DNA from: Ptychodera flava
Lineage: Eukaryota > Hemichordata > Enteropneusta > Ptychoderidae
Length of the DNA stretch: 64,000 bases
NCBI RefSeq assembly: GCF_041260155.1
Contig: NC_091947.1
Span: 2,926,501-2,990,500 of the forward strand
Reading direction: 5' to 3'
Shown: piece by piece, positions 1-64,000 of the stretch
How the letters are laid out: every line of letters begins with the position of its first letter
How positions within the stretch are numbered: position 1 is the stretch's first letter
The notes under the pieces: model-generated
What the model saw: the letters and a program-made list of their open reading frames with translations, nothing else
Databases searched by the model: none
What the model was told of the DNA's origin: nothing
Made by a program: the position numbers and the translations under genes

Positions 1-605
1 CAATGGATTATAAATATACGTCAGCTCTGAAGTTTGCCTTTCTCTACTAAATGATGTGGACGTGAAAAACTGACCACATAATATGACTGAAAGTCGACAA
101 GTTACAATATGCATTCGCAACTAGGAATTTAGCCAGACCCTGTTACCAAATGGAATGCATGGCATTGCCTCATCGTATTAATATGTATTCAATAAATGTT
201 TTAGGAACTAATTTCGCAGTAAATTGGCAAATGTTTCCTACTGCCTGTAAACTGAATTTTTGGTCAAAATGTACATTATAACTTAATGCCAGCAGATGCA
301 ATTATTGAATTTCTGACTCTTAGTCGATCATCTGTATCTGAATGTTCGTAGCAATATAAGCAAATTATCAACGCCCTGTATTCTTTCATGAATATTTTCT
401 GCGAAGAAGTGTATATTTGGATAAATAAACGCAAAATGACATTATTATCTCCTGTATATTTCAAATATTTCTTGCTTTGTTCGAGTAAATTATCCAATGC
501 AGCTCCTGTCAAAAGTGAAATAGCAAAGTCGTTCCACTTTTCCTCATTAATAAGTGAAAAATAGACGCCTCTGCAACTTGAACTAAGTTTTCAAAAATAT
601 ATTAC
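1..605. other. Left-edge sequence without recognised exon
   Basis: This is the stretch 3' of the last recognised exon of the minus-strand Skeletor-like gene. The exon at 606-663 ends in phase 1 at a good GTAAT donor, so at least one more coding exon must follow. I read the minus strand here and found no segment resembling the expected cysteine-containing Skeletor C-terminus. The missing exon probably lies beyond the window. Confidence 0.4.
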
Positions 606-3600
606 CTGCTGTAGGGTATGGTTGGCCATTGTCAAATTCCACACCAGCAAACACTTCAACGTCCTTTCAACGATTAAAAAAAGAACAAAACATGAGTCTC
701 GAGATGGACACACTTAATTGAACCTTGCCAAAATTATCTACTCCCCGTGTCGTTAAATATGTTGTTTAATATGTTTTCATAGTTGTAAACTGTACTATAC
801 AGTACTAACTAAGGCAAACTTGACTTTACGTGCTAAAAAGATAGTGAAACATAAAGCTGGTAATGTACATGCTTGACCTTATTAGCTTGACTCCATTTCC
901 TGAAATACATTGTTTTTGTGTTGTCATGTTAAAGCTGGTCTAACTCAGTAAAAAAGCATGAACTAAAGAGTGAGAGTATCGGGTAAATTTTCTAAACAAA
1001 AACAAATCGGAATCACATTCAGGGACCTTTCAGCAGCCGTTTAGCCATTGATTGCAAGGTTTTGAAGTAGATCTAACGCTGCTATGCAGTCAGCTACCAT
1101 TATCACTGATCCAAGTGTTCATTATTCGACGTACTTAAGGTTGTAAACATGAAGGCAGTCAAAATAAGACGTATGATGGCCGTACAATTTGTTAGGAGTA
1201 TTGCTCTTCTTAGAACCCATGGCCAGATGCTGTATTGTGAATTCTATAATGCGTTAAAATCGTGATGTCAAGCAAAACGAACGTGTCTCCTATCCGGCGA
1301 AACCTTTTTAGATAAAAACAGACATGACGATGACTGTTCTATCGTTAAAAACAAAAACACTAAAATCATACAAGCAGCTTTTAGTCCCTCCATTTCAACG
1401 TTTTGTCGGTCATTTGCGTGACAACACTTGCCTGTCTTTCCGCTGTACTTTTCTGAATATAACCACCAATAGGATCGTCCGTAATGTAGAATGGATGATA
1501 CTGGGCGGTGTTGCTGTCATCATCACCACCTTCAACAATAAAAGTGTAATTGTGTCCAACGAGGAGTTCTAGAATAGGAATGAGTTTCTCGTTGATGTAC
1601 CAGGCGATACCCCATGACACTTGACCTGTGAAGAACGAGAGAATTTATGAAACACGTCACTTTGGGTACACTGTAGTCTGAATAGAAGTGCACGTATTTT
1701 CGGTGTTCACAATTTCGATTTTCTCTTTTTTGTAATATCTTGTCTTATCAAGGCTATGAAGGCTTGTCGTACTGTGGCTTTTATCAACAGAATATTATAG
1801 AAACGACAACTTCCCGTCATGCTTAGGCCAAGCACGGGTGCAAGCTAAACGTTAAACAAAAATCAAATACTGCTCATTGCATCATTGTAGTATTCCAATA
1901 GATAAGGCCTAGCATAACGTTTTGCAATTTTTTTCAGACTTTATTACGAGTGTCAGTAGCAGTATTTATGTGCACTCTCTAAAACATGCTGACATACCAA
2001 GTATTCAGTTTGCCAACATTGATTGCATATTGAGTACCCTGTATTTTTGTAAGTGGACTTGAACTCGTTTGAATTGTAACAATGTACGTCACACATTGAC
2101 ATGTAACATTGATAAACCATATACTGGGTATTTCAAACTGCTTTACCTCGTACTTGAAGACCAAGAAAATATCGTTGACATATGGAACGAAAGTTATGAA
2201 AAATTATCTCCATTAAAGTTACTGTAGCTTTGAAGAAATTACAAATATCAAATTTGCTCTTAGAATGCCGTCCTACGGGTCTCGAAAATACATCCTTTTC
2301 CGAGTGACGTCACTCTGATGTCGGGTACGGGACAAATTTGATAGAGACTCAATTTTAAAGTGACTAATTCGGGACAGTGATTGATATTATTCAGATGTTG
2401 ATGTATGCACAGGCGCTTGGCTAACCTTTTGTACGGCCCAGTGGTTGCTATTGTGTAGCAATCACAGGGTTATATTATAGTGAGCCGAGCGTCTGTGCAT
2501 ACATCTTTTTTCCTCTTTGGAAAGCCTTTTTCCCGTGGCCGACTGAGAGTCATGTGTTTCTCGTATACAATTTCAGTTTCCGACTGAGTCTTCTTGCTTT
2601 TGGCGCACCACCAAGTATTCCGAAATTTTACGAAGAGAATCAATGCAACTGACGAGAAATCGAAATTAAAACAAAACTTTATGGATACTCAGGTAACTGC
2701 ACTTACGAAATTACTTATGGAAATATATTGCTGGGTTTTCCAGATTAATGGACACTGATGCCAATTTCAAAAATGAACAACAAGCACTGGCATCGGTGTG
2801 TGTTCCTAATCTGGTAACTTCTGTGGTCTGTGGGTATTTTAATTTTAATTTGTTTTTAAATCACCTGTAATTGCAGAATATCCTCTCCTACCACCGGCTT
2901 GTCCAATTCTTGCAGTAAATTCTGTGTTTCCTTCGTCTCCTCTGATGCGTATTTGATCCCATGCCCTCACCGGTGGCAGGGTAGTCCTCGTAAATGCCGG
3001 GCAATTGTTCGACGCTTGTCGACCAAAATGAAGTTTTACGCCGCCTGTAAAATATTAACGATCAAACCGTTTCGAATTAGGTAAGTGCTGTAGTAGTGAC
3101 TGTTAAACTTAGCTGAGATTATTTTACAATGATAATGACAAATGACAACTCTGAGATGAGCAACTAGCGGCTACAAGGCTTCAGAACATAAAAGTTATCA
3201 GGCCTTCGTGATGTTGCCCAGTTAAATAATACAACTATGATACGCTGAGTGAGCATTGTTTGATAGGTTGAGAATATCCAATGGCCCGGAAGTTGTGCAT
3301 TATCTAGATAACCTTAAAGAATGGAAAACCAATTCAAGCGCCGTATCACATTTTATATATTATTATAATATCATTGCTCTAAATTCCCTTCTAAAGATCC
3401 TGAACATTTTCCACGGCACACCTTCCAACAGAACACTTGATACGACAACATCTGACACCAATTTTGTTACGGTATAGAAACTCATATCTCGAGCACCATT
3501 ATTCTTCAACCTAACCTAATCGCGATCATTGTAAGTTTTGTGTCGGGTCTCGTGATATCAAAGTATAGTAAACGGACTTACTGGTTGGCACAGTATGATG

Positions 3601-6600
3601 TTTCGCTACCACTCCATTGCTGTTGATGTATCCAAGTGCCCATGCAACATATACTTCTCGATCAGTCCGAATTATTTTATCCTTTGAATCACCTCCATGA
3701 GATAAAAATAAAAGCATTTTTGATAACTTCATCGGGTTCTTCACAATTTTCGTGAGCTTTATTATATCGAACTTGAATTACAGTGAAACGGGATCGAGGT
3801 TAATGTAGGAATGCGGTTGGTTCTGTTTAACGTAGAATGGACCTCGGGGACAGGTACTTGGACTCTCAAACTTCTCTGTTCATCTACCCATTTAAAGCTC
3901 TTGGCGTAGAAAAATTCTAACCGCCTTAGTTTTTCGAAAATTTCTTTTTCTCCAGAGAGTTGACACAGGAATGGTCGCAATTTTGAATTTCAAATATCGG
4001 TAAATTTTAAGTTATTTGTTTCTCCAGTACCAAAATATGCATGTTGATTTTGATTTTGATTTTTGATTTGGTGAGAGAAAGGTTAAAAGCTTCATGAGGA
4101 AAGTCTGGGCAAAAGTTCAGGTCTTTTACTTTCGAGGCGCATACTACCTTACGGTAGCGTTGCACAAAACCCACATACTTTTTCCAAAAGCATTATTTCT
4201 TATCAAAGACGACTTGAAAACTCCTAATGCTATATATTTTCAAAAGGCAGAAATCTCAAATTTAGTATGGTAGCAATAGCTTAGTCCAATGATGAAGTGA
4301 GTTCAATATTAATGATAAAAATTAAGTCAAAAACTTGTAAAATTTAATATATGAATTGAAGCTAGGGTATACGAAGATAACAATAACAATTTTGTTTTGC
4401 ATTACCTATATGCTAATTCTTTTATGGCAGGGGTTAAAAGATTGACATTGAAAAACAGTGATTAAAATGAAGATAAGCAAAATTGAAATGTAAGAACTTT
4501 ATTGCCAAACAAAGTTGTCGTTTTCTTATATTTTACTTAAAGAACACAATGTGAAATTTTCACAGAGCCAAATGGAGTTTTTCTTTTTTTTTTGAAATGT
4601 TGAAAACGGAGAATAAAGAAGCAAGGAAATCAGGTGATTTACATACATATGCATAAATTTTCACTTCTTTTTTATCCTACTCACAACTGCTTGTCAACCC
4701 AACAAATATTTTATCTTAGGTCAAAAATTAAAGAAACTGAATGACTACGTTTGCAAAAAAGTGGTTTCGAGCAAAATTTCCTGTGCTATGTGCAACGCCA
4801 CCTCAATCCATGGATGTCGATAATTTCTGATAGACAGCCATGAAATCTGAAGCAGAGAGATAAATTAACAAAGGTGTCTGATAGGTTATTGTGCGTGACG
4901 ACTCAGCAGTAAAGTCAAAGGTCAGCCTCACTTATTTGTTGACACTAGAACGGTATAATTGAATCATGTGGCTGACATATGCATCGTCGTAAACCACGCC
5001 CTCTTCGGCGAGTCTTATCACCCAACGCCGATTTTTGCGTAGATCAGCGGAGCGGAAATTATTGCTCTGGCCTGCGAGAATGGACATATGTAGTCATCGA
5101 CGTGGTTGACAAGGAAGCTATTCCGTAAATTAAACCTTTAAGGTTAATCACCTTAAGTTTTATTTTCACATTTATTTTTTTCCTTGGGAGGGAATCGCTC
5201 AGTTATTTTTTACTTTTTCGTCAGTTTCTTCTGCACAAGAATCCTTGTCGCAGCAAGTAATCTATAGCTTATGTCAAATCAACATCCTAGTCTGTTTATC
5301 TAGCTACTATTGATGCAAGAAAAGACGTGTAATGTTCACATGCCTTGACAGCGCCATATCAATCAGTCAGTCGATCAATAATGATTACTAGTATATAGCC
5401 ACAATGCAAAACAAAAGGATTTGCTCTGTGACGCTTAAGTCATATAGTGTGTTCTGTTGAACACGTGTATTTCAGTTTCCTTTTAAAAGTGTTCAAACCT
5501 ATGGATTCTTTGATAGCCAGTTGAAATGAATTCCTTAATTTCGGTACAGATTACCGTGATGTAAAGCCACATCAACCATATGTGGCATGCTTCTAAATTG
5601 TTAGAGTTAACATTTTCTTGTTGGGAGAACGGAGCGCACGAGTTGACAAATAAGCCTTGGTCGAGAGTAGATCGCTTATATATGCAGAAGTCAGGCTACG
5701 AATAATTTAGGTGATAAAACGGGCTACCTTTGTACTCGAACAGTATTTTGCCGTATTTCTATGATTCATACCTGTATTGAGCAATCTTCTGAATCCAATC
5801 CGTACAATACCGTTTTCTATCATGGATTGAATGTTTGACACATCATCTCGTGCGCCTGACACTTCAGTATCTGGGCATGCGCCGGAACCCTGACTACACT
5901 GAGGGCAAGAAAAAAACATGAAGAAATTAAAAGTCTGTGTCTCACATTTTAACATTATTGCAGAGCCACTCCGCTTTTTACTTTTTATCATTCACCCTTT
6001 CCCTACCGCCTGCGATTTGTTTGTTTTACACAGACGCAGAAGAACAAATCTTTTAATCAAATGTTTTACTTTCAAAATAGATAAAAATTCATTTCATATA
6101 TTGGCACAAATACACGTCGCCGTAAAACTTCACATCACGTTCCACGCACTTAAGAACACAACAATCTCTGCATTTACAGTTATAATCAAAGAGGACCAAT
6201 TCCAGTTTGGATTTTATCGGCTTATGATAATAATTTACATTGCTCGACAACACATACCTGACTATATGCATTCAAGTCATAATCAACTGCCTTCGTGCTT
6301 TCTGTGCCGTCATTCCACGTCACTGTGACGTCAGCACCAATCATGGCCGTTCTACTGTCAGAGCCACTGATCCCAAATGCCATGTACTCCCCGGTGTCGA
6401 CCTGACCACTAAGCTCCAAATCGATGTAATCGCTTCCAACAGTCCAACTTACGTGGAATTTATCGTTCATTGCTTCACAGTTTTCGTACATTTCCTGACA
6501 AATGACAGTAATGGGGTGGCGTTAAATGTGTTCAATGTAATTCTGATCCAAGTCTTTCCTTCCATTTCCTGTCACCCATGGTTGTAAATTTCTCAATTTC

Positions 6601-8321
6601 ATCTACCGTGAGGTCATGATATTGTAACAGGACGAACAATGCAACCACTCAGTTACAGAATGCACTGTGTCTCCGTTTAGTTTGGGACTAAGCAAAAATT
6701 GTGCAGCCAAATTTTAGAGATTCTATTATCAAGTAGCGCGTGCAACATTATGAACCGTGCACTGTAAATAATCATTTATTTTCCATAGTGACAATTGTAA
6801 CGATGTTTATATGAAATGTTGTTCTTATGCAAATGAGGTGTCTGCAATTATGTTTACAAAGTACTTGCGGACTTGATGAAGAATGAGAAAGATTGCATTC
6901 ATTAAAGCTCCATAAGCTGTATCTTTTGGCTATTTTTTCAGAACTGCTGTTCTGTGGTGTCCCTACACTTTCTGCAATGAATCCCTTAACTGTAATTTAA
7001 TGCCAAGTATTTAGCATATCCACACAACCTATATGAGTATAATCTCCATTGTTACTGTTGAAAACTGTATTCAAGTCCGGACTAGAATTCATTCGTAAAC
7101 AATAAACAATGGTCACTACACACATACAAGTTGTGTTGACAAAAAGAATACTCGAAATTTCAGCATGACAAACGTATTAGGGTCAGACACGGTAGTTGAT
7201 ATGCAGATCAAGAATACTGAAAAAGTTGCCACAAGTTGCAGCTTATGTCCCTTTAAGAGACAAAGGTCATTACACGCGACTAATACTTGTGTCGCAATTT
7301 ATACACAGTATTAGATTCCACGTTTTGACAGGCCGTCCTAGGAGTATAGGCCGTTTGTCAGGAACAGCTTTATCTACATTACACGAATTTTATGATGTAC
7401 TCATAAACAGTTTACCTCGGGTTCTGTATCTTCTATGTGCGGAGGGATGTTCAAATTGTCAGGAATGAAAACGTGGCCGAAATTCTGCACTGCAAGAACA
7501 CACCACATGGACAACCAATCGATGTCGAAAACTGTCAAATCACCGGCCAATTGGATGGAGACTGTTTGGCCATTGTAGCCTCTCAGAGGCCGAGTGCTAG
7601 GCCATACGGAAGAAACAGAAAAGTGTGAAAAAAGGGAAGTGGGCCATACGCGGATCGTCCAATGATAGGCAAATTCAAAATTGATAAATGCCGCGTGCAT
7701 CAGAATAGAAATAAAGCCAAAAATTACGATTCGGGATTGAGAGAGTATTTATTCATGTGTCGCCGAACAGATACTGAACTAGAGTAGAACAGACCTATAT
7801 AGATGCCGCCAATAATAACGTACATAACCACCACTGAGGGTGCAATAGTTTATCGTCATGCATTTTTGGAGTTGCCGATGGTGAATAACACTGTTGGTAA
7901 ATTTATCCAGGAATCCTCCCGTACGATATCAGACGGTATACAATTGGGAAAGAGATCAAATTGCCATAAAATTACGAAAGTCGAATAGTTGCTCACCTTC
8001 CATTTTCGTCAGGTACTTTTATTCCATTCCTATGTGGCCGTGATCCAGTGCCAACCCAAAAATAAGCATCTACAGGGAGACGTGAAGTGGACACAAGATA
8101 TGGGTGTGTTGTGAAACGCTAACTAACACCTGAATAGGCGCCAAAGATGGACTACACTCGCTGCAGTACAACATGTCATACTATCTTTGACATGGTTAAC
8201 ATGTCGGTCCTTTGTACTTTGTGTCTATTAGTCCAGGATGTACATTAGGACTATCATATATCATATCATATTTGTCGACCTTGTGGAAGATCGGCCTTAT
8301 TGGCCGAACATGTTATCGACA

Positions 8322-8354
<33 letters not shown>

Positions 8355-11300
8355 TATAAATATTCCTCTTTGAAGTCAGAATTCAGAGCGGGAGGCGAAA
8401 CTTTAGAAGCATAAAAGGGATCGGTTTCTAATTGTGTTTCTAAAGGCATTCATTTTATCGAGGCTATAATTCATTGCTTTTTTCTGTCATTCGTTCTTTA
8501 GGTTGACCCGTTCATGTCGGCGTGAGATTTAAAATGGGTTAATTTCAATTGGTCTGCAAGCCCATAAAATATTACCTGGCCCGTTTCCATCGTAGTGCAA
8601 GTTTTCGATACGAAATGTTTTAGCATCAACAATGTACGGATGACCCCTGAGACCATGGGCAAGGCGAGAAAACTCCCCAAGGTCGTGTTCCGATGGTGCT
8701 ATGAAGCCACCAGGGAAATACACGTGACCAAAATCAACCTATGAACGGTGAGAAGACGATAGAGATTTTATTCAGTGTTAGCATATCATAAACATGTATT
8801 TCAGGATGCATTAAGACCGTAAAGGCGAGTCTGCTATGGCTTTTTCGATATCCAAACCGAAATTCTCTACTCTTTATCATTTTGCCTCTCTAGGAAACTA
8901 GTCCATCGTTTAAGTCAATGATAAAAACGCGACGTAATAAGTTGTTTTCCAAAACATCAAAAGTGGGAGTGTCCATTTTCTTCTGGAGTCAATGGCAGTC
9001 AAGCTTACCGTGAACCTTCGGCACCATACTGATAACCATTTGTAATCTGATATTGTGCTTTCTCCAGGTAGAGTGATTGTTATATCACGATTTGAATATC
9101 CTCGGAGTGGAGTAGAGACACTGCAAACAAACACAAAATGATGGACAAAAGATTTGGACATGTTGCGTAGTATTTGTATCCTCTGTTATTCTTTGTTGGT
9201 GTAACATTTCCTGATATATAGGATACTCAAGCATGTGTCACAAACACATTTACCATCGATCGGTAAAGCTCATTTTTATGGCTGTCACTTTTGATGAGGG
9301 CTATTTTCATTATGTTTGTCCTTTTTTGTGAAATACAGTACAGTTGTACTTCTGACGTCATGTAGTAAATGCCTGGTGTAAAACTTGTCATCACAGCCTC
9401 TGTGTTGGTAACGTCAAATGTCATTGTTGACAACTGAAGTTCAATCCGGAGTATGATTTATCTATGAAAAATAACATTGCATATTGCACATAAGTCGTGT
9501 CTGCAAGGGAGTGTGCTCAACTTTTGGACTAGCGTTGCTTGCAGGTGTAAGGAAAAGAAATGATTTCCCTAGCAAATAATAGTTTCTTAAAAGAAGTTAT
9601 TTTAAGTTTTTGCAAATGGTAAATGCTGTTTGTGCAAGATGATGATCATAAACAATAAAGAGACTATAGATGTAAAAACAACACGAATTCTTCATCGTGT
9701 CTCAAATTTATTTTTTTTATTTTGACAATAAATTAATGTATCTAGGAAACATTTGTGGTTGATCGGCATCAAATGACCGAATGAAGATGCGTTCATGCTC
9801 TTTTTAATTTTAATGGTTCGTAAATCAGACCAATCAAGAGTCCCTTTTAACTGGTTGCTCAATAATATATTTTACGTACCTGCCTCGCTCATCCGGGACA
9901 ATCACACCTGTTGAACTTGGACTGTTCGTGGAACCAACCCAGAAGAAGGCATCTGTAAGGATTATGTGTTATAATTTGAATAATGATGTCAAGCATTGCA
10001 GGTGGATTTTATCCGGCCTTATCCAAAAAAAATTGTAGTGACAGGTTCACGAGCACATCATTTATGCAAATAATTCAAACCATCTGTCTTGCCTCAAAGA
10101 TAATCCCCACACCACAAATACCAGAGATTTCGTGATGTTATTTTTTCTACCGCAGCATAGATAGTCTGGTTCCCTGACCCATTTCCCCGGTAGAGGGCGT
10201 GGGGAAATATAGGGTCAGGTACCGGCTAATGTAAACATGGACGCTATTGGGTTAAAATAAAACAAGCTGTGATTGGATGAAAGTAACACCTGTAACTTTT
10301 TCTCATCTTTCTTGGGTTTCGCACTTTCAGGCTCACTTGACACCAACTTCTTGTTTGTACCACAAAGCCGTGGAGGTAGAAAGAAAGACTTTCTACCTCC
10401 ATGATTTAGCCACTGTGACTTAGCACACCTCTTAACACTTTTAGAACGTCGACATGATGCCTGGCATTTTTCACGAAATTTGGACACCATTCTATCCATC
10501 GAAGTCAATCGTCGTTCACAGTTCCAACAAAGTTTGCTTTCAATTAGCTGTGATATCGCAGCAGTACTTGTGGCGTGTATAGAACGTGCTCGGGTCATTG
10601 GGGTCACGCCACAATCCGCGATGACCTCAATGACCCTAGCGCGTTCGATACACGCAACAAGTACTGCTGCGATATCACAGCCAGCCTTCGATCACCTCTA
10701 TTTACCCGTACTTCTGGATTAATCCTTTCAGTTTATGTTTCCCGTCTTGTGTGCCAATGTTTTTGGTTCGGATACCAGTGTTCGAACTTACTTCTGATCC
10801 AGTCGAATTTTGACCGGCGTTTTCATGGTAGCAGCCATATTATAATAATAATAATAATAATATTTTTATTGCTTGCTTGTAAATATAGGATTTACATCAC
10901 ATTTGTGGCAATAAAAGTGTGATACAAAAATAAGTTAAAATTTTCTTCAATAAAGATAAAGTATTACAGTATAATAATAGTAGCTAATAATAAATATAAC
11001 TAGGTATTTCTTTGTTTATATAAAGTAAAAATATAATCAGCAAGTTGTTCATTAAAAGATAACTCTTGTTTTGTTAGTAGAGAAATAAGCTGATTTTCAG
11101 TATCGTCGTTGGGAAATTGATTTTACTGAAAAAGTACTTTCTTTGGACTTTGTATTTCTGACAGACTAATAAAAAGTGTGTTTCATCTTCAATACTGTTG
11201 GTGTTACACTGATTGCAGTATCTTTCAGTAATTGTTGTAGCATGTTTTGTCAGGTGACTAACCTCCGCCATCTTGAACAAAATTCTGTTCAAGATGGCTA

Positions 11301-11540
11301 CCCGGTACCTGACCCCATATTTCCCCACGCCCTCTACCGGGGAAATGGGTCAGGGAACCAGACTACAGCATAGACTGAACAAAATTTACTGGCAATGTTT
11401 CTCATGTATTGCGGCATGTTTCTGTGCAGGAACTTCGTAATACTTATGATTAGGTAATGACGGCTAGTTTGAATCGTGGTCAGATTCTATGGTTTAGGTG
11501 ACACATTCAGGTTTAAAACATTGTCCAGTGTTCGTTTTAT

Positions 11541-11588
<48 letters not shown>

Positions 11589-14500
11589 GGTATTAATCTG
11601 TAAACAAAACAAATTCTGTATCGATTAACTCACCTGGAGCTGCTCCGTCGTAATTAAACCCTACAATTCGAAGTCGGCGACTATCCACGGCGTAAACCGT
11701 CCCTGACACACCGTGGTCAAAAGTCGTCAAATCTGCGATGGGTTTACCATGGTACGGACTTGCCGTGGATATAAACTCTGAAACTGAATATAAACAAAAT
11801 ACATTTCCTTGCAAACGCGGATTGGTCGGCTACACATGATTTACCAAACTTTAATTTTCATTTTTAATCAGAGATTGTTCCATGTCACAGGAGCTATTAA
11901 AATGTTAAAATTGATAAAACCCTACAATAAAACCATTACTGTACATTCTATTGTCAAACACGATTGACAGCATTTAAAACCGAGAGGCCTTCTGGCTATG
12001 AAAAGTTGTATTCAGACATTATTTCTGTCAGCTTTTATCACTGACATGTCTATTATATTGGACATATAGCTGTTGAAAACGAAGTCGACAAAACATGCTT
12101 TCCGCCCTAACGACAGACGGAACCGGCGTGAGAAAGTGATGTCATTAATTAAAATATCTACTATAGAATACGGGTTTAGGGTCGATAGACAGCGTCCGAA
12201 CACAATCGGCACGCCTTAGTGTGCTGTACAGACGCTAGCTTTTTATATATCACCAATATCTTGGATGGTTTACATTATCTGAATTCATGATTGATTTCGA
12301 GAGCGTTCTTCGTTGTAAAGATGACTCAGCTTTTCTCTTTGTGCTGTATTGAAATCTAAGGAAAACACGATTAGAACTAATTTGGGATAATTTGATGGTG
12401 AAGTAATTTCGATTTAATTTACAAATGCAAACTCGTCTACTTTTCTTTTAAAGTTATACACTTGTTTTTACGAGTAATTCGTAATATTTCAACATTTAGC
12501 TAAAGGGCACCTAACACTTTAGAGAAATTTGAAAAAATATGAAGATCGGATCAGGCCGAACAAAAAAATTATGCTGTTCCGATAACCCGACCTACCCTAT
12601 TTTTAGAGCTACCTAAACACGGAAGTAAAAAAAACGAAAGAAAAACACCGTAAAATCACGCGTCCGTTACTTGGCATTTGATTTTTGCTTGAACAAGGAT
12701 ATCTTTTATGTTTTTATTCCTTTTATATGTATGATACATTTTTGTGGATATGTTGTAGCCAGTGTTTGACCGCCCTGAACCCCTGAAATATGCATGGGAA
12801 AAAAATTCCTGCCGACCTACCTACCCTATTTTTGAAAACCATGTTATCGGAACAGCACAATTTATTTTTTTTAGCCTTATCCCAAATGAGTTCCGATCAT
12901 GCTGGAATTTAACATCAAAACTGGTCAAACAATCAAATCCACATCAGGTGAAACATTGCAGGGCTTCTAACATAAGTGACAAGGTCGCACCATTTTCTTT
13001 GTCTTTTGGTGAGTCAGAAGTTTAAACAAACTTCTGAACTAAGTTGAGCTTCGAACTATCACAAGAAAGAGTTACAACGCTAGCAGCCTACACTTTCGAT
13101 TTTCTCCGTTTACTTGGATAACATGAAAAAGGGTCAGACAGGCAGGTTTGCTTGTTTTTTTTTTTAAGAATCCTAACACATAATTCGATGCCATTACTGT
13201 TTCAGATTGACAAGAAGCAGGCAGTGTACAGAGGTAACTTGCGGGTTTGTTATGCTCAGCATGTTTAAACGTGATCTTGTCTCATTGTCAAACTTCATGC
13301 GGTCAGGTCTAAGTGTGAACATGAAGTTTTGTAGCTCAATGGTGTGAATTAACGTCACTTTTCTTCCACTATGAAATTTAAACAACGTGTTTTGTGGGAT
13401 CCGAGTTGGAGGTTTGAAATGGTTATACAATGGCCTATGTATTAACAAGTAGTGAGGCTTTGAAATAGTTTGCTGTCTTAGTTTCACGTCCATTAACAGT
13501 GCATTTCAAAAGACACATCTTAGCTGTGATACGTCTGCGTTCATTCACCTTCCGCGTCTCTGACCGGCATTGGCACAGCTGGCAGCAACACTTAGGCCTG
13601 CCTGCAGCGCGATCTTTCCCCGACATTGTATGGAAGTCAACGTTACTACTGCGTGCTGTGTCAAAATAATATCCATACATCCCATCTCCTCCTAATCTGT
13701 GTGGTGCTCCACCAAACTGTGTAATCACCGCGAATACACTCTGTTTTTTTTTAATTTTCGCAGGGACAAACCATGCATGGGGAGATTTTAGCACCACAGA
13801 CCAAATATGGAAGACCACTTTTGAAGCAAACACCTACGCTAGAATCTGCTTAAAGTGGATCCTACTGACGTGTACGAATAAACTATATAAGCTTATGCAC
13901 TTTTCGACTTCCCGTCTGTCCTACTCAGGCCCAGCAAAGCAGGCACTAAATTGTACGGGCGAATTAAGTGATAGCCAGAGAGTGAAAAAAGAGTTGAGGC
14001 TAAAAAGTGTGAAAATGGGCCACTTTTGTGGTGTATTTGTCTATTGCCATTTCAAAGAGAACACAATATACATGTATACAATAATGCATAAATACTACTA
14101 CACACAACAAACAACCGCAGTCGCAGTCTCAGTTCGCGCATGTATCGTTGTACTTTCTAATAAATCGAACAGGAAATGCAACATTATCATTCTTGACCAG
14201 CGGACTTACACGGTATGACTTGAACTAGTTTTTAAACTTAGCTGATAGCCAAGTTGGTTTTATCATGGAGGTAGAAAGTCTTTCTTTCGACCTCCATGGT
14301 GTTATGGGCAATGTACCGGAAGCCATGTTACGATGGCAAGACATTTTCATTGATCTAAGTGCCAGAACATTTGACGCATGACCCAAATTGTTTTAACTTC
14401 CTGGTTTCCAACGAAAGGCTGTTATATTGAGAATTATATCCTACCAGTATATTGATGGCGCAAACACAGTGATCTGATTGGTCGAGACGCGAAAAGAACC

Positions 14501-14715
14501 GTGGTGTATTGGCCATATACCACGGCTGGCATACGCGCGAGCTCTCAGTTTGAGCAAAAATCCGTTTTTGACGTTCCACGACAGAATTTCAAGATACTGT
14601 CATGATATAATAGCAATAAATCACACCCAGTGACGGTATACCACTCGATTTTGACCATTTCACTTCATATATGCCCTCGCTATCGCTCGTGCATATATGT
14701 CGTGAACTGGTCAAA

Positions 14716-14746
<31 letters not shown>

Positions 14747-14962
14747 CACCATCGCTGGATGTGCTTTATTACAGAACAATGCAGAGTTTGGTTAACCATG
14801 TCGGTTTCGTTCACGAAAGAGCGAGGAAAAAGTGCAGTTTAAGATCTCTCCTGTACCCCGGCAAACGTCATAAGACTGATTATACAGTTAGGCTAAGTGT
14901 TAGTGACAAAACTCACCTGTCGCGAAACAACACACCAAGAAAAGCAACGAATGACTTGCCAT
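606..14962 (-). CDS. Skeletor-like secreted protein with two DM13 domains and a DOMON domain (3' end off window)
   Basis: Thirteen exons join with matching phase: 14962-14917, 11783-11634, 9952-9880, 9120-9009, 8738-8576, 8069-7997, 7596-7416, 6494-6258, 5898-5772, 3692-3582, 3044-2865, 1625-1432, 663-606, giving about 568 residues. Residues 1-16 (MASHSLLFLVCCFATV) look like a signal peptide, which decides the start. DM13 domain 1 covers about residues 20-140 and DM13 domain 2 about 145-255; each has the G-x-Y/V-VD...LRI-x-N-YDG core, a D-A-F/Y-F-W-V-G turn and a D-x-x-W-L-S-x-W-C end. DOMON follows at about 270-420. The region from residue 425 has the Skeletor signatures NNCPAF, FTARIG and YHPFYITDDPIGGY. 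DM13-DOMON proteins are thought to act in redox or electron transfer; Drosophila Skeletor is described in the spindle matrix. The secreted location is inferred. Intron 12 appears to use a GC donor. Confidence 0.87.
3100..3580. other. Intron 10 of the Skeletor-like gene
   Basis: AT-rich intron sequence between the exons at 3582 and 3044. A short plus-strand open frame at 3256-3477 has no recognisable protein features. Nothing else seen. Confidence 0.4.
3693..5771. other. Intron 9 of the Skeletor-like gene
   Basis: A 2.1 kb intron between the DOMON exon (5898-5772) and the next exon (3692-3582). It is AT-rich, with no hairpin element, tandem repeat or protein-like frame that I could recognise. 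Confidence 0.4.
10548..10680. repeat. Internal hairpin of the MULE-like element
   Basis: CTGTGATATCGCAGCAGTAC at the left is matched in reverse complement by GTACTGCTGCGATATCACAG at the right. The pairing continues inward through the GTGTATAGAACG / CGTTCGATACAC stretch, with a few mismatches. It may be a nested hairpin element, or a palindrome native to the host element. Confidence 0.7.
10840..11270 (-). mobile_element. 5'-truncated LINE fragment (ORF2 C-terminus)
   Basis: On the minus strand about 11240-11100 encodes a typical LINE ORF2 C-terminal zinc motif: ERYCNQCN, then EDETHFLLVCQKY. After a probable frameshift near 11115 the end of the family protein follows (NEQLADYIFTLYKQRN). The fragment ends at a (TAA)n run at 10841-10862, which on the minus strand is a TTA-rich tail. 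It lies wholly inside the MULE-like element, so it inserted there or was captured by it. The exact 5' junction is uncertain. Confidence 0.6.
11543..11586. repeat. (TC)n microsatellite
   Basis: A near-perfect TC dinucleotide run just downstream (on the minus strand) of Skeletor-like exon 2, within intron 2. Confidence 0.95.
12541..12903. repeat. MITE-like imperfect inverted repeat
   Basis: TTATGCTGTTCCGATAAC on the left (about 12569-12586) is mirrored by GTTATCGGAACAGCACAA on the right (about 12843-12860). A weaker outer pair, GATCGGA against TCCGATC, lies beyond. Inside each arm is a direct repeat of CGACCTACCCTATTTTT. I could not define a clean target duplication. Confidence 0.5.
14264..14298. 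repeat. 35-bp palindrome shared with the MULE-like element
   Basis: CATGGAGGTAGAAAG on the left pairs with CTTTCGACCTCCATG on the right (one mismatch), around a short loop. The reverse complement of this block occurs at 10371-10401 inside the MULE-like element, so it is a dispersed short hairpin. Confidence 0.75.
14647..14719. repeat. Hairpin, about 72 bp
   Basis: GATTTTGACCA...CATATATG pairs with CATATATG...TGGTCAAAATC around the GC-richer centre CCCTCGCTATCGCTCG. It resembles a minimal MITE. A TC run follows immediately. Confidence 0.6.
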
Positions 14963-15505
14963 TCTGCCTCATAAGTCCGTGGTCGACGTACAAATGAAAT
15001 GTCACTGACTCTAAGCAGTTCGAAAGTTCTTCCGGAAAAGATCTGACGTCAAGTTCCGGTATCTTCAATCACGGTGCGAGGGACTGTGCTTCAACACTAT
15101 TGTTAAAACTGTTGCTGTGAGGTTCACCAGCTTCCTTCCAATGGATATTAATTATCAACACAGGCAATACACGTAGAGTTCTAAGGGTGTTTAGTTCGCG
15201 ACTGCCAATAGAACGTACACCTCAGTTGGTACAACATTCACCTCTGTGTATTGTCAGCGGCTACACCACCCAGTATTATTCTGTGCTGTGTGGGCCAAGA
15301 GCCATGCGTCATTGTTTGCGTGATTTACATGTAATATTTGAACAGGATATGATTGACTATGTATTTTCCTGGAAACTTTCTCTATCCTGTCGTTGAGATC
15401 GCTGTAATATGACCTTGGCTAAACCACCTCCAGCGCAGTTGCGTGGTGAGCAGATTAACGTTTAATAGCGAAATTCCCAGGTTATTTTACGCACATAAAG
15501 GGACT

Positions 15506-15603
15506 TAGCTGCAGTACAGTAGCTTGAGGTTTTGCCTGGGTATCTGGTTTTGCCGTTCTACCCAAATATATAGGCAAAACCTCGAGCTACTGTATTGCAG
15601 CTA
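15506..15603. mobile_element. TAGCTGCA-family hairpin element, 98 bp
   Basis: The ends are TAGCTGCAGTACAGTAGC and GCTACTGTATTGCAGCTA. Further inside, GAGGTTTTGCC pairs with GGCAAAACCTC. The flanks (aaagggact and gcagggacc) share a 6-base core in register, consistent with a decayed 9-bp target duplication. The same end sequence bounds the elements at 22919-22992 and 42013-42611. Confidence 0.65.
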
Positions 15604-15610
15604 GCAGGGA

Positions 15611-15678
15611 CCACAGGTGCCTGGGGTTGCCAGTGTAGTGCACGCATGTACTACACTGGCAACTCCAGGCACCTGTGG
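15611..15678. repeat. Near-perfect hairpin, 68 bp
   Basis: CCACAGGTGCCTGGGGTTGC pairs with GCAACTCCAGGCACCTGTGG (one mismatch), continuing through CAGTGTAGT / ACTACACTG around a GCACGCATGT loop. It directly follows another hairpin element. Confidence 0.75.
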
Positions 15679-15699
15679 GAGGGACTGTGCCTTCGTCAC

Positions 15700-18600
15700 A
15701 GTCTCCTAAATTGTTCATATACATTGCCTGGTTTTAATTTCTAAGGATAAGAGAGCCGTCATTATTTTCGGCCGAGGGTTGGAAGAAATGGGGCATGGGT
15801 TACTCAAAAGTGATGATATAAAGAGTGGGACTTAGAAAATCAGCCTTGTTTAACTTCCTTTTCATCGTTCACAGTGGGCGAAATTGGTTATGGTAAATCG
15901 TGACCTGAAACCAAAGTGTTCGAATGTAAATATTATATTTCCAAGTCTATATTGATTTTGAGATGGAATGACGGTCGCTAATGTCGCAAGAAGTAGATTG
16001 GTAGTTCCAAAAAGACAATTAAATTGAATAACAATGTATACTGTTGTAAATAAAGGGTATTACCATTTTTAATGATGGATATAAAATTGACTGGCGACTC
16101 AAACACTCAAAAGTAAATGGACTGGCACTCTTCATCATTGATCCTATACGGAAAATAGTCCCGAAAGTTGAATATTGCCACCAGGTATGGCTTGTGTACG
16201 TTGTCGATAACGTTTGTGTGCAAATGTAAACATTTTCATTTTTCTCTTTCCGTTTATCCTGACCTTCAGCTAGACAAATTCATTTTTCACACAGACAAAT
16301 TTTGATGCAAGTATCCCAAAAGGACCGCATTCTATTTGGTGAAACAATACAGAGTTTATTTCCAGCTTTTTTTACTATAAGGGCAGTCTTTCTCTTGCAT
16401 TTGCAATTTACAGCTATCAGTCAATTTACATGTCTTCAGTATGTTGCGTCCCCCTAGCTGAAATTTTACACAACACTTTATAAATTTATTTTCCTTTCAT
16501 AAATGGACTTTAAATCTACTTGTTTACAAATTACATATCATTGTCTATGCATTCGTTTACTGTAACAGTAGAGGCTGTCATTTTGTTTGCTATGATGCTG
16601 TTTAATTTCAATTTCTTCTTTACATCAGCATGGAGTATCATTCTATTTGTTCCAATGCCACGGGAAGTCATACATTGATTTTCAATGTCTATTGAGAGTG
16701 TCATTCCATTTTTGGACAGTTCAGACGGTTAATTCATGTTTAATTGATGCTGACTGTCATTCTTACTCCATATTTACAACATCCGTATTATTCTCTTTTA
16801 TTACTATGCGACATCATATCATTGAATTTATTGTAAAACTGATCGATGCATGATGATTGTCATTCTGGTGTATTCGACATAATATGGTTTGTCAATCCAT
16901 TTATTCAAACAGGACTGGCATTCCATTTACTTCATAGTTTGGACTGTCATTCAGTTGTATTTCGATGTCATACTATGTTTTGTTTGTATTGTTACATAAC
17001 TGACAGCACTCTTATTTACTGTGACAGCACACACTGTCAATTAGTTAATTTTGTCAGTTACTGGCTTTCGGTATTTTGTCATTCGTACATGTCGCTCTCT
17101 TTTTCCATGCATTTGAGTGAGCCGTTTCAAAAGATTTATTCTTTTACAAAGCCGATGACGAGTATTTATCCGCACAATGGAAGCGTTTGTATGACTGGGA
17201 GGCTTTCAACTGCGTATGACCTCAATCTGTTTTATATAGATATAAAAAGTCAGTAATTGAAAGAATACTGACTGATAAATTAGCTGGAAATATGCCACGA
17301 GTGTAGACATTTTTAGTATTTCATAACGATCACAATCAGCCGCTGTAACGAAACACGTCTAAGTGATTTAATCGACTTAATCGACCTACTTTACAATGTC
17401 ACCTAAGATGACCTCTTTACGTCATGACATCTCAACGGGTTCAAGGTCACTTTTACTTCTACAGTTTCGCAAGACGAGGCTGAACATAGGTGGGTAAACT
17501 TTAATCGCGTTTTCATGAATTAATACAACCTTCCCGCCACTCACAACTTTCTTGTCACTGTCTGTGTGTAACTCTAGTTGCAGTAACCCCTTGGATGTAC
17601 CATATTTTCCATTTATTCGTACACGTATGTATAACACGTCGAGAAAAACTGCGGTCAACGTGTACATGATCTCTGCAGCTGGTGTCAACCCAAGCCTGTT
17701 AAGTATCGCATGCATAATTCAGGCTTGGGCCACAGTTACAGTGGATCCATTTATTCGTCAGTCCAAACCAAATATGTGTGGTTTCAATGACATGGCCTCT
17801 GAAGATACAAAGCAGTTTTTGAATTTCTTATTTTGTTTTAATTGCTGGGTGGACTCCAGAAGGAAAAGGGCGATATTTTGAACTATTGCCAAATTTATGT
17901 TTATGTGTCGAAGACATACAGAGGATTGCAGACTTTACTCTGATATAAGTAGGTCAGATTACCGGAAACGTTCATAAATTTTTCTTGACCCCATGGAGAC
18001 AATTGTCACGTGACACCAGCATGCCCTTTCAAATAAAGAGATGTATAAGATATGCATGGAAACTTGATTGATTAATCTCGCAGGCTAAGGTACGTCAATG
18101 GAACGCGGAAATAATGAACTATTAAGGGCCGCGTAGAAGACCACATCGACACAAAATCAATGAACAGAAATTGAAATTATCCTTCCCTGTTGATAGCCGT
18201 GTAGTTGTCAGTGCATTCTAAAATTGCCCTACTTGTTTTCCAATCCCCGTACGTAAAAGACACCTTTGAATGAAGCAGCACATCAAGCAGAAGAAATATT
18301 TATATAGGTGCTTTATGTTATTGTCGTCGCAGCCGCCATTAGAAGACAAAACTAAGCTAGGTCATGCGTATCTGAAAGAGGGCACGTCACGTTCTCTATT
18401 ATGAAGCTTCACACAATGTATTCCATTTTTCTTCAAAGCGTTTTGTAGTGACTACCAGGCTATGGCATAGTATGTGACGTATGTGAATCGAGAAGTCTGG
18501 AGCGCGAGCGCCCTCTTTAGTAAATCGTAACGCTGCAATCCGAAGCCAAAGACTATGAAGGGCAACAACTTTAGAAATAAAACCCAGTCATCAGTTTAAA

Positions 18601-18793
18601 CAAATGCTGGCTACAGGTACACATATGGACGAAAAGGCCATGTATCGGTGATAGAATCAAATTCATAGACGTTGTTGTGAAGCTAATATTATGGGATTTG
18701 CGACGATTGTGACCGCCGAATGCATAGCGCAGGCGATAAAAAAATCACCTTGATGTTTCATTTAATTTGTTATTCGTCATTTCCCAGGCTAAA
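15700..18793. other. Intergenic region between divergent genes
   Basis: This lies between the start of the Skeletor-like gene (minus) and the first TTPA-like gene (plus). The 5' untranslated exon of the TTPA-like gene should be here, because its coding exon begins right after a TTTCCCAG acceptor at 18787. From about 16570 to 16960 a degenerate motif CTGTCATTC recurs at irregular spacing. A 97-codon minus-strand frame at 17422-17715 has no recognised domain. Confidence 0.5.
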
Positions 18794-20610
18794 ATGACGG
18801 ACATCAGGCCAGTACCGTACACGTGCAAGCTAAGCGAAGCCACTCTTGAGAAAGCCAAGAGCGAGCTGAACGAAGATCCAACCACGAGACAACAGAAACT
18901 CGACGAACTGCGAGATTTGTTCAGGACAAGGCCAGACATTAAGTTTCGTCAAGACGACGGTTTCCTACTTAGATTTCTACGAAATAAGAAATTTGATGTC
19001 GACAGGACCTTTAAAATGCTCGTCCATTATTACAAAGTGAGGAAAAATTATCGAGAAATATTTGACAACTTCAAACCATCTGCAGTTCGAGATATGTACG
19101 ATTTGGAGTACGATTTCGTTTGTCCCGGGAGAGACGAAGAAGGAAGGGTCGTTGTCCTCACACGGGTAGTAGGTAATTAGGAACAGATTCTTGATATTTT
19201 CTCATTAAACCCAAAATTGTTTTAACACAGACAGGAGTTTTCAGGACATGCCTGCAGCTGGGTCTGATAATTACCTGTAATCACGAGAAATAGCCTCTGT
19301 TTCAGAGCTTGAAATCTTGGACAGATTTCAAACAAACACGTTCAACAAATTTAGGAAAGCAATATCATGGGGAAATGTGGGCTAACTCACACCATGCACA
19401 AATACTATAAGTATTCTGCGGGCTATCTCACATGTTAAGTGAAAATTGCTTCGACGCCAAATGTATGTGGCTACCTAAGGTCATTTCAAGACATGTACAC
19501 TCCATAGCATCACAGCAGCTGTCGTTATTTTGACTTGGAAATTCAGCAGTTCTATTGAGCTTCACTGAAATTCGATCTGAATATATTTACGTTTCGTTTT
19601 CATTTCACCTAAGTAAAGGCGAGGACATAAATGACCAGATCTCTCACCTTACATTAATTAACGTACCAGGTAGACTGGACTTGAAGAAGTACAAAATCAC
19701 TGACTACGTACGAGCTCAACTGATTCTGCTGGAAACGTTGCTATTCGATGAAGACGTGCAAGTGAATGGTATAGTAATCGTAATGGACTGGGAAAAGCTG
19801 AGCCCATCTGAATTGAAATATACCACACCGACGGTGCTGAAGAGATCGGCAGATGCCTATTTGGTAGGGAGAATATTGTCATTGAGACAAATACACATAA
19901 AACGTATCCTTTGTTTCAATACCAATTTACAGTTGTTGAGGTCTTTGAGAAAGGTTGCACGTTGTCAGTCTTTTTGCAAGTAATCACCATGTCAAGAATG
20001 ATAGTGTTGCAACACGTTTCTCAGTATTTCACTATTAAGCTGTAGAGTGGGAACGATATAACGCAACAGCAAAACGTCTTACAAATGTATATAAGCCTAA
20101 CAACAAAACTGCCTAAACGAAGTGAATAGAATTTGTACCAAAAACAACAAATACCTGAATTATAACCGTTCGCAGTGGCTTTCCTTGGTCACCAACTTTG
20201 TTAAAAGAAGAAATTTAGTGTGACGTCAGCCTGATGTTTACTTTCCAAAAATAACAATTTCAGAACGCAATGCCGATTCGTCTGAAAGTTGTGCACTTCG
20301 TCCGACCCCCTGGAATATTCGAGATTTTGTATGGAATTATGAAAACTTTTCTGACAAAGAAGATCAGTAAACGGGTAAGCTATGTATGTATGTATGTATG
20401 TATGTATGTATGTATGTATGTATGTATGTATGTATGTATGTATGTATGTATGTATGTATCGATGTATCGATGTATATGTAAGAATAGTCATAACTCCATA
20501 AGCAATCATCCCGAGAGATCAAAATGACTGTACAGTACCATACACTCATACCATTTTTTTATTCAAAAGCGACACAAATTTTCAGCACAGTGTGTGTTTG
20601 TGGGCACGCA

Positions 20611-20664
<54 letters not shown>

Positions 20665-23600
20665 CTTTGATAGCAGCAGTACTTGGGTATACCAAATCGC
20701 ATAATGTAACTTGGCCCCTTTTCAAATCCTGCATACAGTTGCGCTAATTTTTTAACCAATGACGAAACCTACGGTGGCCCCTACACGCCACGGAACTCTA
20801 TTACTTTTGAATATAAACTCTAATTTTTCTTGACAATATCTTTAATATTTGTAAGAGATTTTATTTCTCCATCGCAAACTTTTAATTTTGTACGAGCAAC
20901 ATTATCTTAACATTATCTTAACTTTAACTTCTCGAAAGTAATTTTAGTTTTAACAATAAAGAAAATATGTTTCTCAAAAGTATTTTTTATTTTGTAAAAC
21001 AAACGTAAAATTTTTTGAAGATAACAGACTCCCCTACACGTCATGGAAATTTATTACTTTTGAACATAAACTCATATTTCTTGACAATATATTTAATATT
21101 TGTAAGAAATTTTATTTCTCCACAGCAAACTTTTATTTCTGAACGGGGAAACTTTATTTTTGGGGTAAACTGTTTTTAAAAACTTTTAACAAAACATTTT
21201 AACTTTTAAAAAATAACTTTAACTTTGAACAAATATTTGTTTCTCAAAACGATTTTTATTTCGAAAAGAAGTAAAAATTGTTCACAGCAAGAGTTGAAGA
21301 TTTTTGCTGAGCGCGAACTGAGTTACTTAAATGACATAACCTTATGTCTTTAGAGCAGAAAACTTAAATTCTTAAAGAAAAGTTTATTTTTCAAGAGTAA
21401 AATTAATTTCTTTATGGAAAAAAGATTTTCTCAGAGCAGCAAATTGAAATATAGTGAATAAAACTTTTCTCAACGGAGAGAAATTATTTTCTGAAGACAA
21501 CAAAACTAATTCCTTCAAGATATTTTCTACATATGAGTGTGGTTTAAGAATTTGGTAAAACTGAACTGAGAAAGAAGGAAAAAGGGATGAAAAAGTCAAA
21601 CTTACTTTTCTTCAGAGCGAAATTTATTTCTTAGAGGAGAAATATTTCATGTGAGGGCGCAATTACCTATAATGCATGGCAAACTCTTTCTAGCGAGAGT
21701 AAACATATTTTTGGGAAGAGTAAAACATTTTTCCGACGAGCAAAACTATTTTAACGGCGGCGGAAGTTAAAGTATCCCACCATACAACACCCAAGTTTGA
21801 TGACCCAGAGTCTCCGAGTTGGTAGCCGGTATCAGTTCGTGTTCGTGCCGGCTACATGGACGATCTGCTCTCCGAGACAACCATGACTGACTTCATCAGC
21901 GATACGGGCACGCCAGCCCGGCCCTACCCTGCCTGCGTACGATGCTGTGTGTTGGGGCTGTATAACGCCGGGAACTCACAACATCGTACACAGGGCTACG
22001 GGCACGCTGGTCAGTTGCCACTTGTCTGAGTCCCCGAAGAATGGTTTTATGTTTGAGTGATTCGTCCTGACGGCAGACGGTGTGCGACGGGACCGCATTG
22101 GGGTTCTTCATTAGCTCTGCATGGCATAGCCCTGCGTACAGGTCTGTGTGTTCCCGGCGTTATTCGCCGGGAACACACAGACCTGTATGCAGGGCTATGC
22201 ATGGCAGGGCTGTGTGTTACCGGCGTTATACATTCTCCCACCACATAACACCAGTAACACACAGCCAATGTGTGTGATATTCATCTTTTCTAAGAGGAGA
22301 AGCCAGATTCGTAATTTATAGAAACTGAAACTGAACCGAGCCCGCCAGATTTGACCACAGTCGCGGACTGGTTTTGACTTTCACGTGTGGTTTGCGGGGT
22401 CAAAAACGTGAAAGTCAACCAGCCCGTAAAAGGCATATCCCGTCCGAAAACACCACAGCTGTGGACCCACAACTACTGTATTGAACCACGCTCGACTGTG
22501 GTCAAATCTGGCGGGCCAGGTTCAGTTTCAGTCGAAGACTCTATCAATTACGAATCTGGCTTATAGAAAAGATGACTATCACACAACATAACATTAACAA
22601 CACAGCAACTGATGAAGGAATAGCTCTGCATGGCAGGGCTGTGTGTTACCGGCGTTATGTGGTGGGAGGCCGTATAACGCCGGTAACACACAGCCCATGA
22701 ATGAAGGAACCCAATGCGGTCCATCCCGTCGCACAACGTCTGCAGTTAGGACGAATCACTCAAACTCAAAACCGTTCTTCGGGGACTCGGACAAGTGGCA
22801 ACTGTTGAACTGACTCGTTTGCGTGCCCGTGCCCATAGCACTGCGTACGATGCTGTATGTTCCCGGCGTTATACGGCCCCAACACACAGCATCGTACGCA
22901 GGCAGGGTAGGGCCGGGCTAGCTGCAGTACAGTACGGCAAACCGTCCGACCGAAATACCCAGGTAAAACCTAGAGGTACTGTACTGCAGCTAGGGCCGGG
23001 CTAGCGTGCCTGTATCGCGGATGAAGTCAGTCATGGTTGTCTCGGAGACTCTGGGTCATCGAACTTGGGTGTTGTATGGTGGGATACTTTAACTTCCGCC
23101 GCCGTTAAAATAAAGTTTTGCTCGTCGGAAAAATGTTTTACTCTTCCCCAAAATATGTTTAGCCTACTCTCGAGAAAGAGTTTGCTATGCATTACAGGTA
23201 ATTGCGCCCTCACATGAAATATTTCTCCTCTCAGAAATAAATTTCGCTCTGAAGAAAAGTAAGTTTGACTTTTTCATCCTTCCTTTTTCGTTTTTTCTCA
23301 GTTCAGTTTTACCAAATTCTTAAACCACACTCATATGTAGAAAATATATCTTGAAAGAATTAGTTTTGTTGTCTTCAGAAAATAGTTTCTCGCCATTGAG
23401 AAAAAAGTTTTATTCTCTGTATTTCAATTTGCTGCTCTGAGAAAATCTTTTTTCCATAAAGAAATTAATTTTACTCTTGGAAAATAAACTTTTCTTTAAG
23501 AATTTAAGTTTTCTGCTCTAAAGACATAGGGTTATGTCATTTAAGTAACTCAGTTCGTGCTTAGCAAAAATCTTCAACTCTTGCTGTGAACAATTTTTAC

Positions 23601-24602
23601 TTCTTTTCGAATAAAAACGCTTTTGAGAAACAGATATTTTGTTCAAAGTTAAAGTTATTTTTTAAAAGCTGAAGTGTTTTTGTTAAAAGTTTTTAAAAAC
23701 AGTTTACCCCAAAAATAAAGTTTCCCCGTTCAGAAATAAAAGTTTGCTGTGGAGAAATAAAATTTCTTACAAATATTAAATATATTGTTAAGAAATATGA
23801 CTTTATGTTCAAAAGTAATAAATTTCCATGACGTGTAGGGGAGTTTGTTATCTTGAAAAATTTTTACTTTTGTTTTACAAAATAAAAAATACTTTTGTGA
23901 AACATATTTTGTTTATGGTTAAAACTAAAATACTTTCGAGAAGTTAAAGTTAAGATAATGTTAAGATAATGTTGCCCGTACAAAATTAAAAGTTTGCGTT
24001 GGAGAAATAAAATCTCTTACAAATATCAAAGATATTGTCAAGAAAAATTAGAGTTTATATTCAAAAGTAATAGAGTTCCGTGGCGTGTAGGGGCCACCGT
24101 AGAAACCAGTCGCCAGCTTCCATATCTAGATTATCAACACACTTTGTGTTTATTTAAGAAGAAACGCGTGCACGTGTGATGTACAAATTTGTAAACGGTG
24201 AAGTGACATCGTACAAGCTACCTCACGTTTAAACGGGTTCAGACCTAAAATAACGAATTAAGATAATTGTATTTTCTGTCGTCATGGCTTCAGAGGCAGA
24301 GCGCATTACGTGTAACAGACGTCATACCACCTGTTACTTTACAGATTTACATGCACAGTGACGAATCCGGCACTTTGCACCAACACATTCCATCGTCAAT
24401 GTTGCCGTCCCACTTTGGAGGTCAGTTACCTGGATATGACAACACTGAATTTGTCAACAGAATCATGGAGGCGGAGGAAGAATTTATTTACAATAACCAG
24501 TTTGGTTTTCTGAAATCACCTGATGTCCTGAAAGCACAAGCACCAGCGGCTGATGCGACAGCGGGACTGTCAGGAACATTTCAAAAACTAGACGTCAGTT
24601 AG
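18794..24602 (+). CDS. Alpha-tocopherol transfer protein-like (CRAL-TRIO) gene A
   Basis: Four exons, 18794-19172, 19670-19863, 20264-20374 and 24345-24602, give 313 residues. CRAL-TRIO-N covers about residues 15-85 (FLLRFLRNKKFDVD) and the lipid-binding CRAL-TRIO domain about 100-275, ending near LPSHFGGQLPGYD. Such proteins carry hydrophobic ligands such as tocopherol between membranes in the cytosol. From memory of human TTPA, Lys217/Arg221 correspond to K and R of KKISKR here, which suggests phosphoinositide contact. ATG 18794 is chosen because the reading frame upstream crosses a TTTCCCAG acceptor. The gene is paralogous to gene B 4 kb downstream, with identical intron positions and phases. 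Intron 3 is swollen by a 3.3 kb foldback element. The ligand is not decided by sequence alone. Confidence 0.88.
20381..20458. repeat. (ATGT)n microsatellite
   Basis: About 19 ATGT units begin only six bases after the exon 3 donor of TTPA-like gene A (GTAAGC), so the splice site directly abuts the repeat. Confidence 0.95.
20613..20660. repeat. (GA)n microsatellite
   Basis: A pure GA run in intron 3 of TTPA-like gene A. Gene B has a GA run near the same place in its intron 3 (32739-32782). Confidence 0.95.
22132..22196. repeat. Nested hairpin in the foldback element
   Basis: CTGCGTACAGGTCTGTGTG pairs with CACACAGACCTGTATGCAG, continuing through TTCCCGGCG / CGCCGGGAA. Related hairpins lie at about 22628-22697 and 22842-22901. 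Confidence 0.75.
22910..23001. mobile_element. TAGCTGCA-family hairpin element, 74 bp, inside the foldback arm
   Basis: The element 22919-22992 has ends TAGCTGCAGTACAGTAC and GTACTGTACTGCAGCTA and is flanked by GGGCCGGGC on both sides (22910-22918 and 22993-23001), a 9-bp target duplication. The opposite arm of the foldback has this target only once, at about 21910-21925, as an unfilled site. Confidence 0.8.
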
Positions 24603-25322
24603 ATCATTTACTGTGTATGATACATTCTGTTTAGAAACCCGTGAGAAATTGGATTGGAAACATCTGATATTGGGCAAATTTGAAACTTAATTAATATGGT
24701 GATATTAGCGAGAATTCATTTAAATGTGCACACTACATATATATGTTTTGATAGTTTGGGAGAAAATAAAAGTTTTTAAAAGATTCAGGAGAAGCGAAAA
24801 AAATTTCCCGATAGGGTCAACCTGTGTGAGCTGTTCAGTGACCTGACATGGACGAATGTTTGGGTAAAACTTAAACGTTTTAAAAGCAAATATTTCCATC
24901 ATATACCAGAAGCAAAGGTCTTTAGAGACTTTAAAACTGAAATTTGTGATTCAATCAATTGTTGACTAGATCAAGATGTGTCGGGAAATTCGACTCGGAC
25001 GAGATTCTCTGAAAAATCAGTGTCTGATGCCTAATTTCATTATTGCAGAAGTAGGGTGTGAGATATGCTTTCTCATTCATTGGCCCAGTTTTTACGCCGT
25101 AATATTGACAAGTAGGACTCGTTAGCTGGCAGTCGTAAACGTCAAGCGTTACAGATTCGGCGAAGTCTCATGCTGCTGAAAATTCAGTTTCCATAGCAAC
25201 AAAAGACTTCTATTACTTGAGCATATTAGCAGTTTATTCAAATTTTCCTAAATAACAAGTTTGAATTCTCATTATTGTTGATCAGAAGTGATTAAGGCGT
25301 CATCGTCGTGATACTTTCTAGG

Positions 25323-25325
<3 letters not shown>

Positions 25326-25379
<54 letters not shown>
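25326..25379. repeat. (TC)n microsatellite
   Basis: A long pure TC run between the TTPA-like genes. Confidence 0.95.
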
Positions 25380-25383
<4 letters not shown>

Positions 25384-25754
25384 CTAGTGTTTACTAATAA
25401 GTGTAGCGACAAGTCAACGTTCCTGGCAACTTAAGGTTGGACCTGGCAACTTAAGGTTGGAGAAATATTCCACATTAGAAGAATAAGGTCATTGTCGCTG
25501 GTAAAAGAGCGTACAAGAAGTGTATACTTAGAAATTTTCCGGTTGACTTTTCCAGTGCATTGCACTGGAGAGCATTGTACATAGACCTGATGGTCATGTA
25601 CAGGTCGCATTGCCTTATGGCGACAGCCAGTCTTCATGGAAGTAGGGAGCTGATTAATTGCCACTACCTTTAGATTGATATTTTAAGCATCCCTGTACAA
25701 ATGAGTCTCAAATATATGAAGACATTGGTGGGTTGCCGACAAATAGACCGAAAT

Positions 25755-25827
25755 ATCCGTCGCTTGAGGGCGCTCTCTACGCTCCCCACCCTCTTGGGGG
25801 CGTAGAGAGCGCCCTCGAGCGACGGAT
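25755..25827. repeat. Near-perfect hairpin, 73 bp
   Basis: ATCCGTCGCTTGAGGGCGCT pairs with AGCGCCCTCGAGCGACGGAT, continuing through CTCTACGC / GCGTAGAG, with a loop around ACCCTCTT. One mismatch in the stem. It looks like a minimal MITE or foldback. Confidence 0.8.
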
Positions 25828-28051
25828 CTTCCAGTCTAGCCGACCAAATGGTGAAGATAAACAATCATATTCTTTATCAAAAGGGCAAGAGAAGCACTTC
25901 TTGAATTAACGGTTCTTGAATTTCTTGTCATTAAAACAATAGCTTGATATTTTACCTTGAAATTTCGGCATGGTGATACTATCACTTATAGCTTCCAAAA
26001 TGGCTTCTATTTTGAGTCTTTTGTGAAAGTTCAAGAAAATTGAAATATTAAAATAGCGTTGAATGGGCTAACACTATACTTTGCACTGTTTGCTAGCTTT
26101 CCTCTACGGTAATACAGTCACTTTGGGTGAAAAGGTCGATGTGTTCCCACACATAACTGTAATGACTGATGTGTCGCTTCACAATTCCTTGAAGCGGGTA
26201 TGGTCCTTCTTTTCACGATCATTTCCGCCGTACACATAGCGACAGGCGTGAACGATTTACTCGTAAATTTCACGAGAAGTTGTTTTGGATTACTCTTTCA
26301 TGCATGCCGAAAGTGGAACGTGGGCTGTTACAGATCATTGCGTTAGAAAGTTCAGCAAGAGATCCAGGTGTGTTCCAGTACTTATTCTTTCTAAAATGAC
26401 GTCTCTTTCAATGAAACCCAAGAAAATTGGTCCGTTCAGAATTTATATAAAGTAGATGAAGTAGATTGTTAGGTAATCACCGGACAGCGACCACCTAGAC
26501 AAGTGTTTGAAAATTGATGACTCGACAGTTTTCCACATTCCAAAATCACCTGGTCCAGTGATCATGACAACCATTTCAACGACTGTAATTGGTTAGTTAT
26601 TATCCAAGAGTGGATTATACATTACTTCCATTGCAGAAAACACGTGTCGTTGCTGGAGTTGAGCTTGATCTAAATCTTTCCTGGTAAGTTGTCTTGAAAT
26701 TATCTTCAAATTTTAAAATGAACGCGAAAGTTTCAGGAAGGCTTGAGGTTTGTTTTGTACGTGGCAGCTGATTTGCAGTGAACTTAAATATACCGGCTCA
26801 ATCGGCATCATCGATAGCTAAAGGCAAGCCAACTCACACCCTCTGCACATCCAACGCTTGCTGGTAGGTGTAAACCCTAGGTCACGATAGCACACTTATA
26901 ACCAAGCTTTCAAATTATGGAAGCAAGGTCACCAATGGAAATTTTAAACTCAAGAAAATTACGTTTTGCTGTCTGGCCTTCCACGTTACTATAAATTTCA
27001 CCCCAAACGGCGCCTTCATGGTCGAATATTGTATTTGTTGAAGGTCAAAAAGGGGCAAGGTCGGTCGACATATTTACCAATATGAGTAGCCATCTATGTT
27101 GTTCAACATTTTGGCAGAAAGGTCAATAAAATCACACCTCTACTTACAATTAGAATTAATATGACACCCTATGTCATCATGTCAGGTATACACGATTTAA
27201 TCAGTGTCATATTAATACCATGTTTCACGTTGTGCTAAAACAAAGTGCATTGCACTTTTGTGACGCACAATACCGCGGAGTTAACTATGTACATGTATTT
27301 TAAACCTGAACTATCGTAACACATTTACTTTAACTCATACTAATTCTAAGGATCTGATTTTTATATACATAAAAGCGGCAAAACATACTGAATTAGCGAT
27401 TTTACCCTGCGAATAAAACAAAAATTAACAGCGCCAATGACTGGTAATCAGGAAATACACAGATTGAAGGGTTTATGCAGCTCACATTAACAGAACGTGC
27501 AGCGATGCACAGCGGTGCCAAGTAACGCCTGAAATTATTGTAGTAAACGTGTTTGCCCGGTGTTCGGCACTGTCGTCGCCATATCGCAAACAATATTGCT
27601 ATACTTAGAAAATGTCAACATGTTTGAGTTTTGAGATCACAATCAAATGTTCGCGTTCCCTTGTTCCACCAACGAGTGATGACTCATCGAGGTACTGGTC
27701 TTTATAATAATTTCATGGTTAAACATTGTGAAATCTCGCCTTCTCTTGCGTCATTTCCAAGAGATGATGTAACATTTCAGTGTTCAATTCACGTGAACAA
27801 GGGATGTCTGTGAGTGTGTCGGAGCATAGACCTTAAAAAGACCCTACGGTTGTCGGATCTACGCTCTTCAAAAAGGTTATCATAGTACACCTCTACTATC
27901 GGCAAGTGGTCATTCGTATACAAAGGTTTCCCTCACAATTAGGTCACTGTGTCCGCAGGTAAGAGCAGAACTACAGCTTGAATAAAAATGCAGAACTACG
28001 CTATGTCATTAAATTGGGACATGTCATACCGATTTCCTTCTGTGTTCTGAG

Positions 28052-28158
28052 GGTATGACGTCACCAAACTTCGACCGGTATGACGTCAGTCACATTGATG
28101 TTGGGGTATGACGTCACCAAACTTCGACCGGTATGACGTCAGTCACATTGATGTTGTT
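28052..28158. promoter_or_regulatory. Cluster of four CRE palindromes in a 53-bp tandem duplication
   Basis: TGACGTCA, the full CREB/ATF palindrome, occurs at 28056-28063, 28081-28088, 28109-28116 and 28134-28141. The block is a two-copy direct duplication (period 53). It lies about 0.6 kb upstream of the gene B coding start and could sit in its promoter or 5' intron. The regulatory role is inference; the repeated motif is seen directly. Confidence 0.5.
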
Positions 28159-28681
28159 TTAAAATGCAATTTACCCCGCACATTAGTGTTCATGCCCGGT
28201 GAGAAATTTCGCCCTACATTTTGACAATCGCAAGAATGAATTCAATGAAAGTACCAAACATAGTTGTATCTTCTCTTTTTCTCTAAAATACTGCTACCGG
28301 AAAAAGATAAGTAGACTTTGAAGCCAAAGAGTTGCGTTAAGATAAAAAACTCATTTACAGCAGTAGTTGTGTTTTTGTATCTAATCGATCGCTATTATAG
28401 AGGTTAACAAACTGTCATAATTGTATTAGTAGAATTAACACTTCTATGAAGATCTGACCATGGAAGGTCGATGCACATCCCATTAACGCTTTTCAACGGT
28501 CGTTAAATTATGGATATACCATACGCATATTGTCCAAAGGTAATCAATAATTTTCTGTGGTAATATTTGTAAGAAATGAAAGCCCTCCACCGTTCAGTAA
28601 TTGCATGTACATGACTTTAGCGATTAAACTCCAGCTAATCTTTTGATAATCAAGCCATACCATTATATCTTGCCAGGAAAC

Positions 28682-31600
28682 ATGACGGAAAACAGCACAT
28701 TGCCGTATAAATGCACGATGAGTGAAGCCACTCTCGAGAAAGCCAAGCGTGAAGTGAACGAAGATCCTGGCACCAGACAACAGAAACTCAACGAGCTGCG
28801 AGATCTGTTCAAAACCAGGCCAGACATCAACTTCCGCTTAGATGACGCCTTCTTACTGAGGTTCCTGCGAAACAAGAAGTTCGATGTCGATAGGGCTTTC
28901 AAAATGCTTATTCATTATTACAAAGTAAGAAAAGATTTCCCGGATATGTTTGACAACTATGTGCCATCGTCTGTTAAAAAGATTTTTGAGTTGAATACAC
29001 AAATGGTGTGCCCTGGAACAGACAAAGAAGGACGAGTTATCTTGGTCGGAAAGATTGGTAAGTTTGGAAACATTTTACAATGACTTCGAGGCGAAATTAA
29101 GAAAGTACGTGCCTGGACATTGAAAGATTTAAACTAAGTCTTTCACCTAAACTTTCCGTGAAGAATCTTTAAACCTTTTCGAAATCAAGAATAAAAGTCA
29201 AGAGTCACCGTTTAAATTTGATATCAGAAATCAGGCACTTTATTTGTTTGCCGTCTGTGTGCTGGTAGGTTTTCAGAGAAAATTAAGATAATAAACATAA
29301 TATTAACACTATAACAAACAAAGGCATTATTTTTCCAAAAGAAACTAAATAAATTTGAGTTTCTGTTAATACACTTGTGTTTTTGTCTGTTTGGGTTTTT
29401 TTCCCTGGCTGGCTGGTAGGTTTTAAAAGTCTAAGGACAGCAAACAAATAATTTTCTTGAAATGGCCCTACCAAATGTTTACCTATATTTGAAGTTCGAA
29501 ATGGTCGATATCCCTGTTTTACATGTAACTGAATGGGGAAATTTAAATTTTCCGTTTTCACAAAAATAAGCCCATGACACGTTTGTTTCCTCCATTAGAT
29601 TCAAAATGAACCCAACAAGTAGTATATCAAAACGTCTAAATATCTGTCCTCAAGGCATATACTACCTTAAAAAGTGAAAGAAAGGTGTATCTGGCTCCGT
29701 AAAATCATTTGGAACCAGGGCTTCTCGATATATTCGTCATGTCTGTTTTTGTTAGTGACGTTAAAGCTGTTTTAACATGTCTTCTTCTTCAAAATACAAA
29801 TATCCGCTAAAAATCTATGAGTTATGTTCCCTGTGATAATTATTGTCATCAATCCAAACAAGTCCCATTACCAACTTAGATTGTTGTTAAGATAATTAAT
29901 TACACACGCATGATCGCCAGCAAACGCACGGACCACAATCTAACTGCCAGGAGAAGTGGTAGCCTAAGTTCCTATGATAAAACGTGTAAAATGAGGAAAA
30001 ATCTTTTTTTTTTCAAAGTATCCACCAGCGCCACTGCACGCAATAGAAACAAAATATAAAACATAGACTTATGATTAAGTTTCACAGGTATTTGAATATC
30101 TCATTGTCAAAGTTCGCGCAGAGTTCTGAAGTAACATGGCCACATGTGCATGATACAGCGGGTATATTATTAGTATTTTCAAGATTAGTGAACGATCAAG
30201 TAGCCTTTTGTCGTTACTGTCTATAAATTAAAATCAATGTTTACTTAATCAGAACTATCTACAGATATTTTTATAATAACGATGTGAGAGTGTATTTAAA
30301 ATTCCACATCTTCACTTCTGAGTAAACTTTCACGACTTATTTTACACCGATTCAAATATAATCTAGTATTTTTCGTAGAAGTAACTTAAAGTAACTTTGT
30401 TTCTGCGCATGAAATTCACATTTAAGTTCCATGTACAGGAGATTGGGATCCGGAAAAATATGCGCTTATGGACGGCATCAAGGCTCAGTTGCTGTTGCTT
30501 GAAACCCTGTTGGCGGACGAAGAAGTTCAAGTTCACGGCATGGTGTTCGTTGCAGACTATGCTGGACTCAACAAAAAACATATGAAGTTCATGAGCCCGA
30601 TGGTGATGAAGAAAATGAACGACGTATACATGGTAAGGAGGCGTTCTCAAGACCTAAACCATGAATTGCGAATTGCCTTCTTCAATTTATTTTCTCAGCA
30701 TCCCTAGCAGTGGTACAAAGGAGGAAAATCTAAACTTTACAGAGAACTGTAACTTGCCTGCGCTCTTTTCATTCGGTCAAAAAGAACACTTCCATCGTGT
30801 ACGAAGCATGCAGATATATCAAAATCAACATTTGGAAACGTTCGAAGGAGGCTATGGAGTTACTGTTCACTATAAGTTGACCAAGGCTTCGACAGATTTC
30901 ATCATAAACCCTTAACAAGCGACCTAGCGGCCGATATAGCTCCGCTGTGTTTATGTAGAGAATAACTATTTTTTACACATGTTGATGAGGAAGGTGGATA
31001 TCTTTGAAAGCTCAATGCAGAGGCCAGAAAAAAGTGGCTAAAATAAGCTGCAAAAATACACAATTGAAGATTTCATCATACTTTGAATATATCACATCGG
31101 ATCATACCTAAGAACATGTCAACCAAAGCTATCTGATGAGTAGTTTTTTGAGAATAAAATTTTCTGACCAAAAATGGCAACAATTGCCCCAAAAAATGAA
31201 ATTGCAGATTTCATGTTTACACATGTTTTGACCAAAAATGGGAAAAATTGCCCCAAAAAATCAAAATTGCAGATTTCATCATTATTTTTTAATAAATGTC
31301 ATTTAGTTCATCTGTAGAAACCTGTATACCAAATTTCAAAGCTATCGGATGAGTAGTTTTGGAAATACACGTTTTGACCAAAAATGGCAAAAATTGCCCC
31401 CAAAATACAAAATTACAGATTTCATCAGAAATTCATTATATATCCCTGAACTCATCTGTAGAAACCTGTATACCAAATTTCAAAGCTATCAGACCAGTAA
31501 TTTTTGAGAAACACATTTTTTGACCAAAAATGGCAAAAATTGCCCCAAAATTACAAAATTGCAGATTTCATCATAATTTCAACAAATATCATTAAGGTGG

Positions 31601-32734
31601 TCTGTAAAAACCTCTATACCAAATTGCAAAGCTATCAGATGAGTAGTTTTGGAAATACACATTTTTTGACCAAAAATGGCAAAAATTGCCCCAAAAATAC
31701 AAAATTGCAGATTTCATCACAATTTCAATAAATATCATGTAGTTTATCTGTAGGAACCTATATAACGAATTTCAAAGCTATCAGATAAATAGTTTTGGAA
31801 ATACACATTTTTTGACCAAAAATGGCAAAAATTGCCCCAAAAATACAAAATTTCAGATTTCATCAGAAATTCAATATATATTACTCAGTTCATCTATAGA
31901 AACGTGTATTCCAAATTTCAAACTATTAGACCAGTTCTTTTTGAGAAATACATTTTTGACCAAAAATGGCAAAAATTGCCTTAAAATGCAAATTTGCATA
32001 TTTCTGCACAATTTGAACAAATCTGAAATAGATCATCCCTAGGGACATATGTACCAAATATCAAAGCTATCTGACTGGTAGTTTTGAAGAAGAAGATTTT
32101 TAAAGATTTTTTTACCAAAAATGACAAAAATTGCCTTAAAAATACAAATATGTAAATTTCACAACGATTTGAATAAATCTGACTGAAGTCACCCTAAGTA
32201 AACTGCATATCAAATTTCAAAACAATCGGACAAGCGGTTTCAGAGAAGAAGATTTTTTTACCAAAAACACCAAAAATTGCCCCAAAAATACAAATATGCA
32301 AATTTCACCACGATTTGAACAAACTTAAGTGTGGTCACCCCAAGTGAACTGCATATAAAATTTCAAAGCAATTGGACTTGCAGTTTCAGAGGAGAAGGTA
32401 ATTGTTGACGGACGACGACGACGACGACGGACGACGGACGACGGAAAATCAACCTATTTGATAAGCTCCGCGTCGCTGACAGCGGAGCTAAAAAGCTCTA
32501 TGATTTCACTTTTTCACAAAAATAATGACGTTAACGATAACTTTGCATTGTTTAAAATATCTCTTCGCGACTTTAAGATCTCTTATTGTCTTCCAGAATG
32601 CAATGCCGATACGCTTCAAGGCCATGCACTACGTCCGCCAACCTGAGCTGTTCTCTACCCTGTTTGCCCTCTTCAAACCGCTGCTCACGGAAAAGATGAA
32701 AAAGCGGGTAGGCATGTGTGTGCTTATGTTGAGA

Positions 32735-32784
<50 letters not shown>

Positions 32785-33449
32785 CACACCCTCCGACAGT
32801 TATTGGTCTATTGTAATCTAGTGAAAAGCGTCACTTTTACGAGATCCTGTTGTTTGTGCAAGATAAAAACATCATGCGTTCTGTGTGTACCAGATATCGA
32901 AATGGCCAGGTAAAGTGAAACCAGCTGTACTTCGTAAGGCGGAAACATTGCAGTAGCTAATTGGGTCGCACTTTACAGATATCATTCCCTTATATGCCCA
33001 GACAAATACCACAAATTGTGACAGGTAGCAATCGCCTCAAATGTCAGAAAATGTTTCCTATGACAATTGAAACGCACAAATCTACATCAAATAGAAAGAG
33101 ATTATTTAGACAAAGGGATGTGGCCACTTAAATTTTAATTTTTATCCTTTACTTCCCGTTTAAAAGCAGAATTTTGTGATTTCTCCAACAGTTGAATTTC
33201 CATGGTGATGAATATGGTACCCTTCACGAACACGTTCCGTCAGCCTTGTTGCCGACCGAGCTGGGAGGTCAATTACCAGGATATGACAACAGCGTATGGA
33301 TGGAGAAAGTGCTTGCCGCGGAAGAGGAATTCGTCTACAACAACCAGTTCGGTTTCCTAAAATCTGACGATATTTTAGGCAAGGAAGGGTCCTCTGTTGA
33401 TCCGACCACGGGACTGACAGGGACTTTCAAGAAACTTGACGTCATTTAG
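28682..33449 (+). CDS. Alpha-tocopherol transfer protein-like (CRAL-TRIO) gene B
   Basis: Four exons, 28682-29057, 30439-30632, 32597-32707 and 33192-33449, give 312 residues. They share phases and positions with gene A. CRAL-TRIO-N lies at about residues 14-84 and the CRAL-TRIO lipid-binding domain at about 100-275. The stretch MPIRFKAMHYVRQPE, then LTEKMKKR, then LLPTELGGQLPGYD, matches the TTPA core closely, including the basic KMKKR patch implicated in phosphoinositide binding in TTPA. The expected role is intracellular transfer of a hydrophobic ligand such as vitamin E. The ATG follows a TTGCCAG acceptor by five bases, so a non-coding first exon is expected upstream. Intron 2 holds a 1.55 kb repeat element. 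Confidence 0.9.
30937..32490. mobile_element. Repeat element with internal 146-bp tandem units
   Basis: The element begins TAGCTCCGCTGT and ends ACAGCGGAGCTA, a short terminal inverted repeat, with TA at both borders. Inside, a unit of about 146 bp carrying GACCAAAAATGGCAAAAATT repeats about eight times (near 31231, 31375, 31521, 31667, 31814, 31959, 32113, 32258). A (GAC)n-like stretch (32410-32445) and a GCTCCGC...GCGGAGC hairpin close the right end. No protein is encoded. It may be a non-autonomous TA-targeting transposon; a Helitron-type origin is an alternative. It sits in intron 2 of TTPA-like gene B. Confidence 0.65.
32739..32782. repeat. (GA)n microsatellite
   Basis: A pure GA run about 30 bases into intron 3 of TTPA-like gene B. 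Confidence 0.95.
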
Positions 33450-35566
33450 AATTGAAAGAAATGGTTTACGGAAATGCAGAAAAGTTGAAGAAATTATATC
33501 GCTAAGAATATAAATTATCAATACTTTATGGAGTATTTTAAGTAATACCACTTAGAGGAAATTTCATATACTTCGCTAGTACATGTACATTGCGAAAAAC
33601 TTTCCCTTTTTCATGATCAAAAGTAAAAATCAGGGATTAGGTCCTACAGTGAAAATTGTTTAATAAGGGAAGTCAATCATATCAAATCGAATGGTAACCT
33701 AAACTTTAAATATACTAAAAAAACACATTGGCCACCAGTCTGTTCTGGTATTGTTACTAACATATTCATAAAAATGTCAATACTAAGGGTAGATGCTAGA
33801 AGAATCTGGAGATAGGAGAGTCTGAATGTCTGCCAAGAAACTCCTCATTATTATCCGTACTATGTACCTGAATTAGTAAACTCTGGGAGATTACCAGAAT
33901 AATCCATTCCGTGTACATTGACATTTTCCTGCACTCAATAGCCAGACTTAGCAATGCAAGGAGTGTACTCTCCACTTTGTCCATCAGTGATCATACTCAA
34001 TGATTGATGACAAAAAGCATTCCCATCCCTTCACTGAGAATACTACATGTATATTACTGCAACAACATATTAAATGTGAATTAAAAGAATTTTACTGTAT
34101 GAACCAGAACTCTTGACAAATATCTTTTTTCCATTATCATCAATTATGTTATGGCATCGAAAACTGTTGTTCACAATAGAAAAATTTTATGTCAATAATC
34201 TATGACCACAAGTCCAGGCAAATATCAGTGGACAAAATTGGGAAAAGCAAGTGAAGACACATAGGGATTGTGATATAACACAGTCTTTTCTCAAACCTGA
34301 TTTTCCCCCTCACTTCTTAAAAATGATGCCCTGTTTATATCAAACATGCTGTATATTTTGCATAGTCAAACATAGCCTTGTAGAAAATATCACATGGTTT
34401 ACCACCAGATGTAATTTTACAGTACAAATTTGTACTATCAGTCAGCCATAGTGTACTACCAGTGATCACAATGCAGTACTCAGAAATCACACACACAGCG
34501 CCACCATGCATGGCTAAGTGTCATATTGTACCTATGTCTCATGCTGCCATTGACAGTTATGTCATACTATGTGTTGTATCTGATATTTGACAGTACACAT
34601 CTGGTGATGCTTTTTACTAGTGTCTTATATGGTACATTTTGTACTACCAGCCTAAAATGATGAACAACGCTTCTCAAAGTATCCTACACCTTAAAGGGAC
34701 AAAGTTGCTGTTTTTGATCTTTTTGTGGCATCAAGAAAACATGAAATACTTGCATAAAGTCACTAGGTCTACAAATGACGATGGTACATAATTGCAGCGG
34801 GGTGTCAAATTTTACCCTCTGCATGATTTGGTTGGTGATCTCTAGACAAAATGGATCTTCCTATTCTTACTTGCTTTGCTATTATAAATAAACATTGCTA
34901 CAATATAAGAGAAAGCTGCTATAATTGCTACAATATAAGAGAAAGCTGCTATAATTGCTACAATATAAGAGAAAGCTGCTATAATTATCTATATGAAAGT
35001 CACTGCCAATTAAGATTTCATTACAAAAGCTTGCATATCATCCAAACTTTACATAATGTATGTTTAGCCATGCATGCTAACACTTGTGCACAGAACTGGA
35101 TTTTTTGGTATAGACCATAAAATGTCCTTCACTGTTGCAAGCAGAATTGAGGTTGTGCACAGTTGACCAGTATTTCAGCATGTTTCAAGAAGTCAAACAA
35201 CACAAACTATGTTTCATATCAAAAACAAAATTCATAAAAACTCAAAAAAGACAGACTTCATTGCCTTAATATGAATATCACAAGCTCAATCTAGCATTCA
35301 AGACTCTGAAAGATGAACTATCCATTATGTTTATGAGGCATTACATACAACATAAGACACATGACATGTGTGCTGCAATTATATTTCCTGATAAAAATGT
35401 TATAAAGGCTCTGTTCCTTGGTGCAACAATGGATGACCGATGAGGACTTTTTTAAAACCACACTTTTTCTGATCAATCCTTCAGATACGACAATAGCCGT
35501 ATTGCTCATCCACAGCTTAAAAAGGAAAATGTAAAGTAAACTTTAATCCAATATAGGACTTGACAG
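33450..35566. other. Intergenic between gene B and TRUB1 (convergent ends)
   Basis: AT-rich DNA. It contains a three-copy 30-bp tandem repeat (34894-34985) and a TTAAAGGGACAAAGT end (34691) like that of the MITE at 45917. No exon recognised. Confidence 0.5.
34894..34985. repeat. 30-bp tandem repeat, three copies
   Basis: ATTGCTACAATATAAGAGAA plus AGCTGCTATA is repeated three times without change. Confidence 0.9.
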
Positions 35567-38500
35567 CTACCTGTCAATGTCTTTCATATTGTGAAATATT
35601 TGCAAAGCGTGGGTGATTGTCTGCAGATTCCAGTCTTCCTCAAACAGAGCATGCTCAGATAGTGTGAATGGACCTTGCTGGGTTCTCTCCAGTGACACCA
35701 TGTGTGCACATGTTCCCAAAGCTGAAAGAAATTAACAAGAAAGAACTTGTAAATGGAGTGAGCTTCATGATAAGCACAACAGGATAGATAAAATAATAAG
35801 AAAAATAAGAAAAATTGTCATGTTTTGATCTATTTCATTTGGAAACACATCATAGCTATTGAAACTATGATTCATCAGTACATTCTCATCATATTTTCAT
35901 TATAAATTCTCTTTTAAGAGTTTTGTTTACCAAAATGTTGAAGTTATGACATGCAATACTGTTTCAGATGCTAGAAGCATGCAATCATGGCTGTATACTG
36001 TCATACAATTTACTTTGTAAGGAGTTCAGATTCTAAGCTGAATATTTATCACATTGGTCTCACAGCCATGATGAAAGACAAGACACTTGATCAAATGATT
36101 ACATGCTTTTCCTTCACACATGATATGTGCTGGGCTTAAAGCGTGAATTTACCAACAACTGAAATGCACAATGGTAGAAAAATACAGGCAAGAATTTCGT
36201 TGTTAATTATCATCTAAAATCAGCATACACAATTTAATGAATAACAGCATAAGTTAGTTTTGACAAATTACACTCCCAATGTGCGATGACTGGGGAAATA
36301 TAATGCAGTTTTTCTTCCTTAAAGGTTTATATATTACCTTTTCCAATGTCATGAATCAAACTCCTGATATAAACACCACCTCCACATTGAACATCTGGAT
36401 AAGAATACAGAAGTATTTTAAATGTGTGAAACAGCCCGGAAGGTTTATCGCTAGAGGGCGCTATTTGTGTACCTCCATCTTTAATCAAAGGGTCTAGTTG
36501 GTCCCTGATCATTGAGAATGTATTTGAGTAATAAATCTTTCAGTAAATTCTTGAAGCAAAGAATAGAAACTCGATGAAACACAGAGGTATTTTACTTGAG
36601 CAAATTGAGTTGCAAACAAAATGTAAAATATCACCTGAAATTACATTTGTATCTGACCAAAACACCTGATATTTGCTTTGAAACATAAGCAAAGTGTACC
36701 TGATAGGTTATCTGTCCTATTGGGCTTAAAATACATCAATTGAGTTGACAGTAGGTACATGTTTGTGATTGCTGATATCATTTTCAACAAAAACAATAAC
36801 TGAATTGAGGTACATAATATGTACTTCATACAAAGTTTGAAAACTGCTAAAACTTTCCTCAAGGAATTTTAACTAGTTTCTTGCACAATCAACGATAAAA
36901 ATCAGGGATCGAAGAGTAAATTTGGGAATTGGAGTAAAGTGAGTTAATGCTGTGGGTGAAAATGAAAATTCCGATTTTCAGAAAATTCAACAGTAAAAAC
37001 TTCATTTGCTTCATAGGCTACAAAGTGGGATCTACACAAGCAGCAGACAAGACGAATATATTGTAAAAATTTGGAAGTCTCAACATCTGTTCCCAAGGTC
37101 AGTTCTATTCTAAATCACAGATCTAAAGCTGGTCAGAATGCAGAATTGCCAGTTACAGAACAATGTTTTTTGCTTGTTCTATTCAATTTAATGAAAGCTG
37201 GAGTGGCAAAGAGACCTGGGGTGTCAGAGAAAATTTGCAAAACGTAAATGAAATAAATATACCATCTACATACCAATTTTGAAATGAGGCAAGTCATATT
37301 CAAGACACTGTATACCATGAATCTTTACATTCCTTGCTGGTTTGGCTTCCACTGGAATACCTTGTTGAACAAGGGATGACATTCTCTTCCCATTTACCTT
37401 CAGTGCAGAGTAACTGAAGAAAAAAGGAAATTAAACAAACAGTAACTCTTAACATTTGATGATTTTCTCACCATGTTTCGTTTTGTATGTCAATTGCAAG
37501 TTCTTGTTCTACTACTCACTGGCAGGATGCTGAAAGACCAACTATTTAGCTTGCTAACATAGTATCTATGCGATTAAAATGCATAACCTGGTATTGTCCA
37601 TTTAAGTTTGAGTTATTGTATAGACCAGAATTCACTTGTTAACAATTACAATGAAGTCTACACATGTACAGGCTGAGTCAATAAACTGAATAATGCGTAT
37701 CTTGATTTGCCCTTCTGTAGGAAAACAACAAATGGATGTTGACATTACACAGAGAGATTTATTACATGCCTCGATGTGAGTGAAAATCAGTGCATTGATT
37801 TGAATAGGAAACATCCGGGGAGGTAGCAGGCCGGTGAACGATGTACTGACCGGTTTCCATGGTTACCTGGTCCAGTGAAGCCCTTTGACATTTTCAACTT
37901 CAAAGTAGACACTTAACGCTAGATGTAAAATATCCATGCGTGCACTGCTATTTTGACTTTCGTTAAAATCTGTTTGATGCTGGTCAATAATGGTAAAATT
38001 GTTCGAAATTGCCCTGCATGTAACTAAATGTCATATGGCATTAACTGTGGAGAGGCATGTAATAAAAATATTATTGCCTGAATACATGGGTTTATGTGCC
38101 CTCGCAGCAGGAGACAATTTGCCCTCCTAGCGTCGGGCAAATTGTCCCCTGCTCTCGGGCACATAAAACCATGTATTCATATCATCAAAAGTTACTGCTA
38201 ATTACCCTAGAAAGTTCAGTGAAAATCTACAGTGATAATCATATTGCACCGTTTCATTGAATAAATTTGAGCTGATCTGGAGAATGCAGACTGATATCAC
38301 TTATGTGTGGGAAATCATGATCTCTGACCCTAAGGTTGGAGGTCATTGAGAGTTCACACAAGACTTCATTTTAAGGCTTCTGTTGTTTTCCTCGATCTGT
38401 GTTCACAGACAGAACAAAAAATTATCAATGGTGATTGTGGACCTGTTTACAGGTATTTGGGTAAATAGGTTAATGTTTATTTACTCACATTGGAGGAACC

Positions 38501-40739
38501 TGCATGATGTTTCCAGTGAACTTCTTCAAGATGTCCTCAAGAGCCTCCCTTGTAACATGACCTACATTAAACATGAAAAAAGAACAACATCACTCAGACT
38601 ACAAGCTCATGACAAATATGTTATATCAAACAAGTGTATGAAAATATAATGACAACCTTTCACGTCAAAATAAGCTTCCATGAAAGCCACAGAATAGGTA
38701 CCAGAGCTTACCTTGACTGGGGGTTTACACCATTGAAATGTCATGTAAAGGTAAAAGCTGATAAATTCTACCAAGGTTCTCTATTGATTTACCCATACCA
38801 GGGTTACGCCTTGGTACATCAATGGAGTCACAGTGCAGGACAACAGAATTTTCACTACAGTTGCCAAACCATGTATGTTCATATGATCATCTGCGAAAGG
38901 CTCTATCCTAAATTCACAGACTTGTTTGGATTCTTCAAGTCATCTTTTTGTACTTAGTCTCTTAAAAAGTGATCAGAACACTTCACATTTCAGCTTTGTA
39001 AGTTCACCAGTATAAAGCACTCTATATTGCATTTATTTATCCTTACTGTGAGGTAATTCTCCTGTAACTACACCACTGCTGTCATATGTGTTTGTTTCTT
39101 GTCCAAGACAGCCACTGCCAATGTATCTCTGGAATAAAGAAATGTCCTTATGATGGTGGCATAGAAATGTAGTTTTCAATACTGTCTGGTAGATGATACC
39201 TTCAAAAACTTGACTTTCTTACTGTTAGGCAGATAGATGTCATTACACAGGCAAATATGGCTTTCTTTTCCTTCTAGACATGCATGCAGAAGTTTTTTCA
39301 TTGTTGTATCATTAGGTAGTACTAAGCATGTGCAAGATTTGTGGTTCCTTCAGTTTCTTGGTTGACACATTGGTTTGAAATATAAAGGGTATGTACATTA
39401 ATAATGAAATGCATATACCAAAGTACAAAATTTCACACAATTTGTATGTCCATGTAAACATTATAGATGTATGGTCAGAGAAAGCCAATGTTTTGTCTAA
39501 AGAGTCATGGTAACCTGTAAGTGCATAAAACAGGGAAGTGTTACCTGGAAAGGCTACATTTGTTGTGGCTAAGGGAGGTAGATTCACTTTCATACTCATG
39601 AATTAATAAAACAGATTTGTTCATTATCAGTACTTTTGGATCAATGCTTGATATTTACCTTGTTTCCTTTCAAATACTTTCCAAGTTCCTTAGTTCCATT
39701 ACCAATGCCAATCACCAAAACCCCGGATGCATGCTTGTCCAAAGTGCCCCCGTGACCTATCTTGACCTTTGACTTCCGACCTGACCTAAATCTTTCTCCA
39801 GTGTCTGTAAAGAGGACATTGACAGGATTAGAAGATGTTTGCAAGCTTGTGAGTGCAAAACTCCCCAAGTCTCAACAAGCATAGTTACTTCGGTTGTGTT
39901 CTGGTTTTCCATTTGTTTAACTTTAATCTTTACAGTGTTTCAATTGTCAAGAACCTCTCCTTAGTTATCTGTGATATCCTAAATCTTTGGAGTATCCTAC
40001 TAAAACTAGGAAGAGGTCTCGGACCAGAGTTTCAAGGAAAAAAGGCAGTAAATTTTATCATCTTCCCAAGGTCATTCAGAGACCATTTATTAGATCTTTG
40101 AAAGGGTGTAGAAACTTAAAAAGTGCGGACTGAAAACTGACACAGCATATCTTTCTACTGGTTTTAAAAACATCCTCGTCACTGGAAATGACAGAAAATG
40201 GCAGAAAATGTATATAATTTTGACCATTCCTCCAAAGAAGTAATCGATGAATTTTCATTTTGCATGACCGTGAAACTAATTCATAGAGCTAGTATAGTCC
40301 GTGTCGTACAGTATCTGTCATGACCACAGTCAGTCAAGGACTGTGGTCATGTACTCAAACGGCGCATGATACTGAAACATCCACGAACAAACTGAGTCGT
40401 ACGATCATGCCGACCAGTCGTGTAGCGGGCTCATTAACTAACGTAGGTTCATTTGTTCATTTAACTGTGGAGTTCAAACTTTCAGCTGGAAAGAAAATGC
40501 CCATTTTACGGGTGAGCATACGAAACGTTATACATATTTATAGTGAAATGACTGACTACAGCTACAAAACTTGAATGACAGATCATTCATGTCTTATTAA
40601 ACCGGGCTTATACTCACTGACCTCTGCACAGACGCCGCTTCAGTTCTCTGATAACATCAGCTGATGTTGTGCCTGAGGGTTTTCTCACTGCAAAGAGACC
40701 GTTTAATTTGAGCAACTGGGATTCGACGGTGCCAGCCAT
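35567..40739 (-). CDS. TRUB1: TruB-family tRNA/mRNA pseudouridine synthase TRUB1
   Basis: Seven exons, 40739-40622, 39804-39659, 39128-39047, 38561-38489, 37413-37274, 36394-36338 and 35721-35567, join in phase to 256 residues. The enzyme converts uridine to pseudouridine at U55 in the tRNA T-loop and in some mRNAs. The catalytic motif is [16 protein letters not shown] with Asp62. Other family blocks are [10 protein letters not shown] followed by [14 protein letters not shown], and [15 protein letters not shown] near the end. It is shorter than human TRUB1, mainly at the N-terminus. I chose ATG 40739 for its strong context (ACCACATGG); the same frame stays open up to an ATG at 40949, so a longer form with 70 extra residues is possible. 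The gene diverges from the small membrane protein gene. Confidence 0.93.
38079..38180. repeat. Hairpin element, about 100 bp, in TRUB1 intron 4
   Basis: TGAATACATGGGTTTATGTG pairs with CACATAAAACCATGTATTCA. The pairing continues through GGAGACAATTTGCCC / GGGCAAATTGTCCCC. It resembles a minimal MITE between exons at 38489 and 37413. Confidence 0.75.
40318..40350. repeat. Short hairpin in TRUB1 intron 1
   Basis: CATGACCACAGTC pairs exactly with GACTGTGGTCATG around the loop AGTCAAG. Confidence 0.75.
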
Positions 40740-41150
40740 GTGGTAGAGTGACAACACTGTTACAAAGTGCGACATCAACAGTGCATGGTGTACATACTGA
40801 TGCAACATATGAGATGAGATGGCAACCGTCTGCTGACATATGTAGTGCATGACGGGAGGGGATCCCCGGCCTAACCTATTATTTGGTAGGTAAGGGCAGA
40901 ACAATTTTGCTGCTATGGATGATTTTGCTGATATTTGTGTTTTCTTCATTAAGTTTAGTTACATGTAACATAATCGCGTCAAATTTGTATCGTAAGCTTG
41001 ATATTTATCTGTACAGAAGACGTTGTAATGGAGGTATAAAGTAAGCTTGGCACGCTTTTGACCTCACGAAATGTTTTGGTACGTTCATGATCACGGTGGC
41101 GAATTTTTATCAGCGCCCTCAACGGGAAAGGACCTTTGCAGACCACCAAG
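40740..41150. promoter_or_regulatory. Presumed bidirectional promoter TRUB1 / small membrane protein
   Basis: Only about 410 bases separate the two divergent start codons (200 if TRUB1 starts at 40949). No intervening repeats are seen. A shared head-to-head promoter is inferred from spacing alone; I see no TATA box I would defend. Confidence 0.5.
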
Positions 41151-44100
41151 ATGGCTGAATTCGACGATAGAGAGTTCGCAGAGAAGTTTGGACATTTACC
41201 TCCTGAGCATGTGGAACTTATGTGGCACGATGCAACAAATATTTATCTCGTTGTTGCTCTTATCAGTATACTTGTTATAATTTACGTTAAAAGGTTAGTT
41301 TTTCACACCAAAGCCGTTCTTGTACTCACTCTAGTTCATTTGCTGTCCTTTGTGATTGTACTGTTACTCCACTCGTACAAATCGTCAAATGCACATGATG
41401 GGCAGATCGTCCATGTAGCCGACACGAACACGAAGTGTCTGTTACCGGCTACCCAAAAGTATTAAAGATAGTAAAGAATGAGCTACAAAATCACTGTCAG
41501 TTTTAAGTTGCAGGTAGAATAAGTCTGTGCCTTAGCAAAAAAATACTAAAAAAATAGTAGAATGTGCTGTACGTACTGTATACATGCCACACGGTCCATG
41601 GAAGTAGCTATCCCAGTGGAATTTTTTTAATGGACTTTTTTCGGAATAAGGCAACTTCTTCTGGAAGTTTGGTGCCGTAAGTCTGTAGAGGTTTTCATCC
41701 AGTGGATGTTGGTATGTGTAAGGAACTATTTCTAAGTTGGATTTACATTTTTGGGACATACTCACAGAGGATTGCATACAACTATTTTACGTTGTTTACA
41801 TTGCTCCAGAATAGGCGCCCTCAGTGACTGGGCTCGCTAATGGAAGGCACTCCCATGGGTAGCCCTACGATTATAGCGGGAGTGTCCGGCTTTAGGAGTT
41901 AGGAGGCGGTGTAGCCAAAGCCGAACACTCTCGCCATACTCGTAGGGCTATCCGGTTGGTAACCCTGCGTACGTTTGCTATGTGCTCCTGGCGTTATAGT
42001 ATATAGTACGGCTAGCTGCAAAATTGTAGCTCTACGGTGAGGCGGTCGGTGAGTTTTGGTTTTTGCGACCTCGCTCACCAGTAGAGCTACAATGCCGAAG
42101 GCCCTGAAGCATACAAAATAAGCACGCTGCACATGGCACGGCATTTTGATGTAAAATCCCATATACTGCATTTGGTCATACTGATTTATCACTTCTGAAG
42201 ATTAAAACACTATACTACACTAACCTTGTCGTGTATGGGGTTTGCTATTTGTTCAAATACGTCGATCGCGTTCCAAAAACATTTCTTGGAGACGCCATTA
42301 CCAACTTCCGGTAATGGCGGCTCCCAGAAACACGCTCAATGTTTATGGAACGCGATCGACGTGTCTGTGCTAATACCAACACCCATAAACGACAAGGTTA
42401 GTGTAGTATAGTGTTTAGTCTTCAGTAGTGATAAATCGGTACGACCAAATGCAGTAAATATGTGGGATTTTACATGAAAATGCCGCGTCATGTGTGGCGC
42501 GCTTATTTTGTATGCTACAGGGCCTTCGGCATTGTAGCTTTACTGGTGAGCGAGGTTGCAAAAACCAAAACTCACCGACCGCCTCACCTTAGAGCTACAA
42601 ATTTGCAGCTAATAGTACGGCCTGAGCACTGCTAAGGTCCATAAACAAAAACAGGCGACATGCACATGCACTCTCAATTGGAACAGCACACTAAAAGCTA
42701 CTTTTATACTGAATATTTTAGGCTGAAAGCAACTCGATTCCGATTTATGCCTACCCGAATCACTCAGCTGCTCACAAACTACAAAAAAAATTGCTCTCGT
42801 GACGCCCTAAACCGTTAGTTTTCCATTGAAGCACGGTCAAGGGCCAGTGGCCAGGCACATCTCATATGAATGTATCTAGTAGCTCTATGTTTAGGCGGAT
42901 TGTGAGTTTTGGTTTTTGCGACCTCGCTCACCAATAGAGCTACAATGCCGAAGGCCCTGTAGCGTTCAAAATAAGTGCGCCGCCCATGGTGTGGCATTTT
43001 GATGTGAAATCCCACATATTTCCTGCATTTGGTCATACGATTTATCACCATTGAAGATTAAAAAGCCCCCACTCAATTATCAGATTTATCTAATAAAAAT
43101 ATTAGTTACTTGATGCAAGATTCAATGGAAAACAAAAGAATGACAAACTGTTAATGGGCTGTTGACACATTCGCTAATGCGAGAACCTGGGATTGAGAAG
43201 GGCGCCTTTCACTATACTACACTAACCTTGTCGTTTATGGGGTTTGGTATTTGTTCAAACACATCAATCATGTTCCAAAAACATTTCTTGGCACAGCCAT
43301 TACCAACCTCCGGTAATGGTGGCTCCCAGAATTACGCTAACGCTCAAGTTGTGGGCTACAGAACTTCAGCAAATACATAGTGCCCACTTTCATAGTCTTC
43401 AGTAACTCCACTGCATCCACTGCTGTTACTAACCTCGTATCATTTAGAAGATAGCATGGCAACTGAGAGCTCTCTACAACGGGAGGTCAAGGTCAAGCCA
43501 CCCTTGATTTTTAGCAATCTATTCTTGTGTTAATAACCATAAATTAATTCATTTTCATAAAAAAGAAATGCAGATAATGCATTGTTATGTAAATGAGCCA
43601 CCTTTCTTTAGTTTTCTCCTAGCTATGGAGAACACTGCAACTTCAAAACAAACCTTGAAAATATTGTCACCTGAATTTGCTGCACTTAATGACCATGGCA
43701 GTGCAACAGATCTTTGTATACAGAATCATAACAGGACACCCAGAATAGTATTGAAAGTTGAAGCATAGAGTTACAGTGCCTACTTTTTATTTGTGACTAT
43801 CTTTGCAAGGACTATGGTTTATGATGGTAGAAAAAACATGTCCTGTGTAATGCACAAACAGATGGTCAAGTATACGCAACAGAAAACTGAATATGCTTCA
43901 TTGATACATTCATGTAGTCTGTTCTTTCTTACAGACACAGACGCAATCTGCAAAGACTACTTCCCGCCCAGCTTGTAAATATGTTCAGAACACGAGACAC
44001 TTTATACATGGATACGACAGAGAAAGATGAAGAGTTAAAGAGAGTGCGACTCAGACAACAACTTGACATGTATTACCAATGTAAGAAAAGGATAATTACC

Positions 44101-45088
44101 TTCATTCCTAAATGAAAATTTCATTTTAAATACAGGTCAGTTTTCACCCTCATATTTTCGGAAAAGTTAACTACCCTTGTATCACAATGGTTTGGCTCAA
44201 ACCTATTATTATCAGTGATGAAAATTATGAACCTGCTTACATGGAATGGGGGTGAGCAGGTGAATCCTCATTATCACATCCTGCAGGAGATTATTGTCAT
44301 TGCCATGTTGAATTCTGTATCCAGGAGACATGGCAAATGTTTGATGAACTTGCAAGTCATCCCATCTCCTTCAAGTTGAGTTCTGATTAATGTTTCATTT
44401 CCATCAGTAGTCTGAACAGAACATTAATTTTTATGTTTGAAATATGAAAATAAACACTTCCCATTGACACCATTTTGAGCATTGGACATAATATATTTTG
44501 AGGTGTCATGCATTGACAACAGAAATCCAACAAAGTATATGTGATAAAAACAGGCTTAGAGTGTCTCAAGGTTTCCACTATTTGAAAGTTCTGCTTTGCT
44601 ACCAAGGCCATTGTTAACTTTCATTTATAAAAATCTAAATTGTCAGTTTTATTTGAGATCGAAATGATGAATGCCATTGAAGTGCATTCAGAGAACAAAC
44701 TCCGACCTTGCTTGGTTAAAAGATTGTGTTGGTTCATTTTTCCGTTCATTTACATGCTTTATTGTCTACTTAGTGATTTTAATCTCCAATTTTAGCATAT
44801 TTTAAACCCTAAAACTCAATGGAAGTGTCACACTGAAAGATCAGTCACATGAGGGCGCTGTCCCAGAGCATGGAGATATTGGAAAGAGCCAGCCAGCTCT
44901 CAATCTAAGAATCATTTCAGTCTTCAAGAAGTGTAGATCCGATTCTTATTTGTAAAACCCCCATTACTGTAATTTATAACTTCCTTATCTCTGTTTTTAT
45001 TGCAGCAAGGAAATGGGAACAAAATCAGAACAAAAAGGATGTAAACACTGACAACAAACAGAGTGTAACTGTAGAAATGGAAACGTGA
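41151..45088 (+). CDS. Unidentified 123-aa single-pass membrane protein
   Basis: Three exons, 41151-41293, 43935-44080 and 45006-45088, join in phase to 123 residues. The acidic N-terminus (MAEFDDREFAEKFGHLPPEH) precedes a hydrophobic helix at about residues 31-46 (IYLVVALISILVIIYV). A basic cluster follows (KRHRRNLQR), then a charged, probably helical tail (DEELKRVRLRQQLDMYYQ) and a polar C-terminus ending VEMET. There is no cleavable signal peptide, so a type III/II-like single-pass protein of ER or another inner membrane is likely; the basic side after the helix suggests a cytosolic C-terminus. I do not recognise the family. The ATG has a good context (AAGATGG) and splice sites are consensus. 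Intron 1 is filled by palindromic elements. Confidence 0.72.
41859..41955. repeat. Hairpin next to the 599-bp palindrome
   Basis: GGTAGCCCTACGATTATAGC pairs imperfectly with GCCATACTCGTAGGGCTATCC; GGAGTGTCCGGCTTT pairs with AAAGCCGAACACTC. It lies in intron 1 of the small membrane protein gene. Confidence 0.6.
42003..42621. mobile_element. TAGCTGCA-family palindromic element, 599 bp, with 10-bp target duplication
   Basis: The element 42013-42611 has ends TAGCTGCAAAATTGTAGCTC and its near reverse complement, and is a near-complete palindrome centred near 42312 around CCATTACC...GGTAATGG. The flanks carry ATAGTACGGC on both sides (42003-42012, 42612-42621); one base may belong to the end, giving 9 bp. 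This and the end sequence fit a MULE-like non-autonomous family. The unfilled target, TGGCGTTATAGTATATAGTA, resembles the hairpin core seen in the foldback element. Confidence 0.85.
42880..43365. mobile_element. Broken second copy of the 599-bp palindromic element
   Basis: The left part (42880-43060) matches 42020-42195 and the right part (43200-43345) matches 42210-42345, including CCATTACCAACCTCCGGTAATGG. About 140 bases of unrelated AT-rich sequence separate them. The outer ends are not preserved, so this copy is older. Confidence 0.7.
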
Positions 45089-45912
45089 AATAAAGCAAAG
45101 CTTCTACTAGATCTTCTTGACTGTAAATATTTAATGAGAAAACCTACATGATGTAACCAAGCACAGTGTGTGTGCCTTCTATCCATGACAGCTATGTGGT
45201 GATGACAAACCTGCAGCTAATATTTGCATATCAATCGTTGGGAGAGACCATACTGTGCCATCTCAGGTTTCTGGTTTTTAATCGAAGTGGTGCAAGATAT
45301 TCAATTGTACAGGGAAGAGTCCTACGCATATATGATTTTTTTTTGAGTAATTCATGGATGGAGACAGGATCTTTAGCTTTCCCAATATACTCCGTCATCA
45401 ATAGTGTGTACACAGGTGTGAAAGCAAATCCACTAGCCGATGGGCAAGTAACCATTAGAGCTCATTATCCAAAGGGCTAGTAGCCATAAGAGATCACTAG
45501 CAAGTCTGAGTTCCACCACTCGACATTTTAGTTGCCAGTTGAATAATTCAAAAGTCAAAGCAAAACACTTTGCTTGGCTATAATGGCAAGTCTGTATCTT
45601 TGCGTTAGGATTTATCAATCCCTCCTAAGTATAATGTACAGAAATCTCATAGCTTCAGTTGCTGTTTTACGGCACAGTAAAATATAAACAGTATAAATTG
45701 TATAGTAAACAGAAATATGCTTTAAAGGTTGTACGCGCCTTGAAATTGAAAAACTTACACTTTTGCTGTAATTACCATGAGGAAACATTAAACTATCCCC
45801 TTTTGAAATTGAGAATGAATATCAGGGGTCATCATGCGAAAGTTTGAACAGGAGAAACAAGATCCCGAATATTTGATGATTCTTGAAATTCAAAATCGCC
45901 ACCATCCCTGTG

Positions 45913-46246
45913 TTAAAGGGACAAAGTCAGCCATTTTTCATGAATTTTGTTTGATATGAGATACTACTTATATTGTTTGACATGTTGAAAGATACTGAAT
46001 AAATGGGTGACCATGCATATATTCGACCCCGATTTTATACAAATTAAATAAAACCATCACAAAAATGAATTAATGGTCACGACCATTAATTCATTTTCGC
46101 CATGGTTTCATGTATCATGTCTAAAACTGGGGTCGAATATATGCATGGTCACCCATTCATTCAGTATCTTTTAACATGTCAAACAATATAAGTAGTATCT
46201 CGTATCAAACAAAATTCATGAAAAATGGCCGACTTTGTCCCTTTAA
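45913..46246. mobile_element. TTAA-flanked palindromic MITE, 326 bp
   Basis: The element 45917-46242 starts AGGGACAAAGTC and ends GACTTTGTCCCT, with TTAA on both sides. It is palindromic over most of its length (CCATGCATATATTCGACCCC pairs with GGGGTCGAATATATGCATGG). TTAA duplication is typical of piggyBac and Kolobok transposons; no transposase is present. Confidence 0.8.
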
Positions 46247-47447
46247 CTTCCTTGTGAAAATACAATTTTCTATTTTCACAAATGGCAGCCTGTGAAGTAT
46301 TTACATACTCAAAGAGCTTCAAAACGAACCCAAACAAATGGTAGACCAAAACTCTATTGTATCTGTTTGAGAGTCTAAATATCTCACCCTGACGTACATT
46401 GTACCTCAACTCGACAATAGTGGAGCAAGTCAGGGGAGGTATGGGAGTCCATTCTTTGGTCCTTTTCAGTCCAAAATTGGTTCATCTTAATGCTTTTCTT
46501 GCAATTGTGTTGTTGTGTTTGTAAACAAAAATACAGTGAGGATAGGCTTAAAACAGTGTTGCAAAATTATTCATGCAATATATCCTCACCGAATGAGTTT
46601 GAGCAAACGAAACTCCCTTAGTTGCTAAATAAACTCTGTGACTCATATTTCTTTTGTTAACCCCAATATCACTAACTGACAGTAAACACACCTTAAAAAA
46701 TGATCATATTTTGATTAAAAATGTTACTCAACTTTTGAAGTTAATTGCTGGTAATTTTAGGTTCGTAAGCTTACTATTAACTTACTTTTTAGGGTTTGTG
46801 TAATTTTGCTGGTTTTGCTGGCATGGGCAGTTCATAGTACATGACATGGACTCGGTGCGTGTATCCAAGGCTACCAGAAAGGTCTGTGTAGTACACATGA
46901 TCAATGATTAATCACAATACAGCTGATGACAGTCAAAAATACTTTGATACTCTTTCACCTTCATTTCATAGAGAGAAAACAAAGGATATGGAAATCTTTC
47001 ATTCTGATAATTGTATAGTATTATATTCGCATTGGTGCAATAAAGGTCAACCAATTTTCCAACACTGAGGTTGAAATTGTCTTCTTTTGTTTATCTAATG
47101 ACATCGAGAAAGTACAGTGAAAGTACAGCTCAAAGAATGTCCCATCTGCAGCTACGTCACTTTCTTGTTCATAAACATTGCCTCTTCCTAGACATTTGCG
47201 ATGAATATCGTGCATATATGTTGTGCATAGCAGGAGACCCATTATAAGGGTCCTATACGCGCAGCCAAAGACCGGACAGACACTCCCTGCAAAGAAAAAC
47301 TATATTAATGTGACGTTTGGTATTGTGGTATTGAGTAATTCAGTTTGTCATTGACTCATGATCACCAGTAACACCAATACAGACCCGAAAACCTGGGCAT
47401 ATATTTACTTTTTAACAGCAAGGAATGTAGTGAATTTTTTCCTCCCT

Positions 47448-47456
<9 letters not shown>

Positions 47457-47494
<38 letters not shown>
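47457..47494. repeat. (CT)n microsatellite
   Basis: A C-run followed by a pure CT run. Confidence 0.95.
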
Positions 47495-47497
<3 letters not shown>

Positions 47498-47769
47498 AGG
47501 AAAATCAAAACGTATTGCACGGGACGACAACTTTTAGCAGATATTTGACGCTACATTTCCACCACGCATGTAGAAAATTCTGTGGTGGCATTATCCCTCA
47601 ACGAGCGTTCGCGATGTACTCTGCTTATACAGCTGTAAAATTATTAATCAAGAGCTATGGAAAATCCATTCAATCCTTTTTTTTACTGATGAGTGTTTCA
47701 CCCTTGTGTCCGACTTGATCAATTACGTCAACTTCAACTCTCTGAAGAGCGCCCTGAACGGAGATCGTG

Positions 47770-48240
47770 AGAGAGTAAACATATATTTTGCCAAGTAGTG
47801 CAAAAAGATGACCTATCAAAAAGAAAAACATTTACCGACAAGACCTTATATTGACAAGATTGAACATACCAGAGGGTTGTAATATTCAATCGAGTAAATC
47901 TAAATCTCAAATTTTTGGGTGCAATTGTTGCAAATTTGATAGAAACAAATTATTCAAGTCCTTCACTCATCTTTTTCTCTTATACTGAATCCTTACAGTC
48001 TGAATTATTTGATTTTGCATTATTTTACGATGAGAATGTGAAAATTGCATCCTCTGTATAAATTCGAATAGGATGTAAAATTGATTTCTTAATGATTTTC
48101 CAGAACACAGTGAATTTCAATAGTCATTTTGTAAAAAATCAAGAATGGTGACACTATCTCTATCTTTATTTTTTTATTACTGTCTTATGTCTAAATTCAA
48201 AACCCATAATTCAAAAACATGACAGTACTTCATTTTTTGT
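47770..48240. repeat. Diverged copy of the poly-G-ended repeat family
   Basis: It shares ordered blocks with 55380-55830, such as TTTTGGGTG followed by AATTTGAT, then AAAATC/GATCAAG followed by GGTGAC and ATCTTTTT. It is more diverged than the copies at 54940 and 58213. Confidence 0.5.
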
Positions 48241-49509
48241 GACGGTATATCCTTGACATCAACTCTTATGCAATTATCCAAAGAATACCACCCGACCTTA
48301 TAGAATTGATAGCGGATTTCTTATTTGTGAAGATGTTGACGTCAGCGAAGAGGTGTCTAGTGGTCTCTTTAAACTCTTTAGAAGTGACAATACAACAGTC
48401 GTCGAATAGCTCAATTTTATTAAGATAGTATTTGAAATAGGTTACATTGGAATTAAAATCGTTATTTCAGTGTAGATTGTTTTCAGTTACAATATAGATT
48501 ACTTTTATAAAATGTATGTAGACTGCACAGTAAAATCACAGACTGGGTGGCCATAAATTTGCCAAAACTTTAAAATAAATGTATGCGTTTTCTGTGACAT
48601 TGCAAAGAAAAGTAGGGTCGGTTGGCAATAGTATCTTTATTCATTTTTTTCTTGTTTATTTATCCATGTATTTGTGCGCTGTGACCCAAAGAAACCCGAA
48701 GCAATCATTGACCCACGCTTTTAATCTTGGAAAAAAATGCGAGGATTACAACTAAGGTACGTCAAGCTACCTGAAAACGCGTTTGTCTTTGCCTGAAGTT
48801 CTCTTGTCAACTGCTTCTATAACTACTGTGTATGACAATGTTAGGTCCATCTGTTTATGCACTCTTCCTTCTATTGTTTTTCCGCAGTTCTGATTTTAAG
48901 GGGTCATTTGTATTTATTTTGTAGTTAATATTTGTATTACGTTTATACCCCGAATCAGCTTGCGATTGCGGTTGTCAAAATGCAAGAACCAGTCTCGGGG
49001 GAATTCTGTCATGGGAAAAAAATGACAGAAGGTAAGAAATCGACAAGTGCAAAACATTCCTTCTTCATTTGCAGACGTACACACATCATTTTCTGCTCTG
49101 TCAGAAAATACCTTGACCTGAATGGTGTAGTGAAAAGCATGCTCTGATACGATTTATAGATAAAGACATTTAAAAGCGTCAGTGACACAAAAGTCACGTC
49201 GACCATGACACAATCAAGTTTTAATTATTTCCAAACTTCAGTACTTGGCCTTGTAAAGATCCAACATTCGCTTCGTTGTTGGTTTTGTTCTATTTCATAT
49301 CACTCTCACTCTCACATCACAAAACTTGTAAGGTCTGCTTCTACCTTTTTACGCTATCCACTTCCCTTTAATAAAAAGTACCAGTAAAGGGGACGAATCA
49401 TAAATTATTTGTGTTTAACGTCATATGGCGACATTTGGACAGTTGGATAACTGACGCCTGTGTGTTTACTCAAAGTCTCTCCGCCCCACTCTCTTGGCCT
49501 TGAGTTCTT

Positions 49510-51530
49510 TCAGGCTGTGGAGAACTGGTCAGATTTTAGCCCCTTGACGGCGAAGACATCCACGTAGAAGCTACCTCCGTTCCACGTTAGGACCTACGAA
49601 GACGATGGCAAGGAAGACCACGTGGGCGACAAAGTACTGGTACCACATCCAGGTGAGTAACAGCATGCACGTACACATGAAGTAACAGACTGTATAGTAC
49701 ACTACAAGACGCATCCTAGATTTAATTTGAGTGGGGAAAGGAGAAAATTGTACGTAAGAATCGGCACCACAAAATATAAATTACTTTAAATTTTCAATGA
49801 CTGTGTACTCGAAAAGCAACTATACGATTATTCAATGCGTGGTTTCGAAGACTTCAATTCTTGCAGTTGTCGAGTTTCGATAGCCGTCGCCCCGGATCGT
49901 AAATAACAGTTCTCCGGCGACTTCTGTACGTAAATATTTCCCAAGTACAACTCTGGTAAAACAGGCATTTCCAGAATATCATTTCTCCAATACAAGTGAC
50001 AAAGCGCATACAAGGTTCGGGCAAGGTTTTTATTATGTATACACGTGACCTGCAACTCACCTTGGACCAAAGAGGTTGGCTAGTTTATATTGGATAGAGT
50101 TTTCATCGGACGTGAAGTACCTGTAACTATCTAGATACTCATCTGATGGTCCGAAATAAAATAGAACGAGAATGCAGCTTACATGTGGTACTTCGCTGTA
50201 GATTGCAGATGTCACGTCATCAACGTAGTTCAAAAAATAATGAATATCCGGACTGAATAAACTGAACCTTTCGTAAAATACCGAGTTATAGATGTACGGA
50301 ATTTTTTGTCGTTGGAATAATTTAATTTCTTGTTTGACAGCCCGGCCCTCGTGGTCTCAGTAAAATATCATATTCGTAATGATTATTTGTCACGTCACGT
50401 TTATTTATAAATTTTAAAGCAATGATTTTTTTATTCAGCTTGATTTTTCGGTACGCTTGGAATGTATCTGACGGACGATCATGAGAATAATTGTCATTGA
50501 CACATTGGTGAAAAGCTATATTTTCTCACCATTCGTCACATGATGGGTTATTATTTTTTTAAATCGTCTAAATTGTGATTATGTTACCTTAGCTATCATA
50601 TTTTATATACATTACGAATTAAAGTTATTATCTTACCTGACTATGATGTAGATAATGAATACGTACAACATCTGTAATGTAAGCGAAACACTATAGGTTA
50701 TGATACAATCCATGTTGGATTGGTATTATTATCGTTGTGGTAGTCGAAGTCATGCCATATTTTTCTTGATAATTTTTATGATGCTAGTTCGCATGTTTTG
50801 CGGGGAGGATGGTGTTGAGTGATTTCTGGCTGTTGTGGCACTATATCTGCGTTTTGCCTCAGTGATGCTCGTTTGTTTCATAGAAGGGGGCCATGGCCGT
50901 AAAATCATAGCAGTTGGCGCTGTGACCTTAACCAATTGAGTGCTGTAATTTTCCAGTCAAAATTTCATTGCAACACTTTACCCTTTTTTAATGAATTTTT
51001 CTGTATTTTTATAGTTTTGCAGCTAATTGACATAGCTTTTCATAGGCTTCAGTTTTTGACCAAAACTTTTGGGAAAATCTGAAAAAAAAAATCGTTGGTG
51101 CCATACAGGGCAATAAAAACTGGTATTGGCACTCTAAATGTTAACAAGTTTGTGAACAAAGTTTACGATATGGGCACTTACTGAATGCGCGACGAAGAGG
51201 GCCAGTGGGGTAGCAACTAGCCAGACCAAGTCAGGCCCGGTGTGTTGTTGCAAAAATATCGTGTACCAATGTTGGCCGGCTAACTCAGGGTACCACCTCA
51301 CACCGAACGTTACGTATGCAGGGAGTAAATAAATGAATATCGACGTCATCTTGTCGAGACTGTGCAACACCAGTGAGTTTCTGTAGAGGGCCACAGCCCA
51401 CAGGAGTGGTCCGTTCCCCATTGCAAATACCATATGGAAGAGGTGCTCATTGTTTGGGAATGCCCTGCCAAAAGTATAAATGTAACGTTTAAAGGTGCCA
51501 TGTAACATCTAGCAGGTGAAGATGGAGGTG

Positions 51531-51604
<74 letters not shown>

Positions 51605-53851
51605 CTATTCCATAATTTTTTTCATAACCATTTGCCCTGTCAGTACTGAGTACTATGAATTAATTGTTAAATTAGCTGGATGTTAAGACATACACCACAC
51701 TTACATAAAAATAAAACGATATGATGTGTATTCTTTCTCTGCCAAGTTCGGTGGTTGACAGGTTCACAAATGTTTCACAGAATATAAAAATATGAGCAGC
51801 TTTAAAATGAACCCTACTAGCTTGTTCAGCTTTTAGTACACCGCACTTATTGCATTCATTTTCTGATATTCATGGCGGACTATATTAGGAAAATATGTAG
51901 GAGCAGGTCTTGTCTAATAAAATGGTAATTTCATCTCAATTTGAACAGGCTATCGGCCTGAAAACATCAACACGACAACTTTAAGTAGTAACGACAGGAA
52001 ACGAAGATGAAAATAGGAAGCATTTCGTTTTTCAAGAGTAAAACATTTTACACTAAACAAATCTGAATTAGCCATCAATAATTGAAAGTAATTAGATGGA
52101 GCGGTCACAAGAAGTTTGAAAATGTTAAATGTCCAATACGGCTAATTTTTGGTAGTTGAATATACAAGCTATAAACATAATAATAACATTCCATAAAGAA
52201 AATCGTTCAGACACGCACGATTTTGAGCGAATATTTTACCGATCCGACATTGCAACACTATCTTCTGATTCAGAAATGTCGACCTTGTCTGTATTCTAAC
52301 AACTTTTCATGAGATTTTAGATAAGTTTTGCGTCATTGACATTTGCCTTTCAACTTTGGCCTCGATGTTTCCGCCGCCATGCATAGTTACTGAAAACATT
52401 TTGACAATCAGCGGACCTTTCACAAGCTATTATGGCACTTACCACAGATACACCCTACACGTGATATTGGCTATTATGGCACTTACCACAGATACACCCT
52501 ACACGTGATATTGGTTATTATGGCACTTACCACAGATACACCATACATGTGACATTGGCTATTATGGCACTTACCACAGGTACACCATACATGTGATATT
52601 GGCTATTATGGCACTTACCACAGGTACACCATACATGTGATATTGGCTATTATGGCACTTACCACAGGTACACCATACACGTGATATTGGCTATTATGGC
52701 ACTTACCACAGGTACACCATACATGTGATATTGGCTATTATGGCACTTACCACAGGTACACCATACATGTGATAAATGCTATTATGGCACTTACCACAGA
52801 TACACCATACACGTGATATTGGCTATTATGGCACTTACCACAGGTACACCATACACGTGATATTGGCAATGTAGCAGAAGTCCAACATAAAGAGATGCCA
52901 CTTGACAGGCCCAAGGTACCAACGGATCCGTAATGCAAGTAAGATAGGCGCACATATCGTGTAGTAGTAAGGTAAAATCCATGGTACGACACAGAGACCG
53001 AATGCCCATACAAAAAGATTGGCTACTGCCAAGACGAACACTATCTTCTCCGGGATGTGATTTTTCCAAAGGAACTGGAAAGAGACAATGGGATCTCAAC
53101 AATGGGATCCAATGCAACTGTTCGGCTCTTCATCATGGCCAGTATGTGTGTGTACTGTTCAATGATATTTCAATGTGGATTGTACACAATTCATTTGTCA
53201 TAAATAACACTGCATTAAGTTGTATACTCAATGTATTGTTTTGCATTGGATAATAGTTCGTATTTCAACATACTTATGGGAAGAGGAGACGAAAATGTAT
53301 CTGTCTTCTGTTAGGAACACTTTGTAAATATCATCAAAATAACAGTTTCCATAATCTCTTTAGAGTTAGCTGTTTTAGTTTCAAATCAAACCACTATGTA
53401 AGCCTTGACATGTTTAGCATGTATTTCATGGACATCCTGAGGTTCCGCTTTCTGAGAGTAGGCCATGTGAGAGTCTAGGATTTCAATTTGGAAATAGTAT
53501 GGAGAAACTAAAACACTCTGGCAAAATATCACATTTTATGAATCATGTAACGGGAATCAAATACCCAACGCTCAATTTGAGAATAAGTAGTCTCGAAAAT
53601 GATATTGAAACTGCGGTTAGTTTATAACCCTACTTTCTCCTTGCATTTTTTCTAATAGCAAACTGCATCGGAAACAATATACTTACCGAAACGAAACCGG
53701 TTTTATCGTCAGTAGCCGAAAATTCCACCTTTTTCTCTTGAAAATAGTCACTCTCTGTTGACATGGATATACTAGTAATTACATCCTCATTTTCGTCTAT
53801 AAGGCATTCTTTGTCTATCTGGTAACTGTTATCCGCCAAACTTTTCGACAT
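49510..53851 (-). CDS. Glycerophosphocholine acyltransferase (yeast GPC1-like, DUF2838), with a one-base frameshift in the last exon
   Basis: Six exons, 53851-53687, 53074-52839, 51464-51182, 50671-50637, 50120-50061 and 49715-49510, join in phase up to the last exon. The family acylates glycerophosphocholine to lysophosphatidylcholine in the ER membrane. The first 55 residues are hydrophilic, then several membrane helices follow (VFVLAVANLFVWAFGLCVV, ILPYYYTICAPILLAL). The signature YRNSLVLHSLDKMTS lies at residues 161-175, and the C-terminal signature TWNGGSFYVDVFAVKGL near residue 303. In the last exon these two halves are in different frames: as read, translation stops at 49571 after VERR. 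One extra A near 49587 would explain it (a sequencing error or a real allele); the intended product is then 327 residues. Exon 2 is followed by a 44-bp donor-bearing minisatellite. Confidence 0.87.
51533..51601. repeat. (GA)n microsatellite
   Basis: A GA run interrupted once, just upstream of exon 3 of the acyltransferase gene, about 70 bases from its acceptor. Confidence 0.95.
52427..52866 (-). repeat. Ten-copy 44-bp minisatellite carrying the exon 2 splice donor
   Basis: Units repeat at 44 bases (for example 52427, 52471, 52515). On the minus strand each contains the last 27 bases of exon 2 (ending GGTGTACCTGTG) followed by GTAAGTGCCATAATAG. The true exon end is the unit nearest the exon (donor at 52838). 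The remaining copies lie at the start of intron 2, all with an intact GTAAGT donor. Variants are few (ACAGG/ACAGA, CACGTG/CATGTG), so expansion is recent. Confidence 0.92.
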
Positions 53852-54373
53852 AGTGGTTACGGTTGTCCTAGGACCGCAGCTGAAATATATTTCCGTGTAA
53901 AAAAGGGAGAGAATTAAACTCACTTTATATTTATCGGGTTTCGGAAGACGCGTACTTTCCGATGTTTAATGGTCTCATTAAACGACAAACGAAACGGTGT
54001 TTCGACGGGGGGATCTCCGTACGTTACTCAACTGTGTTTTGATAGATATATGTGAGAAAAGAACGAAAGCTGTAGGGACGACGGGATTTTTCTTTCTCCA
54101 TTCAAGCTAGTGCTTCAACCCTTGTGTAATTCAAACAAATGTTCCAGCATGATGCCGGGAATAGCCGAAATAAAGGAATCTGTGCGACGCAATGAAATGT
54201 TTTCTTTCATGTGTGTATGCACGTTAACGTTAATTTTCTTGAGTTGTTTCCGAAAGATCGCGTAGCGTATACATAGCATATTCTGAGTCTGAAAACAAAA
54301 ACGATACGAGAATTTGTCCCACTTCGCTACAATGTCCACTCGGTAATACCTCATGATGGTACATATGTCACAG

Positions 54374-54470
54374 TGCTATACGCCTTCGCTTGCTCCCTTG
54401 AGCAAGGCACTTCACTCCTCATACATTGGGTAGTGGGTATATGGGTACCTCATCCGGTAAGTGGGCATTC
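54374..54470. mobile_element. SINE-like tail fragment
   Basis: CTTGAGCAAGGCACTTCACT followed by CATTGGGTAGTGGGTATATGGGTACCT resembles the tail region of widespread deuterostome and invertebrate SINEs. This is recognition by eye; no A/B boxes are seen. Confidence 0.4.
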
Positions 54471-54947
54471 GTCAGTTGGAACTTGGATGATGGATTGAAC
54501 ATAATACAGTATACCTCCACGGTAATAACTGTGTGTGAATTTGTCGTTCCCTTTATACTTCGTATTTTGAAATAAAAAATGATTTCTGGGTACATCCCTC
54601 CCGTTTGTTGTTGTAATCAAATTTCCGCATTTGCTTGTCAACTCGCTTTGCAAACTTCCGCATTCACAACAGTTGCTAGCGTATGCGAAAACAAAAGAAC
54701 ATTCCAACGCCGAGCACTGAACTACCCACAATGCTTTGGTATAGTATACATATATCGAACCGCTCCTAGCCCCTGTTGCATGTTGCACAGTTTGGCCTTC
54801 CGTCGCAGGCCTCTCTACCATGTTGCTTTCATGATCCGGTCACGTGTCTCATTTCTAGTTCTGTGCTTACTTCATTCGGATCGCTCCACTGTACTTTTTG
54901 ATACTGTTTGTTCAGAGCGCAAGTCGACCCTAAGGCCGCGTTCAAAA

Positions 54948-56560
54948 AGAATGGTGAGGGGGGGGGGGGCTGGAGGAATCGCGGTTGAAATCTTATTTTT
55001 TTCAGATCGCCCCCTCAATACCCTCAAAAATTTTCAAGTCCCCCCCTCAATAATTTTCAAGTCCCCCCCCCCCAAATTACCATACAGCCGCACATTTATT
55101 AGGAATGCACGCAGAGTAAAAAAAACCATGTAATGTGTCGTTCTGCACGCAAATGTTCAACACTACCTCTTATCGGCAGGTTGTAGAGCCATATACCTAG
55201 GGCAAGTTCTTAAATTGATTCATTTTTAAATGCATCAGTGAACTTTTTGGATTTCTCAGTCTAAGCCGACTTGAGTTTATCCAACTGTGGCCAGTTCAAT
55301 GGCACCAGCTGAAAAGCACACAAAATGACAATCATGAGAGAGTATGAAAATTGTGTATTCCTAGCTATGTTTAACCAAATTGTGAAAAAATGAGCACAGT
55401 GACCTACCGAGAATTTTTTTTTCAAAAGTACAAGACATATACAACTTAGATGCCACTTATAAAATGTTTTACAAAATTGACAATACTGGAAGGTTAAAAT
55501 ATTCCATGAAATTAATGTTTTAATCTCAGAAATTTTGGGTGTAATAATGGCAAATTTGATAAAAAATAAAAGATTCCATTTAGTCACACATTTTTCCATT
55601 TAAATTAGAGTCTTTACTGTTCAAAGTTTTACTTTTGTGTTATTGGTACAATGAGATGTGAAAATTTCATTCACTGCATGAACTTGAAATTAATGGTTTT
55701 ATATATTGATTTTAAGTGATTGTAGAAAAACTGACTTTTCATCGTACATTTGTATAAGATCAAGTACGGTGACCCCATCTTTTTCCTCTAATATTTGATT
55801 CTTCTCATATTCCAGAATTCAAATATCCATGGTAACTGTTAGTCCTCTAGTCTTCTATGCGTTGCTCTCTGGCTGGATCGTGTGTACAAGTAGATGTATG
55901 TTTCACTGTCAATTGAGTGTCCTATGACCGAAACTCTTCTTAAACTACATCAGAGTCAGAGCTACATGTATCACTGTCACTGCCAGTATGTAGTAGCAGG
56001 GCAGTAGTTGTATTAACTTTTTATTTTGACAATATTTTTGTTCAGTTTATACAATTGTGTTCTTGTTCTACTCCCTACAGAATGTTGAGCTATCCAGTAT
56101 TCAGCTTGCCAACACAGCCTACGTGTACCGTGCATTTGCATCATTCAATTATCACCAATATTTAGACAAACGGGCTTTGTTGACAAACTGAATATTGTGT
56201 TTTTCAGCAGCATGCTGTAGAGAGACACCAAGAAACTGTGTTTGATACATTGCATAGAAATATTGAAAAATTATCAACAGTTGTAGCTCCTGCCCCATTA
56301 CAAGGCAAACTTGTTCTACGAAAATTTAATGGCATTCTTACATTTTTAGACTTTTTCGAGATTAAAGACTAGAATAGACAAAATATGACAAAACGGTTCT
56401 AGATTTTGTTTAATTATTACTAACATTAGAACCATTGGACGACATCAAAATGTTGGGTGTCAAAATATTTTCAGGTCCCCCCCCCAATAGGCAGAGCAAA
56501 CTTTCAAGTCCCCCCCTTGACTACCCCAAAAAATTTGAATCCCCCCTGAATTCCTCATAT
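54948..56560 (+). mobile_element. Poly-G-ended repeat, copy A
   Basis: It begins GCGTTCAAAAAGAATGGTGA and a run of G, then CTGGAGGAAT, with C-rich CAAGTCCCCCCC blocks at both ends. The middle (55600-56050) matches copy B (58830-59185) in reverse complement, for example GTTCAAAGTTTTACTT against AAGTAAAACTTTGAAC. No transposase is evident. The exact ends are uncertain. Confidence 0.6.
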
Positions 56561-57700
56561 ACTTTCGTCGCGATCGCGACATATTCTGCAGAATTTTCAG
56601 AACAATATACACCACTTACAGTCACGCGTAGTTAGGTCTGAATTAGCAAGATAAAATGCATCCGTAGTTTAAACTCTCAATAATAAGTTTGTAAGGTCTA
56701 TATGTCTCTCGATGGAAGTGGAATTGTATACAGAAAACGCTGTTATTTTTGGATAGTAACTATTAGTTCAACTTTTAATTCAACAAATGAAGCTTGACAA
56801 GATCACAAGTCTTCGTTTTCCGAATAGTCTGATACCTTAATAGCTTCGCTCATCCCGTTCAGAGCTCTTGCTAACCCGCCTTTTACCGAACAACTAACGG
56901 CGAACAGTCAAATAAAATAACATAAAAATTAACTAAATTAAATCGATGATATGCATAAGAACGTTAACAATTCAGAAACCATACCTCTTGCAAGTTATTT
57001 TGTTACTCACTGCTTGCAAGTCAGACACATAAAGCTCGAGTATTGGCGATGTTGTTAGGCCTATTGTCGGTGTCCATGATTCCCTTCCCGTTGCCGTTCT
57101 CCAGTCTGCCGTATATCCACTGATCGTCGCTTTTCACAAATACAATAATTTAAGTCCAGTGCACAGCGGTCTGGGCATTTGAATAAACCATATTGTGTAG
57201 CGCACCAAAAGGCTTCATGGCAGTTTTGGATCGACTGTGTGGCCCCCGTGTACTCAGCTGCTGACTTCCACATGTTCGGCATGTGGAGTTCGTCTGCCCG
57301 CATTAGCAAAGGCACTTGTTGCGTAATTGTGCTCGATATCTCCGGTTCAGGGACCTACATATACCATAATATCGTTTTCCGTAAACGCATTGGTCGTCCA
57401 GCTTTGATTAGCGATGTTCTAAAACTCAAGTGACACATAAAATACAAAATGAATCCTTCAAGCTTTTTGAAAGGATTCGTATTTTCAAGAGTATGATGGC
57501 AACGTGGTTGGGGGTTCGGGCTTGCAGACTCAAAGACCCTGATCGCTCATGAAGCGACGCTCCAAGGTCTGTACATCAATATAACGATTTTTCTCAGGAC
57601 GGAAAGTCCGATTGTTTTGTGTCCGGTCGTAAGCTTACACAGCAAAGGGTAAATCGAGAAATTGAGTTTGTCTCTTCGATCTCTTCCAGCATATATTGCA

Positions 57701-57731
<31 letters not shown>

Positions 57732-57797
57732 TGTATGTATGTATGTATGTATGTATGTATGTATGTATGTATGTATGTATGTGTGCGTCTGTGTGCC

Positions 57798-57865
<68 letters not shown>
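57701..57865. repeat. (ATGT)n and (AT)n compound microsatellite
   Basis: About 19 ATGT units, a short GTGTGCGTCTGTGTGCC spacer, then about 33 AT units ending at an inverted copy of the ATGGCACACA spacer, so the AT block is itself a perfect hairpin. Confidence 0.95.
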
Positions 57866-57867
<2 letters not shown>

Positions 57868-58212
57868 GGCACACACTCGTTATACTGTACATTTAACATT
57901 ACCAAATTCTACCATACAAACGGTATATATGCCAGGTACGACTATATCGCGACCACGCCAGGCCACCTCATGGCCACTCTAGCCGTCAGGTCCGGCGTGT
58001 CAGTCATGAGTGATACACATGCCTCGCACGGACAAACCCGCGGCAGACAAGATGCAAATAAGACGTTCGCTTGTGAACCTTGAACGACCCCTGTGTCATG
58101 TTTAATTACGAAAGAGCTTATTACCATTATTAATGAGCTGTAAAGAATACAAGGGTCAACTACAGCGATTATTTACTCCACCACGGTCCCTCCGTGACTC
58201 CACTTTTCCCTA

Positions 58213-59190
58213 TTAGGCTGCGTTCAAAAAAAAAACCGGTGGGGGGGGGGGGCTGGAGGAATTCAGGGGGGATTCGAAAATTGGAGGGGGACTTGAAAAT
58301 TTTGCTCTACCTGTAGGGGGGACTTGAAAATTTTTGGTTCCCTTTTGAGTTTTACATTTTCCAATTCCAAGTTTTTGTAGGTAATTCAATGAAAAGTGAA
58401 TACCATTTTTATGTCATCAAAATTTTGTAATGTTAGTCATAATTAAACAAAATCTAGAACCATTTGGTCACATTTCATGACTTTTATCTCGAAGAAATCT
58501 AAACGTGTGATTTGTCGTAAAAAACCACCCAAACTTGAGCCTCGTAACAGGGCAGAAGCTGCAACTGTTAATGATTTCTGCAATATTTCTATGCAATATA
58601 ACAACTACAGTTTCTTGCTATCTCAGTACAGCATTCTCAAACACACAATATTTAGTTTGTCGACAAAGCCTGTATATATAAATACCAATATGTATTTGGT
58701 GATAATTTAATTGGAGTCCAGACTGACAGTCAGTTGTCAGTGATACAAATGCATGGTTGACATACATAGGCTGTGATAGCAAGCTGAATACTGGATAATT
58801 CAACATGCTGTAGGGAGTAGAACATGAACGCAGTTGTAAAATTATCAAAGTTAATACAGCTACTGCCTACGGGTAGTGTCAATATCATGCTCTGCTACTG
58901 CAGTGTCACTGTCTACCTGATCAGTGACAGAGATAGCTCTGACTCTGATGTACATGGTAGTTGAAGAAGAGTTTGGGTCAAATGATGCTCATGACAGTGA
59001 AACATACTTGTACACAAGATTAGGCCAGAGAGCAAAACATGGAAGAACACATAGAAATTTTTGAATTCTGGCATATGAGAAAAATCATATATTAAAGAAA
59101 AAGATGGGGTCACCATGCTTGATTTTCTAAATTTTCACATTCTTGTTATAAAATGATACAGAAGTAAAACTTTGAACAATAAAGACTAAA
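58213..59190 (-). mobile_element. Poly-G-ended repeat, copy B, truncated next to the LINE
   Basis: It begins CTGCGTTCAAAAAAAAAACC and a G run, then CTGGAGGAATTCAGGGGGGATT, and runs in reverse order to copy A. Homology stops near 59190, just before the LINE 5' end, whereas copy A continues with about 400 more bases. Truncation by LINE insertion is the likely reason. Confidence 0.6.
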
Positions 59191-59408
59191 AGTCAGTTCT
59201 GCGCATGACAGTGTTGAGTTAACAGCACAGTCATTTCGCTCTCGCAATTTTCTTCTTTTTCCTCTTGCCAAAAGAGATTTTTACTCCTTTGTCGTCATTG
59301 TGTGGTGTTCCAGTAACACCTCGATCAAGGGAGCACTACCTTTACAAGTTTTCAGCTGTAAAGGTGTCGTTTTTGCCAATTTTTGGAGTTGGTGATTGAG
59401 TTGTGGAA

Positions 59409-60548
59409 ATGCCGAACCGAAAGCAACGTAGATCGAAGAATCAGTCGAAGGACGGACGAGAAAGCGCCAAGAACGAGAGCGAGGACAAGACCTCTAGAAG
59501 GATGAGTGAAGAAGATGGATCAGGTCAAGTAAAAAGTGCAGAATTAGAAGAAAAAGATGAAGATCTAAGGGTAAATTTCAAAGCCTTTGGTCAAAATTTT
59601 CAAGGTTTGAGAGATTTGGACGTAATAAGAAGCGCGAAACAGGTGGTTGGAAAAAATGGTATCGTTGGAGTCCAATTCCTTCCAAAAGGTAGACAATGGT
59701 TAATATATGCAAAGAATGCTGCTTGTAAAAGAAAACTGCTAGTGTCAGGCATCGACATCGCAGGTACACATATGGCATTGAACTCTGTACTACCTGAGGA
59801 CAATGGCATTAGAATATCAATGCATGATCTTCCATTAAATATTCCTGATCAAGTCGTGGCAAATTTCTTAGATGCTTATTGTGACAGAGTGCAGCCAGTC
59901 GTCAAGTGTACGGTCACAGACCCTGAAGACGGCGGGTCATATTTCAACGGAAACAGATATTGTCTTGTGGCCAGTGTCAAAGTACCTATCCCGAACTTTG
60001 CTCAACTAAAGTACATTGAAAATGGACAGCAACGAATCTATAATTTCAGAATTTTCTACTCGGGACAAGACAGAGAGTGCTCTTTATGCCGAGAATGCGG
60101 TCACAAACCAGTAGATTGTCCGAAAAAGCCACCGCTGACGTGTTTCATCTGTAAGGAAGTTGGTCACCGAAGTCAAGAGTGCAAGAAGCAGAAGCTTTGC
60201 TACAAGTGTAACCAAACCGGCCATATAGCCAGAGTTTGCCCTCAAGTTGACATTGAGTTAGTCGACCGCTTCGTTGAATCTTTTTCAATGAAAGCAAGAG
60301 AAGCGCAAGACATGATTGAGAAGGCCATGAATAGAAGTATGTCTCCATCACCGCAGAGGGTTATCACGACGCAAGCTGAAGTACACTCGGTTCGAGAATC
60401 GCAACAGGCAACGGAATCGGTATCACAAGAAACAAATACGAACACTCAACGTAAAGAGGTAAGAGACATAAACCAGCAAGATGTAGAGAAAGAAACGGAA
60501 GGAAAAAAGAAGGGACTGAGAAATACTTTAGCGTTAGTGGCATACTAA
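59409..60548 (+). CDS. LINE ORF1 protein with three CCHC zinc knuckles
   Basis: The 379-residue frame is intact. The N-terminal 60 residues are basic then acidic (KQRRSKNQSK, KDEDLRV). The middle (about 60-220) resembles the RNA-binding domain of L1/Tx1-type ORF1 proteins. Three zinc knuckles of C-x2-C-x4-H-x4-C form follow at about residues 224-277: CSLCRECGHKPVDC, CFICKEVGHRSQEC, CYKCNQTGHIARVC. The tail is polar and charged. It binds element RNA during retrotransposition. I chose the ATG at 59409; the frame is open two codons further upstream. It ends about 180 bases before ORF2. Confidence 0.88.
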   Translation: MPNRKQRRSKNQSKDGRESAKNESEDKTSRRMSEEDGSGQVKSAELEEKDEDLRVNFKAFGQNFQGLRDLDVIRSAKQVVGKNGIVGVQFLPKGRQWLIYAKNAACKRKLLVSGIDIAGTHMALNSVLPEDNGIRISMHDLPLNIPDQVVANFLDAYCDRVQPVVKCTVTDPEDGGSYFNGNRYCLVASVKVPIPNFAQLKYIENGQQRIYNFRIFYSGQDRECSLCRECGHKPVDCPKKPPLTCFICKEVGHRSQECKKQKLCYKCNQTGHIARVCPQVDIELVDRFVESFSMKAREAQDMIEKAMNRSMSPSPQRVITTQAEVHSVRESQQATESVSQETNTNTQRKEVRDINQQDVEKETEGKKKGLRNTLALVAY

Positions 60549-60731
60549 GACAGAAGGATAAGACCGCAAAATTGAGGTCACCCGCCATCGCCTATGGAAC
60601 ATGGCCGAGAAAAGAGACGATGTGAAGTGGTATCACCACCATTGACTGTACATAGTTCAGCAAATAAGTCCTTCTAGATATAAATGTATAGAGAAAATAA
60701 GAATTATTTCAATTTTTTTTGTTACAACTAT

Positions 60732-63700
60732 ATGTCTGCGCTATCAATTATAACACTAAATGTAAGAGGTCTTCGTGGCCAACTCAAACGAAATTGGTAT
60801 TTAACTGGTGTAAGAGAAATGCTTTCGATATTGTACTTTTACAAGAAACATATAGCTTAAAATCAGATGAAAAGCAATGGGAAAAAGAATGGGGTGGGAA
60901 AATTGTTTGGAGTCATGGGACGAATCATAGCTGTGGTGTAGCCATATTATTTGGAAAAAAGTTTGATATAGCGATAAATGATACGTACATAGATGGCAAT
61001 GGGCGCATTGCAGCCGCCATGGTAAATATAGAAGAAGAGAAATTTTGGCTGATTAATATTTATGCACCAAATACACCAACAGCAAAACAGATCTTTTTTA
61101 AGTCAGTAAATGATGTATGTTGTAATAATAAGGTTTTTGGTGAAGATATTATTATTTCAGGAGATTTCAATATCCCCTTAGACTTAAAGCTCGATAAAGA
61201 TAGGGGAGGGAAGGGGTTGTTGGAAATGAGGAAAATTGTAACGTAAGAAAATATGTCAACCAATTTATATCTCGAATTAATTTGATTGATGTTTGGAGGA
61301 GTTTGCATCCACACGAAAAAGGTTTTACATGGCGTCGAGCAACACCATTTGTACAATGTAGATTAGATTATCACCTTATAAGTAAGTCGATTATACAAAA
61401 TGTACAGGATGTCGAAATTGTTCCGTCAATTAGGTCTGACCATCACGCAGTTGTCATGAAATTAAATTTGAATTCCTCGATTAGGGGAAGGGGTTTCTGG
61501 AAATTTAACAATAGTCTATTAGAGGATAACTTGTATTTAAACAAGCTGGCTATTTTGATTGATAATTTGAAAGATAAATATAAGTGTGAATCAGAGAGAA
61601 TGAAATGGGATCTATGGAAACTTGATATTAAACGAATGACCATAAAGTACAGTATTGAAAAAGCGAAAAGAAGCAGAAATACCCTAAACGAAATATATGA
61701 TGAGCTGGTAGAAACGGAAAAATTTTTATGTAGTTCACCATCTAAAGCTTTATATGATAAGTTAAATACCTTAAAACAGAAATTTGAGGAGTTACACATG
61801 GCCGATGTGAAGGGTAAACAAATCCGCTCGAGAGCAAGATGGATTGAGCATGGAGAAAAAAACACAAAGTATTTTTTAAGTTTGGAAAAAAGGAACGGAA
61901 GAAATAAAACCATTAGAAAATTACAAAAAGCAAATGGAAATTATATTACCAGTCAGCGGGAAATTCAAGAAGAAATTAAAAGTTTTTATGCAGAATTGTA
62001 CGGAGAAAAAAAACGCGACATTACTCTTAGGGACTTTTTACAAGACACAGTCGTTCCTACGTTAGACGAAAACCAGAAAAAGTTCTGTGATAGACCAGTA
62101 ACAAATGGAGAGTGTTTTGATGCTTTAAAGAATATGAAGAAAAATAAATCACCCGGGTACGATGGATTGACAATAGAATTTTATAACAAATGCTGGCCTC
62201 TTATAAGTCCATTATTGCTTCAATGTTATAATGAGTGTTTTAGAGAGGGTATGCTTTCAGTTTCACAGAAAAGAGGCATTATCACTTATTACACAAGAAA
62301 AGCAAGCCTGAGCTTTTAAAAAATTGGAGACCCATTAGTCTTCTGTGCACCGATTATAAAATATTGGCACAAGTTTTGGCAAATAGATTAAAAACAGTGC
62401 TACCAACAGTGATCAGCTGTGATCAAGTTGGCTACATTAAAGGTAGACAAGCTGGAGAAGTTTTGAGATTGATACAAGATATGTTTGATTACACTTTCAG
62501 ATACAAAATACCAGGTGCAGTCCTTTTTATTGACTTTGAAAAAGCTTTTGATTCTGTTAACTGAAATATATAGAAGAAGTGTTAAATGTTTTCAATTTTG
62601 GCGAAAAATTTATCAAGTGGTTTAATGTAATGTACAGCGACATTTATAGTAGCGTTAACAATAATGGTTGGATGACAGAATTTGTAAATTTAAAAAGGGG
62701 AGTGCGACAAGGATGTCCACTGAGTGCCCAGTTGTTCATTGTATGTGTAGAAATATTAGCGTGTAGAATTAGACAATGTAAAGAGATCGATGGTGTTCAA
62801 TTACCGAGTGAAGTAGAAGAAAAACAAGCTCGTATTGCTCAATTAGCAGATGACACTACCGTTTTTGTCAGAAACGAGAAATCTATTAATAGAGTTTTGG
62901 ATATCATGAATCAATTTCAGAAAGTATCTGGTTTAAAAATCAATAAGACAAAACTGAGGCTGTTTGGCTGGGGAGTTTGAAAGATTCAAAGAAAGTATGT
63001 GGGAAGTTAAAGTGGACACTGAACCTGTAAAAGTACTTGGGGTATATGTTGGGTACAATAAACAGAAATGCGATGAGTTAAATTGGCAGCCAAAGCTCGA
63101 AAATTAGAGAGCACTTTGAATACCTGGAAAATGAGAAACTTAACTCCACATGGTAAAGTTTTAATTACGAAGAGTCTTGGTTTATCTAATCTTTTATACT
63201 TAGCAGCAGTATTAGATGTTCCTCCAAAAGTTGTCAAAAAAGTTGACCAATTAGTTTTTGATTTCATAGATTGTTCCAAATATAAAATAAAAAAGGGCGT
63301 TTTATTGTCACCTATAGAAAAGGGAGGGTTAAATATTCCAAGCTTCTACGAGCTTACACTTGCTTTAAAATTTACGTGGTTTAGAAAATTTTTTGATGAC
63401 AACAAAGCAGCATGGAAAATATTGTTTTCCTTCTTTTTACAACCAAATTGCAATGAGAGTATATTGAGAGCATATATTGATCCAAATAATTTGCCTCATG
63501 AGATCACTAACATGTTGTCTGGGTTTTATACCGATTGCCTGAAAGTATGGTTTAACATGAGATCGAAATGCAAAAGAGATAACAAAAAGACATTGTTGTG
63601 GAATTCCTTATACAGACTTTTTGTACCAGTAGTAGATCACATATTGCACACTTTTATTTTTAGTAAGGGAAGTGAAGAAATCGACATTTCAAAACTTTCA

Positions 63701-64000
63701 ACAAAAATTGTCTATAATTGTTGTTAGAAGACTTCTTAACGAATACAAATGCAATTCAAATGTGGAACAGAGAGTGTAAATGTATATTGAATGAAGAAAT
63801 GTATGGCTATTAGCGAAAAAGTCACACCAGAGACAAAGTTACATAGCTTTCACTGGAAATTTACCATACGACGAGTACCAACAAATCTCAGATTATTTCA
63901 ATGGAAAAAATTGAAGCTCCACTGTGCACGCATTGTCGTGAAGTAGATACACTAAGACACAGATTTTGGGATTGTATTGTGGCCAGAAATATTTGGGAGA
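60732..64000 (+). pseudogene. LINE ORF2 (endonuclease and reverse transcriptase), frameshifted
   Basis: An APE-type endonuclease at the start shows LNVRGLRG, LLQETY, INIYAPN, GDFNIPL, CRLDYHLIS and SDHHAV. The reverse transcriptase shows NWRPISLLCTDYKILA, then FIDFEKAFDSVN (motif A), GVRQGCPLSAQLF (motif B) and QLADDTTVF (motif C, with LADD where YADD is common). A C-terminal CCHC-like motif lies at 63910-64000. The reading frame changes near 60793, 61230, 62285, 62563, 62965 and 63080, so no full-length enzyme can be made. L1/Tx1 clade placement is from the motif set and the zinc-knuckle ORF1; it is inference. Confidence 0.9.

Follow-up and report, generated by a model that had tools for sequence, protein, structure and literature searches.

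A ten-unit minisatellite repeating a splice donor at the exon 2/intron 2 junction of a predicted GPC1-like gene in Ptychodera flava

When the end of an exon and the splice donor that follows it are repeated many times over, which copy does the spliceosome use, and what becomes of the message if it uses another? Choice among identical donors is usually studied with two-donor minigenes. Within the 64,000-nucleotide stretch of the Ptychodera flava genome analysed here (the window), ten donors of equal predicted strength stand 44 nt apart at the start of a single intron of a predicted gene. Should the first of them win, the locus would provide a natural test that splicing picks the first of ten equal donors at this spacing. 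Should the downstream copies be used, the number of units would govern gene dose through unproductive splicing; the effect would be easily measured, and the repeat may vary between individuals. Either outcome is relevant to the way in which the spliceosome selects one of several identical donors.

The repeat and its host gene

Tandem Repeats Finder reported a repeat at 52426-52867 with a period of 44, 10.0 copies, 95% matches and 0% indels, which agrees with the preliminary description of a minisatellite of about ten 44-bp units and falls within the size range of that class (tandem units of about 15-100 bp). On the minus strand, unit 1 occupies 52867-52824 and unit 10, the last, 52471-52428, and the sequence GTAAGT was present at unit position 30 in 10/10 units, as expected from the earlier statement that every unit holds an intact donor. 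A degenerate search with the 44-mer, allowing up to three mismatches, returned 10 matches in the window, 10/10 of them inside the array, whereas 100 shuffles averaged 0.00 matches. Unit 1 holds 29 bases of exon 2 instead of the 27 originally given, although the start phase of the 44-bp unit is partly arbitrary. A 20-base piece of the unit had no exact match in a collection of viral contigs, and Rfam gave 0 matches at gathering score across the window.

The array is embedded in a six-exon minus-strand gene model extending from 53851 to 49510, with introns of 612, 1374, 510, 516 and 345 nt and with GT and AG at every proposed intron edge. The whole model is a prediction assembled from reading frames and splice signals; its exon 2 ends at 52839 and its exon 3 opens at 51464, in keeping with the intron start (52838) and acceptor (51464) proposed beforehand. 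The 307-residue model product matched Pfam DUF2838 (PF10998) over profile positions 1-111 of 111 (E 5.3e-33, 114 bits against a cut-off of 25.2), and the match was unbroken over the exon 2/3 junction formed from donor 1. Unit 1 encodes residues 125-134 inside this match, with the Trp134 codon split by the junction, and the part of the product ending at Trp134 still matched profile positions 1-70 up to its final residue (E 4.1e-13). Because the DUF2838 match runs through Trp134, the coding copy in unit 1 lies in a constrained domain. Unit 1 was therefore taken as the ancestral copy and the nine intronic copies as derived.

Table 1 Features of the exon 2/intron 2 junction, its host gene and the rest of the window
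Feature	Position	Strand	Basis or remark
Minisatellite, 10 head-to-tail 44-bp units, G|GTAAGT donor in each	52428..52867	-	Tandem Repeats Finder, unit alignment, degenerate search
Unit 1, coding and presumed ancestral copy	52824..52867	-	Last 29 nt of exon 2 (52867-52839) and first 15 nt of intron 2
Nine decoy donors in intron 2	52428..52823	-	GT starts 52794, 52750, 52706, 52662, 52618, 52574, 52530, 52486, 52442
(CT)n microsatellite, sense RNA of intron 2	51534..51602	-	Tandem Repeats Finder
Exon 1 (coding part), proposed ATG at 53851, donor TCG|GTAAGT	53687..53851	-	Gene model
Exon 2, 236 nt, closing at donor 1	52839..53074	-	Gene model and Pfam match
Exon 3, 283 nt, acceptor partner for the array donors	51182..51464	-	Gene model; DUF2838 match crosses the exon 2/3 join
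Exon 4, 35 nt, proposed	50637..50671	-	Splice signals and frame only
Exon 5, 60 nt, proposed	50061..50120	-	Splice signals and frame only
Exon 6 (last), proposed, frame break near end	49510..49715	-	Splice signal and frame
Retroelement pieces, looking like a non-LTR element	59400-63727	+	ORF with CCHC zinc knuckles, then endonuclease/exonuclease domain (Pfam) and two ORFs without Pfam match
Two related CRAL-TRIO-type gene starts, probably tandem duplicates	18740-19980 and 28628-29083	+	Pfam CRAL_TRIO_N in both, CRAL_TRIO after the first
Inverted repeat, MITE-like	45912-46247		167-nt arms, 91% complementary, 2 nt apart
Degenerate array, units of about 146 bp	31219-32397		Tandem Repeats Finder
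53-bp unit, two perfect copies, each of two similar halves	28051-28156		Tandem Repeats Finder
Open frame with weak match to Pfam UPF0697	41091-41462	+	20 bits against a cut-off of 27

DUF2838 is described as the sole defined domain of the yeast glycerophosphocholine acyltransferase GPC1, whose homologues are reported in animals, yet as not found in chordates or arthropods (PMC5122774). By this domain the host gene is probably of the GPC1 type, with putative enzyme activity, and the acyltransferase assignment made at the outset is upheld. The likeness concerns the host gene, which bears the family's single defined domain, and not the repeat. The model protein had 0 matches in the PDB up to E 1. 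A pattern built from exons 2-3 had no match in viral contigs, and in prokaryotic genome contigs it fitted 13 stretches, 0/13 of which were confirmed by tblastn; these searches reach close relatives only, and as the collections are viral or prokaryotic, absence from them says nothing on sister animals.

Intron 2 has further features of its own. Its (CT)n tract was reported as GA on the plus strand (35.0 copies, 97% matches, 2% indels) and precedes the exon 3 acceptor by 70-138 nt; CU repeats are motifs of the PTB type. With the donor array at its other end, the intron carries repeats at both ends, and such repeats often vary in length. UAGGG, which we take to be an hnRNP A1-like motif, is present in the array only in units 9 and 10; intron 2 holds one further copy, at 51816-51812.

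Downstream donors and the message

The final TG of exon 2 and the first donor base together form TGG (Trp134), and TAA follows as the next codon. Translation of each extension showed that 9/9 isoforms extended to donors 2-10 stop at codon 135, as does a message retaining intron 2. The preliminary description had proposed that every third donor (132 bases) would keep frame and add 44 residues; the arithmetic of the frame holds, but the added residues do not appear, and because the TAA precedes any effect of frame choice there is no frame-preserving extension. A protein longer by 44 residues was therefore ruled out.

Donors 2 to 10 would lengthen exon 2 to between 280 and 632 nt. In these messages the distance from the TAA to the exon 2/3 junction downstream of it would range from 40 nt (donor 2) to 392 nt (donor 10), and that to the model's last junction from 418 to 770 nt. 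The usual threshold for nonsense-mediated decay (NMD) is a stop roughly 50-55 nt upstream of a junction, which the distances to the last junction exceed. The extended mRNAs thus look like NMD substrates that may be degraded, and any protein made from them would be cut within DUF2838.

Context (3+8 nt) and predicted U1 duplex energy (-10.2 kcal/mol) are identical for all ten array donors, and this energy falls between the extremes of the model's four remaining donors (-6.7 to -11.2 kcal/mol). One more GTAAGT in intron 2, beyond the array at 51704, is weaker (U1 duplex -7.3). Intron gain by tandem duplication requires that the duplicated unit supply a usable acceptor as well as a donor. Among the 20 AGs of the array the best has 8/14 upstream pyrimidines, compared with 10/14 at the true acceptor; by this crude count the array holds no better acceptor, and a new intron or acceptor there was not favoured.

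Donor choice is reported to depend on factors including SRSF1 and hnRNP A1, and SRSF1 can shift choice between paired competing donors to the intron-proximal site (PMC5585400). Exon definition would favour the short exon (236 nt) that ends at donor 1. Because of the precedent of human IFI6, discussed below, we expect donor 1 to be the main site, donors 2 and 3 to see some use, and the extended messages to decay.

Origin of the array and competing explanations

We consider it probable that the array is a young minisatellite born of slippage and tolerated since donor 1 is used enough. A 44-bp segment across the exon 2/intron 2 junction would have been duplicated in tandem; unequal exchange would then have raised the number to ten, and each intronic copy would have carried a complete donor along. 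The block opens with GCC in unit 1 and is followed by GCT after unit 10, a two-base match, and because GC stands at both edges slippage or microhomology is the probable origin. Units differ pairwise by a mean of 2.4 of 44 positions (5.6%), with unit 1 identical to unit 5 and units 4, 6 and 7 identical to one another, a pattern consistent with unequal exchange. Under this explanation only the donor 1 transcript would encode the protein, and the nine downstream donors would be decoys whose use yields a decay-prone or truncated message. We judged tolerance likelier than a role as splice modulator because only donor 1 makes protein, because there is no firm sign of selection on the donors, and because in IFI6 the 130-residue form is reported to predominate despite use of downstream units (PMC4526556).

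Several points weigh against tolerance. It assumes that donor 1 is used, and an SRSF1-type push to the intron-proximal donor would favour the decoys. The donor has been lost in 0/9 decoys, although loss would be expected if the decoys were harmful and old. Finally, a frame break in exon 6, considered below, may mean that the gene copy is damaged or misassembled, in which case tolerance would mean little.

A possible, though less probable, alternative is that the array acts as a brake whose strength follows copy number. Decoys would compete for U1, more copies would leave a smaller productive fraction of mRNA, and the repeat would serve as a length-variable dial of enzyme dose. In its favour there are nine decoys of equal predicted strength, each with an immediate stop, and a minisatellite in TERT intron 6 has been reported in work on TERT splicing (PMC11830802). 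The distribution of differences among units also appeared to favour it: all eight variable columns lie in unit positions 1-24, and positions 25-44, the 20-nt donor half, are invariant in 10/10 units. Counted as 8 sites, or as 6 events when the adjacent changes of unit 3 are taken once, the chance of an invariant donor half for this fixed 20/24 split was 0.004 (sites) or 0.019 (events). However, when any 20-nt block was allowed the chance rose to 0.06 (sites) or 0.21 (clustered changes as one event), and for the 9-nt donor alone it was 0.13 (sites) or 0.23 (events). Selection to keep the donors was not accepted, as their invariance was not significant once any block of the same length was allowed. 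On the units as they stand there is firm evidence neither for donors being kept nor for decoys decaying. We hold as rather doubtful the corollary that each added 44-bp unit supplies one equal decoy, such that array length would set the level of a phospholipid-remodelling enzyme while leaving its sequence unchanged.

It is improbable that the array simply grew unconstrained in a failing gene copy or pseudogene, made so by the decoys or by the exon 6 frame break, although the competing strong donors and the break would both speak for it. In exon 6 one frame runs to ...FVGPNVERR and then a stop, and the stretch WNGGSFYVDVF, which presumably corresponds to the C-terminal end of GPC1 proteins that it resembles, lies downstream in another frame. 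This break may be a real lesion or an assembly error, and the latter would remove it as a sign of damage. The five upstream exons, moreover, share one open frame, their proposed introns all begin with GT and end with AG, and DUF2838 is matched end to end, which argues against a decayed gene.

We also considered whether pairing between units hides the decoys more than donor 1 and so shields the productive site. The cost of opening the array donors was 6.1-11.6 kcal/mol with 40-nt flanks, and 22/24 other GTAAGT sites in the window were below the lowest of them (n=24, mean 3.45), although the ten array donors, with their common context, do not count as independent in this comparison. Seven units were folded, the other three being duplicates. 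Unit 3 (52736-52779, minus strand) gave z -3.10, and the remaining six ranged from -0.37 to 0.62, which speaks against shielding; the unit 1 hairpin in DNA gave z -0.38. Three adjacent changes in unit 3, CAA to ATT, create a 12-bp hairpin that includes the donor and may be a template-switch mutation. They leave donors 2 and 3 the most closed locally, at 30- and 40-nt flanks, a contrast that fades with longer flanks.

Donor 1 was the cheapest to open in 4/7 flank settings of a first series. Across 56 settings, which overlap, the mean cost of opening a decoy exceeded that of donor 1 in 56/56, by 0.2 to 3.3 (mean 1.1) kcal/mol. A control array of ten copies of unit 1 showed almost no difference (mean 0.2, from -2.3 to 4.7), and the effect is therefore caused by the decoys' own changes. 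When unit bodies were shuffled, however, 10/60 arrays matched the real difference, in a weak control run at one setting. By ease of opening, donor 1 ranked first in 15 settings, second in 19, third in 13 and fourth to eighth in 9; it was among the three easiest in 47/56 but as low as 8th of 10 with very short flanks. The array itself also made donor 1 harder to open (7.1 kcal/mol with the array compared with 4.7-5.3 without). Adding a second unit raised the cost from 5.3 to 7.1 kcal/mol with 60-nt flanks, further units brought almost no change, and 22/100 shuffled decoy stretches raised it to the same value. The fold of the whole array gave z -2.09, with 3/100 shuffles as stable, a weak control since shuffling destroys the repeat itself. 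A structural role of the array RNA is possible from these models, and shielding of donor 1 in particular is very unlikely.

Telescripting, the U1 protection of introns from premature polyadenylation, would give a use to the array's ten U1 sites, predicted to be strong and close to the start of intron 2, but this account is scarcely credible because the intron contains 0 AATAAA or ATTAAA (about 2.5 expected) and there is little to protect.

Relation to known minisatellites

The minisatellite of human IFI6 (6-16, G1P3) sits at an exon/intron junction and has a 12-bp repeat unit, a multiple of three. It has been known since 1995 as a minisatellite with multiple splice donors (Turri, Cuin and Porter 1995, Nucleic Acids Res 23:1854), and two downstream repeat units are described as serving as donors to give three mRNAs, the predominant form being the one of 130 residues (PMC4526556). 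The likeness to the array described here is that of a tandem repeat whose units supply splice donors: here too the repeat spans a junction, with unit 1 at the end of exon 2 and a donor in 10/10 units. IFI6 is unrelated to the DUF2838/GPC1-like host.

TERT intron 6 holds another intronic minisatellite of similar unit length in a splicing context, VNTR6-1, with a 38-bp unit and 24 or more repeats per allele compared with ten here; the part of that report consulted mentions no donors within its units (PMC11830802). Earthworm metallothionein genes are also described as carrying intronic minisatellites (PMC12783039). In the literature searched, parts of papers that mostly excluded subscription journals, no second minisatellite with unproductive decoy donors was found.

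The downstream donors of IFI6 are reported to yield different protein isoforms (PMC4526556), whereas in the 44-bp array the extensions are not open, and every downstream donor, from 2 to 10, leads to an immediate TAA after Trp134. What differs from IFI6, as read from the sequence, is that unit length and sequence together make every downstream donor unproductive.
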